A DNA stretch of 64,000 nucleotides from assembly GCF_000963925.1 (NCBI RefSeq), contig NZ_BAMV01000017.1:124001-188000 (forward strand), given 5' to 3'. Position 1 is the stretch's first letter, and every line of letters begins with the position of its first letter. The notes under the pieces were generated by a model. The model made no database searches and was not told the origin of the DNA. It was given only the letters and a program-made list of their open reading frames with translations. Position numbers and translations under genes: made by a program. This DNA is from Acetobacter cibinongensis. GTDB lineage: Bacteria > Pseudomonadota > Alphaproteobacteria > Acetobacterales > Acetobacteraceae. This document shows, piece after piece, positions 1-64,000 of the stretch.

Positions 1-569
1 TCGACTTCGGGGGGAAGGTCTTCGTCCGGAAAGTCAATCAGGGCTTCCTGATGCGCCAGAACATGCTTAAGCCTGTCAGCCCAGTTCTGATAGAGTTTGC
101 TCAAAACACCGTCTGACTGAGCTAGCGCCAGTTTGCGCTGGCTCTCTGTTTCCGCTTCAACAAGGTCCGCAATCCCCTCAGCTTCAACAAGGTCCATACG
201 GCCATTCGTGAAGGCTCTACGGGTGAATTCGCCTGGTTCTGCAGGTCGTGCTCCGTAGGCAACAAGGGCTTCTGCTACCGCTTTAATAACCGCAGGGCCT
301 GCATGAAGATGAAGTTCAAAACCGTCTTCACCCGTATAACTCTTCGGGCCGGGAAACCACAGGACGAGCGCTTCATCTAGCAAGTTTTCCTTTGTACCTG
401 CATCCTGCCAGAGCTTACGCAGCGCCGCATGGCGGGGCGGGGGCACATCCCCACACAGGCGTGTCAGCAGGTTTTTACTCTCTGCTCCACTCACACGCAT
501 TACGGCAATGGCGGCACGCCCCAAGCCGGTGGAAAGTGCAAAAATGGTTCCTTCGTTTTCATATCCCAT
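1..569 (-). CDS. mnmE: MnmE, tRNA uridine-5-carboxymethylaminomethyl GTPase (N-terminal part; runs off the window)
   Basis: The minus strand reads an open frame from an ATG at 567-569 to the window edge, 189 codons without a stop. It covers the tetrahydrofolate-binding N-terminal domain of MnmE, which with MnmG modifies wobble uridine in certain tRNAs. Family landmarks seen are an N-terminal TIFALSTG-type strand followed by [10 protein letters not shown], a central [18 protein letters not shown] block, and the [16 protein letters not shown] segment that leads into the helical domain. The G domain and the C-terminal FC(I/V)GK end lie outside the window. A strong Shine-Dalgarno (GGAAGGAG) sits about 10 bases upstream of the ATG, so this start is well supported. 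In many alphaproteobacteria mnmE lies close to the replication origin, which fits the hemE-maf region in this window. Confidence 0.93.
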
Positions 570-811
570 CAGTGCATTACTCCTTCCACATGGTGGTTAT
601 TGTCATTTCTGTATGCGCTTTGCTGCGGTTGTTCTACCTTGCGTGCAAAGCGTGCAGGAATGTGTGTCGAGCGGGTTCTAAAACAGAATAAGGCTCAGGC
701 GTAGCCCTTAAATGGTCACATACATAGCCTCGCATTAAAGCATGGTCTTAATGGGTACGTCCTCCTACTATAGGCGCCATACTTATTTTTCCTTTTACGG
801 ACCAATCTGCC
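570..811. other. Intergenic region between divergent mnmE and ogt
   Basis: The 242 bases between the mnmE start and the ogt start must hold both promoters. I see the mnmE ribosome-binding site near its left end but no convincing repeat, riboswitch or small gene. Short open frames here (392-704 on the plus strand) overlap mnmE antisense and have no family resemblance. Confidence 0.5.
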
Positions 812-1279
812 ATGCCTCAGCTCTCACTTCATTCCCCACTCGGGCCACTCACTTTGTCAGAAGAAGATGGTAAGATCATTTCTCTTGATTGGGGCTGGGG
901 CCGGGACCAGACGGAAACACCATTGCTGTGTGACGCACGGGACTGGCTGGACAAATGGTTTGATGACCCCAAAGCCCTTGGGGCATGTCCCTTCCCTCTG
1001 GAGGCCTTTGGCACACCCTACCAGCAAAAAGTATGGGCTGCCTTGTGTGCCATCCCGGTAGGGACAGTCACGACATATCAGGCCCTTGCCCACTCTGTGG
1101 GTGGTAGCGCCCGCTCTGTTGGGCAGGCCGTGGGCCGCAACCCTATTCCCATTCTTATACCATGCCACCGTGTTGTGGCGCGGCATGGGCTTGGCGGGTA
1201 TTCTGGCGATGGTGGCGTTGATGATAAAAAGTGGCTTCTTGCCCTTGAAGAAGCCACCCTGCCATCTTTCAAAAAATGA
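812..1279 (+). CDS. ogt: Methylated-DNA--protein-cysteine S-methyltransferase
   Basis: This 155-residue protein repairs O6-alkylguanine by irreversible transfer of the alkyl group to its own cysteine. The active-site motif IPCHRVV is present with the acceptor Cys118. It is preceded by the helix-turn-helix part (TPYQQKVWAAL, then IPVGTVTTYQALA and ARSVGQAVGRNP), which includes the arginine finger region. The C-terminal GLGGYSGD segment is also typical. The length matches stand-alone Ogt/MGMT proteins, and there is no AdaA-type N-terminal domain. The gene is on the plus strand between minus-strand neighbours and ends 15 bases before the convergent M1 peptidase gene, so transcripts of the two probably meet there. 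No LexA-type box was seen upstream. Confidence 0.93.
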   Translation: MPQLSLHSPLGPLTLSEEDGKIISLDWGWGRDQTETPLLCDARDWLDKWFDDPKALGACPFPLEAFGTPYQQKVWAALCAIPVGTVTTYQALAHSVGGSARSVGQAVGRNPIPILIPCHRVVARHGLGGYSGDGGVDDKKWLLALEEATLPSFKK

Positions 1280-1294
1280 TCTTTGAGCGGGGTT

Positions 1295-3379
1295 TTATTT
1301 CCCGCTTATCCCTCGTGCTGCGGTGCCTGCGGCCTCTACTGGCACAACAATGCCGTCTTCCGGCAGGGCCTGTATTTCTGTTTTAACCTTGCCCACAAAA
1401 CTATTATCGCCGCGATTAATGTCTGGAATAACGTGATCCGGGTCCAGTATAGCGGAGCGTATGGCCTGCCGCCCTGGCACTATGAGGCTCACCTCGTTTT
1501 TCTGATACCACGCCTCTGTTGGGATCGTGGTGCGGGTGGTGCTTCCATCCGCCCATGTCACTGCCAGTACGACTGGCAACGGTAACCAGCCTTTATTAAA
1601 CACATGCACAACGGTGCTGTGGGCGGGATCATTTTTCACAGAAGCAACGGCACCCACTGCATAGTCGGGGGCCCAGTTTTTGAAATACCATCCCCGCCAG
1701 AACCAAGACAGATTTTCTCCCCCCTCACTTTCCATAACACGGAAAAAGTCGGACGGTGTTGGGTGTTTATAGGCCCACAGGGCAATATACTGCCTGAAGG
1801 CATGGTCAAAACGCTCTGGCCCCAGAATCTGCTCCCGCAGTAATTTCAGCCCGTAGGCACCCTTGAAGTAGGTTATGCTGTGGCGGTATTTTTCAGGGAT
1901 AAGGTCAGCCTCAGTCATCAGGCTTGGCGCGGCGGGGTCCTGCAAAACAGGCACAATATCGTCAGCCGGGTTACCCGTTTTGGGGGCAAACTCCACATCC
2001 TGCTTTGGCGCAAATTCACCTTTGTTGAAATGGTCCGATGCATACGCATCAATGAAGGTATTGAACCCCTCATCCATAAACGCAGCGCGGCGTTCATTTG
2101 AGCCTACAATCATTGGGAACCAGTCATGCCCCAGTTCATGTGTGGTAACCCAGAACAGCTCCGCTCCGGCATCTTTTTTGCCGTCAAACACTATGCCCGG
2201 ATATTCCATAGCTGCACCATGCCCACCAACATTAATGGCGTTAGGCCAAGGATACGGAAACCACTTTTGTGAGAAATATTCTATGGCGTGTTTGACGTAT
2301 TCCGTTGAGCGATCCCATTTTTCCTTTCCAACGGATTCAATAGGGTACACAGACATGGCCAGACGCGGCTGGTTATTCCCTCCCTCTTGTGCAGGAAGGT
2401 CGAGTTTGGCGGCGTCCCACAGCAAGGCCGGAGAAGCGACAAACGCCACGTCCCGCGTGTTGGCCATAGTGAAGTGCCAGGTCTGGGTGGCCTGTGTGGG
2501 GTGCTGTGCTGCAAGAAGATCTTCCGCTGTGCGGATCATGACACGGCTCTCACTCTGCGCTGCCTGTGCCAGTCGTGTTCTTTCTGTGTCTGTCAAAACG
2601 TCTTGCGGGTTGACCAGAGCCCCACTCCCAACAACCAGAAAGTTTTTGGGAACAGTCACACTGTACTCTATATCTCCGTAATCAAGATAGAATTCCTGCC
2701 CCAAATACGGCTCCGTATCCCACCCTCTTACATCATCATAAACAGCCATGCGTGGGTAGAATTGGGCAATCTCAAAGACTTCTCCGGTCTTATTGTGACT
2801 GTAGGCTGTGCGCCCTCCCCACTCACCTGGGATTGAGTAATGCCAGGAAATCTTGAGCTTTGCAGTGCCGCCTTTTGGTGCAACAGGGCTTTGCAAAACA
2901 ACCTGAAGCCTTGTGTCCGAAACAACAGTCCTGGCTGGTACGTCTTTTCCATCTGACGAGATATTTTGAACCGCATCCAGGCACAGGCCGGACGTGTGGT
3001 GCCGTAACCATTGCGGCGCAGCAAACGATGCTCTGGACGCTGGCCCATACATGTTCTGATCCAACTGGACCCATAGAGAGGACAAAGCGTCAGGGCTATT
3101 GTTGGTATAGGTCAGAACTTCCGTGCCAGACAGAGTGTGCGTGGCTGGATCTATGGTAACGTGAATGGAGTAATCTGCTTTGTTTTTCCATGCCAGCGGG
3201 CCGGGTGCGCCGCTGCCTGAATGGTAAGCATTGACCGGCTGCGGGTAGCTCAACGGGGCAAAAATGCTTTGTGGGTCCGGTGGTGCGGCCAGAGCCATGC
3301 GGGCACATGGCACGGCGCATAGAAAACTGATCCAGAAGCCACTTTGCCGCCACCGTATTTTGCGCTTGCCGTCTTGCAC
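1295..3379 (-). CDS. Secreted M1-family zinc metallopeptidase (aminopeptidase N-like)
   Basis: The 694-residue protein has a basic N-terminus and a hydrophobic stretch (about residues 14-32) ending in an alanine-rich cleavage region, so it is probably exported to the periplasm. The M1 zinc signature is complete: HELGH at 414-418 and the third ligand Glu437 in DEGFN, with a GxxMEYPG exopeptidase-like motif just upstream (about 388-395). The N-terminal half is the beta-sheet domain of M1 enzymes, and a tyrosine in the SITYFKGAYGL segment is a candidate transition-state residue. It likely trims peptides in the envelope. The start is a GTG at 3377-3379 with AAGG about 8 bases upstream. The gene stands alone: a strong hairpin separates it from the glycine-rich gene upstream. 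The substrate is not predictable. Confidence 0.88.
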   Translation of the reverse strand: MQDGKRKIRWRQSGFWISFLCAVPCARMALAAPPDPQSIFAPLSYPQPVNAYHSGSGAPGPLAWKNKADYSIHVTIDPATHTLSGTEVLTYTNNSPDALSSLWVQLDQNMYGPASRASFAAPQWLRHHTSGLCLDAVQNISSDGKDVPARTVVSDTRLQVVLQSPVAPKGGTAKLKISWHYSIPGEWGGRTAYSHNKTGEVFEIAQFYPRMAVYDDVRGWDTEPYLGQEFYLDYGDIEYSVTVPKNFLVVGSGALVNPQDVLTDTERTRLAQAAQSESRVMIRTAEDLLAAQHPTQATQTWHFTMANTRDVAFVASPALLWDAAKLDLPAQEGGNNQPRLAMSVYPIESVGKEKWDRSTEYVKHAIEYFSQKWFPYPWPNAINVGGHGAAMEYPGIVFDGKKDAGAELFWVTTHELGHDWFPMIVGSNERRAAFMDEGFNTFIDAYASDHFNKGEFAPKQDVEFAPKTGNPADDIVPVLQDPAAPSLMTEADLIPEKYRHSITYFKGAYGLKLLREQILGPERFDHAFRQYIALWAYKHPTPSDFFRVMESEGGENLSWFWRGWYFKNWAPDYAVGAVASVKNDPAHSTVVHVFNKGWLPLPVVLAVTWADGSTTRTTIPTEAWYQKNEVSLIVPGRQAIRSAILDPDHVIPDINRGDNSFVGKVKTEIQALPEDGIVVPVEAAGTAARGISGK

Positions 3380-3447
3380 CTTACACCTTGTCCCATCTCA
3401 TTTTTTCAATACTGTCCCGTAATGTAATATGACGGCGGGTGAAATAC

Positions 3448-3488
3448 AAAGAGGGGAGGATAAGCCCAAGCCTATCCTCCCCTCTTTT
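3448..3488 (-). terminator. Rho-independent terminator of the glycine-rich protein gene
   Basis: A 15-base near-perfect stem (AAAGAGGGGAGGATA and its complement) around an AGCCCAAGCC loop lies 36 bases after the stop codon of the glycine-rich gene on the minus strand. It is followed on that strand by TTTGTATTTC. It also insulates the downstream M1 peptidase gene. Confidence 0.8.
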
Positions 3489-3523
3489 CTAGTGTGGCAC
3501 GCCATAGTCAGTGCGTGATGCTG

Positions 3524-4282
3524 TTAGCGAGCGTCACAGCTTTCTGTGAGCGTATTGAAAAACTTGCCTGCACTACAATGCACGACATCCGCCCCTTGGG
3601 CGGCCGCAGAAGGCGGAGGGGGAACATTCTGGTATGATGTCCCCTCTCCCTGCAAATACGAGCCTCCTGGGGCTTCTACGGGCTGTTGTGGCGCTGCATA
3701 GTAGCTTGATGGCGCATAATAACTTTGGTCGGCATAAATAGCCGGCGTGGAGGACGCCGCAACCGCACTCCCTAAAGCCAGACCAACGGCCGACCCAAAC
3801 AGGAACGGGGCACCCCAACCCCAGCCCCAACCGACACCACCATACGGGCCTGCGCCCCAGCCCCAGCCGGGGGCTCCCCATGACCAGCTATAAAACGGGT
3901 AACCGCCACCCCAGCCCCAACCAGGGCCGCCGCGCCACCCGTATCCGCCGCCCCATCGTGGGCCGCCACCCCAGCCAGGCCTTCCCCAGCCCGGACCACG
4001 AAAGCCACCCGGCGGGCCACCCCGCCAACCAGGCCGAAAGCCGCCGCCACCCCAGCCACCGGGACCACCTCCAAAACGCCCCCCTGCCGGAGGGCCAAAA
4101 TGCCCAAACCTAGGGCCACCGCCACGCGGGCCAAAGCCGCCTCCACCTGGGCCACCACCATGAAAGCCACCGCCTCCGCCACCTCCCCCTGGATGTGCAA
4201 AGGCCGGCGCACTACAGACCAATGCTGAAGACAGCAGGAGCATGGCCGCACTACGGTATGTGAAAGATGCTTGTTTTTTCAT
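3524..4282 (-). CDS. Glycine-rich secreted protein of unknown function
   Basis: This predicted 252-residue protein begins with a classic signal peptide (MKKQASF, a hydrophobic core, then APAFAHPG). About 120 residues of low-complexity sequence follow, dominated by Gly with Phe, Trp, Arg and Pro: a run of eight glycines, then GGFGPRGG, GGWGGGGFRPGW and GWGWGWG-type repeats. A short hydrophobic Gly/Ala segment (LFGSAVGLALGSAVAA) and a Tyr/Pro-rich tail with two cysteines (CSAGKFFNTLTESC) end the protein. The ATG at 4280-4282 was chosen over an in-frame start 33 bases upstream because GAGGAGGGA lies directly before it. I recognise no enzyme family; a surface, matrix or outer-membrane structural role is a guess. 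The coding strand is highly biased, which creates long spurious frames in the other phases. Confidence 0.75.
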   Translation of the reverse strand: MKKQASFTYRSAAMLLLSSALVCSAPAFAHPGGGGGGGGFHGGGPGGGGFGPRGGGPRFGHFGPPAGGRFGGGPGGWGGGGFRPGWRGGPPGGFRGPGWGRPGWGGGPRWGGGYGWRGGPGWGWGGGYPFYSWSWGAPGWGWGAGPYGGVGWGWGWGAPFLFGSAVGLALGSAVAASSTPAIYADQSYYAPSSYYAAPQQPVEAPGGSYLQGEGTSYQNVPPPPSAAAQGADVVHCSAGKFFNTLTESCDAR

Positions 4283-4557
4283 GTGTCCCTCCTCAAGGCC
4301 ACATCCGGAAGCCACATAAGGCGGCCTCTTAATCCGTCTCTCGTGCTTTGATAGTCTTTAACGTGGGGCAGTCGTGCACAAAGTGCCACACAATTCAGCC
4401 CTGAAACCTTATCAATACGGTCTTGTAGACAGGTCTAAAGGCTTTCTCGTGGCACAATTTCTGTATTGTATGTCTTTGGAATACTTACAGAATAGCCTGA
4501 TGCCAAAGAGGAGCGCGCCTGCTTTGTATCAATAATATTATATTTCATGGATTTTTT
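4283..4557. other. Intergenic region between the glycine-rich gene and tRNA-Pro
   Basis: These 275 bases contain the promoter of the glycine-rich gene and its strong ribosome-binding site. No repeat, RNA motif or small gene was recognised. Confidence 0.4.
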
Positions 4558-4634
4558 TGGTCGGAGTAAGAGGATTCGAACCTCCGGCCCCTGCGTCCCG
4601 AACACAGTGCTCTACCAGGCTGAGCTATACTCCG
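4558..4634 (-). tRNA. tRNA-Pro (anticodon CGG)
   Basis: The minus strand folds as a complete cloverleaf. The acceptor stem is CGGAGTA/TACTCCG, the D arm contains AGCTCAGCCTGGTAGAGC, the anticodon stem CTGTG/CGCAG encloses the loop TTCGGGA (anticodon CGG, reading codon CCG), and the T arm carries GGTTCGAATCC. The discriminator is A and the CCA end is encoded (4558-4560). Confidence 0.95.
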
Positions 4635-4728
4635 TCGACCTGACGGCGGCTATAGCGCCCTCAGGCCATTTTAGCAAGAGTGGAAACGGAGGGAATATGC
4701 TTCCGCTCCAGTTTTCTCTTGTTCGTCC

Positions 4729-5319
4729 TTAAAACTGCTCAATCGACACAGGCTGAGTTTTTGGTTCTGTCTCGCTATGCTTCAAGGCAGTTTCAATATC
4801 AGAGACAATTTCTATTTTGCCGCGTGCGGAAGCCGTTGCAAACCCTTGCGTTACTGCGGCATCCAGCATGGCGATTACCTGATCAGCCCAGCCTGCTGTG
4901 TTGACGATAATAATGGGCTTTGCATGCTGCTGAAGCTGCTTCCATGTCAGAATTTCCATCATTTCGTCAAATGTTCCAAAGCCTCCGGGTAATATCCAGA
5001 AGGCATCCGCACGGGAAAACATGATCTGCTTTCGAACATGCATGGAATCCACAACGATCAGTTCGGCCACGCCCTCATGCATAACTTCCCGTTTATGCAG
5101 GAAATGGGGGATAACACCTGTAACCTGCCCCCCTGCCTGTAAGGTTGCGTCTGCCACAACCCCCATGAGCCCTTGTGCGCCACCACCATAAACCAGCCTG
5201 ATATTTTTCTGTGCCAGCACCTGACCAGCCTTCTGTGCAACCTGTTTGTACAGCGGGTTATTCCCCAGGCGTGACCCGCAAAATACGGCAACAGCTTTAA
5301 CAGATACCGGCATGTCCAT
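4729..5319 (-). CDS. LOG-family protein (cytokinin riboside 5'-monophosphate phosphoribohydrolase-like)
   Basis: A 196-residue Rossmann-fold protein of the TIGR00730/LOG family. It has the N-terminal VAVFCGSRLGNNP strand-loop, RLVYGGGAQGLMG in the nucleotide-binding part, the paired MHVRKQIMF segment, and the signature PGGFGTFDEMMEILTW with the catalytic glutamate. Characterised members split the N-glycosidic bond of nucleoside monophosphates; many bacterial homologues are annotated only as putative lysine decarboxylase or Rossmann-fold proteins. AGGAG lies close to the ATG at 5317-5319, and a second ATG six bases further in is an equally good start by spacing. It lies just downstream of the MFS gene on the same strand (43-base gap), so co-transcription is possible. 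Confidence 0.9.
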   Translation of the reverse strand: MDMPVSVKAVAVFCGSRLGNNPLYKQVAQKAGQVLAQKNIRLVYGGGAQGLMGVVADATLQAGGQVTGVIPHFLHKREVMHEGVAELIVVDSMHVRKQIMFSRADAFWILPGGFGTFDEMMEILTWKQLQQHAKPIIIVNTAGWADQVIAMLDAAVTQGFATASARGKIEIVSDIETALKHSETEPKTQPVSIEQF

Positions 5320-5362
5320 TTTCTCCTGCTTGCGTTTCTTTTTTGTATTCTCTCATGGTCTT

Positions 5363-6580
5363 TTAACCAACACCAGATGCATCCGCCCGCTCTTTGCTTT
5401 TTAGAACAAGACAAAGAGCCATACCTGCCAGGCAAACTAAAGCTGTAATTTCAAACATGGGGCCATAGCCCCACCGCGGAATAATAAGCCCCAGCAGGGG
5501 GCCGGAAACACCAATAGCAATATCCAGAAAAAGCGAGAACGCGCCTATGGCAGCACCCCGGTTTTCTGCCCCTACCTGTGCAACTGCTCCAACACCAAGT
5601 GCTGGAAACAAAAGGGAAAATCCTGCACCGGCTATCCCTGCCCCAAGACACGCCCAGAATGGTGTAGGAGCCCACGACAAAACAGACAGCCCCAAAGCCT
5701 CGACCAGCAAAGAAGCCACCGCCACACTGGCACCACCATGCCGTGCGATCTGTTTGGTAAAAGCAAAGCGGGTTAGCACAAACACTATACCAAACAGCGC
5801 AAGCGCCGTGGCAACGCCATGCCAATGATTATCGGCAAAATACAAGGCCAGAAGTGCTGAGATAGCCCCAAAACCGATAGACCCAGTTGCCAGTGCCAGC
5901 CCAAAAGACCAGACACTGGAAAGCGTTTTAAAAAAGGATTGAGGACGCACGCCCGGAAGAGGTGCAACGGCAGGCTGCCTGATAGCTAACGGAAGCCCTA
6001 TAAGCATAAGCAGCGTGCACATAAGTCCTACGCCACAATAACCCGACAAAACTGACGGGAACTGACTATGATAAAGCATAGTTGCCACGGGCGCACCGAC
6101 AGCAATACCCCCATAAGAACAGACCCCGTTCCAGGATATAACCTGTGCCGTGTTGGCAGCCCCTACGCGCCGAATGTTCCAGACAATGACCGCCGTTGAA
6201 ACCCAGCTTTCTGCAAAACCAAGAATAATGCGCCCTACAAAAACGCATACCAACGCCATGGTGGGCCACGCTGTCAGTAACGCTGCGGCCGTTATGAACA
6301 GCCCACACAATACGCCGGCGACAAGGCCTATCAGCACAACATATCTGGGACCCTGCGTGTCAATTCTGCGCCCTACCCCCACACGCGTGACAAAGGTCGC
6401 TAAATACTGAACAGACACGGCAAAGCCTGCCATGGCAGAGCTAAAACCCAGTTTTTCACGCACAAACAAAGGCGTTACCGCCATTTGCAGGCCTATGACC
6501 ATGTAGCAAAGCAACGTGAACAGCACGACCGCCCATAAGGTTCTGACTACAGATGGCGGACGCGCAGGCACAGCAGGCAT
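5363..6580 (-). CDS. MFS transporter, YhhS/YfcJ-like
   Basis: A 405-residue inner-membrane transporter with about twelve hydrophobic segments. The first loop and helix 2 region (YMVIGLQMAVTPLFV, then GFAVSVQYLATFVTR and GRRIDTQGPRYVV) resembles the E. coli YhhS/YfcJ subgroup of major-facilitator proteins, which are poorly characterised exporters. The loop between helices 2 and 3 has the GxxxDxxGPR form of MFS motif A. AGAGGG precedes the ATG by about 8 bases. The gene is divergent from the NUDIX gene, so their promoters share the 124-base gap. The substrate cannot be read from the sequence. Confidence 0.85.
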   Translation of the reverse strand: MPAVPARPPSVVRTLWAVVLFTLLCYMVIGLQMAVTPLFVREKLGFSSAMAGFAVSVQYLATFVTRVGVGRRIDTQGPRYVVLIGLVAGVLCGLFITAAALLTAWPTMALVCVFVGRIILGFAESWVSTAVIVWNIRRVGAANTAQVISWNGVCSYGGIAVGAPVATMLYHSQFPSVLSGYCGVGLMCTLLMLIGLPLAIRQPAVAPLPGVRPQSFFKTLSSVWSFGLALATGSIGFGAISALLALYFADNHWHGVATALALFGIVFVLTRFAFTKQIARHGGASVAVASLLVEALGLSVLSWAPTPFWACLGAGIAGAGFSLLFPALGVGAVAQVGAENRGAAIGAFSLFLDIAIGVSGPLLGLIIPRWGYGPMFEITALVCLAGMALCLVLKSKERADASGVG

Positions 6581-6704
6581 GAAAAAACCCTCTTAGATAA
6601 TACCAGCACTACTTTTGTGCATTCTGATCAGTCTTTTCTGGTTCGAGACTGAAAAAACTGCAAAATTCGTCTCTCATACTTCATACAGGCAGCAAGGACA
6701 CCTT

Positions 6705-7280
6705 ATGACCAACCCCGTGCCAGACGCTGGCGGCTACCTCGTTCTGTCTACCCGCATTGCCTATGAAAACCCATGGACCCGTGTAAGGGAAGACATCATT
6801 CGTCGTCCCAACGGCAAAGACGGCTTATACGGCGTGGTGGAGCGCGGTCAATTTGTTGTTATCCTCCCTCTTGGACGGGATGAGAATGGCAAACCGACCA
6901 TCACTTTGATCAACCAGTATCGCTACCCTATTGGTCAGCGTTTGTGGGAATTACCCATGGGCATGTGGGAATCCCGCCCAGATGCAACACCCGCAGAAGT
7001 TGCAGCAGGAGAATTGCGGGAGGAAACCGGTTTAAGTGCCGGAGCCATGCACCATGCAGGTATTGTGTATCAGGGTGCTGGCTATTCCACCCAAAAAGGG
7101 CATGTCTATCTGGCTACAGACCTGACGCAAGGTGCCACACAACTGGAAGAAACAGAACAGGACATAACCTGCCATACATTTTCACTTGAAAAAGTGGAAG
7201 ATATGATAAGAAAAAATGAGATTACCTGCATGGTAACGCTTGCTGCTTTTGGGCTTTTGAAAGCTCAAAATCTTATCTAA
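6705..7280 (+). CDS. NUDIX hydrolase (ADP-ribose pyrophosphatase-like)
   Basis: A 191-residue NUDIX-fold protein that probably hydrolyses a nucleoside-diphosphate sugar such as ADP-ribose. Visible are the strand with INQYRYPIGQ, the ELPMG turn, and the helix of the NUDIX box ending GELREETGL, which carries the metal-binding EE pair. The box is a variant: the canonical Arg before the first Glu is Gly, and the GX5E spacing upstream is changed (MGMWESRPDATP), a form also found in other ADP-ribose-type NUDIX proteins. The ATG at 6705 has AAGGA upstream; an in-frame ATG 90 bases earlier lies in the divergent promoter region and lacks support. A strong terminator follows. Confidence 0.87.
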   Translation: MTNPVPDAGGYLVLSTRIAYENPWTRVREDIIRRPNGKDGLYGVVERGQFVVILPLGRDENGKPTITLINQYRYPIGQRLWELPMGMWESRPDATPAEVAAGELREETGLSAGAMHHAGIVYQGAGYSTQKGHVYLATDLTQGATQLEETEQDITCHTFSLEKVEDMIRKNEITCMVTLAAFGLLKAQNLI

Positions 7281-7284
7281 AACA

Positions 7285-7321
7285 AACAGGGCCGCACTAA
7301 AACCAGTGCGGCCCTGTTCTA
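7285..7321. terminator. Bidirectional terminator between the NUDIX gene and hemJ
   Basis: A perfect 14-base stem (AACAGGGCCGCACT with its complement) around the loop AAAACC sits 5 bases after the NUDIX stop codon and between convergent genes. Confidence 0.9.
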
Positions 7322-7347
7322 ACCCTTTGTGTTTCTGTCACTAAAAA

Positions 7348-7800
7348 TCAGAACGGACGCACAATAACCATAATAACAATAATCATCATCAGTACGGTCG
7401 GCACTTCGTTCGCAATACGATAGTATCGTTCTGAATGACTGTTTTGGTCACGCTCAAAATCTTTACGCCAGCGGGCACAAAAACCATGGAATAGAAACAT
7501 GAAGACCAAGGCTGTCATTTTACAGTGCCACCAGCCTGCGTGCCAATCTACCCCCCCCGGTGTTAGTACCAAAAGCACACCAAAAACAAGACTTGCAAGC
7601 ATGGCGGGATTGATAATGGCCCGTAAAAGACGCCGTTCCATAATCTTAAAACGTGCGCTCTCCTCAGAACCTATCTGAACCTGACAATGATAAACAAATA
7701 AACGCGGCAGATAAAACATGCCTGCCATCCATGCCATCACAGACATGACGTGAAAGGCCAGAATCCAGCGCATCCAGGGGAGAAGGACTTCAAACACCAT
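7348..7800 (-). CDS. hemJ: Protoporphyrinogen IX oxidase, HemJ type
   Basis: A 150-residue membrane protein with about four transmembrane helices, the form of protoporphyrinogen oxidase used by most alphaproteobacteria. It oxidises protoporphyrinogen IX to protoporphyrin IX, the penultimate step of heme synthesis. Diagnostic parts are the first helix FHVMSVMAWMAGMFYLPRLFVYH with a conserved histidine and Tyr/Arg, the KIMERRLLRAIINPAM segment, and WWHCKMTALVFMFLFHG with the lysine and histidine typical of HemJ. Its start overlaps the end of the HAD gene by 11 bases, and that gene overlaps hemE, so the three are one translationally coupled operon with two heme enzymes. Confidence 0.92.
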   Translation of the reverse strand: MVFEVLLPWMRWILAFHVMSVMAWMAGMFYLPRLFVYHCQVQIGSEESARFKIMERRLLRAIINPAMLASLVFGVLLVLTPGGVDWHAGWWHCKMTALVFMFLFHGFCARWRKDFERDQNSHSERYYRIANEVPTVLMMIIVIMVIVRPF

Positions 7801-8497
7801 GAAATTCTGCCTGCTTCAACAAGGTTTTTTGTAACAATGGCGCAAATTCTGACAGATGATGAATAACCAGAAGATTTGGCCATTCTGGTACAGGCTCACC
7901 CTTAGCCCGCAGTAACACACACACCATACCGGCATCTACCGCAGCACGTGCGCCTGTATTGCTATCTTCCAACACAACACAATTGGCAGGGTTTACGCCT
8001 TCCTGCTGTGCTGCGTACAGATAGACATCCGGCCTTGGTTTTGGAATCCCCATATCTTGTGCAGAATGGATACGATTTTCAAAATACTGCGTCATTTTAG
8101 TTGCCTGAAACTTGGCTTCCATTTCTTCGCAGGAAGAATTAGAACCAACTCTTACAGGTAAACCAAGTTTCCTGATGTCTTCAAGCATAGCGTGAACACC
8201 ATCAATGGCCTCCACCCCTTGCCGCATAGCCGCGACAAAACGCTTTTTTGTTGCGTCAATCCAGTCTGACGGTAATTGATTTCCTGTTTTTTCTTCAATT
8301 ATTTTTTTAACGGAGGGGAGTGCCATGCCGGAAAATGTTGCAACAGCATTTTTGTCAGATACATCCATTCCGGCAGCACGGGCTTCTTCCGCACTGATAC
8401 GGCAACAGGTTTCCTCACTATCTACCAGAACCCCATCACAATCAAATATGACCAGCTTGAGCTGGCCATCCGGAGAAAGAGCGAGTGGAGCTGCCAT
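7790..8497 (-). CDS. HAD-superfamily hydrolase, subfamily IA (phosphatase/phosphoglucomutase-like)
   Basis: A 235-residue haloacid-dehalogenase-type protein. Motif I is FDCDGVLVDSE with the nucleophile and acid/base aspartates, motif II is the VGSNSS strand, the motif III lysine lies in GIPKPRPDVY, and motif IV is VVLEDSNTGARAA. A helical cap is inserted after motif I, as in subfamily IA phosphatases and beta-phosphoglucomutases. The substrate is unknown. The ATG overlaps the hemE stop codon (TAATG), and its own stop lies inside hemJ, so expression is coupled to heme synthesis genes. This may be only a convenient operon position, or it may hint at removal of a phosphorylated by-product. Confidence 0.86.
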   Translation of the reverse strand: MAAPLALSPDGQLKLVIFDCDGVLVDSEETCCRISAEEARAAGMDVSDKNAVATFSGMALPSVKKIIEEKTGNQLPSDWIDATKKRFVAAMRQGVEAIDGVHAMLEDIRKLGLPVRVGSNSSCEEMEAKFQATKMTQYFENRIHSAQDMGIPKPRPDVYLYAAQQEGVNPANCVVLEDSNTGARAAVDAGMVCVLLRAKGEPVPEWPNLLVIHHLSEFAPLLQKTLLKQAEFHGV

Positions 8498-9576
8498 TAT
8501 TCTGTCTCCCTGACAGTTTTGACCAGCTCTTCTACATGTTCAACTGGTGTTTGTGGCAAGACGCCATGGCCAAGGTTAAAGACATGAGCACGGCCTTTAC
8601 CAGCATTCCTCACGCTTAACGCTTCACGCCGCATGGCTTCACCGCCAGACAGCACGGCAAGTGGGTCCAGATTGCCTTGCAGCCCAATATGCTCAGGGAT
8701 CAGTGTGCGCGCCAAAGACAGATCAGCCCCGGTATCAAGCGCTACAACATCAACCCCAGTTTCACGGGCGTATTCAGGCACAAGCATACCACCAAGACGC
8801 GGGAAACCGATAACACGCACTGTGGGGTGTTTCGCCTTGATCGTTTTTACAATTTGCCGTGTTGGCGCAATGACATGCTTGCGGAATTCAGAAGGCGGAA
8901 GCAGCCCTGCCCAGGAATCAAACAACATCACCGCTTCTGCGCCAGCTTCTATCTGGGCGCACAGGTAATCTGCTGTGGTTTCTGTCAACAAAGCCATGAG
9001 CTTATCAAACAAGGCTGGTTCTGAAAAAGCCATGTCGCGGGTTACGGCAAACTCTCGTGAGCTACCGCCATCAACCATGTAGCAGGCAACGGTAAAGGGA
9101 GAGCCGGTAAAACCAAGTAATGTTGTTGCGCCAGCCTTTGCGGCACCAATATTTTCTACACCATTTAATGTTTTGTGCAGGCGGCTGAGAGTTTCCAAAA
9201 CAGGTGCCGTTGCTTCGGCAATGCGGTTACGGTCAAGTTTTGCCAGGTCCTGCGCTGTGCGTATGGCACCCAAGACCGGGCCTTTCCCTTCTACAAATTC
9301 CAGTGACTGACCCATAGCCCAAGGCAGGATCAAGATATCTGAAAACAGAATGGCACCATCCATCCCGAACCGACGGATGGGTTGCAGTGTTAATTCTGTT
9401 GCAATGTCCGGTGTCATGCATCGTGTCAGAAAATCTGCCTTTGCACGCATGGCGCGGAATTCAGGCAAAAAACGTCCGGCCTGTCTCATCAACCACATCG
9501 GAGGGGGCCACAGGGCCTCACCATTCAGAGTTCTGAGAAGGCGTTTCGCGGAGGGGATGTGTGAGTTGCTGTTCAT
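8497..9576 (-). CDS. hemE: Uroporphyrinogen decarboxylase
   Basis: A 359-residue enzyme that removes four acetate carboxyls from uroporphyrinogen III to give coproporphyrinogen III. The N-terminal signature PPPMWLMRQAGRFLPEFR and the substrate-binding ILFSDILILPWAMG segment with its conserved aspartate are present, as are GFTGSPFTVACYMVDGG and the C-terminal GLQGNLDP and FNLGHGVLPQTP motifs. Length is normal (about 340-360). hemE is the first gene of the hemE-HAD-hemJ operon, and its promoter must lie within the origin-like intergenic region to its right. In Caulobacter and Rickettsia hemE flanks the chromosomal origin. Confidence 0.97.
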   Translation of the reverse strand: MNSNSHIPSAKRLLRTLNGEALWPPPMWLMRQAGRFLPEFRAMRAKADFLTRCMTPDIATELTLQPIRRFGMDGAILFSDILILPWAMGQSLEFVEGKGPVLGAIRTAQDLAKLDRNRIAEATAPVLETLSRLHKTLNGVENIGAAKAGATTLLGFTGSPFTVACYMVDGGSSREFAVTRDMAFSEPALFDKLMALLTETTADYLCAQIEAGAEAVMLFDSWAGLLPPSEFRKHVIAPTRQIVKTIKAKHPTVRVIGFPRLGGMLVPEYARETGVDVVALDTGADLSLARTLIPEHIGLQGNLDPLAVLSGGEAMRREALSVRNAGKGRAHVFNLGHGVLPQTPVEHVEELVKTVRETE

Positions 9577-9944
9577 GCTCAGCAGTCCTGCACGTCTTTT
9601 CCCACGCTGTCCACGCCCCCTTAAATATAAAATAAGAGATAGAAATGATTGTTGAGAGTAGTAGGTACTGTGGATGACGGGGTACCCAGCATTCCAAAAA
9701 TGTACCCCAGCTTTCCCACAGTGTGTACAGTTTACAGATGCTTGAGAAATAAGGTATTTTTCGACTTATCCAGAAAACTCCACAGAGAGGCTGTGTACAA
9801 CTCACCGGTTCATGAGTCTTGAGAGTTGTGCACGGTACTCGGTACGCCGTTGTCATGATCGCCGTACAATCCACATGTACCCCGGTACTCATGACAGTAC
9901 TCACAGCCCCTATTTTACGCAGTACCTGAAAGAGACTCGTAGCG
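9577..9944. other. Candidate chromosomal replication origin (oriC) between hemE and maf
   Basis: This 368-bp gap separates divergent hemE and maf. It contains DnaA-box-like sites: TGTGGATGA (9669-9677, the complement of TCATCCACA, one mismatch to TTATCCACA), TTATCCAGA (9766-9774, one mismatch), and weaker ones CAATCCACA (9867-9875), TGTGTACAA (9792-9800) and TTTCCCACA (9712-9720). An AT-rich patch at 9621-9650 (26 of 30 bases A/T) could be an unwinding element and includes TTAA-N7-ATAA, one base off the CtrA consensus. TTGAGAGT occurs twice (9652-9659, 9819-9826). GTAC occurs 12 times in the gap and twice more at the start of maf. GANTC occurs at 9814 and 9934. Genes to the left are mostly minus-strand and to the right mostly plus-strand, as expected around an origin. 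Confidence 0.65.
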
Positions 9945-10577
9945 ATGACAGATTTAGTACTGAAACCGACTCCATTACAGAACAGTGATTCGTTGCTAGT
10001 ACTAGCGAGCGGATCTGTTACAAGAAGACATCTGCTGAATAGTGCAGGGCTTTCCTGTTCTGTCATGCCTCCAGACCTAGATGAAACCGAGCTTAAACAA
10101 AAAGGCAGTGCAGAAGGGTGGAGTGCAGCAGAAATTGCCCTCCGGCTGGCTGAAGCAAAAGCGCTGGCTGTGCAGAAGCCAGACGCCTTTGTTATTGGCG
10201 CAGACCAGGTGCTGTCCTGCAACGGGACGCTTTATGACAAACCTGCATCCATCAACGCGGCGCGGCAGCAACTTGAAGCTTTGAGGGGGCAGACACATAC
10301 GCTGCATACAGCAGTGGTTGTGTGCCATCAGGGACAAGTGGTCTGGCATCATGTGGCAGAGCCAAAACTGACCATGCGTGCCTTCTCATCCCTATTTCTG
10401 GAAGCCTATCTGGCGGAAGAAGGGACACGGTGCCTCTCTTCCGTAGGCGCTTACCGGGTAGAGGGGCCGGGGCTGCATTTGTTTGAACGCATTGAAGGCG
10501 AGTATGCTGCTATTCTTGGCTTGCCGCTTTTCCCGCTCCTGCACGCTTTGCGGGACAGAGGGGTCATACTTTCCTGA
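9945..10577 (+). CDS. maf: Maf-family nucleoside triphosphate pyrophosphatase
   Basis: A 210-residue Maf/YhdE-type house-cleaning pyrophosphatase, expected to hydrolyse non-canonical or excess nucleoside triphosphates to monophosphates. The N-terminal LVLASGSVTRRHLL matches the SxSxRR phosphate-binding loop. The DLDET segment follows, and FVIGADQVL carries the conserved catalytic aspartate; YDKPAS and SSVGAYRVEGPG are further family blocks. The C-terminus (IEGEYAAILGLPLFPLLHALRDRG) is typical. The ATG at 9945 has only a weak upstream purine run. In many alphaproteobacteria maf sits next to the origin with aroE, coaE and dnaQ behind it; here tRNA-Ala and an exporter follow instead. Confidence 0.9.
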   Translation: MTDLVLKPTPLQNSDSLLVLASGSVTRRHLLNSAGLSCSVMPPDLDETELKQKGSAEGWSAAEIALRLAEAKALAVQKPDAFVIGADQVLSCNGTLYDKPASINAARQQLEALRGQTHTLHTAVVVCHQGQVVWHHVAEPKLTMRAFSSLFLEAYLAEEGTRCLSSVGAYRVEGPGLHLFERIEGEYAAILGLPLFPLLHALRDRGVILS

Positions 10578-10661
10578 AAAAAGGGGCTTGCAAGCTGTCA
10601 CAACGCCTTGTATTAGCGAGCACACGCACATCATACCCAAGGATGTTGCCTGAAACAGTGT

Positions 10662-10737
<76 letters not shown>

Positions 10738-10999
10738 GTTTTCTTCTCTCATAAAATATATTTCTTATTAGAAATCCAAAGTCTCAAGCTTTGTCATGCT
10801 TGCGTGTTGCACCCTGCCAGCAGCTTTTAGCCTCAGGATACCGTCCCAAAATATCCCTCCCCACCCTGTTCAAAATTTATCAGGGGGGATGGAGCGTGTG
10901 TGGTATGCGCCACCTGTTTGCACGGAAAGTCTGGACAAGGTGGGGTGAACTAACCCAAGAGCAGGGTAGATTTTCCTTTTTTCACATCAGGTCTGTTGC

Positions 11000-12241
11000 A
11001 TGACGCCTTCTTCCTCCTCCCATGCACCACCGGCTCGTCAGTTTTCAGCTTGGCATATTGTGCTGTTGGGTTTGGTTACCGGTATTGGTCCGCTTGCAAC
11101 GGATATGTACCTGCCTGCTTTCCCGGAAGTGGAGCAGGATCTGGGTGGCGGTCCCGGCTCTGCCCAGTTTACGCTGGCTGCGTGGTTTCTTGGGCTGGCC
11201 TTTGGCCAGTTTTCCCAAGGCCCCTTATCTGACCGGTTTGGACGGCGTGCCCCTCTTGTAGTGGGGCTGGCTATTTTTGCCGTGGCATCCGCTGGGTGTG
11301 CTGTTGTGCAGGACTATCACCTGTTCTGCCTCTGCCGTTTTCTGGGAGCTGTTGGGGGGTCTGCCTCTGCCGTTGTCCCTCGGGCTATTGTACGTGATGT
11401 GGCAACCGGCAAGAAAGGGGCGCGCATTATGTCCCAATTGACGCTGGTTTTTGGCGTAATGCCCGTACTTGCCCCAAGCTTTGGCAGTATTGTGCTGAAA
11501 TTTGGGAACTGGCGGTGGATTTTCTGGGTTGGCGCACTGTATGGTGTGCTGGCAATTCTGGGCATTCTCCTCACCCTGCCGGATACACTGGCTAGGGAAC
11601 GCAGAATACCCTTCTCTCCAACCCGTATTGCTGCGCGCTATCTTGTCATTTTGCAGGAGCCAGTGTTCCGGGCAAATGCGCTTATTGCGACCTTTTCAAC
11701 ATTCGTCATGTTTGCTTACTTGGGAAGTGCTCCTGTCTTGTTTGAACAGGTGCTCCATTTCTCCTCAGCGCAATTTGGTCTGTTTTTTGGGGTGAATGCA
11801 GCGGCGTTTATTCTTGGCACGCAGATCAATGGTAAGCTGGTGCATAAAGTTGCCATGCCTGCATTGCTGGAAGGTGCCTTGCTCTGGGCGTTGGTCATTG
11901 GCGCTGTGTTCGTTGTACTGGCCTGTATAGGGGTTGCGGGCGAGCATCATCCCATCCTGACCTGTGCGCTTATTACCAGTATCACAGGTGCGCTTGGCTT
12001 TATTGGCCCTAATGCAACTGTCATGTCTTTCTACCATCATGGTCACCATGCCGGGAGCGCATCAGCCATGTTGGGAACCTTACAGTTTAGTATTGGTTCA
12101 CTCAGCAGTGTGCTGGTGGGGCTATTGCCAGGTGGGAGCGCCATCCCCACGGCACTGGGCATGATGGCAGGTATTCTTGGTATGGCAGTGGCTGACGGTA
12201 TGCGCCGCTTTGCCCCGCCAATAGGGGCGGAGGACGACTAA
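11000..12241 (+). CDS. Bcr/CflA-family multidrug efflux MFS transporter
   Basis: A 413-residue inner-membrane protein with about twelve hydrophobic helices. The first helix and loop GIGPLATDMYLPAFPEV are diagnostic of the Bcr/CflA drug-resistance group (DHA1). MFS motif A follows as GPLSDRFGRRAPLV, and motif C-like GGSASAVVPRAIVRD occurs in helix 4-5. Characterised relatives export bicyclomycin, chloramphenicol, sulfonamides or cysteine by proton antiport; the substrate here is unknown. The 262 bases upstream (10738-10999, after tRNA-Ala) hold its promoter and nothing else I recognise. The amidohydrolase gene starts 33 bases after its stop, so the two may share a transcript. Confidence 0.88.
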   Translation: MTPSSSSHAPPARQFSAWHIVLLGLVTGIGPLATDMYLPAFPEVEQDLGGGPGSAQFTLAAWFLGLAFGQFSQGPLSDRFGRRAPLVVGLAIFAVASAGCAVVQDYHLFCLCRFLGAVGGSASAVVPRAIVRDVATGKKGARIMSQLTLVFGVMPVLAPSFGSIVLKFGNWRWIFWVGALYGVLAILGILLTLPDTLARERRIPFSPTRIAARYLVILQEPVFRANALIATFSTFVMFAYLGSAPVLFEQVLHFSSAQFGLFFGVNAAAFILGTQINGKLVHKVAMPALLEGALLWALVIGAVFVVLACIGVAGEHHPILTCALITSITGALGFIGPNATVMSFYHHGHHAGSASAMLGTLQFSIGSLSSVLVGLLPGGSAIPTALGMMAGILGMAVADGMRRFAPPIGAEDD

Positions 12242-12274
12242 GCCCTGTTCTGAGCACAAAGGTGATAAGGCAGA

Positions 12275-13696
12275 ATGAAACGTAAAAACGGTTTTCTCAG
12301 TCCCATGCCCTGCAAAGGACATGCCTTTTCCCTACTGGCGGGTGTTTGCCTGACGGTATGGTGCGCAGGGGTAACCCACGCAGCACCATCGGACACTACT
12401 CTGCTTGAGCATGTGCAAGTTTTTGATGGATCATCCCTTACAGAGCAGCCTGAAAGGGATGTGCTGATCCAGAACGGTGTTATTCGCGCTGTTGGTAAAA
12501 GCGGCACAGTGTCCGTGCCTAAAGGGGCACGCCATACTGATCTGAGCGGGAAAACGCTTATCCCCGGCCTTATTTCTGACCACAGCCATGTAGGCGTGGT
12601 GTCCGGCACACAGGTTGGGTCTGCCAACTTCACCGCTCCCATCATTCAGGCTGCTTTAGGGCAATATGCACGGTATGGCGTGACAACGGTTACGGCGCTG
12701 GGGCTGACCAAGTCTCCTTTGTTTGACCAACTCCGCCAGCAGCAACATCAGAATACACAGGGGGCCGACCTGTTTGGCGTGGACCAAGGGATAGGCACCC
12801 CCGGAGGGATGCCGCCTGAAGGTATGGTCAAAGTCGGGAAGGACCAGATCTTCAGGCCTGCCACGGCAGAAGAAGGCCGACAGGCTGTCCAGAAGATGGC
12901 GGCTGAGGGCACGGACCTCGTCAAGCTTTGGATTGATGATTTCAAGAATGGCGTATCGTCCGCCAAACCATTGCCTGTCATGAAACCTGAGGTCTGGCAG
13001 GCAGTCATACAGGAAGCTCACGCCCGGCATTTGCGGGTTGCTGTTCATATTCATGATCTGCGCTACGCCAAGCGGTTGGTCGCGGATGGAGCAGATATTA
13101 TTGCTCACGGTGTCAGAGATGAACCTGTGGATGGTGAGTTCATAACCCTCATGAAGTCTCATTCTGCCTGGTATGTACCTACTATCAGCCTGGATGAAGC
13201 GACTTATCTGTTTGCGGAACAGCCAGCCCTGCTGCAGGACCCGGTTTTAAAACCAGCTTTGAGTGAAGACCTTATCCGGCAGATTTCTGACCCCGCCTGG
13301 CAGGAAAAAACCCGTACAGCGCCTTTGGATGCGGCATCGCACAAAGCTGTAGCCATGAACCAGCAGAACCTTTTGGCTCTGTATAAAGCGGGTGTGAATA
13401 TAGGGTTTGGCACGGACTCAGGTGCGGCACCGGTCCGTTTGCCCGGTTTTGCTGAGCACAGAGAACTCCGCCTGCTGGTAGAAGCCGGTTTGACCCCGCT
13501 GCAAGCCCTCCGGCTGGCAACCAGTCAGGCCGCGGCATTGCTGGGCCTGTCCGACCGAGGCATGATTGCACCTGGCAAACGGGCTGACTTTGTCGTGTTG
13601 GAGGCAGATCCCGCACAGAATATTGCGGCAGTAGACCAGATTGCTGCGGTCTGGCGGGGTGGCGTTAAAACGGAAGGACCGCTCGTTCCACGATAA
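12275..13696 (+). CDS. Secreted amidohydrolase-family protein (imidazolonepropionase-like)
   Basis: A 473-residue protein with an N-terminal export signal (basic start, hydrophobic LLAGVCLTVWCAGVTHA, cleavage near residue 37). The metal-dependent hydrolase fold is visible: HSH at 103-105 in GLISDHSHVG replaces the usual HxH pair, a lysine suitable for carboxylation lies in TDLVKLWIDDF, histidines in AVHIHD and IIAHGV follow, and FGTDSG supplies the catalytic aspartate. The C-terminus has the RADFVVLEADP strand that closes the beta-sandwich. Periplasmic relatives act on cyclic amides or dipeptides (prolidase-like), but the substrate cannot be deduced. AAGG lies about 6 bases before the ATG. 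The gene converges with the lipoprotein gene. Confidence 0.87.
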   Translation: MKRKNGFLSPMPCKGHAFSLLAGVCLTVWCAGVTHAAPSDTTLLEHVQVFDGSSLTEQPERDVLIQNGVIRAVGKSGTVSVPKGARHTDLSGKTLIPGLISDHSHVGVVSGTQVGSANFTAPIIQAALGQYARYGVTTVTALGLTKSPLFDQLRQQQHQNTQGADLFGVDQGIGTPGGMPPEGMVKVGKDQIFRPATAEEGRQAVQKMAAEGTDLVKLWIDDFKNGVSSAKPLPVMKPEVWQAVIQEAHARHLRVAVHIHDLRYAKRLVADGADIIAHGVRDEPVDGEFITLMKSHSAWYVPTISLDEATYLFAEQPALLQDPVLKPALSEDLIRQISDPAWQEKTRTAPLDAASHKAVAMNQQNLLALYKAGVNIGFGTDSGAAPVRLPGFAEHRELRLLVEAGLTPLQALRLATSQAAALLGLSDRGMIAPGKRADFVVLEADPAQNIAAVDQIAAVWRGGVKTEGPLVPR

Positions 13697-13709
13697 TACG
13701 GTGCATTAC

Positions 13710-13748
13710 TCTGGCAGATACCGGGAACAGTCTCTGCCAGACGGTTTT
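13710..13748. terminator. Probable terminator between the amidohydrolase and the lipoprotein gene
   Basis: An inverted repeat TCTGGCAGA (13710-13718) with TCTGCCAGA (13733-13741), followed on the plus strand by CGGTTTTAT, lies between two convergent stop codons. Confidence 0.6.
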
Positions 13749-14181
13749 ATTGTGGAGACTGTGGCGTGGTCTGCGGTGCTTTGCCGTATATGGGCTGTGC
13801 TTGTGGAATAACCATATGACCATCGCCAGACTCAAGCGGGCCAGATGTTGCGTTGGACGGCATGAGTGCTTCAAACCGGTCTTCAGGACGGTTTGATGGC
13901 TCAGGCGGTTTCTGACCATTTGCCGCAGCCAGATCTTCGCGGTCCTGCGCCTCCTTGGAGCGGCGTGCTTCTGCTGGAGCAGCTTCCGGAATAAAGCGGC
14001 CAGGCCGTTCTGGGGGCAGGTCTATGTTTTCACCTTCAATTTCCCGGTGGCATCCCGTCAGGCACGGGATGCAGGAAAGCAGGGCAAGCCCAAGGCAGAG
14101 TGTTACAGGTGAGCGGCGCCAAATCCCGCGCGGCCGGAACCGAACAGGAACAGTTTGGGTGCAGGGGGAGTGATGGATCAC
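13747..14181 (-). CDS. Putative lipoprotein, unknown function
   Basis: An open frame of about 144 codons whose N-terminal part contains a hydrophobic segment ending in the lipobox LTGC (with SCIPC just before it). The mature protein would begin at that Cys and be anchored in the membrane. The rest is hydrophilic, rich in Pro, Glu and Ala, with no recognisable domain. The start is uncertain: a GTG at 14181 and a TTG at 14187 are both possible, and neither has a strong ribosome-binding site. It is the last gene of the minus-strand group with the thioredoxin-TPR, LON-domain and Trm112-like genes, 25 bases after the Trm112-like stop. It is probably a lineage-specific envelope protein. Confidence 0.6.
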   Translation of the reverse strand: MIHHSPCTQTVPVRFRPRGIWRRSPVTLCLGLALLSCIPCLTGCHREIEGENIDLPPERPGRFIPEAAPAEARRSKEAQDREDLAAANGQKPPEPSNRPEDRFEALMPSNATSGPLESGDGHMVIPQAQPIYGKAPQTTPQSPQ

Positions 14182-14205
14182 GAGCAAGCTACACCCAGTC
14201 CTGTA

Positions 14206-14400
14206 TCAGCCTTCCAGGTGGCGGGCTTCTTCTGGCAGCATAACAGGAATGCCGTCACGAATGGGGAAAGCAAGCCCGGCCTGCTGGCTGACCAGTTCAT
14301 TTGTCTCGGCATTATAGGTCAGTGGCCCTTTGGTTACGGGGCAGACCAGCAGAGACAGCAGGCGGGGGTCAAGCGGGGCGTGGGTATGGGCACCGGACAT
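14206..14400 (-). CDS. Trm112-like zinc-ribbon-type small protein (UPF0434)
   Basis: A 64-residue protein of the Trm112/UPF0434 family. [14 protein letters not shown] near residues 15-28 and the [16 protein letters not shown] block at the C-terminus are typical. Eukaryotic Trm112 activates methyltransferases; the bacterial role is not established. Only one cysteine of the possible zinc pair is present (VCPVTKGPL, where many homologues have CPxCK), so zinc binding is doubtful, as in other alphaproteobacterial members. It lies between the LON-domain gene and the lipoprotein gene on the same strand. Confidence 0.85.
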
Positions 14401-14425
14401 ATAAAGAGCATTCCTACAAAATCAT

Positions 14426-15136
14426 TTACGAAGGCGGACCATTATCTTCCGGCCCGGCCAGATCAAGCAACATCTGTAGCACACGCACACGCTCTGTTAA
14501 GGTGGCTGCATCAAGCAATGCCTGTTTTTCTGCCGGAGGGAAAGGACAGATCATGGGAAGGGTGACAAGCAGAATGTCATCTCCCATCTGTTCAATGACC
14601 GACCAGCGGGCATTAAGGCCTTTCTGCCGAAAATAGCGGCGCAGGGCCTCCAGCAGCTTTTGCCGGTCAAATGGGGCGGACGGCAGTTCAGACAAATCTG
14701 CCGCGAAGGAAGAGACATCCACGCGGGCATGGCGATACCCCCTGTCTATTTCTGTCTCACGCAAAAGCCTGAAGCGGGCAATGCCGGTCAGGGTCACGGC
14801 ATAAGTGCCATCACTGCGTTCTGTGAAGGAGGTGATACGGCCCACACACCCGATTTTGTAGAGAGGCGGGGTGGCCTCTGGCGTTTCCTCATCTTCTTCC
14901 CGCCAGACAGGCTGGATCATGCCAACAAGCCGGTGGGAGGCCAGAGCATCTTCCATCAAGGCAATATAGCGCGGCTCGAATATATTGAGCGGGAGCTTCC
15001 CTCCCGGTAGCAGCAATACGCCACTGAGCGGGAACAGGCCCAGCTCAATAGGCATATCTGCCAGAGTAAGGTCACAGACCCGCGGAATATGCCGCGGGAT
15101 ATCTGTCACGTCATCTTGGGGGAGGTAGGATGCCAA
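14426..15136 (-). CDS. LON-peptidase substrate-binding domain protein
   Basis: A 236-residue protein consisting of the Lon N-terminal (PUA-like) domain only. Recognisable are LGLFPLSGVLLLPGGKLPLNIFEPRY, then GMIQP and YKIGCVGRI, and the ARFRLL strand. It lacks ATPase and Ser-Lys protease domains, so it is not Lon itself. Such stand-alone proteins are widespread beside thioredoxin/YbbN genes in alphaproteobacteria, as here (the CnoX-like gene ends 9 bases upstream), and may bind unfolded polypeptides. That pairing suggests a joint role in protein quality control; this is inference. Confidence 0.88.
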   Translation of the reverse strand: MASYLPQDDVTDIPRHIPRVCDLTLADMPIELGLFPLSGVLLLPGGKLPLNIFEPRYIALMEDALASHRLVGMIQPVWREEDEETPEATPPLYKIGCVGRITSFTERSDGTYAVTLTGIARFRLLRETEIDRGYRHARVDVSSFAADLSELPSAPFDRQKLLEALRRYFRQKGLNARWSVIEQMGDDILLVTLPMICPFPPAEKQALLDAATLTERVRVLQMLLDLAGPEDNGPPS

Positions 15137-15145
15137 AATTATAGA

Positions 15146-16102
15146 TCAGGAAAAGAGCAGGGAAGACAGCTTGCGGCGTGCTGCAAGCGTTGCCGGGTCC
15201 ATATGGCCCCAAGCTTCAAAAAAGCGCAGAAGCTGCTGGCGCGCGGCCCCATTGTTCCATGTCAGGTCAGCCTTGATAACGCTGAGGAGCTCATCTGCCG
15301 CTTCCATCCGTTTGTTGGCCGCGTTAAGGGCTGTCGCAAGTTCACATCGGGCTTCGTAATCATCCGGGTTGGCGGCAAGGCGGGCTCGCACGCCTTCCAT
15401 TTCCTGCGCGGCTTTTCTGCCTTCTTTTTTCAGCTCCAGTGCGGCACGGGCGCCAACAACATCCGGGGCCTCGGTAATTTTGGCGGGTACATCCGCCAGG
15501 GCAGCCGTGGCGGCTTCCTCATCATCCAGCGCCAGTAGGGCGCGCACCAAGCCGCCCCATGCCTTGGGGTTTTCGGGCTCTTCCCCAATAACGGCAGAAT
15601 AGAGTTCTGCGGCTCGGTCCGGCTGGTCGGTTTCCAACGCAACATCCGCTTCAGCCAGAAGTTCGGTTGCGGGTAAGGTGCCGCCACCAGCAGCTTTTAG
15701 AACACCTTCAACAAATTTCTTGATTTCACTTTCCGGCAATGCCCCCTGAAACAGATCAAGGATCTGCCCCTTCCAGAATGCTGCAACCATGGGGATGGAC
15801 TGAAGCGGCAACCCAACCTGCGAGAGCTGGGCTGCAAGAGCGCGGTTGGCATCAATATCAAGCTTGACCAGACGCACACGGCCTTTGGCTGCGGTTACAA
15901 CCTTTTCCAGCACCGGGGCCAGTTGTTTGCAGGGGCCACACCAGTCCGCCCAGAAATCCACCAGAACAGGAACCGTACGGCTGGCCTCAATCACATCCTG
16001 CATGAATGTGGCCTGAGACCCTTCTGAAATAACAGGGGCAGACCCTTGCCCTGTTGCACCGTTCTGTGTCTCAGGACGTGGCTGGCCGATAATATGGTCC
16101 AT
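15146..16102 (-). CDS. cnoX: CnoX/YbbN-like thioredoxin-TPR chaperedoxin
   Basis: A 318-residue protein with an N-terminal thioredoxin domain (about residues 25-135) and a C-terminal helical tetratricopeptide part (about 145-315). The active site is WCGPC with Cys55 and Cys58, so unlike the E. coli protein (SxxC) it can act as a redox thioredoxin. In Caulobacter a CxxC form also exists. The family holds unfolding substrates under oxidative stress and passes them to GroEL or DnaK. It is the first gene of the four-gene minus-strand group; its promoter shares the 232-base gap (16103-16334) with uvrA. Confidence 0.88.
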   Translation of the reverse strand: MDHIIGQPRPETQNGATGQGSAPVISEGSQATFMQDVIEASRTVPVLVDFWADWCGPCKQLAPVLEKVVTAAKGRVRLVKLDIDANRALAAQLSQVGLPLQSIPMVAAFWKGQILDLFQGALPESEIKKFVEGVLKAAGGGTLPATELLAEADVALETDQPDRAAELYSAVIGEEPENPKAWGGLVRALLALDDEEAATAALADVPAKITEAPDVVGARAALELKKEGRKAAQEMEGVRARLAANPDDYEARCELATALNAANKRMEAADELLSVIKADLTWNNGAARQQLLRFFEAWGHMDPATLAARRKLSSLLFS

Positions 16103-16334
16103 CTGGTGTCTTCCTTACTCAAAACAGTGGGGAGTTTTTGTGCAACCGCTCCCCGTTTTGCGGCGTTTGCCGCCCTTGTTGTCCTAGATGGTCAATGAAA
16201 GGCGTGGGTGCAATGGGAATTCCGACGCAACATGCCCATATAGCTTATTAAGTATGCCTGACAGCATTCCATACCCTTTGGAGAAGCGCTAGAACAGGTA
16301 GTAGGACAAAACAGGAACGGCAGCGAAAATTCTG

Positions 16335-19229
16335 ATGGAAAATACCCTTCCCCCCGATCAATCAGCTATTCGCGTCCGTGGTGCGCGGGTTCATAACCTC
16401 AAGAATGTTGATATTGATATTCCGCGTGACAGCCTGACAGTCGTGACCGGCCTGTCAGGGTCGGGTAAATCTTCCCTGGCGTTTGATACCATCTACGCAG
16501 AGGGGCAGCGGCGCTATGTAGAAAGCCTGTCCGCTTACGCTCGCCAGTTTCTGGAACTGATGGGAAAGCCGGATGTGGATTCCATAGAAGGACTGTCTCC
16601 CGCAATTTCCATTGAGCAGAAGACAACCTCCAAGAACCCGCGTTCAACCGTTGGCACTGTGACGGAAATTTATGACTATATGCGCCTACTATGGGCGCGT
16701 GCAGGCATACCGTACTCTCCCGCCACAGGTTTACCCATTGAAGCCCAGACCGTCAGCCAAATGGTTGACAAGGTGCTGGCGTTGCCGGAGGGCACACGCC
16801 TGCTTCTGCTCGCTCCGGTTATTCGGGACCGTAAGGGGGAATACCGCAAGGAACTGGCCGAGCTTCAGCGTAAAGGCTTTACACGTGTTAAAGTGGATGG
16901 AGACCTTTACGAAATTGCTGATGTACCCACACTTAATCGGAAGCTGCGGCATACGATTGAGGTTGTGGTTGACAGAATTGTGGTCAAAGAAGGGATTGAA
17001 ACCCGACTGGCTGACAGTTTTGAGACAGCACTGGAGCTTTCCGATGGTATTGTTTATGCCGAGGAAGTGCTGAAAGACAGTAAAGCTGATGCTGAGAGAT
17101 GGGTTTTTTCTTCCCGTTTTTCTTGCCCGGAAAGTGGCTTTACTCTGGAAGAAATAGAACCGCGCCTGTTTTCTTTTAACGCGCCCCAAGGTGCTTGTCC
17201 GGCTTGTGATGGCATTGGCACGGAAACATTTTTCAACCCGGCACTTGTTGTTCCCAACCCGGCACTCTCCTTGAAAAAAGGTGCGATAGCACCGTGGAAG
17301 GATGCAAAGTCTCCTCTGCTTGACCAGACATTGGAGAGCCTTGCTGCACATTTCGGGACCAGCATGGATACGCCATGGAAAGACCTGCCAGAGGATGCTC
17401 AAACAGGTATTTTAAATGGTGTTCTTGAAGATGTAACCTTCACCTATAAAGATGGCAAAAAAAGCTATTCCGTTACAAAACCTTTTGAAGGGGTTTTGAA
17501 AAGTCTTTCACGCCGCCTTGCCAATACCGATAGCATGTGGGTGCGTGAGGAACTTTCACGGTATCAGTCTGAAAAATCATGCCATGTTTGTCATGGCGCA
17601 CGGCTACGCCCGGAAGCATTATGCGTTAAGGTTGCGGAGAAGACAATTTCAGAAGCATGTGATTTACCGATTGGAAAATCACTGTCCTGGTTTGAAAGTG
17701 TTTTGCCGACATTGACACCACAACGTGCCGAAATTGCCCGACGTATTTTGCGAGAAATTCAGGACCGGTTGAAATTTCTGGATGATGTCGGGCTGGATTA
17801 TCTTACTCTCTCACGGAGTTCGGCAACGTTATCTGGAGGCGAGAGTCAGCGTATCCGTCTGGCAAGCCAGATCGGGTCTGGTTTGACAGGCGTATTGTAT
17901 GTTCTGGATGAACCGTCCATCGGGTTGCATCAGCGTGATAATGAACGCCTGCTTGGAACTCTCGATCGTCTTAAAAAGCTTGGTAATACACTCATTGTTG
18001 TTGAACATGATGAAGATGCCATAAGGAGCGCTGACTGGCTGGTTGATATGGGGCCCGGTGCGGGTGTAACTGGTGGCACGGTGATTGCAACCGGTACGCC
18101 GGAGCAGGTTGCCAAAGTGCCGGAAAGTATTACTGGTGCTTATCTTTCTGGCCGAAAAGTTATTCCAGTCCCTGCTCAGCGTAGGCCGATAGACAAAAAA
18201 CGCCTTCTGACTGTGGAGGGTGCAAGTGGGCATAACCTTAAAAATGTTACGGCACGTTTTCCGCTTGGTACATTTACCTGTGTAACTGGCGTTTCCGGCA
18301 GTGGAAAATCGACACTTGTTATCGATACATTGTACAAAACCCTGTCGCGTGAACTTATGGGGTCTTCAACATCACCAGAACCTTGTAAATCCATAAAAGG
18401 GTTAGAACTGCTCGATAAAATTATCGATATTGATCAGTCACCCATTGGCCGTACACCACGATCTAACCCGGCGACCTACACTGATCTGTTTACCCCCATA
18501 CGTGACTGGTTTGCCGAACTGCCTGAAAGCAAGGCGCGCGGCTATAAGCCTGGCCGCTTTTCATTCAACGTTAAAGGCGGACGGTGCGAGGCCTGTCAGG
18601 GGGATGGCGTTCTCAAAATTGAAATGCACTTCCTGCCAGATGTTTTTGTGACGTGCGATACCTGTAAGGGGAAACGCTATAACCGTGAAACACTGGAGAT
18701 TAAATTTAGAGGCAAATCCATAGCAGATGTTTTGGCTATGAGCGTGGATGAAGCCTTGCCCTATTTTTCTGCGCAAACCCGTATCCGGGACAGGTTGGCC
18801 ATATTGCAGCAGGTTGGCTTGGGTTACGTGGCGCTTGGCCAACAAGCGACAACCCTTTCTGGCGGTGAAGCGCAGCGCGTTAAACTTTCTAAGGAACTTG
18901 CGCGCCGGGCAACAGGCCGCACGCTTTACATTCTGGACGAACCCACAACAGGGTTGCACACGGAAGATGTCCGGAAACTTCTTGAAGTTTTACATGCCCT
19001 GGTAGACCAGGGGAACACGGTGGTTGTGATTGAGCATAATCTGGAAGTTATTAAAACAGCTGACTGGTTGATAGATGTGGGGCCAGAAGGCGGCGATGGC
19101 GGTGGCCAGATTGTTGCAGAAGGTACCCCTGAAGATATTGCGGCCTGCCCAGAGAGCTATACGGGGCGTTTTCTTGCACCTCTTCTCAAATCAGTGCCAG
19201 CAAAAAAAACAACACGAAAAAAGAAATAA
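16335..19229 (+). CDS. uvrA: Excinuclease ABC subunit A
   Basis: A 964-residue UvrA (E. coli 940), the damage-recognition ATPase of nucleotide excision repair. Two ABC modules are visible: Walker [10 protein letters not shown] at about 39-47 and GVSGSGKST in the second half, each with an LSGGE signature and an [16 protein letters not shown] Walker B. Zinc-binding cysteine pairs occur in [15 protein letters not shown] and in [16 protein letters not shown]. The C-terminus ends in a lysine-rich tail. The ATG at 16335 has only a distant AGGAA. No GTTC-N7-GTTC box is visible in the 232 bases upstream. The secreted creatininase-like gene starts one base after its stop. Confidence 0.97.
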
Positions 19230-19230
19230 C

Positions 19231-20046
19231 ATGATAATTTCAAAAAAAGTCATTGCCAGGGTTTTATGTGTCTCTGCTCTGTTTTCGCCTTTTTCGGTGC
19301 ATGCACAGCAGGCAGGACAGGTTTTGTTCGAGCAGCAAACCTGGACAGAAATACAATCAGCTTTGAAAGCGGGTACCACGACCATTCTTGTGCCCATTGG
19401 TGGTACAGAGCAAAGCGGTCCGTACCTTGCTGTCGGGAAGCATAATGTGCGTGTTATGGCGCTGTCACAGCAGATTGCACAAAAGCTGGGCCATACACTG
19501 GTAGCGCCTGTGGTCGCCTATGTGCCAGAGGGTACAACCAACCCCAGGTCATCCCATATGCGTTTTCCCGGCACGATAACCGTGCCGCCTGATGTTTTTG
19601 AGAAAACCCTTGTATCAATAGGCAAAAGTTTTCAGGTGCAGGGGTTCAGAAATATTGTATTTCTGGGAGACCACGGCGGGTACCAGAAATATATGGAAAA
19701 AGCGGCTACAGCGTTAAACCATGAATGGCAGGGGAAAAACGCAAAAGCGCTTTATATTAAAGACTATTATACCGCTATTACCAACCAGTATGCAAAATGG
19801 CTTACTCAGCAAGGGCACGGGAGTGAGGTAGGTATGCATGCCGATATAAGTGATACGTCTCTGCTTCTGGCTGTTGACCCCTCAATGGTAAGGGAAAGTG
19901 CGTTACGGGCTTCTGGCACTCCGTCTGCGGCAGAGGGCATGTATGGGGGAGACCCCCGCCATGCCTCTGCTGAACTGGGGCGCGTAGGCCTGGCCATGCA
20001 AGTGAACGCGGCAGTTAAGGCCATTGAAGAAGAGCGTGTTAAATAA
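19231..20046 (+). CDS. Secreted creatininase-family protein with altered metal ligands
   Basis: A 271-residue protein with a signal peptide (MIISKKVIARV, a hydrophobic core, cleavage after VHAQ near residue 26) and a creatininase-like fold (PIGGTEQSGPY, LGDHGGYQKYM). Family members hydrolyse cyclic or linear amides with two metal ions. The usual E-x-H-G-P-H...T-D metal motif is changed: Glu60 remains, but the ligand His is Ser62 and the ligand Asp position is His71. The start was taken as ATG 19231, one base after the uvrA stop, because the signal peptide begins there. A longer frame extends back into uvrA and is rejected. A beta-propeller gene follows 114 bases downstream. The function is unknown. 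Confidence 0.8.
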   Translation: MIISKKVIARVLCVSALFSPFSVHAQQAGQVLFEQQTWTEIQSALKAGTTTILVPIGGTEQSGPYLAVGKHNVRVMALSQQIAQKLGHTLVAPVVAYVPEGTTNPRSSHMRFPGTITVPPDVFEKTLVSIGKSFQVQGFRNIVFLGDHGGYQKYMEKAATALNHEWQGKNAKALYIKDYYTAITNQYAKWLTQQGHGSEVGMHADISDTSLLLAVDPSMVRESALRASGTPSAAEGMYGGDPRHASAELGRVGLAMQVNAAVKAIEEERVK

Positions 20047-20160
20047 TTAGTAGTAAAAAAGTCCGAAATAGCCGGAAAATAGACGGCCTGTCCTAGTTAT
20101 GCTAAGCCCATACAGTGTTCATTTGGGCAAAAGTAAAAGCAAGGTACAGGCTGTAATATA

Positions 20161-21444
20161 ATGATAGTAAAAAGGCATCTGGCAGCGGCAGCAGCTATAA
20201 TGGTCACGCTGGGCACAGGGTATAACCTGGCCCATGCGCAAACAGCCGCTCCTGCCCCCGCCCCAGCGGAAGCTCCTGCCCCGGCAATTCCTTCGGGTAG
20301 TGCTGCGCCATCTGCTGGTGCAGCTCCGGTTAATCAGCCGGTGTATCCGGGGACAACTGTCTCTGCTGTCCAGACCATTCCTGGCATGCCGCCGGTCCTG
20401 AACCCGACCAACCTGTATAGTGAAACGGCAGAGGGCCATATCGCCCCCCAGATTGCTCAGGACCCTGCCCGCGTTTATGTGCCGAACCTGCGGTCTAATG
20501 ATGTTTATGTTATTGACCCTGCGACCAATACGGTGGTGGATAAATATAAGGTTGGCAAAAGCCCGCAGCATGTTGTGCCGTCCTGGGACTTACGTACGCT
20601 TTGGGTGACCAATAATGCTGAAGGCACCTTTGACGGAAGCCTGACACCGATTGACGCGCATACAGGCAAACCGGGCCCAGCCGTACCGGTAGATGACCCG
20701 TATAACATGTATTTTACGCCAGACGGTAAGTCCGCCATTGTTGTGGCTGAAGCCCGCAAGCGGCTTGACTTCCGTGACCCGCATACAATGGCGTTGCAGC
20801 AGTCCGTGGATACGCCTGATTGTAAAGGCGTGAATCATGCTGATTTTTCCATTGATGGTCGGTATGCCATTTTCACCTGTGAGTTTGGTGGTCACCTGGT
20901 AAAAGTCGATACAGTTAATAAAAAAGTTTTAGGATACCTGAAACTTTCAAGCGGTGGCATGCCTCAGGATATCCTGATTTCGCCGAATGGTAAGGTTTTC
21001 TACATCGCGGACATGATGGCTGATGGTGTTTTTGTTGTAGACGGTGATAACTTCCGTGAAGTTGGGTTTATCCCCACAGGTGTTGGCACGCATGGCTTGT
21101 ACCCAAGCCGTGATGGCACAAAAATGTATGTCGCTAATCGTGGGTCTCATAAAATCCACGGCAAACCCCATAGTGCTGCTGGCGGTGTAACGGTTATTGA
21201 CTTTGCAACGAACAAGATTGTTGCAAACTGGCCCATTCCCGGTGGTGGCAGCCCAGATATGGGCAATGTCAGTGCAGATGGAAAAACCCTTTGGTTATCT
21301 GGCCGCTTTGATGATGTTGTTTATGCTATCAACACACAGGATGGCAGCATGGTCAAAGTGCCTGTAGGGGCAGAACCACATGGCCTTACAGTCTGGCCCC
21401 AGCCTGGCCGCTATTCCATTGGCCATACAGGTATTTTACGCTGA
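20161..21444 (+). CDS. Secreted YVTN/YncE-type beta-propeller protein
   Basis: A 427-residue exported protein. A signal peptide ends at AHAQ (about residue 27), followed by a 40-residue Ala/Pro-rich linker. Repeats of about 45 residues then form a propeller: VYVPNLRSNDVYVIDPATN, WVTNN, YNMYFTPDGK, KVFYIADMM, KMYVANRGSH and GGVTVIDFATNK all match YVTN-type blades. Such proteins are periplasmic binding or scaffold modules; no enzyme motif is seen. It follows the secreted creatininase-like gene on the same strand and may act with it. A strong terminator follows 20 bases after the stop. Confidence 0.85.
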   Translation: MIVKRHLAAAAAIMVTLGTGYNLAHAQTAAPAPAPAEAPAPAIPSGSAAPSAGAAPVNQPVYPGTTVSAVQTIPGMPPVLNPTNLYSETAEGHIAPQIAQDPARVYVPNLRSNDVYVIDPATNTVVDKYKVGKSPQHVVPSWDLRTLWVTNNAEGTFDGSLTPIDAHTGKPGPAVPVDDPYNMYFTPDGKSAIVVAEARKRLDFRDPHTMALQQSVDTPDCKGVNHADFSIDGRYAIFTCEFGGHLVKVDTVNKKVLGYLKLSSGGMPQDILISPNGKVFYIADMMADGVFVVDGDNFREVGFIPTGVGTHGLYPSRDGTKMYVANRGSHKIHGKPHSAAGGVTVIDFATNKIVANWPIPGGGSPDMGNVSADGKTLWLSGRFDDVVYAINTQDGSMVKVPVGAEPHGLTVWPQPGRYSIGHTGILR

Positions 21445-21463
21445 TATTTATAGAATGTTTGAG

Positions 21464-21494
21464 AAAAGGGGTGCAAATATGCACCCCTTTTTTT
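21464..21494. terminator. Terminator between the beta-propeller and aldehyde dehydrogenase genes
   Basis: A 12-base stem AAAAGGGGTGCA with its complement around AATA, followed by a seven-T run on the plus strand. It sits between convergent genes. Confidence 0.92.
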
Positions 21495-21496
21495 AT

Positions 21497-22954
21497 TCAG
21501 GCATTCAGATAGACGGTTTTGGTTTGCACATAGGCCTCCAGACCATATTTTCCGTCCTCTCCGCCTAGTCCGCTATCTTTGTAACCATGGTGGAAGCCCT
21601 GTGGTGCTTCTCCGCCTTCACGGTTCACATAGACTTCCCCAAAATTCAGGTCAGAGCTGATACGCATAATGCGTTTTAAATCCTGCGTGAATACGTAGGC
21701 GGAAAGACCATATTGGCACTCATTTGCCTGACGCAGGGCATCATCATAATCAGTGACTTTGGTAAGAAGAAAGACTGGCCCAAACACCTCGTCTTTAACA
21801 ATATCCATATTTTCCGTTACGTTGGTCAGGAGCGTGGGTGCATAGAAAAATCCCTGGTCATAAACGCCGCCTGTAAGGCGTTTGCCCCCCATCTCCAATG
21901 AAGCGCCCTGTGCCACGGCCTGCTCCACCATTTTATGCACTTTTTCAAGCTCTTGCAGGCTGACTTTGGGGCCCATATCTGTTTTGGCATCCAGCGGGTT
22001 ACCAACCGTCAGGGCGGCAATTTTCTGGCGCACAAGCGTTAGGAACTGGTTATAGACCGCATCATGCACATAGGTGCGTTCATTGCTGGTACAAACCTGC
22101 CCAGCGTTTGAGAATCGAGCCTGAACGGCAGCGCTGGCGGCTTTCTCAATATCTGCATCTTCCATGACAATGAAAGGAGCTTTTCCACCCAGTTCCAGAC
22201 GGACTTCCTTAAGAGTGTTTGCTGCCGCAGCCATAATTTTTTTGCCGGTTGCGGTGCTACCGGTCATTGTAATCAGCTTAATGTCGGGATGTTCCACCAG
22301 GGGTGTCCCCACATCTTGACCATTCCCGGTAACAACATTCAGCACACCTGCTGGAATACCGGCTTCTTCCGCCAGACGGGTGGCCTCCAGCGCAGCTAGT
22401 GGGGCGAGTTCGTGTGGTTTGATAACAATGGTGTTGCCTGCGGCCAGAGCGGGCGCGACCTTGCGGGCAAAAAGAGCTAGGGGAAAATTCCAGGCTGAAA
22501 TAGCGCCTATGACACCGTGCGGTATCTTCTCAAACAAAATTTTCTCACCCGGTCGGCTGCCGGGTATAATGTCGCCTTCAAGTCTGCGTGTGTTCTCAGC
22601 AGCAAAACGGATGAGGCCTGTTGCAAAGTTAACTTCCGTGCGTGCCTCCGCAAGGGGTTTTCCCATTTCGCTCGAAATGATATGTGCAAAATGATCCGCC
22701 TGTTTTTCTATTAAAGCCTTGAAGGCATAAAGAATGTCGGCCCGTTCTTCAGCCGTTTTTCTGCTCCATGCGGGGAAGGCATCCGCAGCAGCTTTAACAG
22801 CTTTTTCAACATCTTGCTTTGTCCCGTTTGTTGCTTTGGCAACAAGAGCACCTGTTGCAGGGTTACGAATTTCAGTGACACCATCAGCACTTCCGCTTTC
22901 CCACTGACCATTGATGTAGAGTTTGTAGGTATCTTTAAGAGCAGGATTGGGCAT
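21497..22954 (-). CDS. NAD(P)-dependent aldehyde dehydrogenase, AldA (lactaldehyde dehydrogenase)-like
   Basis: A 485-residue aldehyde dehydrogenase. Catalytic parts are Asn156 (SAWNFP), Glu254 (LELGGKAP) and the nucleophile Cys288 (GQVCTSNER); the NAD fold has GNTIVIKP and MTGSTATGK. The C-terminal GFHHGYKDSGLGGEDGKYG end closely follows that of E. coli AldA, which oxidises lactaldehyde and glycolaldehyde, so a short hydroxyaldehyde is the likely substrate; a succinate-semialdehyde-type activity is the alternative. It is transcribed divergently from a LysR regulator, which is the probable controller. Confidence 0.85.
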   Translation of the reverse strand: MPNPALKDTYKLYINGQWESGSADGVTEIRNPATGALVAKATNGTKQDVEKAVKAAADAFPAWSRKTAEERADILYAFKALIEKQADHFAHIISSEMGKPLAEARTEVNFATGLIRFAAENTRRLEGDIIPGSRPGEKILFEKIPHGVIGAISAWNFPLALFARKVAPALAAGNTIVIKPHELAPLAALEATRLAEEAGIPAGVLNVVTGNGQDVGTPLVEHPDIKLITMTGSTATGKKIMAAAANTLKEVRLELGGKAPFIVMEDADIEKAASAAVQARFSNAGQVCTSNERTYVHDAVYNQFLTLVRQKIAALTVGNPLDAKTDMGPKVSLQELEKVHKMVEQAVAQGASLEMGGKRLTGGVYDQGFFYAPTLLTNVTENMDIVKDEVFGPVFLLTKVTDYDDALRQANECQYGLSAYVFTQDLKRIMRISSDLNFGEVYVNREGGEAPQGFHHGYKDSGLGGEDGKYGLEAYVQTKTVYLNA

Positions 22955-23066
22955 GAAATTTTCTTTCCCTAAAAATTGCGTGCAAGACTGGTTTCGTGAA
23001 GACTAACGCCTTGCGAGCTCATGGTTTCATAGTGCCTGCTGTTCAGAAGGGATGAAAAGTGATTAA

Positions 23067-23101
23067 TTAAGACGTTCATCCTCATTTTTTATGAGTCTTA
23101 A
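23067..23101. promoter_or_regulatory. Inverted repeats between aldA-like and lysR genes, candidate LysR operator
   Basis: TTAAGAC (23067-23073) and GTCTTAA (23095-23101) form an inverted repeat, and inside it CTCAT-TTTTT-ATGAG (23081-23095) forms a second perfect palindrome. Both lie directly in front of the LysR-type ATG at 23105, where no Shine-Dalgarno is seen. Confidence 0.45.
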
Positions 23102-23104
23102 AAA

Positions 23105-23965
23105 ATGTATCATCCCAAACTGTCTCAGCTCCGCTTTTTTTGCGCTATTGTGGAAATGGGTTCGATTGCTGCGGCAGCGGATAAAATGCACTGTGTGGCA
23201 TCCAATATTACCATGCGCCTGAAAGAGCTGGAAAATGATATTGGGCATCCGCTTTTCACGCGGGAGAACAAAAGCCTCATCATCACTCCGGCAGGCCGAA
23301 AGTTTTATCAGGACGTCAAACCACTGGTCGAGAAATGTGACGAACTTCCGTCTTTATGGGCGCAGAACAAACAGAGAGCTATTTTCAAAATAGGCGCTCT
23401 GGATGTTGCGTTTCTGACTTGTATTTATCAGAAATTACCACAATTTATAAAAAATTATCCTGATATTGATCTAAGCCTTATTAAAGGCTCCAGTTTTGCG
23501 TTGGAACGTATGGTGCTGGAGCAAGCCATTGATCTGGCCGTTACAGATGGACCCGTACAAACAACCCAATTGCAGAGTGTCTTTGCTTTTCATCAACCGC
23601 TTTATCTGGTTATGCCGCAAGGTATGAAAAAAGAGAGAGCCGATATCATCAAAAAATCGAATTTTTACCTTTTTAATCGGGATTGTTTTTACCGGCAGCG
23701 TGTTGAAGTATGGCTTGAACAAAAAGGGTATCAGCCGCGCTCTATTCAGACGATAGAATCTTACGACGTCATAACCGCGTGCCTGGATCTCGGGAATGGC
23801 TTTTCCTGTATGCCGGAGAGCATCATCAGACAGTTGCGCAAGCAGGGTCATGTTTTGAATGTGCGGCCCATGCCCGAAATTGGGCCAACAGATGTTTATT
23901 TTGTTTGGCGCAAAACTGCGGCGTCCGAAATAAGAGAGAAATTTATAAGCATGATGAAGATATAA
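23105..23965 (+). CDS. LysR-family transcriptional regulator
   Basis: A 286-residue LTTR. The N-terminal winged helix-turn-helix is clear: LRFFCAIVEMGSIAAAADKMHCVASNITMRLKELE is the recognition segment (about residues 9-43), followed by GHPLFTRENKSLIITPAGRKF. The remaining 200 residues form the periplasmic-binding-like effector domain, with a NFYLFNRDCFYRQRVE stretch and a helical C-terminus. It is divergent from the AldA-like dehydrogenase gene (150-base gap), the usual arrangement for a regulator and its target, so it probably controls that gene and itself. The inducer is unknown. Base composition is more AT-rich than most neighbours. Confidence 0.9.
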   Translation: MYHPKLSQLRFFCAIVEMGSIAAAADKMHCVASNITMRLKELENDIGHPLFTRENKSLIITPAGRKFYQDVKPLVEKCDELPSLWAQNKQRAIFKIGALDVAFLTCIYQKLPQFIKNYPDIDLSLIKGSSFALERMVLEQAIDLAVTDGPVQTTQLQSVFAFHQPLYLVMPQGMKKERADIIKKSNFYLFNRDCFYRQRVEVWLEQKGYQPRSIQTIESYDVITACLDLGNGFSCMPESIIRQLRKQGHVLNVRPMPEIGPTDVYFVWRKTAASEIREKFISMMKI

Positions 23966-24133
23966 AATTTTAAAAACCAGCCTTGATAGAGCAATCTACA
24001 GTCTGTGTGTTGTTTTGCTACCGATATATCTCGACACTCTAATGTTATAATGCTTCTAGTAGGAGCAGTTTTTCCCCGGCAGTTTGGCGTGTGTGGCTGA
24101 TCTGATACCGGGGCACAGGGAGTATATCACAGT

Positions 24134-26098
24134 ATGTCTTTCCGCCGTTTTATTCTGTCTTCCGTGGCTGGGGTCGGTCTTATGTTTGGGGCTGTGCTGG
24201 CTCATGCGGCAACGCCACAGGAGCAGCCGCAGCCTCTACCGCTGCCTCCCGCGCTCCCAACCCCTCAGGACAAGCCTTATGCCGGGCAGTTGTCCCTTCA
24301 GGTTGATGCTACGGATCTGTCCCGCCACATACTGAGCATGAAAGAGACGGTACCTGTTCCAGCAGATATCGCCCAGAATGGCGGTGATTTTGTTTTACTC
24401 TACCCAATGTGGATTCCGGGTGATCACTCCCCTACCGGCACCATAGACCAGTTGGGCGGCATAACCGTAAAGGCAGCAGGCCAGTCCCTGCTCTGGAAGC
24501 GCGATACGGTAGAGGTCAGCGCCTTCCATATTCAGGTGCCTAAAGGCACGCACGAAGTCACGGTTGCCTATCAGCTCTTAACGCCCGTTTCCCCTAATGA
24601 GGGGCGTGTTGTCATGACTGATGCCATGGTCAATGTGCAATGGTCGGCCGTCTCGCTTTATCCTGCCGGATATTTTACACGGCAGATTATGGTCAAACCG
24701 CAGGTTACTCTGCCCACGGGCTGGGATTATGGTACCGCCTTGCGTGCGGATGGCGCAAAGACCGGCGGAACAGTCACATTTAAGCCGGTCTCCTTTAACG
24801 TACTAGTTGATTCCCCTCTCTTTTCTGGAAAATACTTCAAGAAGTTTGACCTGACACAAGAGGACCATGTTCCTGTAACGCTAAACGTCATGGCAGATCA
24901 CCCTGAGGATCTTGCCGCAACAGATGCGCAGATAAAAGCGCATAAAGAGTTAGTAAAGCAGGCAAACCTGCTGTTTGGCTCACACCATTACGACCATTAT
25001 GATTTTCTTCTGGCTTTGACCGAGCATCTGGGCGGGATAGGCCTGGAGCATCATCAGTCCAGTGAAAATAGTGGACCACGTGGTTACTTTACCAAATGGG
25101 ATAAAACATTCGCGGCGCGCGACCTGCTGGCACACGAATATACGCATTCCTGGAATGGCAAATATCGTCGTCCGGCTGGTTTGTGGGCGCCTAACTTCAA
25201 CACACCGCAGCGTGGTGCCGGTTTGTGGGTGTATGAAGGGCAGACCCAGTATTGGGGCTATGTTCTGGCTGCTCGGTCTGGTTTGATGAGCATTCCGCAG
25301 GTGGAAGAAGCTCTGGCACAGGTTGCTGCGGTGTATGATGACCGACAAGGCCGCCAGTGGCGCCCCTTGATTGACACGACCAATGACCCGATTATTGCAC
25401 AACGTGCTGCACAATCCTGGAAAAGCTGGTTGCGGAGCGAGGATTACTATTCTGAGGGCCAGTTAATCTGGCTGGATGCAGATACGCTTATTCGCAAATT
25501 GTCGAATAACAGCAAATCCTTGAATGACTTTGCGGCGAAGTTTTTTGGCACGCACAATGGCAGCTTCATAACCAGCACGTATCAGTTTGATGAAGTGACA
25601 CAAACGCTCAACGCTGTGCAACCGTATGACTGGGCTAGCTTCCTGCACCAGCGTGTTGACGAAATTCAGCTTCACGCCCCCTTGGATGGGCTGACGCGTA
25701 CAGGTGCCAAGCTTGAGTTTTCGGAAAAGCCTTCAAGTTACATAGAGTCCGCTTCTGGCATCCGTCATAGCTCAGACTTTCTCTTTTCTCTTGGCTTTTC
25801 TGTCAGCAAAAAGGGCGCATTGTCTGAGGTTCTGTGGGGTAGCCCTGCTTGGAAGGCCGGAATCACCCGTGATCAGGACCTTATTGCCGTCAATGGGGAA
25901 GCCTACGATGCCGATACTCTGAAAGATGTGATTACGCAGGCCAAAGGCGCTAACAAAGCCCCAATCACGTTACTCCTGCGTGACAGAGACCAGTATCGCA
26001 CTGTCACCCTCTCTTACCATGATGGGCTGCGCTATCCGTATCTAGCGGGTAATCTGGACGGGCTGAAGGCTCTTTTGTCCCCTATTACAACGCACTAA
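24134..26098 (+). CDS. Secreted M61-family peptidase with PDZ domain (glycyl aminopeptidase-like)
   Basis: A 654-residue exported protein (signal peptide ending at AHAA, about residue 26; then a Pro/Gln-rich linker). The catalytic domain has the zinc motif HEYTH at 334-338 and the third ligand Glu368 in WVYEGQTQYWG, the M61 signature. An N-terminal beta-sandwich precedes it. About residues 545-640 look like a PDZ domain (SLGFSVSKKGALSEVLWGSPAWKAG, DQDLIAVNG). Sphingomonas M61 enzymes remove N-terminal glycine or alanine; the exact specificity here is unknown. It is monocistronic: the 168 bases upstream contain its promoter, and a hairpin follows. Confidence 0.9.
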   Translation: MSFRRFILSSVAGVGLMFGAVLAHAATPQEQPQPLPLPPALPTPQDKPYAGQLSLQVDATDLSRHILSMKETVPVPADIAQNGGDFVLLYPMWIPGDHSPTGTIDQLGGITVKAAGQSLLWKRDTVEVSAFHIQVPKGTHEVTVAYQLLTPVSPNEGRVVMTDAMVNVQWSAVSLYPAGYFTRQIMVKPQVTLPTGWDYGTALRADGAKTGGTVTFKPVSFNVLVDSPLFSGKYFKKFDLTQEDHVPVTLNVMADHPEDLAATDAQIKAHKELVKQANLLFGSHHYDHYDFLLALTEHLGGIGLEHHQSSENSGPRGYFTKWDKTFAARDLLAHEYTHSWNGKYRRPAGLWAPNFNTPQRGAGLWVYEGQTQYWGYVLAARSGLMSIPQVEEALAQVAAVYDDRQGRQWRPLIDTTNDPIIAQRAAQSWKSWLRSEDYYSEGQLIWLDADTLIRKLSNNSKSLNDFAAKFFGTHNGSFITSTYQFDEVTQTLNAVQPYDWASFLHQRVDEIQLHAPLDGLTRTGAKLEFSEKPSSYIESASGIRHSSDFLFSLGFSVSKKGALSEVLWGSPAWKAGITRDQDLIAVNGEAYDADTLKDVITQAKGANKAPITLLLRDRDQYRTVTLSYHDGLRYPYLAGNLDGLKALLSPITTH

Positions 26099-26113
26099 CC
26101 GCACTATCTTCTG

Positions 26114-26145
26114 GCAGGGTTGGCAAAGCATAACGCCAACCCTGC
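26114..26145 (+). terminator. Hairpin after the M61 gene, probable terminator
   Basis: An 11-base perfect stem GCAGGGTTGGC/GCCAACCCTGC 15 bases after the stop codon. There is no U-tract, so it may instead be an mRNA-protecting hairpin. The remaining bases to 26329 show only the nfu promoter region. Confidence 0.5.
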
Positions 26146-26329
26146 TTGGAGCGGGTTACCATATCAGGTAGCGGGTCTGCCTGACTGTATGGTTATACTC
26201 CGGCGCTGTCAGGGCGTGCCTGATAGCTGGAGAATGGGTTTTCTTTTTGTAACAGGACTTGCCGTGTCCTCATTCTGATGCCACCTGATAGCGACATAGT
26301 GAGCTTTTCAGAGATCAGGACCCAAACCG

Positions 26330-26893
26330 ATGTTCATTGAAACAGAAGACACCCCTAATCCCGCCACTCTCAAATTTCTACCAGGCCGCCCTGTCATGGG
26401 GGATGCAGGCACAATAGACTTTATTGATGCTGATGCCGTGATAGGCCGCTCGCCTCTGGCAGATGTGGTGTTTGCTATTCCGGGTGTGTCCCGCGTGTTT
26501 CTGGGGCAGGACTTTATTTCCGTAACCAAAGCCGATGGTACGGATTGGTCAGACCTGCGCCCTGCCATTCTGGCTACGGTGGCAGACCATTTTGCTGCGG
26601 GCCTGCCGGTGGTGGGTGAGGGCGTAGGGGTTGTGGAAGACGCTATTGCCCCGGAAGATCAGGAAATTGTGGCGCAGATCAAGGAACTGCTTGATACCCG
26701 CGTACGCCCTGCCGTGGCAGGCGATGGTGGGGATATCGTCTTCCGTGGGTATCGGGACGGTATTGTGCGTCTGACCATGCAGGGTGCCTGCTCTGGCTGC
26801 CCATCATCCCGCGCAACACTCAAGCATGGTGTGGAAAACATGCTCCGGCATTATGTGCCGGAAGTGGTTGGGGTTGAGCAGGTAGAAGGCTAA
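26330..26893 (+). CDS. NifU-family Fe-S scaffold/carrier protein (Nfu type)
   Basis: A 187-residue protein with two domains: Nfu_N (about residues 2-88, beginning MFIETEDTPNPATLKFLPG) and a C-terminal NifU-like domain (about 110-185) with GDGGDIVFRGY and the cluster-binding pair Cys154-x-x-Cys157 in GACSGCPSS. It carries [4Fe-4S] clusters to apo-enzymes in the cytoplasm. This alphaproteobacterial/mitochondrial NFU1-like architecture is standard and of normal length. The nitroreductase gene follows 105 bases downstream, but the link is not obviously functional. Confidence 0.93.
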   Translation: MFIETEDTPNPATLKFLPGRPVMGDAGTIDFIDADAVIGRSPLADVVFAIPGVSRVFLGQDFISVTKADGTDWSDLRPAILATVADHFAAGLPVVGEGVGVVEDAIAPEDQEIVAQIKELLDTRVRPAVAGDGGDIVFRGYRDGIVRLTMQGACSGCPSSRATLKHGVENMLRHYVPEVVGVEQVEG

Positions 26894-26998
26894 CAGCCCC
26901 ACCATCTTTGCGTTGGCGCGTCTCTGACCTAAAAGGGACGTACCAAATGCACTATACCGCCATCATGCTGGTGGCGGGACTATGGAGACAACATACCT

Positions 26999-27580
26999 AT
27001 GCTGGACGAAAGCGGGCTGGACCTTCTTTTCCATAAAGCGCGCACGCCACGGCGCTGGATGGCCCGCCCGGTGGAGCCAGACCTCTTGCGCCAGCTCTAC
27101 GAGGTGGTCAGTCTTGGCCCTACGTCCGGCAACTGTAGCCCTGCCCGCTTTGTATTTATTACAGGTTCGGAGGGGCGGGAAAAGCTGCGCCCTGCTTTGT
27201 CCGCAGGCAACGTGAACCGCGTTATGGGGGCACCGGTCATTGCCGTGGTGGCGCATGACCCGTTGTTTTTTGAACAACTGCCCCGTCTGTCCCCCAACGA
27301 AGAACTGCGTTCGTGGTTTGCCGCAGATGTAGGGCTTGCGGAAGAAACATCCTTCCGGAATGGCACATTGCAGGGCGGGTATATGATTTTGGCGGCCCGC
27401 GCATTGGGGCTGGACGCCTTGCCCGTTTCCGGTTTTGATCAGTCTGCTGTGGAAGATGAGTTTTTGGCGGACACTGGCTGGCGCGCCAATTTTCTACTGT
27501 GCCTGGGGTATGGGGATACGGAAAACCTGCCGCCTCGTGCGCCACGTCTGGCCTTTGAAGAAGCCTGTCGTCTGCTGTGA
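26999..27580 (+). CDS. Nitroreductase family protein, RutE/HadB-like (malonic semialdehyde reductase-like)
   Basis: A 193-residue flavoprotein of the nitroreductase fold. FMN-contact regions are visible as RTPRRWMARPVEP near the N-terminus, LGPTSGNCSPARFVFI, and NGTLQGGYMILAARALGLDALPVSGFD. The family includes RutE, which reduces malonic semialdehyde to 3-hydroxypropionate in pyrimidine breakdown, and HadB. No other rut genes are nearby, so the substrate is open. Its TGA overlaps the first GTG of tsaB, so the two are translationally coupled. Confidence 0.86.
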   Translation: MLDESGLDLLFHKARTPRRWMARPVEPDLLRQLYEVVSLGPTSGNCSPARFVFITGSEGREKLRPALSAGNVNRVMGAPVIAVVAHDPLFFEQLPRLSPNEELRSWFAADVGLAEETSFRNGTLQGGYMILAARALGLDALPVSGFDQSAVEDEFLADTGWRANFLLCLGYGDTENLPPRAPRLAFEEACRLL

Positions 27581-28281
27581 AACAGATGAGCCGAATTCTT
27601 GTGCTGGATGGCAGTGCAGCAGGTGATGCAGCCTTTGGTCTTGCTGCGTGTGTGCAACAGACTGACGGGGGAGACTTCCAGCCAATAAGCTGCCAGCAGG
27701 CTCCGGGGAAACAAGCTGCGGAGGGCATAGGTCTGCTGGCCGCGCAGGCGCTGAAGGATGCCGGGTGGCAGGCGGGTTCACCATTTCAGCCAGAGCTTGT
27801 GGCAGTGGTGGTAGGGCCGGGTTCTTTTACCGGCCTGCGGGCTTCCTGCGCTACGGCTGCCGGTTATGCTCTGGGGCTTGATGTGCCTGTTGTGGGCGTT
27901 ACACGCGGTGAAGCGCTATGCCCTGTGCTGGACGCAGAGTGTACGCAGCAAGAGAACGAGGCCCTGCAAGGCTGGATGGTGGTGACTGCCGCGCGGCGCG
28001 GGCGTGTTTTTGTAGAAACAAAGGCTGGCACACAAGCGGTCGCTTTGGACGCATGGCAGTTTCCCGCAGGGCGCTGGCTGGTTGCTGGTGACGCCGCAAA
28101 TGTTGTGGCAAGTCCGGACTGTGTTTTGTCCAGCACTAACATCCCTGATCCAGCGCAGATTGCCGCTGCGGCCTGCGCACGTTTGCGCGGAGAATTGCCC
28201 CCTCGTGATGCGCTTCCACTTTACGTAGATCCACCTGAAGCCAAACTGCCAGCAGCGGGTTTGCGGTCGGCTCCTGTATGA
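27577..28281 (+). CDS. tsaB: tRNA threonylcarbamoyladenosine biosynthesis protein TsaB
   Basis: An ASKHA-fold protein of about 234 residues that binds TsaD and supports formation of t6A37 in tRNAs decoding ANN codons. Family marks are the N-terminal ILVLDGSA strand, the VGPGSFTGLRASCATAAGYALGL signature (about residues 80-102), and VGVTRGEAL. A GTG at 27577 overlaps the upstream stop; an ATG nine bases later (27586) starts right at the first strand (MSRILVLDGS) and is equally likely. The stop overlaps the start of rimI (ATGA), the usual tsaB-rimI pairing. Confidence 0.92.
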   Translation: MKQMSRILVLDGSAAGDAAFGLAACVQQTDGGDFQPISCQQAPGKQAAEGIGLLAAQALKDAGWQAGSPFQPELVAVVVGPGSFTGLRASCATAAGYALGLDVPVVGVTRGEALCPVLDAECTQQENEALQGWMVVTAARRGRVFVETKAGTQAVALDAWQFPAGRWLVAGDAANVVASPDCVLSSTNIPDPAQIAAAACARLRGELPPRDALPLYVDPPEAKLPAAGLRSAPV

Positions 28282-28751
28282 GCGCTGATATTCCAATTTA
28301 CCCCGTGGGGGCCGCTCATGCCGGTGTTCTGGCTGCACTGCATTGCGCAAGTTTCTCTGCGGGAGATCAGTGGCAGGAAGCTGCCATACGCGAGCTTTTG
28401 CCGTTGCCTGGCACATATGTAGGGCTTGCAGTTCAAGGGGGGCACCCCGCAGGTTTTATTATGATCAGATGTGTTGCGGGTGAAGTTGAAATCCTGACCA
28501 TTTGCGTAGCCGCAGACTATAGACAGCATGGCGTGGGAACCGCTCTTTTGACGTGGGCCATACAGCAGGCTGAGGCAGAAGACGCGGAAAGCCTGTTTCT
28601 GGAGGTTTCCTCACACAACCATGTTGCGCAGCATGTTTACCAAAAAGCAGGTTTCAAGCAGGTGGGTTTGAGAAAGCGTTATTACCCTGATGGCTCTGAT
28701 GCATTTGTACTTGGTTACACCTGTAACAGAGCAGCATTGGCTGAAGCCTGA
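28278..28751 (+). CDS. rimI: Ribosomal-protein-alanine N-acetyltransferase RimI
   Basis: A 157-residue GNAT protein. The acetyl-CoA pyrophosphate loop lies in VAADYRQHGVGTALL (Q/R-x-x-G-x-G/A form), preceded by strand VEILTICV and followed by SLFLEVSSHN, with a C-terminal NHVAQHVYQKAGFKQVGLRKRYY block that is characteristic of RimI. It acetylates the N-terminal alanine of ribosomal protein S18. Its ATG overlaps the tsaB stop by four bases, which supports the assignment over other GNAT roles. Confidence 0.92.
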   Translation: MSADIPIYPVGAAHAGVLAALHCASFSAGDQWQEAAIRELLPLPGTYVGLAVQGGHPAGFIMIRCVAGEVEILTICVAADYRQHGVGTALLTWAIQQAEAEDAESLFLEVSSHNHVAQHVYQKAGFKQVGLRKRYYPDGSDAFVLGYTCNRAALAEA

Positions 28752-28831
28752 AACTTCCGATACCTATTTTCTGACTATGCGGTGTAAGGAAGGGTGTAGC
28801 GAGTATGCCTTTGCCTGCATAAGGAGAAAGA

Positions 28832-29701
28832 GTGCGTAAATCTTTTTTTTTAATCAGTTGTTTTTATTTTTTTCTACCTACCTCTGGTTTAGCCGCGTCC
28901 TGCCCGGACATGTTTGCAAACGGGCAACCGCCTGTTGTGTTGTCTGAAACACAGCGTATCGGGACAGTTATGCTGTGCAACACACACTATGCTGTTCTTG
29001 CATCTGAGCAGAAGCGCGCACCGTTATGGTCTGCGGAAGATCTGACAGAAGAAAACCTTGAAATAGCGGATAAAACCCGTCGGCAGGGCAGTTTTGCTCC
29101 AGATACCCGGCTCCCTCCTGTTATGCAGGCGCAGCCGGAGGATTACACCCGATCTGGGTATGACCGTGGGCACATGACCCCAAGTGGAGACCAGCCGGGG
29201 CTGGATGCACAAAAGGAAAGTTTCTTGCTGTCAAACATCGTTCCCCAAACACCCGAGCTAAACCGTGGGCCGTGGGAAGGTGTTGAAAGTGCTGTAAGAG
29301 GTTGGGCGCGGGAGGAAGGCGAGATATTTGTAGTGAGCGGGCCAGGATACGACCCGGACTCATTCCGGAGTATCGGGTCCCATCATATTCCCATTCCAGC
29401 CGTAACATGGAAGGCCGTTTATGACCCGGCAGGCAACGGAACTGGTGCGTATGTGTGCATGAATACCCACACGCCAACATGCCGTATTACATCTGTTGCC
29501 ATGTTGACCCGGTTGGTAAACATAGATCCCTTCCCCGGCGTGCCGCAGGCCTTAAAGGACCGGGTGACAGCTATGCCCCCTATACGGGAAAGCCCATATG
29601 CTTTGGCCAAACACGATAATACACGTAAACTGCTTAAAGAATGGGGAACAAAGGCTGCCAGAAAGGCGCTGAGAGCTTTGGTGAAATCTCTGGTGCCGTA
29701 A
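28832..29701 (+). CDS. Secreted DNA/RNA non-specific endonuclease (NucA/Serratia type)
   Basis: A 289-residue exported nuclease. The signal peptide has a very hydrophobic core and ends near LAAS (about residue 22). The catalytic DRGHM lies at 111-115 with the general-base His114, and the metal-binding asparagine is Asn144 in PQTPELNRGPW; both are hallmarks of beta-beta-alpha metal nucleases. Two cysteines near the mature N-terminus and a CMNTHTPTC pair may form disulfides. The start is GTG 28832 with AAGGAG at good spacing. It probably scavenges nucleotides or degrades extracellular DNA. It is separated from rimI by 80 bases and followed by a strong terminator. Confidence 0.9.
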   Translation: MRKSFFLISCFYFFLPTSGLAASCPDMFANGQPPVVLSETQRIGTVMLCNTHYAVLASEQKRAPLWSAEDLTEENLEIADKTRRQGSFAPDTRLPPVMQAQPEDYTRSGYDRGHMTPSGDQPGLDAQKESFLLSNIVPQTPELNRGPWEGVESAVRGWAREEGEIFVVSGPGYDPDSFRSIGSHHIPIPAVTWKAVYDPAGNGTGAYVCMNTHTPTCRITSVAMLTRLVNIDPFPGVPQALKDRVTAMPPIRESPYALAKHDNTRKLLKEWGTKAARKALRALVKSLVP

Positions 29702-29716
29702 TGTGCAGAGAAAATG

Positions 29717-29763
29717 AATTTCGAAACCCTTAGTGACGCAATAAAAGGGTTTCGAAATTTTTA
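29717..29763. terminator. Terminator between the nuclease gene and purD
   Basis: A 15-base stem AATTTCGAAACCCTT with its complement, followed by a T run on the plus strand, between convergent genes. Confidence 0.9.
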
Positions 29764-29778
29764 AACCAAAAACCTAGT

Positions 29779-31047
29779 TTAAAGAGCGCGGTTGCCGATA
29801 TCTGTGCGATACTGTGCACCATCCCACGTTATGGCTTTAACACCAGCATATGCTCTTTCCTGTGCTTCTTTAACAGTTTTACCTAAAGCACAGACAGCCA
29901 GCACGCGGCCACCAGAGACGACAGTTTCACCAGATATGTTTTTCTGTGTGCCTGCCTGAAAAACCTTGACGCCTTCAAGAGCATTGGCATCCTCAATGCC
30001 GGAAATAACAGCACCGGTTAAGGGTTTTCCAGGGTAGTTTTGTGCGGCCATGACAATACTGATGGACGCACTGTCAGAAAACGTAATGGGTGTTGTGTCC
30101 AGCTTTCCGTCAGCAAGTGCTTTCAGGGCGGGGAGCAGGTCTGATGTCAGGCGTAGCAGCAGGGCCTGAGCTTCCGGGTCACCAAACCGCACGTTATATT
30201 CAATAAGTTGTGGCCCTTTGTCTGTCAGCATCAAGCCGGCAAAGATAACACCCCGGAAGGGTGTAGCACGGTGGGCCATTTCGCGCAGCATGGGGCGCAC
30301 CAGCAGGTCCAGCGCGTTTTCCTGTGCGGCATGGTCAAACCCACGGGGGGGAGAAACAGCGCCCATGCCGCCTGTGTTGGGGCCAGTATCCCCATCGCCT
30401 ATGCGTTTATGGTCCTGTGCCGCACCAATAAGGACAGCACTTTCACCGGAACAGAAGGCAAAGAGGGAAACTTCCTCCCCCACAAGGCAGTCTTCAATAA
30501 CAACACTTTTGCCGGCATCGCCCATGCTGCCCTGCGTCATCATCTCGCGCACGGCGTCTTCTGCTTCAGCAACGGTTTGGGCCACCACAACGCCTTTGCC
30601 AGCAGCAAGGCCATCTGCCTTGACCACAATGGGGGCGCCGCGTTCACGCACGTAAGTCAGGGCGCTCTCAACAGAAGTAAAGCGTTCACCCTGTGCCGTG
30701 GGAATACCTGCGGCGTAGCAGATCTCCTTGGTAAAGCTTTTGCTGCCCTCAAGCCGGGCGGCGGCCTGTGTAGGGCCTGCACAGGCAATGTTTGCCTTGG
30801 CGCAGGCATCTGCCAGCCCGGCAACCAGCGGAGCCTCAGGGCCGGGAACAATCAGGTCTATCGCCTGCTCTTTGGCAAAGGTAATCAGCGCCGGTACGTT
30901 TTCAGCCCCTATAGGCACGTTCACGCCAAGTTCTGCCGTGCCGGGGTTGCCCGGAGCAATGAAAAGCGCCGTAAGAAGCGGCGAGCGAGCGAGCGTTGCG
31001 GCCAGCGCATGTTCCCGTCCGCCTGATCCAACCAGTAGTACCCGCAT
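29779..31047 (-). CDS. purD: Phosphoribosylamine--glycine ligase
   Basis: A 422-residue ATP-grasp enzyme that joins phosphoribosylamine and glycine in de novo purine synthesis. It starts MRVLLVGSGGREHALA; the ATP-grasp core shows IVVKADGLAAGKGVVVA, and the family signature FGDPEAQALL (consensus RFGDPE-type) is followed by the C-terminal IEYNVRFGDPE region. The ATG at 31045-31047 has GGGAGAA upstream and is preferred over an in-frame start 54 bases earlier. Length is normal (E. coli 429). It is divergent from xseA, with a 65-base gap holding both promoters. Confidence 0.96.
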   Translation of the reverse strand: MRVLLVGSGGREHALAATLARSPLLTALFIAPGNPGTAELGVNVPIGAENVPALITFAKEQAIDLIVPGPEAPLVAGLADACAKANIACAGPTQAAARLEGSKSFTKEICYAAGIPTAQGERFTSVESALTYVRERGAPIVVKADGLAAGKGVVVAQTVAEAEDAVREMMTQGSMGDAGKSVVIEDCLVGEEVSLFAFCSGESAVLIGAAQDHKRIGDGDTGPNTGGMGAVSPPRGFDHAAQENALDLLVRPMLREMAHRATPFRGVIFAGLMLTDKGPQLIEYNVRFGDPEAQALLLRLTSDLLPALKALADGKLDTTPITFSDSASISIVMAAQNYPGKPLTGAVISGIEDANALEGVKVFQAGTQKNISGETVVSGGRVLAVCALGKTVKEAQERAYAGVKAITWDGAQYRTDIGNRAL

Positions 31048-31112
31048 TGTTTTCTCCCGCATCTGTAAGGTCTGCTCTTTCAGGGCGAGCGTCTGTAGCA
31101 TAAGTTAGGCCT

Positions 31113-32573
31113 ATGAACGAAGAGTTTGCAGCAGCGGCTCCCTCTGCGGGGAATGTGCCGGAATACACCGTCTCGGAAATTTCAGGGGCTATCAGGCGCA
31201 CGCTTGAGGGCACCTTCGGCCGTGTGCGGGTGCGTGGCGAAATTACGGAATTCAAGCGCTACCCCTCCGGCCATGTTTATTTCTCGTTAAAAGATGAGAA
31301 TGGGAAGATTTCCGGCGTGGTGTGGCGTGGATCACTCTCCCGCCTCGGGCTGGTGCCGGAGAACGGGCTGGAGATCATAGCAACCGGCAAGATCTCGGCT
31401 TATGGCGAGCGTTCAAGCTACCAGTTGGTGGTTGAACGCATGGAGTATGCGGGCGAAGGAGCGTTGCTCGCCCGTATTGAGCGGCTGCGCCTGAAACTTG
31501 CAGAAGAAGGCGTGTTTGACGCTGACCGTAAGCGATCCCTGCCGCTGCTGCCGCGTGTCATTGGGGTTGTGACCTCCGCTCAGGGGGCTGTGCTGCATGA
31601 TATTCGCACAACGCTGGCCCGGCGTTTTCCGCGCTTTATGCTGGTGTGGCCCGTGGCGGTGCAAGGTGAAGGCGCCGCCGCACAGGTCAAGGCGGCTATA
31701 GAGGGGTTCTCGCGTCTGGATGGCACGGGGCCGGTCCCCCGGCCTGATGTGCTGATCGTAGCGCGAGGGGGCGGGTCTTTGGAAGATCTGATGGCGTTTA
31801 ATGATGAGGGTGTGGTGAGGGCTGCTGCGGCCTGTACCATTCCGCTTATCTCCGCCGTTGGGCACGAGACTGACACAACCCTGATAGATTTTGCATCCGA
31901 CCGCAGAGCGCCTACGCCCACAGCAGCAGCGGAAATGGCCGTGCCGGTGCGTACGGAACTGCTGGCAGACCTTGAGCACAGGGGAGCCCGTGCCTTGGGG
32001 GCTTTGTCCCGCCAGTTACAGACAAGCCGCCTCAGGCTGGACCGCGCGGCCAACGCTCTGCCTGATCTGCCGAGCCTGCTCCAGACAGCCCGGATGCGCC
32101 TGGATGACCGGGGCCGCAGGCTTGAGGTTGCGCTGCCAGGTTTTGTGCAGAAACAGCGTGTAGCTCTGGTTGCCGTGGAGCGGCACATGCCCTCCGTTGA
32201 GACACTCCTTGCCGCACGGCGTACACGCTTAGCCCTGCTGGGCAGCGCGTTACAAAACGGCCAGCGGCACATGGTACAGGTCAGGGAGGCCCGTTTGGGG
32301 CGGCTGCGTATTTCACCAGCGCCTCTTGCCGCACTAGTAAGGGAGCGCCGGGCCACATTGGCAGGCCTTGGCGGGCAGCTTGAAGCGGTTTCTCCGCAGG
32401 CCGTACTGGCGCGCGGATATGCTCTTGTTACGGCACAGGGCCAGCCCGTTACATCCGCCAAGGCCCTCAAACAGGGGCAGGCGGTGCAGCTTACCTTTGG
32501 TGATGGGAGCCGGGAGGCTACAATTGGTACACAAAACCGGCAGGACCGGCCACAAGGCCAGCTTGACCTGTAA
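31113..32573 (+). CDS. xseA: Exodeoxyribonuclease VII large subunit
   Basis: A 486-residue protein with an N-terminal OB-fold (YTVSEISGAIRRTLEGTFGRVRVRGEIT, then GHVYFSLKDENGKISGVVW), the catalytic domain with GVVTSAQGAVLHDI, ARGGGSLEDLMAFNDE and SAVGHETDTTLIDFASDRRAPTP-type blocks, and a long coiled-coil rich in Arg/Leu (about residues 285-430). It degrades single-stranded DNA to oligonucleotides with XseB, whose gene is not in this window. The length is slightly above E. coli XseA (456). Confidence 0.96.
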   Translation: MNEEFAAAAPSAGNVPEYTVSEISGAIRRTLEGTFGRVRVRGEITEFKRYPSGHVYFSLKDENGKISGVVWRGSLSRLGLVPENGLEIIATGKISAYGERSSYQLVVERMEYAGEGALLARIERLRLKLAEEGVFDADRKRSLPLLPRVIGVVTSAQGAVLHDIRTTLARRFPRFMLVWPVAVQGEGAAAQVKAAIEGFSRLDGTGPVPRPDVLIVARGGGSLEDLMAFNDEGVVRAAAACTIPLISAVGHETDTTLIDFASDRRAPTPTAAAEMAVPVRTELLADLEHRGARALGALSRQLQTSRLRLDRAANALPDLPSLLQTARMRLDDRGRRLEVALPGFVQKQRVALVAVERHMPSVETLLAARRTRLALLGSALQNGQRHMVQVREARLGRLRISPAPLAALVRERRATLAGLGGQLEAVSPQAVLARGYALVTAQGQPVTSAKALKQGQAVQLTFGDGSREATIGTQNRQDRPQGQLDL

Positions 32574-32675
32574 GGCTGAGTTGAGCCGCCATACGCAGCG
32601 TATTATACTAAGACACTCCATACAGGATACCGGGGCCAGAAACGCCTTGCGGGCCAAAAACAAAGGGAAGAAGCC

Positions 32676-33020
32676 ATGTCTGTCCGTTTTATGTCCCGTG
32701 CTGCGGGTTGTGCTGTTGTGGCCCTGTTGGCCGGATGTGCGGCCCAACCGCAGGCTCCGCAAAAAACATCCGCCCCCGGCTTTGCGCCCGGTATGATATC
32801 TGACACGCCCTCAGCGAATGAAAGCCAGTTGAAGAACGACCCGTCCGCGCCGCTGAACACTCCTCTGTGTGGAACAGCCGCACGGGAAGCCCAAAGCATG
32901 GGTGTGCAAAACTACCCACAGCCGCTTGCTGTGGGAAATAGCTGCACACAAAATGCCTGCTTCAATACCCAGACAGGCACATATATTGCTGCGGATGGCT
33001 CCGCACGGGTTTGCCGCTAA
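32676..33020 (+). CDS. Small lipoprotein, unknown function
   Basis: A 114-residue protein with a lipoprotein signal peptide: SVRFMSRAAG, then VVALLAGC with the lipidated Cys21. The mature part is hydrophilic and includes four further cysteines near the C-terminus (LCGTAA, SCTQNACF, VCR), which could form disulfides in the periplasm. No known domain is recognised. It follows xseA by 102 bases and precedes tRNA-Leu. Confidence 0.7.
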   Translation: MSVRFMSRAAGCAVVALLAGCAAQPQAPQKTSAPGFAPGMISDTPSANESQLKNDPSAPLNTPLCGTAAREAQSMGVQNYPQPLAVGNSCTQNACFNTQTGTYIAADGSARVCR

Positions 33021-33127
33021 CAGTAGAAAAAACCGTATAAGCCTTACTGTGTGGGACAAATAAGGCTTTAAATACAAGAAGCAGACTTTTCCCATAAGCA
33101 TTTTGCTGATAGGGAGAGGCTTCAGCC

Positions 33128-33212
33128 GCGAGAGTGACGGAATCGGTAGACGTAGTCGGCTCAAAATCGACCGCCGCAAGGCATAGGGGTTCGAGTCCCC
33201 TCTCTCGCACCA
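33128..33212 (+). tRNA. tRNA-Leu (anticodon CAA)
   Basis: An 85-nt class II tRNA: acceptor GCGAGAG/CTCTCGC, anticodon stem GTCGG/TCGAC with loop CTCAAAA (anticodon CAA, codon UUG), a variable arm (CGCCGCAAGGC), T arm GGGGTTCGAGTCCCC, discriminator A and encoded CCA. Confidence 0.95.
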
Positions 33213-33247
33213 TGACTTGTCCCACGACCCATATCCGGACAGGGTGA

Positions 33248-34426
33248 ATGACCTCCACACAATCCAGCGTTTCTTCTCGCCCGGTTACACGACCGGGCAA
33301 TCCGTGTTTTTCCTCTGGCCCGTGTGCAAAACGCCCCGGATGGAGTGTAGCCGCTTTATCTGATGCCTTTACCGGGCGCTCTCATCGCTCAGCAGAAGGA
33401 CGTGCGCGTCTGGCAGACGTGATTGAGCGTTCATCTGCCATACTGGGTGTGCCGGAGGGGTGGCGCGTTGGCATTGTACCCGCCTCTGATACGGGTGCGG
33501 TGGAAATGGCGTTGTGGTCTCTGCTTGGGGCCCGCCCGGTAGATGTGCTGGCATTTGAAAGCTTTTCCACCCTTTGGGCGCAGGACATTGTGTCTCAGCT
33601 CAAGCTGGACAACGCCCGCGTTCTGAAAGCGGATTATGGCCACCTGCCGGACCTGAGCGAGGTCAATTGGACGCATGATGTCGTGTTGGCATGGAATGGC
33701 ACGACATCAGGCGTTCGCCTGCCATCTTGTGATGTCATTCCCGCTGAGCATGAAGGGCTGGTCATTTGTGACGCAACGTCTGCCGCGTTTGCTATGGACC
33801 TGCCTTGGGACCGCCTGGATGTTGTCACCTGGTCCTGGCAAAAGGCTCTGGGTGGAGAAGCGGCACATGGGATGCTGGCACTTTCCCCGCGTGCGGTGGA
33901 GCGGCTGGAACAGTTCGAGGCCCCACGACCACTGCCCAAAATTTTTCGTCTGACCAAAAAGAACGCACTGATAGAACCTATTTTCAAAGGAGATACTATC
34001 AACACGCCGTCCATGCTGTGTGTGGAAGATGCGCTGGATGGCCTGAAATGGGCGGAGTCTATCGGCGGTCTGGCTGGCCTGAAAGCCCGCAGCAAGGCCA
34101 ATCTGGCCGAAGTGGTGGCATGGGAAGCAAAAACGGACTGGGTGTCTTTTCTGGCGGAGAAAGAGGAGGAACGCTCCTCTACCGCTATTTGCCTGCGTAT
34201 TGTGGCACCGTGGTTTCTTGCGCTCGAGCGGGCTGAACAGAGCAAGGTTGTCAAACAGATGACGGGCTTGCTGGACAAGGAAGGTGTGGCTTTTGATATT
34301 GCCAGCTACCGTGATGCCCCCCCCGGTTTGCGGATATGGGGCGGTGCCACAGTTGAGGCAGCAGATGTCAAGGCGCTCTTACCGTGGCTGGACTGGGCTT
34401 TTGCACAGGTTGCCCCGTCTGCCTGA
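33248..34426 (+). CDS. serC: Phosphoserine aminotransferase
   Basis: A 392-residue PLP enzyme of the alphaproteobacterial SerC subgroup that converts 3-phosphohydroxypyruvate to phosphoserine. It begins after a short tail with [26 protein letters not shown] follows, and the PLP lysine is Lys199 in [10 protein letters not shown]. The [13 protein letters not shown] block supplies the PLP-pyridine aspartate. The C-terminus has [22 protein letters not shown], the substrate-arginine region. No serA follows, although the two are often adjacent in this class; instead a terminator closes the unit. Confidence 0.94.
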
Positions 34427-34452
34427 TATAATGTGTTGAAAACACGCGAGAG

Positions 34453-34489
34453 AAAACCGGCTTCTTTCTGGAAAAGGAGCCGGTTTTTT
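34453..34489 (+). terminator. Terminator of serC
   Basis: Stem AAAACCGGCT with AGCCGGTTTT and a T run, 27 bases after the stop codon. The remaining bases to the aehA start (34490-34676) show no further gene. Confidence 0.85.
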
Positions 34490-34676
34490 ATTGCCGTATT
34501 GGAGCGGTTGCCAGAACTCTCTGTCTATAAGTCAGAGGCAAACGTAACGACCTATCGTTTTTTAGTTTTGGTCATGAAACAGGGTGGACGATTTGGAAAA
34601 ACCAACGCATCGTCCCGTTTAAAGTCTTCCGGCCGGAAGCAGAAATACTCACGCATGGAGCAGAACGCAGGTTATC

Positions 34677-36680
34677 ATGATACATGCCAGCCACTCAGTC
34701 CTTCCCTCGGGTTTCTCTCGTATGATGCGCTATGCACTGCCTGGGGCTCTGCTTACGCTCTTATCCGGCACGGCTCTGGCTGCTGGCGCGGCCCCTGCGC
34801 CAGCACAGCAGCCGGATAACCTGAGTGTTCAGACGGGAACAGACATACCGGCCAAAGTCTCTTTTCCAAATGCTGAGCAGCAGCGTGATTATATCAAGCG
34901 GGAAGTCATGGTGCCTATGCGCGATGGCGTAAAGCTTTACACTGTTTTGGTTATTCCTAAAAATACTCGTAATGCTCCTATTCTATTAACGCGCACGCCG
35001 TACCACGCAAAAAACCGTGTAGACCGAGTATCAAATGGTCTGACCATGCGCGAAATACTTCCACAGGGCGATGATGTGTTTGTGGAAGGGGGGTATATTC
35101 GCGTATTCCAGGATATTCGTGGGAAATATAATTCACAGGGCGATTATGTCATGACACGCCCCCCGCGTGGCCCGCTCAACCCCACCCAGACAGACGAAAC
35201 AACAGATGCGTGGGATACAATAGACTGGCTGGTCCATAACGTGCCGGAAAGCAACGGGCGAGTGGGGATGACTGGGTCATCCTACGAAGGCTTTACGGTT
35301 GTCATGGCGCTGCTTGACCCCCATCCGGCTCTGAAGGTGGCGGCACCAGAAAGCCCGATGGTGGATGGCTGGATGGGCGATGACTGGTTCCACTACGGTG
35401 CGTTCCGTCAGGGTGGTCTGGATTATTTTACATCCCAAATGACAGCCCGTGGATCTGGGGACACTATTCCGCGTAAAGATGCTGACGATTATACGAATTT
35501 CCTCAAAGCAGGGTCTGCAGGTGCTTTTGCAACACAGGCCGGGCTTGACCAATACCCGTTCTGGAACCGGATGCGGGCCCACCCGGCTTATGATTCTTTC
35601 TGGCAGGGGCAGGCTTTAGACAAACTACTGGCCTCTAAAAAACCCACTGTTCCTATGCTGTGGGAGCAGGGACTGTGGGACCAGGAAGATATGTGGGGCG
35701 CCATCCATGCGTGGCAGGCCATAAAAGATACAGATATCAAAACGCCGAATACCCTCGTTATGGGACCATGGCGGCATAGTGGCGTAAATTATAATGGGTC
35801 TAGCCTGGGGCCAATAGATTTTGAGGGCGATACGGCGCACCAATATCGGCGGGATGTGTTCCGTCCATTCTTTGATACCTATCTTAAACCCGGCAGTACA
35901 TCAGTACATTTGCCAGACGCCATTATTTACAATACGGGTGACCAGAAGTGGAATTATTACCGCTCATGGCCATCTGTTTGTGAAGCAGAGTGCAGCGGGG
36001 CGCTCACGCCTCTTTTCCTGTCAGCAGGGCATGGTTTGAGCTTCTCCAAACCGGGAAAAGAAAGTGCTGACAATTATATTTCAGATCCATCCCACCCCGT
36101 TCCTTTCCTGTCCCGTCCCTTTGCTTTTTCTGATGGGCCACGTTGGAAAAGCTGGCTGGTGCAGGATCAACGTGACGCAGAATCTCGCCCAGATGTCGTG
36201 ACATACGAGACAGGCGTTCTGGATGCGCCAGTGCGCGTAAGTGGCGTTCCTGTTGCAGACCTGTACGCAGCAACAACCGGGACGGATGCTGACTGGGTTG
36301 TAAAGTTGATAGATGTTCAGCCAGCGACAACACCGGATACCCCTAAAATGGGCGGATATGAACTTCCGGTTTCCATGGATATTTTCCGTGGGCGTTACCG
36401 CAAAAGCTTTGAAAAACCTGAAGCAATTGCAGCTAACCAGACAGAACATTATCACTTTTCTTTACCAGCCGTGAATCATGTGTTTGGCAAAGGGCATAGA
36501 ATCATGGTGCAAATTCAGTCTTCCTGGTTCCCGGTGTATGACCGCAACCCACAGAAGTTTGTGCCTAATATATTTGATGCAAAACCAGAAGATTATACAA
36601 CGGCAACACAAAGTATCCATTATGGTGGAGCGGCTTCGACCGCTATCCTCTTGCCTGTTGTAAAAGAGGATCAAAAATAA
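34677..36680 (+). CDS. aehA: Alpha-amino-acid ester hydrolase (beta-lactam antibiotic acylase)
   Basis: A 667-residue exported serine hydrolase of the CocE/NonD S15-type group, the same length as the Acetobacter turbidans enzyme. A signal peptide covers about the first 36 residues. The GxSYxG nucleophile motif is GSSYEG with Ser202; Asp335 (GLWDQED) and His367 (GPWRHSG) complete the triad, each three residues before the published A. turbidans Ser205/Asp338/His370. The carboxylate cluster that binds the alpha-amino group is also present as Asp236, Glu337 and Asp338. The C-terminal jelly-roll domain follows. It hydrolyses and transfers acyl groups of alpha-amino acid esters and amides, including ampicillin- and cephalexin-type beta-lactams; the natural substrate is unknown. 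Confidence 0.93.
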   Translation: MIHASHSVLPSGFSRMMRYALPGALLTLLSGTALAAGAAPAPAQQPDNLSVQTGTDIPAKVSFPNAEQQRDYIKREVMVPMRDGVKLYTVLVIPKNTRNAPILLTRTPYHAKNRVDRVSNGLTMREILPQGDDVFVEGGYIRVFQDIRGKYNSQGDYVMTRPPRGPLNPTQTDETTDAWDTIDWLVHNVPESNGRVGMTGSSYEGFTVVMALLDPHPALKVAAPESPMVDGWMGDDWFHYGAFRQGGLDYFTSQMTARGSGDTIPRKDADDYTNFLKAGSAGAFATQAGLDQYPFWNRMRAHPAYDSFWQGQALDKLLASKKPTVPMLWEQGLWDQEDMWGAIHAWQAIKDTDIKTPNTLVMGPWRHSGVNYNGSSLGPIDFEGDTAHQYRRDVFRPFFDTYLKPGSTSVHLPDAIIYNTGDQKWNYYRSWPSVCEAECSGALTPLFLSAGHGLSFSKPGKESADNYISDPSHPVPFLSRPFAFSDGPRWKSWLVQDQRDAESRPDVVTYETGVLDAPVRVSGVPVADLYAATTGTDADWVVKLIDVQPATTPDTPKMGGYELPVSMDIFRGRYRKSFEKPEAIAANQTEHYHFSLPAVNHVFGKGHRIMVQIQSSWFPVYDRNPQKFVPNIFDAKPEDYTTATQSIHYGGAASTAILLPVVKEDQK

Positions 36681-36711
36681 AAGAGTGAAACACTAAATTT
36701 TTGAAACAGTG

Positions 36712-36746
36712 GAAGGCATGTGTTGTATTAAACACATGCCTTTTTT
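36712..36746 (+). terminator. Terminator of aehA
   Basis: Stem AAGGCATGTGTT/AACACATGCCTT around GTATTA followed by six T, 31 bases after the aehA stop and just before the next start. Confidence 0.9.
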
Positions 36747-36764
36747 CATGAATGGACACAGGGT

Positions 36765-37568
36765 ATGACACTCAAAAAAATCGTTCATATGGCGCAGATG
36801 ACAGCAGCTGATATGCGGGAGGTTGCGCAGCGTAATCCTGTTATTCTTTTGCCGTTGGGTAGTTTTGAAGACCAGGGCCCACACATGCCTATGGGTGACT
36901 ATCTGTTAGCGGATGCGATTGCAGAACGTATAGCGTTGGCAGCAATGCAAGAGGGGTGTGAGACCTATGTTGCGCCTGTTCTCCCTTTTGGGGGAGCAGA
37001 TTACTTTGGATATATGCCAGGTGGTATTGCGCTTTCACAAACAACATTACGTGCCGTTATTGAGGATATGCTTGGCAACCTGATACGGCATGGCTTTACA
37101 AAGTTGATTATCCTGAATGGGCATGGTGGCAACTGCACCATGATTCATGATGTTACACAGTCTATTTTAAAAAAGAACCATATCATTATTCCAAGTTTTT
37201 ATTTATGGCGTGTTGCGGCAGCTTATCTGCCTGCCGTCGTTGGCGAGGAAAAAGCAAAACAATCAGGTGGTCACGGCGCTAATCCGTTAACCAGTATAGC
37301 GCTTTATCTCAAACCTGATTTAGTCAAAACAGAAAATTTAAAACAACAAGCTCTTGATAAGAAGGCTTGGGGCTTACCCGTTCTTGATTTTGGGACTGTT
37401 GAACTGAATGGCGTACCAATCTCCATCCCTCTGGAAGGGGACCAGACCGCCACGCAAGGTATTGGGCGTGGCAACCCGTATTTGTGCGATGGTAAAACGG
37501 GGGAGGCTTTAACAGATCATCTTGTTAAAATAGGCGTAAAATTAATAAAACATTTGTTAGAGCAATAA
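36765..37568 (+). CDS. Creatininase-family protein, cytoplasmic
   Basis: A 267-residue amidohydrolase-like protein without a signal peptide. The first metal-site strand reads LPLGSFEDQGPHMPMGDYLLAD, a variant of the E-x-H-G-P-H...T-D motif in which the His is Gln and the Asp is shifted; this EDQGPH form also occurs in other proteobacterial homologues. NGHGGNCT supplies the conserved histidine, and SGGHGANPLTS the second-half motif. Creatininase itself opens creatinine, while relatives act on other lactams or on peptides (MftE). It lies between two terminators and so is transcribed alone. The substrate is unknown. Confidence 0.82.
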   Translation: MTLKKIVHMAQMTAADMREVAQRNPVILLPLGSFEDQGPHMPMGDYLLADAIAERIALAAMQEGCETYVAPVLPFGGADYFGYMPGGIALSQTTLRAVIEDMLGNLIRHGFTKLIILNGHGGNCTMIHDVTQSILKKNHIIIPSFYLWRVAAAYLPAVVGEEKAKQSGGHGANPLTSIALYLKPDLVKTENLKQQALDKKAWGLPVLDFGTVELNGVPISIPLEGDQTATQGIGRGNPYLCDGKTGEALTDHLVKIGVKLIKHLLEQ

Positions 37569-37575
37569 AGGAAAA

Positions 37576-37610
37576 GTTTTGCCCCCTGAGTTTCATCAAG
37601 GGGGCAAAAC
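37576..37610. terminator. Bidirectional terminator between the creatininase-like gene and the alcohol dehydrogenase gene
   Basis: A perfect 12-base stem GTTTTGCCCCCT/AGGGGGCAAAAC 8 bases from each of two convergent stop codons. Confidence 0.88.
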
Positions 37611-37618
37611 GCGTATTA

Positions 37619-38647
37619 TCACTGCCGAAAATCGAGAACGATACGGCCTTCCACCTGACCTTTTTCCAATTTCTCAAAAATAGTATTGATATTTTCGAGC
37701 TTATCCGTCTGGGTCACAGACGTAATTTTACCATCAGCAAAAAATGAGAGTGCCTCAATCATATCCAGACGCGTACCAACAATGGACCCGCGAATGGTGG
37801 TGCCTTTCATAACCATATCAAAAATTGAAATCGGGAATTCGCCAGGTGGCAGACCATTCAGGACAAGAGTGCCACCAGAGCGTACATATCCCATAGCTTG
37901 TGAAAAGGCCTTTGTAGAAACAGCCGTAATAAGACCGCCATGTGCGCCGCCTACCTCTTTGTGAACAAAGGCAGCCGGATCTGTTTTGAGAGCGTTTACC
38001 GTGTGTGCTGCACCAAGTTTACGCGCTGTTTCCAGTTTGTCGTCATCAATATCAACGGCAATAATATTAAGGCCCATGGCAACACCATATTGTACAGCCA
38101 TTTGCCCTAACCCCCCCACGCCAGAGACAGCAACCCATTGGCCTGCCTTGGCATCGGTCATTTTCAGGCCCTTATATACGGTTAACCCCGCGCATAGCAC
38201 AGGGGCAATCTTGATGGGGTCAACGCCTTTCGGAAGACGGGCAACGTAGTTTGGGTCTGCCACAACATATTCTGCAAAGCACCCGTTAACGGAATACCCT
38301 GTGTCCTCTTGTTTGGCGCATAATGTTTCCCAGCCTGACAAGCAATGGTCACAATGGCCACAGGCGGAATACAGCCAGGGCACACCTACTTCATCGCCTT
38401 CTTTCACCCAACTTACGTTTGCACCCACTTTAACAACCGTGCCTACGCCCTCATGGCCGGGAATAAAGGGGAGAGTTGGTTTTGCGGGCCAGTCCCCGTG
38501 GGCCGCGTGCAGGTCTGTATGGCATACGCCACAGGCAATCATTTTTACCAGAATCTGGTTTGCGTTAATGTCTGGAATAGCCAGTTCTTCAATGCTCAGG
38601 GGTTTGCCAAATTCCCGAACAACGGCGGCTTTCATTTTTCCTGACAT
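37619..38647 (-). CDS. adhP: Zinc-dependent alcohol dehydrogenase, AdhP type
   Basis: A 342-residue cytoplasmic medium-chain dehydrogenase. The catalytic zinc ligands are Cys42 (CGVCHTD), His65-Glu66 (GHEGVG) and the cysteine in PVLCAGLTVYKG; the structural zinc cysteines are 96, 99, 102 and 110. The NAD-binding GVGGLGQMA loop follows. The sequence is of the ethanol-preferring, propanol-type bacterial group. In acetic acid bacteria ethanol is oxidised mainly by membrane PQQ enzymes; soluble NAD enzymes like this one serve other phases of growth. The ATG at 38647 (MSGKMKAAVV) has AAGGGA upstream and is preferred to an in-frame start 66 bases earlier. Confidence 0.92.
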   Translation of the reverse strand: MSGKMKAAVVREFGKPLSIEELAIPDINANQILVKMIACGVCHTDLHAAHGDWPAKPTLPFIPGHEGVGTVVKVGANVSWVKEGDEVGVPWLYSACGHCDHCLSGWETLCAKQEDTGYSVNGCFAEYVVADPNYVARLPKGVDPIKIAPVLCAGLTVYKGLKMTDAKAGQWVAVSGVGGLGQMAVQYGVAMGLNIIAVDIDDDKLETARKLGAAHTVNALKTDPAAFVHKEVGGAHGGLITAVSTKAFSQAMGYVRSGGTLVLNGLPPGEFPISIFDMVMKGTTIRGSIVGTRLDMIEALSFFADGKITSVTQTDKLENINTIFEKLEKGQVEGRIVLDFRQ

Positions 38648-38855
38648 GTTTTTGTTCCCTTTGTGCTGTGCGATGCAGGGTTTGTCCAGGGCAACGCACG
38701 TTTCTTTACACAAAGAGGTTACAGCACAATAAGATGAGATGCCTATAGAGAGTTATAAGAATTTTGAATGAACAAGTTATATAATAACATTTTCAAAGAG
38801 TGCTCGTCTCCTGGATTTTTCAAGGCGTACAAAAATGGTGCTCATTATGCCACTG

Positions 38856-40397
38856 TTAATCTTTATCTTTAGTTAAAGATGCCCATTTCCGACCATCACG
38901 GGCTAATAATGTCTCGGCACTGAGCGGGCCACTGCTTCCGGCGGTATAAAAGTCGAGTTTTGATTTTTCGGTGTCTTGTAAAATACCATTTACGGCACGC
39001 CAGGCGGCCTCAATATTGTCAGCGCGCTGGAACAGGGTGGCATTCCCTTGCAGGCAGTCATAAAGCAAAGTTTCATAACCAATATTGGGTGTGTTTCCAA
39101 AAGACTTTTCATATCGGAATTCGGATGTGACTTCAGAGACTATTGTCTCCGGCCCTGGATTCTTGACGTTAAAATACAGGTTTGCACCTTTATCCGGACG
39201 GATATTGTAAACAAACCGGTTGGCGGCTTCTGGCTCGCCTTGGCCGGTATGGAACAAGGGGTTTGTCGGTGCTTTAAATTGCACAACAATTTCAGTGACC
39301 GCCCTGCTCAGGGCTTTCCCGGTACGCAGGTAAAACGGCACGCCCTGCCAGCGTGCTGTTTCAATATCAACTCTGAGTGCGGCATAGGTTTCCGTCATGC
39401 TATCAGGGCTGACACCCTGACTATCACGGTAGGAGGGAACGGCGCGCCCCTTGCAGGTGCCTGCCTGATATTGGCCCCGTACCATATTGTCTGGCGTTAT
39501 GGGGCGTATGGCCTCAAAAACAGCCTGCTTGGCATTGCGGATTTCTTCAGAGTTGAGAGATACTGGCCGCTCCATGGCCACCAAGGCAAGAATTTGGAAA
39601 AGATGATTGGGCACCATGTCCCGTAAAGCGCCGGTAGCATCGTAAAACACGCCGCGTCCTTCAACCGAGAGTGTTTCAGCGGCCGTAATCTGGATATGGT
39701 CGATATAGTCTTTGCACCAGAGGGGCTCGAACAGGATATTGCTGAAGCGCAGGGCAAGAAGGTTCTGCACCGTCTCTTTACCCAAGAAATGATCCACACG
39801 GTAAATCTGCTTTTCGTGGAGTATGGAGAGAAGGTGCGTGTTGAGGGCCTGAGCGGATTGTAAGTTCGTCCCAAATGGTTTTTCAATGACAACCCGCCGG
39901 AACTGGTCCGTCTTTTCCAGCAGCAGCCCTGCCTGAGACAGGGTAGTGGTTGCTGGTTCGAAAAAACGGGGTGGCGTTGCCAGATAAAAAACGACGTTCC
40001 GCCCGGTAACAAGCGCACTTAATGGCGATAGGGCTGCCGGGTCCGTAAAATTGAGGGACAGATAGTGCATACGGCTGGAGAGCCACTGCCATGCGGAATG
40101 ATTGAGCGTGGCACTGGAAGAGGCGGCATGCCGCTCCCGCATGGAGTTTTCCAGCCGAGACTGAAGAGAAGAAACCCAACCCTGCGTTGTCTGCTCTTCC
40201 AGGCTGACCCCAATGATCTGGAAGTCTTCTGGTAGGAATTTGCTGCATGCCAGATCGTATAAGGCGGGAACAAGCAGCCTGTGTGTCAGGTCTCCGCCTG
40301 CGCCCAGAATGACCAGTGTGCAGGCAGGTGCCGGATGTGTGGCAGCCGGTGCGGCAGTGGCGGCATGAAGAGCAGCAGAGGGGGAACGCAGGGTCAA
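38856..40397 (-). CDS. zwf: Glucose-6-phosphate 1-dehydrogenase
   Basis: A 513-residue enzyme oxidising glucose 6-phosphate to 6-phosphogluconolactone, the entry of the pentose phosphate pathway, the main sugar route in acetic acid bacteria. The nucleotide-binding loop is GAGGDLTHRLLVPALY (GAGGDL instead of the common GASGDL), the substrate lysine lies in VVIEKPFG, and the active-site signature is RVDHFLGKETVQN. An N-terminal Ala/Thr-rich tail of about 20 residues precedes the core. No pgl or gnd gene is adjacent. The 168 bases to asd, on the other side, hold divergent promoters. Confidence 0.96.
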   Translation of the reverse strand: MTLRSPSAALHAATAAPAATHPAPACTLVILGAGGDLTHRLLVPALYDLACSKFLPEDFQIIGVSLEEQTTQGWVSSLQSRLENSMRERHAASSSATLNHSAWQWLSSRMHYLSLNFTDPAALSPLSALVTGRNVVFYLATPPRFFEPATTTLSQAGLLLEKTDQFRRVVIEKPFGTNLQSAQALNTHLLSILHEKQIYRVDHFLGKETVQNLLALRFSNILFEPLWCKDYIDHIQITAAETLSVEGRGVFYDATGALRDMVPNHLFQILALVAMERPVSLNSEEIRNAKQAVFEAIRPITPDNMVRGQYQAGTCKGRAVPSYRDSQGVSPDSMTETYAALRVDIETARWQGVPFYLRTGKALSRAVTEIVVQFKAPTNPLFHTGQGEPEAANRFVYNIRPDKGANLYFNVKNPGPETIVSEVTSEFRYEKSFGNTPNIGYETLLYDCLQGNATLFQRADNIEAAWRAVNGILQDTEKSKLDFYTAGSSGPLSAETLLARDGRKWASLTKDKD

Positions 40398-40565
40398 AAC
40401 GGGTCTCCTTCACCAGAGTGCAAAATAGACGCACCGTGCACGGAACGTAGAAAATCGTGGTTTTCTGGCCTGTAGTCAGGTGCCTGACAATTCCCTTTGC
40501 ACCCACTTTAGTTTAGGTTGCGTGCCCGGCCAGACTTTTAACAAAAACAGAATATAGGTGACGTA

Positions 40566-41588
40566 ATGGGGTATCGGGTTGCAGTTGTAGGTGCCACAGG
40601 TGCTGTGGGGCGTGAAATACTCAAGACTCTCGCTGAGCGGGACTTCCCGATTAGCGATATTGTCGCCCTTGCCTCCCCCCGTTCTGTTGGCCGGGAAGTG
40701 TCCTTTGGTGATCGTACACTCAAGGTCCAGAACCTTGAGACATTCGATTTTACCGGCTGGGACGTTGGCTTGTTCTCGCCCGGTGGGTCTGTGTCCGCCA
40801 AGTATGCTCCTATTGCTGCCAAGGCCGGGTGCGTTGTCATTGATAACACATCCCATTTCCGTATGGAGCCGGGTGTGCCGCTGGTTGTGCCAGAAGTAAA
40901 CCCCAATGCTCTTAAGGGCATGAAACATAACATCATTGCCAACCCTAACTGCTCCACCATTCAGATGGTTGTGGCCTTAAAGCCGCTGCATGACCTGTTT
41001 GGCCTCAAGCGTGTTGTGGTCTCCACCTATCAGGCGGTTGCAGGTGCCGGGAAAGACGGCATGGATGAACTGTTTGCCCAGACCCGCGGCAGCTTTGTGA
41101 ATGATCCGCCCAAAATTGAACAGTTCCAGAAGCAGATTGCCTTTAACTGCATTCCCCAGATTGACCGCTTCATGGATGATGGTGCCACCAAAGAAGAGTG
41201 GAAAATGACAGTCGAGACCAAGAAAATTCTTGATCCTGATATTGCCGTTATTGCCACTTGTGTGCGTGTGCCTGTGTTTATCGGCCATTCCGAGTCCGTC
41301 ATTGCCGAGTTTGAAGAGCCGGTTGATCTGGCCCAGGCGCGTGCCGCCCTGCGTGAAGCAGACGGCGTGATCCTGCGGGATGAGCGGGAAGATGGTGGTT
41401 ATGTGACCCCGATTGAGTGTGTGGGGGAAGATGCCACCTATGTGTCCCGCCTGCGCATTGACCCTACGGTTCCGCACGGTCTGGCGTTCTGGTGTGTGTC
41501 TGACAATCTGCGCAAGGGCGCTGCCCTGAATGCGGTACAGATTGCTGAAACCATGATTGCGCTGGATCTGCTGCCAAAACACGGCTGA
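40566..41588 (+). CDS. asd: Aspartate-semialdehyde dehydrogenase
   Basis: A 340-residue enzyme reducing aspartyl phosphate to aspartate semialdehyde, a branch point for lysine, threonine, methionine and diaminopimelate. It starts with the NADP loop VAVVGATGAVGRE; the nucleophile is Cys129 in NPNCSTIQ, and VVSTYQAVAGAGKDGMDEL and a central EEWKMTVETKKIL region (usual EExK motif) follow. Length is normal. It is transcribed alone, with sdhC starting 140 bases downstream. Confidence 0.96.
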   Translation: MGYRVAVVGATGAVGREILKTLAERDFPISDIVALASPRSVGREVSFGDRTLKVQNLETFDFTGWDVGLFSPGGSVSAKYAPIAAKAGCVVIDNTSHFRMEPGVPLVVPEVNPNALKGMKHNIIANPNCSTIQMVVALKPLHDLFGLKRVVVSTYQAVAGAGKDGMDELFAQTRGSFVNDPPKIEQFQKQIAFNCIPQIDRFMDDGATKEEWKMTVETKKILDPDIAVIATCVRVPVFIGHSESVIAEFEEPVDLAQARAALREADGVILRDEREDGGYVTPIECVGEDATYVSRLRIDPTVPHGLAFWCVSDNLRKGAALNAVQIAETMIALDLLPKHG

Positions 41589-41728
41589 GTGAGGCGGCCC
41601 CGCCTCTCGGTCTCGTGTTGCCTGACCGAATTGACCGCTTGGCAGGCGGGGCGTAGGAAAAAATTCAATGCTGGAACACCGGCACACAGGCTGGTGTAGG
41701 GATAGACGGACGGGATACGAGGCGGACA

Positions 41729-42202
41729 ATGCAGGATATCCGAAAGGCCCTCTATGTGGGAAACCGCAGTGACGGCGAACTGATACAGCGGCCTATGTCG
41801 CCGCATTTGCAAATCTACCGTAGTCGGCTTTCTATGGTTCTCTCCATTTCGAACCGTATTACGGGCGTTGTGGCAACAGGTGGGGCTGCCTTGGGCGTGT
41901 TCTGGCTGTCTGCCGCTGCCAAAGGGCCGAAGTCTTTTGAAGTTGCGCGGAAAGTAACAGGCAACCCGGTTGGCCAGCTTGCGCTGGTTGGGTGGCTTGC
42001 TTCCGTCGTGTTTCATACTGTGGGTGGTATTCGCCACCTGATCTGGGACAGCGGTTACCGCTACGACAAGGCCGAAATTAATAAGGACGGCCCAATTGCT
42101 GTTGGTGTCACGGCTGGCGTGAGCACGGCTCTCGCTGCTGGCCTTCTGACAGTAGCCTGTGGACGCTCACGCAAGCGTGCGAAAATTGGGAAGGCATCCT
42201 GA
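41729..42202 (+). CDS. sdhC: Succinate dehydrogenase cytochrome b556 subunit
   Basis: A 157-residue membrane anchor of complex II. RPMSPHLQIYR near residue 21 and SNRITGVVATGG are the family signatures; His96 and His103 in FHTVGGIRHLIWD include the heme b ligand. Three hydrophobic helices are visible. It is the first gene of sdhCDAB, with sdhD one base downstream of its stop. Confidence 0.95.
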   Translation: MQDIRKALYVGNRSDGELIQRPMSPHLQIYRSRLSMVLSISNRITGVVATGGAALGVFWLSAAAKGPKSFEVARKVTGNPVGQLALVGWLASVVFHTVGGIRHLIWDSGYRYDKAEINKDGPIAVGVTAGVSTALAAGLLTVACGRSRKRAKIGKAS

Positions 42203-42203
42203 A

Positions 42204-42620
42204 ATGAATGCGCCTTTATCACATGTTGAGGTCATGCGTTCGCAGCTTGGGCGGGCTCGTGGTCTGGGGGCTGGTGGCTCCGGTGTCGGCCATTGGTGGG
42301 CAGAGCGTGTTTCTGCTGCGTCCCTGCTACCGCTTTCCACATGGTTTATTGTTCAGATGTTCCGCCTTGGCGGAGCAGACCATAAAGATGTGGTGAGCTG
42401 GGGCGGAAAGCCCATTAACGCAACCATGCTGACAGCCCTGATCATTACCACATTCTACCACGCCCAGCTTGGGTTGCAGGTGATTGTGGATGACTATGTT
42501 CATGGCAAAGCCCACCTGCCCACGCGGATTCTGGTTAAAATTGGAACGTCGCTGATTGGGCTTCTGGGTGTGTTTGCCGTCATCAAACTGGTGGCAACAG
42601 CAAGCAGCCGTAAATCCTGA
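42204..42620 (+). CDS. sdhD: Succinate dehydrogenase hydrophobic membrane anchor subunit
   Basis: A 138-residue protein with three hydrophobic helices that, with SdhC, binds heme and quinone. GSGVGHWWAERVSA and the YHAQLGLQVIVDDYVHG segment with a candidate heme-ligand histidine are characteristic of alphaproteobacterial SdhD. The ATG at 42204 is one base after the sdhC stop, with GGGAAGG at suitable distance; a longer frame extends into sdhC and is not supported. Confidence 0.93.
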   Translation: MNAPLSHVEVMRSQLGRARGLGAGGSGVGHWWAERVSAASLLPLSTWFIVQMFRLGGADHKDVVSWGGKPINATMLTALIITTFYHAQLGLQVIVDDYVHGKAHLPTRILVKIGTSLIGLLGVFAVIKLVATASSRKS

Positions 42621-42716
42621 CCAAAATACTGAGCCTTATGCCGCTGGTCTGAGCAGACAGGTGCGGCATGAATCCTGAGACATGACAGGCCGAACGCACA
42701 TGGGAGCGCCGTCACG

Positions 42717-44528
42717 ATGAATGCTTCTTCCTCTCCTTCCCGGGGAGCTTACCGAATTGTTGACCACGCCTATGATGTGGTTGTTGTAGGTGCCGGGGGC
42801 TCCGGCCTGCGTGCCACGCTGGGCATGGGGGCCGCTGGCCTTAAAACTGCCTGCGTAACCAAAGTGTTTCCAACCCGTAGCCATACCGTGGCGGCACAGG
42901 GCGGCATTGGCGCGTCTCTTGGCAACATGGCAGAAGATAACTGGCGCTGGCATATGTATGACACCGTAAAGGGGTCAGACTGGCTGGGGGATCAGGACGC
43001 TATTGAGTTCATGTGCCGTGAGGCCGTGCCCGCCGTGCAGGAACTGGAACATTTTGGTGTGCCTTTCTCCCGCACGGAAGATGGCAAAATCTATCAGCGT
43101 CCGTTTGGCGGGCATATGAGCGATTACGGCAAGGCCCCCGTGCCCCGCGCCTGTGCTGCGGCCGACCGTACCGGCCACGCCATTCTGCATACGCTGTACC
43201 AACAGTGCCTGAAGCATAACGTTGAATTCTTTGTTGAATACTTCGCCATTGACCTGATCATGGATGATGAAGGGGCATGCCGGGGTGTTATGGCCTGGTG
43301 TCAGGATGATGGCACCATGCATCGCTTCAATGCCAAAATGGTGGTTCTGGCAACAGGCGGCTATGGCCGTGCTTACCAGTCCTGCACCTCCGCCCATACC
43401 TGTACGGGTGATGGTAACGGTATGGCGATGCGCGCTGGTATTCCTACGCAGGATATGGAGTTTGTGCAGTTTCACCCAACCGGCATTTACCCGGCAGGGT
43501 GCCTGCTGACGGAAGGCTGCCGTGGTGAAGGCGGGTATCTGACCAACTCGGAAGGGGAACGCTTTATGGAGCGGTATGCTCCTACGGCCAAAGACCTTGC
43601 CTCGCGTGACGTGGTCTCCCGCGCTATGACCATCGAAATTAACGAAGGCCGTGGTGTTGGTCCGAAAAAAGACCATATCATGATGCATCTGGAGCATCTG
43701 GGCGCAGATCTTCTGCACCAGCGCCTGCCGGGGATCAGTGAGACAGCCCGTGTGTTTGCTGGTGTGGATGTCACCAAGGAACCGGTGCCTGTGCTGCCAA
43801 CAGTGCATTATAATATGGGCGGCATTCCTACCAATATTCATGGTGAGGTTATTCGTCCCACCAAGGATGATCCGAATGCTGTTGTGCCCGGCCTTATGGC
43901 TGTGGGTGAAGCGGCCTGCGTTTCCGTGCATGGGGCAAACCGCCTTGGCACAAACTCACTGCTTGACCTGATTGTTTTTGGCCGTGCTGCATCCCGCCGT
44001 GCTGCCGAGGTGGTGAAACCAACCGACTTCATCAAGCCTTTGCCTGCTGGTGCAGGTGAAGCAGCGCTCGACCGGTTGGATGCCCTGCGTTATGCCAAAG
44101 GTGGCACCAAGGTTTCTGCCATGCGTGAGCGCCTGCAACGTGACATGCAGGCTCATGCGGCTGTTTTCCGGACTGAAGAAAGCCTTCAGGAAGGGGTGAA
44201 CAAAATTCACGAAATCTGGGGCGGCATGAGCGATATTTCCGTGTCTGACTCATCACTGATCTGGAACAGTGACCTGATGGAAGCGCTGGAATTTGAAAAC
44301 CTGCTGGCCAACGGCACAGCCACGCTGGAAAGCGGTTTGGCCCGCCATGAAAGCCGCGGCGCGCACGCCCGTGACGATTACCCGGACCGTGACGACAAGG
44401 AGTGGATGAAGCACTCCGTTTCCTGGCTGGACGAAAAAGGCAACGTAAAGCTGACCTATCGCCCGGTTCATATGAAGACTTTGACAGATGACGTTGAAGT
44501 CTTCCCACCCAAAAAGCGCGTTTACTGA
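42717..44528 (+). CDS. sdhA: Succinate dehydrogenase flavoprotein subunit
   Basis: A 603-residue subunit with covalent FAD. The dinucleotide loop is [13 protein letters not shown], the FAD-linked histidine lies in [16 protein letters not shown], and active-site blocks [35 protein letters not shown] and [20 protein letters not shown] are all complete. It oxidises succinate to fumarate in the TCA cycle. In many acetic acid bacteria complex II is variable or missing (Gluconobacter lacks it), so an intact set favours Acetobacter or a relative. Confidence 0.97.
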
Positions 44529-44564
44529 TCTGCCGGCACGATCGAGCGAAAAAGGGAGGTAAAG

Positions 44565-45347
44565 ATGGTTGAACTCACTCTGCCGCGCAACAGTGTGATC
44601 GGGAAAGGTAAAACCTATTCCGCACCAGCCGGGGCAAAAAACGTCAAGACATTCCGGGTGTACCGCTGGTCCCCGGAAGATGGCAAAAACCCGGTTGTAG
44701 ATTCCTACGAACTGGACCTTGATACAATTGGGCCAATGGTGCTGGACGCCATTATTCACATCAAAAACGATGTGGACCCAACGCTGACGTTCCGGCGCTC
44801 CTGCCGTGAGGGCATTTGCGGGTCCTGCGCCATGAATATTGATGGTGAGAACACGCTTGCGTGCCTCAAGCCCATCAAGGACATCAAGGGTGATGTGCGG
44901 ATCTATCCGCTGCCGCATATGCCGGTAGTCAAGGATCTGGTGCCTAATCTGGAAGGAGCTTACGCGCAGCTACGCTCCATCGAACCCTGGATGAAGTCTG
45001 ACAGTGCACCGCCACCAGATGCAGAGCGCAAGCAGAGCATTGAAGAACGGGCCAAGCTGGATGGTATGTGGGAGTGCATCCTGTGCTTCTGCTGCACAAC
45101 CTCCTGCCCGTCTTACTGGTGGAATGGGGACCGCTACCTTGGTCCGGCAGTTCTGCTGGCAGCTTATCGCTGGATTGCAGACAGCCGTGACGAACATACC
45201 GGTGACCGTCTGGATGAGCTGGAAGATACCTTCAAGCTATATGCCTGCCGCACCATCATGAACTGCACACAGACCTGCCCGAAAGGGCTGAACCCTGCCA
45301 AGGCAATTGGTAAGATCAAGGAGTTGCAGATCGAGCGCAAAGCCTGA
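44565..45347 (+). CDS. sdhB: Succinate dehydrogenase iron-sulfur subunit
   Basis: A 260-residue protein with three Fe-S clusters. The [2Fe-2S] ligands lie in [16 protein letters not shown] and the later TLAC; the C-terminal domain has [16 protein letters not shown] and [14 protein letters not shown] for the [4Fe-4S] and [3Fe-4S] clusters. GGGAGG lies 7 bases before the ATG. A strong terminator 31 bases after the stop ends the operon. Confidence 0.97.
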
Positions 45348-45378
45348 TCACCTTTATTCTGGTCAGATCATGAAACAG

Positions 45379-45415
45379 AACCCCCGGTTTGCCAGCGCGC
45401 AAGCCGGGGGTTTTT
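45379..45415 (+). terminator. Terminator of sdhCDAB
   Basis: A stem based on ACCCCCGGTTTGC and GCAAGCCGGGGGTT followed by five T. Confidence 0.9.
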
Positions 45416-45460
45416 GTTATGTAAGGCAGGATACGCTGAGAAACGGAGAGGCTGCGCAAA

Positions 45461-45976
45461 ATGATAACAGTACGAGATGCGACAGAGCAGGACGCGGCAG
45501 CTCTGATGGAAATTTATAACCACGCAGTGTTGCATACAACGGCAATATGGAATGAAGCCTGTGTGGATGTGCCTAATCGTATAACGTGGCTGCGGGATCG
45601 CCAGAAGGCTGGTTTCCCGGTGCTTGTGGCCAGCAGGGGCGATGGCACAGTGGTAGGATATGCCAGTTTTGGCCCTTGGCGCGCATTTGAAGGGTACCGG
45701 CATACTGTAGAGCACTCCGTGTATGTGCACCCGGCTTATCAGCGGCAAGGTATTGGCCATATTTTGCTGGAAGCTCTGATAGCAGTAGCGCGCACCAAGG
45801 CACTGCACGTCATGGTTGCGGCCATTGAGGCGGAGAATACTCCTTCTATTGTGCTGCATAAAAAACTTGGGTTTGAACAGACTGGCGTGATGAAAGAGGT
45901 TGGCACCAAATTCGGCCGGTGGCTGGACCTCACTTTTATGACACTGGCGTTAAATGCAGACCAACCGTTAGGGTGA
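45461..45976 (+). CDS. GNAT acetyltransferase, phosphinothricin/methionine sulfoximine acetyltransferase-like
   Basis: A 171-residue GNAT protein of the Pat/Bar-YncA subgroup. It begins ITVRDATEQDAAALMEIYNHAV, has GYASFGPWRAFEGYRHTVEHSVYV (the substrate-binding core), the acetyl-CoA loop YQRQGIGHILLEALI, and IEAENTPSIVLHKKLGFEQTGVMKEVG. Members acetylate phosphinothricin, methionine sulfoximine or related amino acids. Similar genes are common in soil and plant-associated bacteria, so true activity needs assay. It is downstream of the sdh terminator and may share a transcript with the phosphatase gene 33 bases on. Confidence 0.87.
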   Translation: MITVRDATEQDAAALMEIYNHAVLHTTAIWNEACVDVPNRITWLRDRQKAGFPVLVASRGDGTVVGYASFGPWRAFEGYRHTVEHSVYVHPAYQRQGIGHILLEALIAVARTKALHVMVAAIEAENTPSIVLHKKLGFEQTGVMKEVGTKFGRWLDLTFMTLALNADQPLG

Positions 45977-46009
45977 GCAGGATGAAAAGATTGACCTTGC
46001 CGCCCGTGG

Positions 46010-46723
46010 ATGGGAGAGAGAGCCCTATGCAGAAGAGACGAGCTGGAGCTGCGCGCTATTGTGTTTGATGGTCAGATAACGTCTCAGGCGGGCCGTACAC
46101 GGGCCTGGATTGATAGCCTTTTTGTGGACCATGCAGTTTTTCGACTGGTGTGGACCAATTTCAGGGAGGTTGTACCGGGCAAAGTGTATCGGTGTAATCA
46201 CCCAACGCCTGCACGGTTGAAGTGGGCCATGCGCCGCTACCGGCTGCGCACGCTGGTTAATTTGCGCGGGCATCGTCAATGCGGCTCTGACGCGCTTTCC
46301 CGCTCTACAGCTCAGGCTATCGGGCTGGGGCATGTTGATATGGCGTTTGAAAGCCGGGGTGCGCCGCATAAGGACCGTATTTTGCGGTTTGCTCAGCTTT
46401 ATAAGCAAATAGACTTCCCCATGCTCATGCATTGCAAATCAGGGGCTGATCGGGCAGGTTTGGCTTCCGGCCTTGTTATCCTGTTTGAAGGGGGCTCAGC
46501 CGCACGGGCGCTGAAAGAATTATCATGGCGGTTTGGCCACTTCCGTGGGTCACGCACGGGGATATTGGATGCCTTCTTCCTGCGTTATCAGGCGGATGCA
46601 GAAGGGCGACTGCCTTTTCTGGAGTGGGTAGAGCACGAATATGATGAAGTGGCGCTGAAGCGCGACTTTGTTGCTGGGAAGCTAGCATCTTTCATGACAG
46701 ATCAGGTTTTGCGGCGCGAATAA
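46010..46723 (+). CDS. Tyrosine-phosphatase-like (CX5R) protein
   Basis: A protein of up to 237 residues with the cysteine-phosphatase signature MHCKSGADRAG: His141, nucleophile Cys142 and Arg148 in HCxxxxxR. Upstream LVNLRGHR and IDFPMLMHC fit the dual-specificity/plant-type phosphatase fold, and an aspartate/glutamate in DMAFESRGAPHKD could be the general acid. The C-terminal 60 residues are helical and not assigned. The start is uncertain because no clear ribosome-binding site precedes ATG 46010. The target, whether protein or polysaccharide-related, is unknown. Confidence 0.75.
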   Translation: MGERALCRRDELELRAIVFDGQITSQAGRTRAWIDSLFVDHAVFRLVWTNFREVVPGKVYRCNHPTPARLKWAMRRYRLRTLVNLRGHRQCGSDALSRSTAQAIGLGHVDMAFESRGAPHKDRILRFAQLYKQIDFPMLMHCKSGADRAGLASGLVILFEGGSAARALKELSWRFGHFRGSRTGILDAFFLRYQADAEGRLPFLEWVEHEYDEVALKRDFVAGKLASFMTDQVLRRE

Positions 46724-46760
46724 GCGTGGCTTTAATTCTCTGGCTTGAGCAATGGTTACA

Positions 46761-46797
46761 AAAAAGGCCGGTCACACAGGATGTGACCGGCCTTTTT
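46761..46797. terminator. Bidirectional terminator between the phosphatase gene and pgk
   Basis: Stem AAAAAGGCCGGTCACA with its complement around a CAGGA loop, flanked by A and T runs, between convergent genes. Confidence 0.93.
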
Positions 46798-46820
46798 CAG
46801 GACGATATGACGCTGAGCGA

Positions 46821-48044
46821 TTAGACTGGAATGGTTTTTTCCAGCGTTGTGCTCAGAGCTGTCAGGCCGGGTAGAACCTTACCTTCCAGCCATTCCAGAA
46901 ACGCACCGCCTGCGGTGGAGACATACGTCATGTCATGCAGCACGCCAGCATGGCGCAGGGCAGACACGGTATCACCACCACCAGCAATGGTTTTGAGCTT
47001 GCCCTCTTTGGTCAGGCGGGCTGCTTCCTGCGCAACTGCGTTTGTTGCAACGTCAAACGGTGGGAGCTCGAACACGCCCAGCGGGCCGTTCCATACCAGC
47101 GTTTTTAGCCCGGTCAGCTTTTCTTTCAGCAGTTTGACGGTTTCTGGTCCAACGTCCAGCGCCATCCAGCCATCAGGAATGTCGGACACGGCCGCAACAG
47201 CGGTCGGGGCACCTGCCATGAAGTCTTCCGCCAGCACAACGTCAATCGGCAGGATCAGCTCACAGTTTTTGGCCTTGGCCTTTTCCATGATCTGGCGTGC
47301 CGTATCCAGCATATCCTCTTCTTTCAAGGACTTGCCGACCTTGTAGCCTTTGGCTGCAAGGAACGTATTGGCCATAGCGCCGCCAACAGCCAGAACATCG
47401 ACTTTTTCAAGCATGTTTTCCAGCAGTTCCAGCTTGGTGGAAACCTTGGCTCCCCCCACAATGGCGCCTACCGGGCGTTCCGGATTTTCAAGAGCGGCAT
47501 CCAGGGCAGAAAGCTCGGCTTCCATCAGGCGGCCAGCATAGGCGGGCAGATGGTCTGCAACGCCTGCCGTGGAGGCATGGGCACGGTGTGCGGCTGAGAA
47601 CGCATCGTTCACATACACATCACCTAGCCTTGCAAGGGCTGCTGACAGGTCTGGTGCGTTGGCTTCTTCACCCGGCTGGAAGCGGGTGTTTTCAAGCAAC
47701 AGCACTTCACCATCCTGCAGGGATGCCGCAGCGGCCTCAGCATCAGGGCCAATGCAGTCATGCGCAAAACTGACGGATTTGCCCAGTGCAGTGGCCAGAG
47801 CGGTTGCAATCGGTTCGAGCGACATGCCCGGCACCACTTTGCCTTTGGGGCGGTCAAAGTGGCTGAGCACAATAACCCGGCCGCCCTTGTCCGCCAGTTC
47901 GCGGATGGTGGGCACAATGCGCTCAATACGGGTGAAGTCAGAGATGACTCCATCCTTCATGGGCACGTTCAGGTCCACACGCAGCAGAATGCGTTTGCCG
48001 CGCGGGTCCAGCTTATCCAGGGTGTTGAAAGGAAGCAGGGCCAT
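46821..48044 (-). CDS. pgk: Phosphoglycerate kinase
   Basis: A 407-residue enzyme of lower glycolysis. [16 protein letters not shown] opens the N-domain, LSHFDRPKG and the [10 protein letters not shown] helix carry substrate arginines, and [16 protein letters not shown] and GGGDTVSA mark the nucleotide domain. It ends the operon transketolase-like - gap - pgk; its start overlaps the gap stop codon by one base (shared A of TAATG). Acetic acid bacteria usually lack 6-phosphofructokinase, so it serves triose flux and gluconeogenesis. Confidence 0.96.
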
Positions 48045-49066
48045 TAGAGGGATCCGAACAGAGCGGCTGTGTCAGCCATACGGTTGGAGAAGCCCCATTC
48101 GTTGTCATACCAGGAGCAGATACGGACCAGCTTGCCGCCGTCGATCAGAGAGGTCTGGGTGGCATCAAAGCTGGAAGAGGCCAGAGCATGGTTGAAGTCA
48201 GAGCTGACCAGAGGCGCTGTGGAGTAAGCCAGAATGCCTTTAAGCGGGCCGGATTCAGCCGCAGCCTTAATGGCGTTGTTAACCTCTTCAACGGAGCCTG
48301 GAACCTTTTTCGGCACGAAGTCGAGGGAGACCAGAGAGACGTTGGCAGTCGGGACACGAATGGCCGTGCCATCCAGTTTGCCTTTAAGCTGCGGCAGAAC
48401 CAGACCAACGGCACGGGCTGCACCGGTGGAGGTTGGAATCATGTTCAGGCCAGCAGCGCGGGCGCGGCGCAGGTCTTTATGCAGGGTGTCTACCGTGCGC
48501 TGGTCACCCGTGTAGGAGTGAATGGTCACCATGTAACCGCGTTCAATCCCAAACGTGTCTTCCAGCACCTTGGCAACCGGAGCCAGGCAGTTTGTGGTGC
48601 AGGATGCGTTGGAAATGACCGTCATGTCAGAGGTCAGCACATCGTGGTTCACACCGTAAACGATGGTGGCATCGACATCCGTACCCGGTGCGGAGATGAT
48701 GACCTTGCGTGCGCCTGCCTGCAAAAGCTGGCCTGCTTTTTCCTTGGAGGTGAACAGGCCTGTGCATTCCATGGCCACATCAACGCCTGCAAACGGTACT
48801 TTTGACGGGTCACGTTCAGCAGAAACGGTGATGGGGTCCCACGTCCGGCCATGTGCGGAAATAATCAGCTTGTTGCCATCCACGCGCACATCGGCAGGCA
48901 GGCGGCCATGCACACTGTCATAGCTGAGCAGGTGGGCGTTATCTTCAACGCTGCCAAGGTCGTTAATGGCTACGGGCACAACGTCGGTCCGTCCGCTTTC
49001 AATCAGCCCACGCAGGACAAGCCGGCCAATACGTCCAAAGCCGTTGATCGCGATTTTGACTGCCAT
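48044..49066 (-). CDS. gap: Glyceraldehyde-3-phosphate dehydrogenase, type I
   Basis: A 340-residue enzyme. [14 protein letters not shown] is the NAD loop, the catalytic Cys156 lies in [12 protein letters not shown], the following TVHSYT-like segment reads TIHSYTGDQ, and [11 protein letters not shown] closes the protein. The residue after the second beta strand is Asp36 (INDLG), which favours NAD over NADP. It lies between the transketolase-like gene (37-base gap) and pgk (overlap). Confidence 0.96.
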
Positions 49067-49103
49067 GTTTCTGTTCTCCGTTTTTATCTTATGGTCTTGT
49101 CAG

Positions 49104-51083
49104 TTACGGTCCCCGTGCGTGCGCCCGGGGCTGGTGTGGCGCAGCCCGTGCTGCACCGGAAACAAAAAGATGGTGTTCCACCTTTTTACAGATCGCCTCG
49201 GCAGTAATGCCAAAGCGTTCATACAAAGCGTTGGCTGGGGCAGAGGTGCCAAAATCATCCATGCCAACAAAAACTCCCTCCGGCCCAAGCCAGCGCTCCC
49301 ACCCAAAGCCGGAAGCCGCTTCTATGCCAACACGCAGCCCTTTACCGCCCAGCACTTTCTGGCGGTAAGTTTGCGGCTGCATGGCAAAAAGCTCCCAGCA
49401 GGGAATGGACACTACAGTGGCGCGGATATCGCGCCGGGCCAGATGGTGCGATGCTTCAACCGCAATAGCAACCTCCGGCCCGGAGGCAATTAAGGTGACC
49501 AGCCGGTTCTCCTGCTGCTGCACCACATATCCGCCGCGGGCGGCGCTGCCATAGCTGGGTGGTGGGAGGGGAACAGCGCTATTATGGTTTTGCGGGCACA
49601 GCACCAGAACGGCCGGACCGCCCTGCCAGTCCAGCGCTGCCTCCCAGCATTTGAAGGTTTCAGATGGGCTGCCGGGGCGGAATACGGCCAGATTGGGCGT
49701 GGCCCGCAAGCTGGCAAGCTGTTCCACCGGTTGCCAGCCACCACCGCCATCCCCCAGCGCCAGACCGTCACCCGTTAACAGATACAGCATTTTCTGGCGC
49801 ATCAGGGCGGCCATGCGCAGGGCGGAGCGCATACGGTCAACAGTCATCATGCTGGCGGCACAGCAGGGAAGCACGCCGCCATGCAATGAAAGACCGTTCA
49901 ACACCCCGGCCATGCCGTGTTCCTGAATGCCGCAGTCCAGCCCGCTGGCAAGCGCCGGAGGGGCACGCCACCCTGTTTGTTCCTCTCCGGTGGCAGACAT
50001 GCTGTAAGCAGAGGATGCGGTGAGGCACACCAGTTCCGGCAGAATATCGGACAGGGCATGTAGACCTGTCAGACCAGATTCCTGCGTGGAATTGTCCAGT
50101 GCCGACCGCATACGCCACAGCCAGGCGCGGTGCCAGTCTTCCTGAAACAGGGCTGGGCGGTGGCGCATCAGTTCCCGCTCAAATGCGTCCCGTTGGCGGT
50201 GGCGGGCAAAACGGCGCAGCCAGGAGCGGCGGGTGGAGGCCCCCCGGCGTGCTGTTGGGCTCCACGGGCCTGTCAGTTCTTCCTCCGGCGGTAAATGAAC
50301 GGCCAGAGAGGACGGGGTGGAAGATGGCGGCAGGCAGGCAATAAGGGTGGGTTTTCTGGCCCGCAAGGTTGCCGCAAGGGCGGAGGTTATGGCGGGCAAA
50401 TCATCCGCCGCAACCTTGCGGACCGTCCAGCCGGAGGCGCTGAACCGTGCCAGCGAGTCGGCAAATTCCGAGCCACGGTCTTCAGCCGGAGGGGCCACCA
50501 GCATGGCCAGCCTGTCCAGCCCAAAGCGCCCTGCCAGTTGGGCAGCCTCCATGGCCACACCTGTTGCAAGGTCCGTATCCTGTGCCAGCACCCATGTCCG
50601 GTGATTGACGAGAGAACGGCCAAACCTGCGGGACAAAACCTGCTCTGCCAGCGCCATGCCAGCCGCTGCGGCCACACCTTGGCCAGCAGGGCCGGGGGCG
50701 ACTTCAATGGCCGGGTGTTCGCCATATTCCAGCACAGGGGTGCTGTGACTGTCGGTGCCTGTCAGGCGCAACATGGCGGCAAGCAGGGGCAGCATTGTGG
50801 TGGAGGGCACGACAAACCTGTCGCGGTCGGGCCAGTCCGGGGCTGCGGGGTCAAACCGTAAGACCCGGCACCATAGGGCGGTTACTGGCAGGCACATAAG
50901 GGAAAGGAGTTTGGCGGTGTGGGTGGGCAGATTATCTGCGTGAAGCAGGAGCCGGGCTGCGTGGCTCATGCGCGCAACACCAATCTGCTGGGCAGAGAGG
51001 CCTCCGTCCTGCTCCAAACTGCGCTGGTCTGTCGAACTGGCTACTGCCATGCGCGCCTGCCTTATGGTGACGGGCCTGATCAT
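49104..51083 (-). CDS. Transketolase-like protein with degenerate active site
   Basis: A 659-residue protein, collinear over its whole length with transketolase (E. coli 663) and in the classic tkt-gap-pgk position. Fold landmarks persist: DWPDRDRFV, GPAGQGVAAAAGMALAE, GIQEHGMAGVLNGLSLHGG (keeping the cofactor-activating Glu388) and QPVEQLASLRATPN. Catalytic residues do not: the SNGHG histidine is Thr96, the GDG metal motif is Q168-D169-T170, the metal-binding Asn is lost in VAPPAED, the HDS and GEDGPTHQP histidines are Gly438 and Trp450, and the substrate Arg of SRQN is Pro497. An alternative start at 51050 has AAGGCAGG upstream and is somewhat likelier than 51083. The reading frame is intact, so it is expressed rather than a decayed pseudogene; the role is unknown. 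Confidence 0.8.
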   Translation of the reverse strand: MIRPVTIRQARMAVASSTDQRSLEQDGGLSAQQIGVARMSHAARLLLHADNLPTHTAKLLSLMCLPVTALWCRVLRFDPAAPDWPDRDRFVVPSTTMLPLLAAMLRLTGTDSHSTPVLEYGEHPAIEVAPGPAGQGVAAAAGMALAEQVLSRRFGRSLVNHRTWVLAQDTDLATGVAMEAAQLAGRFGLDRLAMLVAPPAEDRGSEFADSLARFSASGWTVRKVAADDLPAITSALAATLRARKPTLIACLPPSSTPSSLAVHLPPEEELTGPWSPTARRGASTRRSWLRRFARHRQRDAFERELMRHRPALFQEDWHRAWLWRMRSALDNSTQESGLTGLHALSDILPELVCLTASSAYSMSATGEEQTGWRAPPALASGLDCGIQEHGMAGVLNGLSLHGGVLPCCAASMMTVDRMRSALRMAALMRQKMLYLLTGDGLALGDGGGGWQPVEQLASLRATPNLAVFRPGSPSETFKCWEAALDWQGGPAVLVLCPQNHNSAVPLPPPSYGSAARGGYVVQQQENRLVTLIASGPEVAIAVEASHHLARRDIRATVVSIPCWELFAMQPQTYRQKVLGGKGLRVGIEAASGFGWERWLGPEGVFVGMDDFGTSAPANALYERFGITAEAICKKVEHHLFVSGAARAAPHQPRAHARGP

Positions 51084-51291
51084 TGATGACAGGTCTTCTC
51101 ATCACTCCTGCTTGGTCAATAAAGGCGCACCTGCATTTGGGCAAGGGGGTTTTGGGGTGCCGGAGTCGCATAGCTGGGGTGGAGAAAAGCACTTGTTTTT
51201 TTTGCTCACCCTCCCTGTTCTCCTTGCGTCTGGACGGAATGGGCGCAAAAGAAGGAGAAGTTTTGTTTTTGTGTGCGGAGATACGCCAGCC

Positions 51292-51765
51292 ATGCCCCCA
51301 GTTGTTCGTTCTGCCACACAGCATTCTGCCATAAAAATGGTGGTGCTGGCTGGTGTTGTGCTGGGTTTGGGCGGGTGCAAGCTGGTAGACCAGAAAACCT
51401 TTAACCCACAGGCGGGCAAGGCTCCTCAACCGTATATTCCGCCAGCGCCCGTTGTTGCCCCTATTCCTCCATTGATTGAACTGGTTGGTGGAACCCCGGC
51501 GCATGAATGGGAAGGCCCAGTTGACCAGATGACCCGTAAGGCGCTGGCGCGGAAGCCCGCCATTCTGTTTGTGGTCAAGTGCCTGGTGCCTGCTTCTGGT
51601 AATTCGGAGCTTGACCAGCTAACATTGGTACAGCTTGTGCAGGGGGATGGGCAGGCGGTGGCGCAGGCCATTACGCACGCAGGAGCCCCGCTACAGCAGG
51701 TTGAAATAACGGCTATGCCGGATTCGACCGTGACGAAGCCCCTTATCAGGGTGTATGTGCAATAA
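51292..51765 (+). CDS. Lipoprotein, unknown function
   Basis: A 157-residue protein with a lipoprotein signal: MPPVVRSATQHSAIK, then VVLAGVVLGLGGC with the lipidated cysteine at about residue 29. After a Pro-rich linker (PQPYIPPAPVVAPIPP) comes a compact domain of about 100 residues (LIELVGGTPAHEWEGPVDQM to the C-terminus) without recognisable motif. The ATG at 51292 has GGAG upstream; the frame continues farther back into sequence antisense to the transketolase-like gene, which I reject. It is divergent from that gene and precedes hemA by 104 bases. Confidence 0.7.
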   Translation: MPPVVRSATQHSAIKMVVLAGVVLGLGGCKLVDQKTFNPQAGKAPQPYIPPAPVVAPIPPLIELVGGTPAHEWEGPVDQMTRKALARKPAILFVVKCLVPASGNSELDQLTLVQLVQGDGQAVAQAITHAGAPLQQVEITAMPDSTVTKPLIRVYVQ

Positions 51766-51869
51766 CGTTCACATCATATTTGTGAAAATATTGGAAAAGA
51801 CCGGCCAGACGGCCGAAGGGCCATGCGCCGTGCCCCGACCGTTTCTGACGACGCGAGGAGAGTAGTAGC

Positions 51870-53132
51870 GTGGGATTGATCAAAAACGCCCGGCATCCGT
51901 TTTATGACCATTGTGATGCGGCGTTGAACGAGATCAGGCAACAGGGGCGTTACCGGACCTTTACGCCACTGGCCCGGCTGGCAGAGCGTTTTCCGCTGTA
52001 TGAAGAAGACGTGGCAGCCCAGCCCGAGGGGCGTGAGGTTATTGTCTGGTCCACCAACGACTATCTGGGCATGGGTATTGTGCCGGAAGTACAGGAAGCC
52101 GCTATTGCTGCCATTCGGGAGCATGGTGCAGGGGCTGGTGGTACCCGCAACATTGCTGGAACAAGCCCACTGCATACGCAGCTTGAAGCAGAACTGGCGT
52201 CTTTGCATGGCAAGGAAGCAGGGCTTCTGTTCGTCTCGGGTTACGTGTCCAATCAGGCCAGCTTGCAAACCATCCTGACCTCCATGCCGGGCTGGATCTG
52301 TTTTTCAGATCGTCTGAACCATGCCTCCATGATTGCAGGCATTAAGGGGGCTCGTGGCTCCCAGACCGTTATTTTTGAACATAACGATCTGGTTGACCTT
52401 GAAGCCAAACTGGCAGCCGCCCCGGTTGATGCTCCCAAGCTGATTGCCTTTGAGAGCGTTTATTCCATGGATGGCGATATCTCGGATATTGCTGGTATTT
52501 GTGCTCTGGCGCGTAAATATAATGCTCTGACCTATCTGGACGAAGTCCATGCCGTTGGCCTGTATGGGGAAGAAGGCGGTGGTATTTCCCAGCGTGATCA
52601 GGTGGCGGATCAGGTCGATATTATTGAAGGAACTCTGGCCAAAGGGTTTGGGGTGCATGGCGGTTACATCACGGCTTCTGCCGAGATTGTGGATTTCCTG
52701 CGCTCCACAGCGTCTGGCTTTATTTTCACCACGGCCCTGCCCCCTTCCGTAGTGGGAGCAGCCCTGACCAGCGTGCGCAAGGTGCGGGCTGAAAACTGGC
52801 GGCGTGAGGCTATTTTTGAGCGGGTCAACACCTTCCGTCAGCGCCTGCGTGCTGCGGGGGTGCCCTTTACCATGACACCAAGCCACATTGTGCCGGTTCC
52901 GGTAGGGGATGCAGAGGTCTGCAAGCGTATAAGCCGCCGTTTGCTGAACGATTACGGGCATTACGCAACGCCTATCAACTACCCAACTGTTCCGCAGGGA
53001 ACTGAGCGGTTGCGCCTGACGCCAGGCCCATTCCATACGGATGAGATGATGGATGATATGGTGCGTGCGCTTGCCACGCTGCTGCGTGAAGAAGGCGTTA
53101 TTCCGGTACGCCAGACAGAAGTTGCCGCCTGA
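51870..53132 (+). CDS. hemA: 5-aminolevulinate synthase
   Basis: A 420-residue PLP enzyme condensing glycine and succinyl-CoA, the alphaproteobacterial first step of heme synthesis. [32 protein letters not shown] and [12 protein letters not shown] are the alpha-oxoamine synthase blocks, and the PLP lysine lies in [13 protein letters not shown]. The start is GTG 51870 with a GGAGAG Shine-Dalgarno 7 bases upstream. With hemE and hemJ this window holds three heme genes at two separate loci. A strong terminator follows. Confidence 0.97.
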
Positions 53133-53155
53133 GACTAGAACGCATTGATTCTGGG

Positions 53156-53198
53156 AAAAAGCCTCTTTCCTCCACCCGTGGGGAAAGAGGCTTTTTTT
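53156..53198. terminator. Bidirectional terminator between hemA and the DsbA-like gene
   Basis: Stem GCCTCTTTCC (53161-53170) with GGAAAGAGGC (53182-53191), flanked by five A and seven T, between convergent genes. Confidence 0.92.
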
Positions 53199-53202
53199 GT
53201 GA

Positions 53203-53982
53203 CTAACCTGCTTTACGCAAGCGTGCCAGAGCGGCCTTCAGTTCATCCAAAGACGCTGCGCCGGGGATAATTTCCTTGTCACCGAACACGAAGGTTGGTG
53301 TGCCTTCCAGATCAATGGAGCGGGCAAGGTCAAGATTCTGGCGCATCATGTCCGTAACCTTGGGGCTTTTCATGTCCGTTACCAGACGATCTGCATCCAG
53401 CCCGACCTTTTTTGCCACGCGGCGAATCCGGTCTGTAGAGGGGCTGGCGGCATCGGCCATCAGGGCTTTCTGGAACGGAACATAGGCGTTTTGCAGGCTG
53501 GCTGCCAGAATGGCCTGCGTATCCATCACGCTGTTGGGGCCAAGAACCGGAATAACTTTTTCAACCAGTTTCAGGTCAGGCTCGGAGGCGACCAGTGTGT
53601 CCAGGTCAGCCAGAACCTTGCGGCAGTAGGGGCAACGTGGGTCATAAAATTCTACAACTTCCAGTTTGCCTTGGGGGTTGCCCAGCACCACATCCGTTGT
53701 GCTCTGGCCAAACTGCGCATGGTTGCGGCGGACCGCATCCAGTGCGGAGGAGGCTTTACGCGCTGTAGCCTGCGTTTGCAGGGCTGTAATGGCCTCAGAC
53801 AGAATGGAGGGGTCTGTCTTCAGCGCGTTGCGCATAATGCTCACAATTTCGGCGCGTTGAGCCGGAGTGAAGCTGGTGTCAGCCGTTGCGGGCGAAGGGG
53901 CTACGCCTGCACCCAGCAGGAAAAGGCAGGAGGCCCCGGCAAGGGCATAGTGCCTTATGGAAGAGGGAATTAGCTTTTTCAT
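53203..53982 (-). CDS. DsbA-family thiol:disulfide interchange protein (Com1/ScsC-like)
   Basis: A 259-residue exported protein (signal peptide to about residue 34, ATAD). A helical N-terminal part of about 65 residues, typical of Com1- or ScsC-like members that may oligomerise, precedes the thioredoxin fold. The active site is RCPYC with Cys117 and Cys120, and the cis-Pro loop is GTPTF. It likely oxidises or isomerises disulfides in the periplasm. ATG 53982 was chosen for the signal peptide; the frame extends to 54579 but would overlap the GGT-like gene on the other strand. The ribosome-binding site is weak. Confidence 0.88.
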   Translation of the reverse strand: MKKLIPSSIRHYALAGASCLFLLGAGVAPSPATADTSFTPAQRAEIVSIMRNALKTDPSILSEAITALQTQATARKASSALDAVRRNHAQFGQSTTDVVLGNPQGKLEVVEFYDPRCPYCRKVLADLDTLVASEPDLKLVEKVIPVLGPNSVMDTQAILAASLQNAYVPFQKALMADAASPSTDRIRRVAKKVGLDADRLVTDMKSPKVTDMMRQNLDLARSIDLEGTPTFVFGDKEIIPGAASLDELKAALARLRKAG

Positions 53983-54157
53983 GCCAGCAAACGTAAAGCA
54001 GTTCAGAACCGATGGGAATGGCGGAACAGAGGCGTTGCATTGGCTAAACTCTCCATGAAATGCGTTGTGCGTGTTGCTGCCGGAGCAGAACAAGGTTAAT
54101 CGGGAGAGAACCCTGCGCCCGTTTTCGGGTCGATCAGAAAGATGGAGAGACCACGGC

Positions 54158-55612
54158 GTGTCCGAGCGTTTCATAAAGACCCGTTCTGCCCGGCTTGCGC
54201 CGTTACGTTCAGCGCCGGCCCGTATGCTGGCCCTGGCGTTGGCATCTACACTGACAGCATGTAGCTCTCTCAACCCCCTGACGTCTTTTACCCGTGAGAA
54301 ACCACAATCCGTTTCCGGGTTTGTGGGGGACGTGGTGGCGGATGAACCGCAGGCTGCTCTGGCGGCGCGGGATGTGCTGGCCAAAGGTGGTAACGCGGCT
54401 GATGCGGCTGCTGCGCTGGGTATGGCGCTGTCTGTTACCCTGCCCTCTCGCGCGTCTCTGGGCGCAGGTGGCGCCTGTCTGGCCTGGAAACCCGGTGAGC
54501 AGGAAGGACATGCCTTTATTTTCCTGCCTAACGCGGGGCAGGTTGATGCGAAAGCAGACAGGCCCGCTGCTGTGCCCATGCTGGTGCGTGGCCTGTACCT
54601 GATGCAGCTCCGCTATGGCAGTGTAGAGTTTGGCGATGTGGTGCTGCCTGCACGCAACATGGCGCGCGATGGTGTGCCAGTCAGCCCGCTGCTGGCAGCG
54701 GATATGAGCGCCGTTGAAGGCCCGCTGTTGGCCGATGATAAAACACGCAGCATTTTCAGTAACGGTAATGGACAGGTTCTGAAAGCCAGCGACCTGATGG
54801 TTCAGCCCCGGCTTGCTGGTGCGCTGGAGCGTATTCGCCTTGCTGGTGCGGGTGATTTTTATACCGGAGCGCTGGCAGAAACATTCGCCCAGGCCGCACA
54901 GGCAGCCGGTGGTGGCCTGAGTAAGGCTGACCTACGCAATAGCCTGGCGACAACTGAGCGCCCCCTTACTTTACATACCAACGGCGTTGACATCAGCTTC
55001 CTGCCACCCCCGGCGGATGGCGGATTGGGTACGGCGGCTGCGTTTACGGGCAATCAGGCTCAGGCGACTGTGCGTGGTGAAGCCGTTGTGTCAGGCTGGC
55101 GTGCGCGTCAGGCTGGAAAAGGCACCAGTGTCAGTGTTGCTGACGCACAGGCGTTGCTGAATTCCGGGTCATTGCCCAGTGGTTCTGCGCTGCCGCCTCT
55201 GCCTGCTTCTACATCCTTCGTTGTAACGGATAGGCAGGGTGGTGTTGTGAGCTGTGGTCTGACCATGAACAACCTGTTCGGGACAGGCCGCGTTGCTGGC
55301 TCTACGGGTATTATTCTGGCGGCGTCTCCTGCTAAACGGCCTCTGCCTCTGCTCACGGCAGCGATTGCCCATAATGGCACAAGCCAGTTCCGTGCGGCGG
55401 CAACGGCTTCCGGGCAGAATGTTGCAGCGGATACGGCTGCGGTGGCCTTGCAGGCGGCCTTGGCAGGCGGGCGGCCAGAGGTGACCAACGGTCCCGGTCG
55501 CGCCAACTTTGTGTCCTGTCCGGCTGGTCTGCCGGGTAACAGTGCCAAATGTTTTGGTTGGACAGACCCGCGTGGCAATGGGCTTGCAGTCTCATCTGGC
55601 GAGCAGAAATAA
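54158..55612 (+). CDS. Gamma-glutamyltranspeptidase-like lipoprotein, probably inactive
   Basis: A 484-residue protein from a GTG with GGAGAG upstream. The lipobox LTAC places the lipidated cysteine at residue 35. The large-subunit region (ADEPQAALAARDVLAKGGNAADAAAALGMALSVTLP) is clearly GGT-like, and GTGRVAGSTGIIL marks the small subunit. The autocatalytic Thr of TTHFS/TTHYS-type enzymes aligns with Ser351 in ASTSFVV, and the substrate-binding Arg of the DFRE motif is missing. It may therefore not process or hydrolyse glutathione; a Ser nucleophile is possible but unproved. The length is a little short for the family (about 550-580). Confidence 0.8.
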   Translation: MSERFIKTRSARLAPLRSAPARMLALALASTLTACSSLNPLTSFTREKPQSVSGFVGDVVADEPQAALAARDVLAKGGNAADAAAALGMALSVTLPSRASLGAGGACLAWKPGEQEGHAFIFLPNAGQVDAKADRPAAVPMLVRGLYLMQLRYGSVEFGDVVLPARNMARDGVPVSPLLAADMSAVEGPLLADDKTRSIFSNGNGQVLKASDLMVQPRLAGALERIRLAGAGDFYTGALAETFAQAAQAAGGGLSKADLRNSLATTERPLTLHTNGVDISFLPPPADGGLGTAAAFTGNQAQATVRGEAVVSGWRARQAGKGTSVSVADAQALLNSGSLPSGSALPPLPASTSFVVTDRQGGVVSCGLTMNNLFGTGRVAGSTGIILAASPAKRPLPLLTAAIAHNGTSQFRAAATASGQNVAADTAAVALQAALAGGRPEVTNGPGRANFVSCPAGLPGNSAKCFGWTDPRGNGLAVSSGEQK

Positions 55613-55682
55613 CCGGCCGCGCAGCGGATAAGCTATGTATTCTGGCAGGCGGCGTAAAAGCCGCCTGTTTTTGGGTTGAAAT

Positions 55683-55710
55683 GTTCCCATTTTGTTCTAT
55701 TTTAGAACAA
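55683..55710 (+). promoter_or_regulatory. LexA (SOS) box upstream of recA
   Basis: GTTC at 55683 and 55694 are separated by exactly seven bases, a perfect alphaproteobacterial LexA site (GTTC-N7-GTTC). A third half-site, inverted (GAAC at 55705), follows at the same 11-base step and forms the palindrome TTGTTCTA-TTT-TAGAACAA. The recA start lies 185 bases downstream. The gap from 55613 holds nothing else that I can name. Confidence 0.87.
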
Positions 55711-55894
55711 AGAGAGATCAAAATATTAAGAACGCCTGCAAGCAGAGTCCTCCCTCCACACGTTGCGGAAAACTCTGTTTTTGTGGCACGTCTTGTAACA
55801 CAAGCGTTGGGCACACGGTAAGAAATGCGTCAACGCGCTACTGCCACTGGAATGCGCCTTTGGTCAGCTCCAAAGGCAATTGGAAAGGTAAAGC

Positions 55895-56929
55895 ATGGAT
55901 AAGGCAAAAGCTCTTGAAGGCGCGTTGGGGCAAATTGAGCGCGCTTTTGGTAAAGGCTCTGTCATGCGTTTGGGCCAGCGCCCGCGTGAGCAGGCAGATG
56001 TCATTTCCACAGGCTCTCTGGGGCTGGACATTGCGCTGGGTATTGGCGGCCTGCCACGTGGCCGCGTTGTTGAAATCTACGGGCCAGAAAGCTCCGGTAA
56101 GACCACGTTGGCGCTTCATGCTATTGCAGAAGCCCAGAAACGCGGCGGTACCTGCGCCTTTATTGACGCCGAGCATGCACTGGACCCCGGCTACGCCAAA
56201 AAACTGGGCGTTGATATTGATAACCTGCTGATCAGCCAGCCAGACGCAGGCGAGCAGGCGCTGGAAATTGCCGATACTCTGGTGCGCTCCGGTGCCATTG
56301 ATGTTCTGGTTGTGGACAGTGTTGCCGCCCTTGTGCCTCGCGCCGAGCTGGAAGGCGACATGGGCGATAGCCATGTTGGTCTTCATGCCCGTCTCATGAG
56401 CCAGGCCCTGCGTAAGCTGACTGGTTCTGTTGCCCGTTCCAACACCATGATGATCTTCCTGAACCAGATCCGTCTGAAAATTGGGGTCATGTTCGGGAAC
56501 CCGGAAACCACGACAGGCGGGAACGCCCTGAAGTTTTATGCTTCCGTCCGTCTGGATATCCGGCGTATCGGGTCCATCAAAGATAAGGATGAGGTCGTAG
56601 GTAACCAGACCCGCGTTAAGGTGGTCAAAAACAAAATGGCCCCGCCTTTCCGGCAGGTTGAATTTGACATCATGTACGGCGAAGGCATCAGCAAGGTTGG
56701 TGAGTTGATCGACCTTGGCGTGAAAGCCGGTGTGGTGGAAAAATCGGGTGCATGGTTCTCCTGTGATAGCCAGCGCATTGGTCAGGGGCGTGAGAACGCC
56801 AAGCAATATCTGCGTGACCATCCCGACATGGCCAACGCCATTGAGCGTAAGGTCCGTGAGCAGGCCGGTGTTGTGGCAGATGCCATGATGGTCGGCCCGG
56901 ATCAGGATGACGCTGTAGACGACGCGTAA
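55895..56929 (+). CDS. recA: Recombinase RecA
   Basis: A 344-residue RecA. Walker A is GPESSGKTT at 63-71, Walker B lies in [14 protein letters not shown], loop 1 follows as [25 protein letters not shown], and [30 protein letters not shown] is intact. It coats single-stranded DNA, promotes strand exchange and triggers LexA self-cleavage. The short acidic C-terminus (DQDDAVDDA) is typical. AAAGG lies 7 bases before the ATG. The LexA box upstream shows SOS control. Confidence 0.98.
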
Positions 56930-56936
56930 CAATACA

Positions 56937-56972
56937 CTGCCACCCCCACCTTTTTGGTGGGGGTGGCAGTTT
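56937..56972. terminator. Bidirectional terminator between recA and the acetyltransferase gene
   Basis: A perfect 14-base stem CTGCCACCCCCACC/GGTGGGGGTGGCAG with a five-T loop and a following TTT, between convergent genes. Confidence 0.88.
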
Positions 56973-57489
56973 AAAGATGCACCGGGCGGGAGAGAAGCTG
57001 GGCGTAGGGGTCGTAACTGGCCAGAACAGCTTGTTCTTCCGCTGGCGTATTCTCTGCCATGAAGCCCTGTTTGTGCCAGAACCCCAAGGCATGACGTGTG
57101 GAAACCAGACTGATTAGGGGGAGGCGATGGTCCTGTGCCGCCTGCTCCACCAGAGAAATGGCTTTTTGAGCACAGCCCTGCCCCCTTACCTCTTCCGTTA
57201 ACGCAATATCATGCAAATACCATCGGTCTGGCTGTGCAGGCAGGCGGTGCAGAAGTGTATTGAGTGCAGGCGTAAGGGTGCCCCGCCATGGGTGGCTGAG
57301 CAGATAGCCTTCAAGCTTTTCCGGCCCTTGCAGCACAAAACAGCCCTCAGGCGATAAAGCCAGCCGCTCCATGAAAATTTCGTTATCTTCAGGGTAATCC
57401 GTGTGCAGTTTACCTGCCAGGTGGATAGTAGGCTCAAGATCATCTGGTGTCATGGCGCGCCAGATGGTAGGTGCTAAATCTGTTATCAC
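56971..57489 (-). CDS. GNAT-family N-acetyltransferase
   Basis: A 172-residue protein starting TIWRAMTPDDLEPTIHLAGKL. The acetyl-CoA-binding motif is LHDIALTEEVRGQGCAQKAISLVEQ, and STRHALGFWHKQGF is the usual C-terminal part of the fold. The substrate is unknown. It is transcribed toward recA from a promoter in the 92-base gap shared with the divergent ModE-like gene. Confidence 0.8.
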   Translation of the reverse strand: MITDLAPTIWRAMTPDDLEPTIHLAGKLHTDYPEDNEIFMERLALSPEGCFVLQGPEKLEGYLLSHPWRGTLTPALNTLLHRLPAQPDRWYLHDIALTEEVRGQGCAQKAISLVEQAAQDHRLPLISLVSTRHALGFWHKQGFMAENTPAEEQAVLASYDPYAQLLSRPVHL

Positions 57490-57581
57490 AATAGAATGCC
57501 TTGGTCAGGGCCTGAAGTAAGAGAACATATGAGTGCTCAAACTATCATGCATAATGGCCCGTTGCGACAGGAGAGCGCCTC

Positions 57582-57941
57582 ATGTCACAACGGTTGAAAT
57601 TGACGTTGCGGCTTGATGCGGACGGAAAGGCAGCTATTGGGCACGGCAAGATAAAGCTTCTGGAAAAACTGGCTGAGACCGGGTCCATCTCTGCTGCGGG
57701 GCGTGCTCTTGGCATGTCATATCGCCGGACATGGCTGTTGGTGGATAGCCTTAATTCCCTGTTTTCTGAACCAGTTGTGGCAACGCGCCCTGGCGGTGGT
57801 GGCGGTGCATTTCTGACAGAAACAGGCCAGACAGTTCTGTATTTATATCGAGATATTGAGCAGCAGGCAGCCCGCGCCAGCGCCCCCAGCATGAACAGGC
57901 TTGCGCGCCTGCTGGCGGTGCCGGAAGCCGAATGCCCTTAA
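57582..57941 (+). CDS. ModE N-terminal-type winged helix-turn-helix protein
   Basis: A 119-residue protein that corresponds to the DNA-binding domain of ModE (LysR-like winged helix): KIKLLEKLAETGSISAAGRALGMSYRRTWLLVDSLN is the HTH, and a Gly-rich wing (TRPGGGGGAFLTETG) follows. The molybdate-binding TOBE domains are absent. Such single-domain proteins occur alone or near molybdate genes; here no mod genes are visible and opgGH follows 47 bases after its stop, so it could control glucan synthesis. That is inference from position only. Confidence 0.82.
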   Translation: MSQRLKLTLRLDADGKAAIGHGKIKLLEKLAETGSISAAGRALGMSYRRTWLLVDSLNSLFSEPVVATRPGGGGGAFLTETGQTVLYLYRDIEQQAARASAPSMNRLARLLAVPEAECP

Positions 57942-57988
57942 AAAGCCGTATGGCAAGAGCAACCCTTGAAGGAAGAGTTTAGAGTATA

Positions 57989-59581
57989 ATGCCGTCAGAT
58001 AACGGAAAGCGGGAGATTGGTGTGTCATCATCTATTCAGCGACGCGACCTGATGCGGGTTGGCGCAGGCGCAACGTTGGCGACCCTTGCTCAGGGTGTGG
58101 TCAGTCAAGCGCAGGCGCAGAGCAACACAGCGCCAGGGTTGGCAGGCGCAACAGGAACATTTGATGACGGCACAGTAAGGCAAATTGCCAAACGCCTTGC
58201 TTCCGCACCGTATAAGGCCCCAGATCAATCCCTGCCCAAAGCAATTGATAACCTCAATTTTGACCAGTTCCGGAATATCACCTACCGGGAAGAGCGTGCC
58301 CTCTGGCACGGTGACAGTCTGGCGTTTGACGTAGAATTCTTCCCCCGTGGGTTCCTGTATCGGCCCCGGATTGATATTTTCGAGGTCAAGGACGGTCAGT
58401 CAGAGGCTGTTCCCTATAGCCCGGATTTGTTCAGCTATGGTGACCCGGCTTTGGAAGTTCAGGAAGACGTGGGCTTTGCCGGGCTGCGCCTGCGTACAGC
58501 CATCAATACGCCTGGCGTGATGGAAGAATTCTGCGTTTTTCTGGGGGCCTCCTATTTCCGGGCTGTGGCCAAGGGGCAGAATTATGGTCTGTCCGCACGT
58601 GGTTTTGCGGATGGCACTGGCGACCCGAAGGGAGAGGAGTTTGCGCTCTTCCGGGCTTTCTGGCTCGAAAAACCGCAGCCTAACGTCAAATCCGTTGTTA
58701 TCCATGCCTTGATGGACAGCCCGTCCGTTGCCGGGGCGTTCAGCTTCACAATTCGGCCTGGGGATACGACTGTTTTTGATGTGCAGTCCACTTTCTTCCC
58801 CCGGACAGCCATTCAGCAGTCAGGCATCGCGCCGCTGACAGGCATGTTCTATTTTGACACGAACGACCACAACCATGTGGATGACTGGCGCCCCGCAGCG
58901 CATGACAGTGAGGCCCTGCAAATGTGGACGGGAGCTGGCCAGCAGCTTTTCCGCCCCTTACGCAACCCGCTGGACCTTCAGTTCTCAGCTTTCCGGGATG
59001 TTTCGCCTCGCGGTTTCGGCTTGATGCAGCGGCGCAGAAGCTTCCATGATTTTGAAGATCTCGCGTTAAATTATGAAAAACGCCCATCCCTCTGGATTGA
59101 ACCGATCGGGGATTGGGGTGAAGGTTGGGTGGATCTGGTTGAAATTCCTACCCCTAATGAAGTGAACGATAACATCGTCTCGTTCTGGAGGCCTAAAACA
59201 CCCTTGGCTGCGGGGAAAGAATACAGCTTTACCTACCGTATGTACTGGGGCTGGGATAACCCCTTCCCCACCTCTCTGGCACGGATTGCGGGCACGCGTG
59301 TGGGCTCCGTTGTGGATGACAAGAACGCGCGTTTCTTTGCTATCGACTTCAGCGGCGCACCGTTTGAGAACCTGCCGCAGGATGCGCATTTGCATCTTGT
59401 GCCGCAGGCTTCGGCTGGCACAATCCGCAATGTTGTGGTGGAGCCTAACCCGAATATCAAGGGGTGGCGCACCACCTTTGAATTTGTGCCGGGTGATGAA
59501 AAACTGGCAGAACTCCGTGCCGTACTGGCAACTGATACCGCTCCGATTTCAGAAGAATGGTTGTACCGGTGGACACCGTAA
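57989..59581 (+). CDS. opgG: Periplasmic glucan biosynthesis protein OpgG/MdoG (Tat-exported)
   Basis: A 530-residue MdoG/OpgG-family protein that acts in the periplasm on the beta-glucan backbone of osmoregulated periplasmic glucans. A twin-arginine signal is clear (SSIQRRDLMRVG, then a mild hydrophobic stretch ending AQAQ). Family blocks FDQFRNITYREERALWHG, GASYFRAVAKGQNYGLSARG, FYFDTNDHNHVDDWRPAAHDS and NGPGEW-like PIGDWGEGWVDLVEIPT are present. The start is either ATG 57989 or GTG 58022; the latter has GGGAG at better spacing. opgH overlaps its end by 25 bases. Confidence 0.93.
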   Translation: MPSDNGKREIGVSSSIQRRDLMRVGAGATLATLAQGVVSQAQAQSNTAPGLAGATGTFDDGTVRQIAKRLASAPYKAPDQSLPKAIDNLNFDQFRNITYREERALWHGDSLAFDVEFFPRGFLYRPRIDIFEVKDGQSEAVPYSPDLFSYGDPALEVQEDVGFAGLRLRTAINTPGVMEEFCVFLGASYFRAVAKGQNYGLSARGFADGTGDPKGEEFALFRAFWLEKPQPNVKSVVIHALMDSPSVAGAFSFTIRPGDTTVFDVQSTFFPRTAIQQSGIAPLTGMFYFDTNDHNHVDDWRPAAHDSEALQMWTGAGQQLFRPLRNPLDLQFSAFRDVSPRGFGLMQRRRSFHDFEDLALNYEKRPSLWIEPIGDWGEGWVDLVEIPTPNEVNDNIVSFWRPKTPLAAGKEYSFTYRMYWGWDNPFPTSLARIAGTRVGSVVDDKNARFFAIDFSGAPFENLPQDAHLHLVPQASAGTIRNVVVEPNPNIKGWRTTFEFVPGDEKLAELRAVLATDTAPISEEWLYRWTP

Positions 59582-61725
59582 CACAGCAGGCCTCCCCCTC
59601 TACCACTCCGTTTTTTGAGGCTCTGCCTCCGGAATCTCCCCTCTCCATGCCCGTGCAGGACCTGCACGGTGCACCGGATTTTGAGGGTCGGCCCCGTACA
59701 CCGGTCACAGAGCCGCGTAGTATTGTGGCACGGCGTCTGGCTGTGCTGGGCTCTGCCTTTGCGCTGACTGTTTTTGGGGCATGGCGCACCCACAAGGTGC
59801 TGGATGCCAATGGGCTGACAACGCTTGGCGTGATCATGATGGTGCTGTTCGTAGCCCTGTTCATGTGGATTGCGCTGGCGTTTACGTCCTCCCTCGCCGG
59901 GTTTTTCTCCCTCATTACGCGTGGCGGTCTTGGTTTGGGCATTACCCGTTCCGGCCCCCTGCCGCAGCTTAACAGCCGCACCGCTTTGCTGCTGCCAACT
60001 TATAATGAGCCACCAAACAGAGTGATGGCTGGCCTTAAGGCCATTTACACAAGTCTTCAGGAAACCGGGCAAGGACACGCGTTTGACGTGTTCATCCTCT
60101 CTGACACAACGAATGCCGATGTCTGGGTGCAGGAAGAAGCCGCTTTTCTGGCCCTGCGTGAGCAGACAGGTGGGCATAATACCATTTTCTATCGGCGGCG
60201 GCACAACAACATAGAGCGTAAAGCCGGGAATGTGGGTGAGTGGGTGCGCCGTTTTGGTGGTGCCTATGAGCAGATGGTGACGCTGGATGCGGACTCGGTC
60301 ATGTCCGGGGACACCCTGGTGCGTATGGCTGCTGCCATGGAGCGCCACCCCAGTGTTGGCCTTATTCAGACTCTGCCGGTTATTGTAGGTGGCACGACCC
60401 TCTTTGCCCGGATGCAGCAGTTTGCTGGGCGTGTGTATGGCCCCATTATTGCGCACGGTATTGCATGGTGGCACGGCTCGGAAGGTAACTACTGGGGGCA
60501 CAATGCCATTATCCGGACGCGTGCCTTTGCGGGTCAGGCTGGTTTGCCACATGTGCCAGGGCGGCCACCTTTTGGCGGCCATATTCTGAGCCATGACTTT
60601 GTAGAAGCGGCTCTGATGCGGCGGGGTGGCTGGGCCATTCATATGGTGCCAGCGCTTGATGGCTCCTACGAAGAAAGCCCCCCTTCCCTGACTGACGTGG
60701 CTATTCGGGATCGCCGGTGGTGCCAGGGTAATCTTCAGCATGTCAAAGTGCTGCCCAGTAAGGGGCTGCACTGGGTTAGCCGGATGCACATGATTGTGGG
60801 GATCGGGGCGTATGTGACATCCCCGCTCTGGCTGATCTTCCTGCTGACGGGTATCCTGATTTCTCTTCAGGCCCATTTTGAGCGGGTCGAATATTTTGGG
60901 GATACCAAAACCCTTTACCCGCATTGGCCACATGTGGACCCGGTGCAGGCAAAATATGTGTTTATTGGCACCATGCTGATTTTGCTGGCACCAAAAATGC
61001 TCGCCTTCTTGGCGTTGTTGTTTGATCGTACGACCCGCAAAGGGTGCGGCGGTATTGTGCGTGCTGCAGGGTCTGTTCTGGTTGAAACGTTTATTGGTGG
61101 CCTGATTGCCCCAATAGCCATGCTCATCCAGACCTCTGGCGTTGTGTCTATTTTGTCAGGGCATGACTCCGGCTGGAATACCCAGCGCCGGGACGATGGG
61201 GGTTTTCCTCTCATGGTCGTTGTGCGGCAATATGCCAAATTTACACTATTTGGCCTTATCCTTGGCTGTGGTGCCTGGGTTGTATCCCCATCCCTGTTTT
61301 TCTGGATGACGCCGGTTCTCCTTGGGCTGGTTTTCTCCATTCCTCTTGTGGCGCTGACCAGTAGCCGAGCAGTTGGGCAAAGCTTTTTGAAAGCCGGACT
61401 GCTGCTGGTGCCTGAGGAAACACAGATGCCTGACGTGCTGCGTAAAACAGTGAGGGCGCTGGAAAGCGATGAAACCCCTCACCTGCCCCACGGTGCGCTG
61501 CGCGCCTTACGGGCTGACAGCAGTTTGCTGCAAGCACACAGGGACATGCTCCCGCCTGCCCGTAAAGCAGGAGAGCCAATTAATGCAGACCGTTTGGTAG
61601 GTTTGGTAAAAATTGCTGAGGCAGAAAACATCGCCATGGCGGACAAGGCTTTGACCCCTAAGGAAAAAGCTGCTGTTTTGGGTTGCGCTGAGGGGATAGA
61701 CGCAGTGTTGCGACTGCCCGAATAA
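59557..61725 (+). CDS. opgH: Glucans biosynthesis glucosyltransferase H
   Basis: A membrane glucosyltransferase of up to 722 residues (E. coli 847) that polymerises glucose from UDP-glucose into the glucan chain and exports it. The GT2 catalytic core shows ALLLPTYNEPP, the DxD-type MVTLDADSVMSG, HDFVEA (here SHDFVEAALMRRGGW) and the QRRRW-like RDRRWCQGNLQH. Hydrophobic segments lie before (about 60-115) and after (about 420-610) this domain. The start is uncertain because the first codons lie inside opgG. A terminator follows. Confidence 0.93.
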   Translation: MVVPVDTVTQQASPSTTPFFEALPPESPLSMPVQDLHGAPDFEGRPRTPVTEPRSIVARRLAVLGSAFALTVFGAWRTHKVLDANGLTTLGVIMMVLFVALFMWIALAFTSSLAGFFSLITRGGLGLGITRSGPLPQLNSRTALLLPTYNEPPNRVMAGLKAIYTSLQETGQGHAFDVFILSDTTNADVWVQEEAAFLALREQTGGHNTIFYRRRHNNIERKAGNVGEWVRRFGGAYEQMVTLDADSVMSGDTLVRMAAAMERHPSVGLIQTLPVIVGGTTLFARMQQFAGRVYGPIIAHGIAWWHGSEGNYWGHNAIIRTRAFAGQAGLPHVPGRPPFGGHILSHDFVEAALMRRGGWAIHMVPALDGSYEESPPSLTDVAIRDRRWCQGNLQHVKVLPSKGLHWVSRMHMIVGIGAYVTSPLWLIFLLTGILISLQAHFERVEYFGDTKTLYPHWPHVDPVQAKYVFIGTMLILLAPKMLAFLALLFDRTTRKGCGGIVRAAGSVLVETFIGGLIAPIAMLIQTSGVVSILSGHDSGWNTQRRDDGGFPLMVVVRQYAKFTLFGLILGCGAWVVSPSLFFWMTPVLLGLVFSIPLVALTSSRAVGQSFLKAGLLLVPEETQMPDVLRKTVRALESDETPHLPHGALRALRADSSLLQAHRDMLPPARKAGEPINADRLVGLVKIAEAENIAMADKALTPKEKAAVLGCAEGIDAVLRLPE

Positions 61726-61755
61726 ATCCAGCAAAACGAGAGATATAAGGTGCAT

Positions 61756-61784
61756 GGCGTGGGGTGAAAACTCCACGCCTTTTT
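61756..61784 (+). terminator. Terminator of opgGH
   Basis: Stem GGCGTGG/CCACGCC closed by a GGTGAAAACT-type loop and followed by five T, 30 bases after the opgH stop. Confidence 0.85.
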
Positions 61785-61915
61785 GTTACGAAGCCTCGGA
61801 ATATCCTAACAAACACAGTGTACACTATGGTAGTAAAGAGCCATTACCTCTTAAAACCAGCAGCACAAAATCACAGGGGTCGTACCCCTCTTATTTCATA
61901 GGACATACCCACAGC

Positions 61916-62791
61916 ATGCGTCTGGATGATGAGCGCGAAAGCACCAATATTGACGACCAGAGAAGCAGTGGTGGCGGCGGTGGCCGTATCCCGTTGCGCA
62001 TTGGCGGGATTGGGAGTCTTGTTCTTGTGCTGGGGGCTTTATATTTTGGGGTGGACCCAAGGCTGGTCATGAGCCTGCTTGATGGCGGATCAGCTTCTGC
62101 GCCATCCGTCTCGCAAAGCACAAGTCAGGATGGGCTGGTGGCTCGGAATGATTCTCAAAAGCGGTTTATCTCCAAGGTTTTGGCCTCAACAGAAGACACA
62201 TGGGGCACCTATTTTCAGCAGATGGGCCGCACATATCATGATCCGCGGCTTGTGCTGTTTACGGGAGGCGTGAAGTCCGCCTGCGGTTATGCACAGACCT
62301 CCGTAGGGCCGTTTTATTGCCCCGCAGACCATAGGGTTTATCTGGATCTCGCGTTTTTCAGGGAGCTGGAAGGTCGGTTGGGGGCCCGGGGAGACTTCGC
62401 AAAAGCGTATGTCGTGGCGCATGAAATCGGCCACCATGTCCAGAACGAGCTTGGCATCATGGCGCGGTATGCAGATATGAACGCCCCCATGCCGGAGAAA
62501 GGGGACAACGGTAAGTCTGTCCGGTTGGAATTGCAGGCGGATTGCTTCGCAGGGATATGGGCAAAGCGTGCGGATGACAGCAAGGGTATTTTACAAAGCG
62601 GTGATGTGGAGCAGGGCATGAATGCCGCCGCCGCTGTTGGGGATGACAGGCTGCAAAAGCAGGCGCAGGGCTATGTTGTGCCAGACAGCTTTACGCATGG
62701 GTCTTCTGCCCAGCGCGTAGAATGGTTCCGGCGGGGGCTTGCCTCAGGCGATGTGAAGCAGTGCGACACGTTTAGCGTGCCGTCTCTGTAA
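61916..62791 (+). CDS. YpfJ-family neutral zinc metallopeptidase
   Basis: A 291-residue protein with an N-terminal cytoplasmic segment rich in Gly and acidic residues (MRLDDERESTNIDDQ, then SSGGGGGR), one transmembrane helix (about residues 33-50), and a periplasmic domain with the zinc motif HEIGHH and a downstream ELQADCFAGIWA, the YpfJ signature. Cysteines in SACGYAQ and PFYCPAD may pair. Enzymatic function is unproved. ATG 61916 was chosen because the family begins MRLDDxRES; the frame extends 162 bases upstream without support. Confidence 0.9.
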   Translation: MRLDDERESTNIDDQRSSGGGGGRIPLRIGGIGSLVLVLGALYFGVDPRLVMSLLDGGSASAPSVSQSTSQDGLVARNDSQKRFISKVLASTEDTWGTYFQQMGRTYHDPRLVLFTGGVKSACGYAQTSVGPFYCPADHRVYLDLAFFRELEGRLGARGDFAKAYVVAHEIGHHVQNELGIMARYADMNAPMPEKGDNGKSVRLELQADCFAGIWAKRADDSKGILQSGDVEQGMNAAAAVGDDRLQKQAQGYVVPDSFTHGSSAQRVEWFRRGLASGDVKQCDTFSVPSL

Positions 62792-62820
62792 CGTATTTAC
62801 ACAGTGTGTTGGACGGGAGA

Positions 62821-62846
62821 AGCAGGGCACTCGCCCTGCTTTTTTA
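62821..62846. terminator. Bidirectional terminator between the YpfJ-like and aldo/keto reductase genes
   Basis: Stem AGCAGGGC/GCCCTGCT around ACTC followed by six T, between convergent genes. Confidence 0.9.
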
Positions 62847-63803
62847 TTAAGGCGTACTGGCGTGTTCCAGTTCAGCCTTGTCTTCATCCGTCAGGATAAG
62901 TGTGGCGGCTTTTGCAAAGCTTGCAACATGGTCCCGCCGTGTGGCGCTTGCAATTGGGGCGGTAACACCCTTGCTGGCAATAAGCCATGCGAGCGCAATT
63001 TCAGCCGGTTTTGCGGCATGGCGTGCTGCAACATGGTCTAGGGCTTGAAGGATACGCAGGCCGCGTTCGGTCAGATATTTTGCAATGCCGTCACCGCGTG
63101 CGCTCTGGCTCAGGTCTTTTTCCGAGCGGTATTTCCCGCTCAAAAAACCAGATGCGAGGCTATAATAGGTCACAACACCCAGATTGTTTTGCAGGCAGAG
63201 GTCTTTCAACGCACCGTCAAAGCCTGAGCGGTCATAAAGATTATATTCCGGTTGCAGCACATCGTAACGGGGCAGGTTGTGTGCCTGAGAGACCGCTAAA
63301 GCATCCCCAAGTTGCTGGGCATCCAGATTGGAGGCTCCTATGGCGCGGATTTTTCCGGCTTTCAGCAGTTTGTCGTACGCCCGGAGGGTTTCCTCGTACG
63401 GTGTGTCCGGGTCTGCCCAGTGTGAAAAATAGAGGTCAATCCGCTCACAACGCAGCCGTTGCAGGCTGCCGTCTATTGCCTCTGTAATCCAGCGTTCGGA
63501 CAGGCCTTTTTGCCCTGCGCCTCCCAGATCTGAGCCTACTTTTGAGAAAATAAGAACCTGATCCCGTTTGGACGGGTTGGCCTTCAGCCAGTTGCCAATA
63601 ATGGTTTCAGACTCACCGCCTTCATTGCCGGGGCACCAGCGGGAGTAAACATCGGCAGTATCAATGGCGTTAAAGCCGTGATCGACGAAGGCGTCCAGAA
63701 TGGCAAAACTGGTTTTTTCATCAATGGTCCAACCAAACACGTTGCCGCCAAAGACCACAGGGGCAATGCGTAAATCGGTTGAGCCAAGTTGGCGAAAGTC
63801 CAT
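62847..63803 (-). CDS. Aldo/keto reductase
   Basis: A 318-residue TIM-barrel oxidoreductase of the AKR family. FGWTIDEKTSFAILDAFVDHGFNAIDTADVYS contains the catalytic Asp and Tyr, LIFSKVG the Lys, and IDLYFSHWADPDTPYEETL the His. PEYNLYDR and the C-terminal LAWLIASKGVTAPIASATRRDHV block bind NADP(H). The ATG at 63801-63803 (MDFRQLGSTDL) has AAAGGGA upstream and is preferred over an in-frame GTG at 63830. The substrate is not predictable. Upstream 63804-64000 contains nothing that I can assign. Confidence 0.9.
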   Translation of the reverse strand: MDFRQLGSTDLRIAPVVFGGNVFGWTIDEKTSFAILDAFVDHGFNAIDTADVYSRWCPGNEGGESETIIGNWLKANPSKRDQVLIFSKVGSDLGGAGQKGLSERWITEAIDGSLQRLRCERIDLYFSHWADPDTPYEETLRAYDKLLKAGKIRAIGASNLDAQQLGDALAVSQAHNLPRYDVLQPEYNLYDRSGFDGALKDLCLQNNLGVVTYYSLASGFLSGKYRSEKDLSQSARGDGIAKYLTERGLRILQALDHVAARHAAKPAEIALAWLIASKGVTAPIASATRRDHVASFAKAATLILTDEDKAELEHASTP

Positions 63804-64000
63804 GACGTTAATCCCTTTTCTGGAAGACACACGGTTACGGTGTGGGTCTTCTGTAAAGCGCCCTTAAAAGGCAGGAATGCTGCCTCAAGGTAACGTCAGT
63901 GTGCTGGCGGCTGTTCCGTAAAAAATAACAGACAAGGCAGCCAACAGGCTCCTTTACTGCGCGGATGCCGTTGTGTCTGGCAGGCTGCCAACATTTTCGC

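Follow-up and report, generated by a model that had tools for sequence, protein, structure and literature searches.

A conserved GTAC-rich module at the putative replication origin of acetic acid bacteria and a candidate GTAC methyltransferase that accompanies it

Introduction

The origin of replication of enterobacteria is marked by Dam, GATC and SeqA. In the window, by which we mean the whole 64-kb stretch of Acetobacter cibinongensis DNA that was analysed, a different short palindrome, GTAC, is densely packed into the gap between hemE and maf. The original prediction regarded this gap as a candidate origin and compared the cluster with GATC at enterobacterial oriC. The locus therefore raises the question whether the GTAC sites are a methylation mark of a replication origin, cores of binding sites, modified DnaA boxes, elements of the neighbouring promoters or a product of chance.

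A dense GTAC cluster between hemE and maf

A direct count in the window sequence gave 14 GTAC within 338 bp, and all coordinates in the original prediction proved exact. When 338-bp segments were compared across 288 kb of this contig, the densest one contained 14 GTAC and began at the first of these sites, while the runner-up contained 5. The density of the cluster is thus as high as had been claimed, and no segment of equal density was found in these 288 kb. GTAC is not generally common in the window, since 111 copies were observed in its 64 kb versus 124 expected from dinucleotide shuffles. Three GTAC with no more than 30 bases between neighbours occur at 23 places in the whole genome, seven of which are in the origin region. 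The predicted extension of the cluster into the start of maf is reflected in codon choice: within the first 12 codons of 29 related maf loci, all 29 Val codons are GTA, versus 40 of 381 elsewhere in the gene. The corresponding Fisher p of 1e-25 overstates the evidence because these loci are related.

The GTAC-rich module, a putative oriC of acetic acid bacteria, spans positions 9621..10002 of the window and lies between the leftward hemE and the rightward maf, reaching into the first maf codons. The reading frame at 8497..9576 on the minus strand (359 aa) is taken, following the original prediction, to be hemE, encoding uroporphyrinogen decarboxylase; a match was found in 145 of 150 genomes of the family. 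The frame at 9945..10577 on the plus strand encodes a maf-like protein of 210 aa, named after the original prediction, with a match in 49 of 49 genomes of the genus. Directly 3' of maf is a tRNA-Ala (GGC) at 10662-10737.

The module begins with the most AT-rich 40-mer of the gap (9621..9660, 80% AT), a candidate DNA-unwinding element, within which a CtrA-like match with one mismatch is located at 9621. Site 0 (GGTACTGTGGAT, 9665..9668) adjoins a DnaA box, TCATCCACA, at 9669..9677 on the minus strand with one mismatch to TTWTNCMCA. The TGTGGAT..CGGGGTACC block at this box is the part common to the wider family. Site A (9682..9685, in GGGGTACCC), which one large clade of outer family genomes has as well, is followed after 20 bp by site B (AAAATGTACCCC, 9702..9705) and after a further 23 bp by site C (TGTGTACA, 9725..9728); a DnaA-box-like TTTCCCACA with one mismatch lies between the latter two at 9712..9720 on the plus strand. 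Another DnaA box with one mismatch, TTATCCAGA, is found at 9766..9774 on the plus strand. Site D (CTGTGTACAACTCAC, 9795..9798) lies 70 bp after C and reads TTGTACACA on the reverse strand, one mismatch from a DnaA box. Sites E and F, 7 bp apart (GGTACTCGGTACG, 9835..9845), are followed by site G (CCGTACAATCCACA, 9864..9867), by sites H and I (ATGTACCCCGGTACTC, 9877..9888) directly after CAATCCACA, by site J (AGTACTCACA, 9897..9900) and by site K (AGTACCTGAAAG, 9922..9925). The last two sites are within maf, namely L at 9957..9960 (codons GTA CTG) and M at 9999..10002 (codons GTA CTA), the latter common to only few of the aligned relatives. Altogether, the gap and the maf start contain six DnaA boxes with one mismatch each and no perfect one, in addition to the AT-rich 40-mer.

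Conservation and distribution of the module

The cluster is not specific to this strain, as it occurs in 49 of 49 genomes of the genus and in 34 further genomes of the family; the orthologous gaps of relatives do carry it. The genus genomes (30 loci, 18 further loci and G117, which corresponds to L019) have 8-15 GTAC per 350 bp. Outside the genus, 31 further family genomes have at least 6 GTAC at hemE, so that the 80 genomes with the cluster at this place range from 6 to 15 per 350 bp. Three genomes with a relocated module, described below, bring the number of cluster genomes to 83.

The spacing of 20 bp from A to B and 23 bp from B to C is kept in 33 of 33 loci of our site table, with a fourth site about 70 bp later. 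This table includes L079 and L077, with a GC content of only 35% and 30%, respectively; excluded were L018, which duplicates G030, and L116 (G100). The latter has 6 GTAC without the 20/23/70 spacing, and two genomes of the genus, G186 and G187, have 8 GTAC each without the A-B-C spacing. L040 and L042, which are not part of the table, are included in the 31 further family genomes by their GTAC counts. Long stretches of conserved sequence are apparent when 29 genus loci are aligned, and in the 33-locus table the flanks of sites A, B, C, D, E and H are conserved. These flanks differ from site to site and are yet conserved at each, as exemplified by GGGTACCC, ATGTACCCC, TGTGTACAAC and GGTACTCGGTAC.

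A search for the pattern of the three core sites in 84,980 species, with one genome per species, returned at least 119 matches, and those listed all belong to Acetobacteraceae. Among the matches listed are Acetobacter (38), Gluconobacter (21), Gluconacetobacter (10), Komagataeibacter (8), Bombella (8), Asaia (7), Commensalibacter (6) and others. Of these 119 listed matches, 118 have at least 7 GTAC in 350 bp, and the remaining one is truncated where the stored sequence ends. The origin region was covered in 90 of the 145 family genomes with a hemE match (30 loci and 60 fetched regions), and 50 outer family genomes have 0-5 GTAC in the gap. From the other families of the class, 40 of the 85 genomes with hemE were sampled, and their best 350-bp window upstream of hemE contains 0-2 GTAC. 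Hence, the cluster is not a general alphaproteobacterial trait. The module can serve as a clade marker and is a candidate for origin vectors.

Position of the module at the replication origin

In the contig of the window, the minimum of the cumulative GC skew over 288 kb is at position 133371 (window position 9371), and the first GTAC follows 294 bp later at 133665. Three other genomes, G032, G118 and G101, possess the methyltransferase described below and have only 0-1 GTAC beside hemE. A whole-genome pattern search located their modules 20-26 kb away from hemE (G032:C21:59534, G118:C28:887196 and, in G101, L397). In G118, the skew minimum over 400 kb is at 886445, which is 751 bp from the module at 887196, with hemE near 912 kb and thus 25 kb away. 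In G101, the minimum over 140 kb is at 41988, the module starts at 42196 (208 bp) and hemE is near 62 kb, 20 kb away. The G101 module lies between two unrelated genes, presumably a gluconate-dehydrogenase-like and a GMC-oxidoreductase-like gene, and has kept the 20/23/70 spacing. The switch in GC skew therefore coincides with the module in all three genomes tested (G000, which is the genome of the window, G118 and G101), in each case within a stretch rather than a whole chromosome. The GTAC module travels as a unit and the GC skew follows it, which strengthens the original proposal of a candidate origin. We conclude that the module is almost certainly the chromosomal replication origin, oriC.

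In the genome of the window, dnaA is located on a different contig from the module. Two genome papers, in the parts accessible to us, locate the oriC of Acetobacter strains in the vicinity of dnaA (PMC3751514, PMC13209655), and the accessible part of the second gives a distance of about 51 kb between ori and dif (PMC13209655). The skew minimum found here argues for the GTAC module. The module would thereby reveal where the genuine oriC lies in a group of industrial use, in vinegar and bacterial cellulose production. A search of the open-licence literature returned no report that combines GTAC, Acetobacteraceae and a replication origin; judged by titles and the beginnings of abstracts, the open-licence papers that combine two of GTAC, N4-methylcytosine and Acetobacter included none on the origins of acetic acid bacteria.

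A second GTAC cluster upstream of dnaA was looked for and not found: between positions -350 and +60 relative to the dnaA open frame, 20 genomes have 0-2 GTAC each, so that this region is not enriched.

A methyltransferase that co-occurs with the cluster

An orphan methyltransferase of about 284 aa with a PF01555 domain (E 1.8e-45) is encoded on another contig of the same genome (G000:C111:34414-35262, minus strand). In a panel of 30 genomes, all have a strong CcrM-like PF01555 match, and it is this second PF01555 enzyme that tracks the cluster. At a threshold of E 1e-30 the enzyme was found in 71 of 150 family genomes. A match is likewise present in 49 of 49 genomes of the genus, and in 0 of 113 genomes from other families of the class. 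Of the 71, 18 fall outside the 90 genomes whose origin region was examined. The methyltransferase is present in 83 of 83 cluster genomes, in G193 only as a copy of 51% identity.

This divergent copy (G193:C1:408478-409227) is the only match in its genome and lies about 10 kb from maf; another one, with 55% identity, is found at G152:C1:2003435-2004202. In four genomes, one TGA is located inside the methyltransferase match, and in L540 and L541 this TGA is the regular stop codon of a frame of 286 codons.

Three genomes, G066, G029 and G116, have no methyltransferase match at E 1e-30, and no such cluster was found in them by the whole-genome pattern search. In the DnaA tree they are placed among the acetic acid bacteria, on long branches of unsure position. 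At most two loss events fall within this group, each of them on such a branch. Factors other than the methyltransferase may explain why these genomes lost the cluster, since their DnaA is more divergent and they carry other PF01555 enzymes.

The surroundings of the gene were compared in 20 loci. A putative Tim44-like gene is found no further than about 2.5 kb away in 18 of them, and a putative Smr-like gene is nearby in 15. Because these neighbours recur, the methyltransferase looks like an inherited resident. A profile for RsaI-like endonucleases gave no match in the 20 loci. A query with the endonuclease of phage Syn19 returned nothing in 289 genomes of the class, an empty answer that had no positive control and shows little.

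The motif SPPY marks m4C methyltransferases. The orphan enzyme has TSPPY versus DPPY in the CcrM-like enzyme of the same genome, and the two are 25.5% identical. In two cyanophage species, a homologue of the methyltransferase overlaps a gene that was named R.RsaI endonuclease by the depositors, and the phage endonuclease matches the REase_II model with E 1.6e-11. Among 64 viral relatives, many of them near-copies, 43 have an RsaI-like endonuclease gene in the fetched stretch according to tblastn. A profile built from the tblastn hits detected one in 44 of the same 64 loci, namely in 39 of the 53 loci found with the phage enzyme and in 5 of the 11 found with the bacterial enzyme. The match of L514 to this profile (E 2e-17; methyltransferase 48% identical) is independent, because L514 was not among the tblastn hits. 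L512 (55%) was among them, and the closest viral relative, L511 (65%), is without an RsaI-like endonuclease gene.

M.RsaI and RsaI form a restriction-modification system in Rhodobacter blasticus 28/5, and M.RsaI makes m4C at GTAC, with 87.65% of the motifs detected (PMC6256690). Orphan, lineage-persistent m4C methyltransferases for GTAC, HG10 and HG18, are described for Nitrososphaerales and Methanomicrobiales in the passages available from PMC10609329. From the TSPPY motif, the pairing of viral relatives with RsaI-like endonucleases, the chemistry of M.RsaI and the archaeal orphan precedents, it can reasonably be inferred that the orphan enzyme methylates GTAC as m4C. It resembles M.RsaI in the PF01555 domain, in the m4C-type motif and, via its relatives, in the association with RsaI-annotated endonucleases. 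In contrast to the RsaI system, no RsaI-like endonuclease is present in the 20 loci scanned, and the gene is kept beside the Tim44-like gene. By description, HG10 and HG18 share with it the orphan state, the lineage-wide occurrence and, as predicted for the enzyme here, m4C on GTAC; they differ in being archaeal, and the passages seen mention no link to a replication origin (PMC10609329).

Ancestry of the array

In outer Acetobacteraceae, the gap is flanked by hemE and by a gene which, judging by its motif, is presumably COG1806/PPSR-like. A TGTGGATAACGGGG-like block is common to these outer loci and to some genomes of other orders. Among 40 loci from other orders, at least four (L143, L147, L156 and L170) have GGGGAT directly after it, and part of the Acetobacteraceae have GGGGTAC. 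A tree of 48 outer genomes, which leaves out 3 of 51 loci that have no recognisable COG1806/PPSR frame, contains a clade of 19 with neither the GTAC of site A nor the methyltransferase. Of the other 29 genomes, 28 have site A and 16 the methyltransferase. The ancestral site A persists in all 13 members of its outer clade that are without the enzyme, and where outer genomes do have the enzyme (16 of 16), the gap contains just 1-5 GTAC. A raw comparison of GTAC counts among outer genomes (means 1.8 and 0.7, p 0.001) is significant but confounded by kinship, and pairs of independent lineages gave no significance. The array was enlarged later in the acetic acid bacteria.

The Caulobacter origin is in the gap between hemE and COG1806, according to the accessible part of PMC1914354. 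The module described here is likewise beside hemE, except for the three genomes in which it is relocated, the TGTGGATAACGGGG block is common to some of these origins, and outer Acetobacteraceae keep the COG1806/PPSR-like gene. It differs from the Caulobacter-type origin in the GTAC array, in the maf-like gene that occupies the far side in the genus, and in the absence of exact CtrA (TTAA-N7-TTAA) and IHF sites, of which none was found in any of 31 cluster loci.

A proposed methylation-marked origin and its alternatives

We propose that an orphan N4-cytosine methyltransferase of the M.RsaI type would target GTAC. An origin packed with about 12 of these sites would be fully methylated before firing and hemimethylated after passage of the fork, and its methylation state would tune orisome assembly, re-initiation or the binding of a reader. 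The cluster, its conservation, its position at the skew minimum, its relocation together with the origin and its co-occurrence with the methyltransferase were shown computationally; that the sites are methylated in vivo, and that this influences initiation, is what we infer. Such a system would be an independently evolved counterpart of Dam and GATC at enterobacterial oriC. That the oriC of acetic acid bacteria is marked by an orphan GTAC m4C methyltransferase, with the methylation state affecting initiation, is in our judgement somewhat favoured by the evidence. A more elaborate version is rather tentative, with the odds slightly against it. Here, the RsaI-type enzyme would write m4C on an array that was built site by site around the ancestral DnaA-box block, a putative reader or DnaA would sense hemimethylation, and loss of the enzyme would lead to loss of the array and a return to perfect DnaA boxes.

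The likeness to GATC at oriC that had been suggested originally is a fitting one, since the cluster co-occurs with a methyltransferase whose homology points to recognition of GTAC. The Dam/GATC origin would be the nearest known kind, here with another word, modification type and lineage. A dense, conserved short palindrome at oriC and a solitary, chromosomally inherited methyltransferase are common to both systems, with matching specificity being presumed for the enzyme studied here. The differences are GTAC instead of GATC, an m4C-type instead of an m6A modification, a PF01555 enzyme, the alphaproteobacterial lineage and a region before dnaA that is not enriched. We know of no SeqA counterpart or other reader for m4C at GTAC. 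Competition between SeqA and Dam at oriC is described in the available part of PMC5390034. Should the proposal hold, origins marked by methylation would have evolved on more than one occasion, using another word and another base modification, and the logic of once-per-cycle initiation could be compared across independent inventions.

Several observations speak against methylation, namely the persistence of site A in 13 of 13 outer genomes without the enzyme, the low number of GTAC in 16 of 16 outer genomes with it, the lack of GTAC enrichment before dnaA, and the conserved flanks at several sites, which would be superfluous if GTAC were no more than a methylation target. Conservation of the flanks suggests bound proteins. 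Due to this counter-evidence, we assign no more than a modest preference to the methylation-marked origin and leave a real, if minor, share to a binding protein that acts independently of methylation. In that case GTAC would be the core of sites for a clade-specific origin-binding protein, an accessory factor or repressor of the initiator, and methylation would be incidental or absent. Such a protein would fit the conserved flanks at A, B, C, D, E and H, the 20/23/70-bp spacing kept by all 33 loci of the table, the 13 genomes that retain site A without the methyltransferase, and the TGTGGATAACGGGG block, which certain genomes of other orders have at this position with GGGGAT replacing GGGGTAC. 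However, the flanks differ strongly among sites (GGGTACCC, ATGTACCC, GTGTACAA, CGGTACTC and CAGTACTG), so that only the 4-bp palindrome is common to all of them, and 83 of 83 cluster genomes have the methyltransferase. On the whole, we regard this explanation as rather unlikely.

It is doubtful, and less probable still, that the GTAC sites are drifted DnaA boxes (TTATCCACA to TTGTACACA and GTACCCC). A DnaA of altered specificity was favoured at first because TTGTACACA resembles TTATCCACA, and the minus strand of site D, with the sequence TTGTACACA, departs from TTWTNCMCA at a single position. In addition, the genomes without the cluster have more perfect boxes in their hemE-side gaps (16 in G066, 4 in G116 and 3 in G029) than the 34 cluster loci (0-2), and their DnaA is more divergent. 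On the other hand, GTAC overlaps DnaA-box-like 9-mers in 131 of 366 cases versus 140.2 expected from circular shifts. In an alignment of 30 DnaA sequences, inspected by eye, domain IV shows no difference that sets 21 genomes with the cluster at hemE and the 3 relocated ones apart from 3 outer genomes, and no change of DNA contacts specific to the cluster species. The clearest changes in this domain fall in genomes without the cluster, and in G029 and G116 one residue is missing beside the helix-turn-helix. An altered DnaA specificity is not supported by the domain IV alignment and the overlap count, and modified DnaA boxes, one of the explanations offered originally, are not supported as a general one. 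The TGTGTACA sites may nevertheless act as weak DnaA boxes.

The gap upstream of hemE in L087 (G066, a 2.0-Mb genome) contains its 16 perfect TTWTNCMCA boxes within 570 bp.

Promoter or leader elements of hemE or maf, rather than replication, would explain why the sites lie between divergent genes and enter the start of maf. Since the module moves together with the skew minimum, a role confined to these promoters is excluded: it is 20-26 kb from hemE in G101, G118 and G032, with the skew minimum at the module in the two of them that were tested, and we consider this reading refuted as the main explanation and very improbable. Chance or base composition, for which no support was found, has practically no probability left in view of 14 GTAC versus the next-best 5 in 288 kb and of clusters in gaps ranging from 30% to 69% GC.

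Two minor observations concern single groups or genomes. In L061-L064, which represent one species group, an alignment inspected by eye shows a perfect palindrome, GTGAGTACTCAC, at GTAC site J. The SlmA-site consensus of gammaproteobacteria resembles GTGAGTACTCAC; we treat this resemblance to an SlmA-like site as a coincidence. G116, which is without the origin array, has a short tandem array of GTACT repeats at G116:C1:536876-536914.
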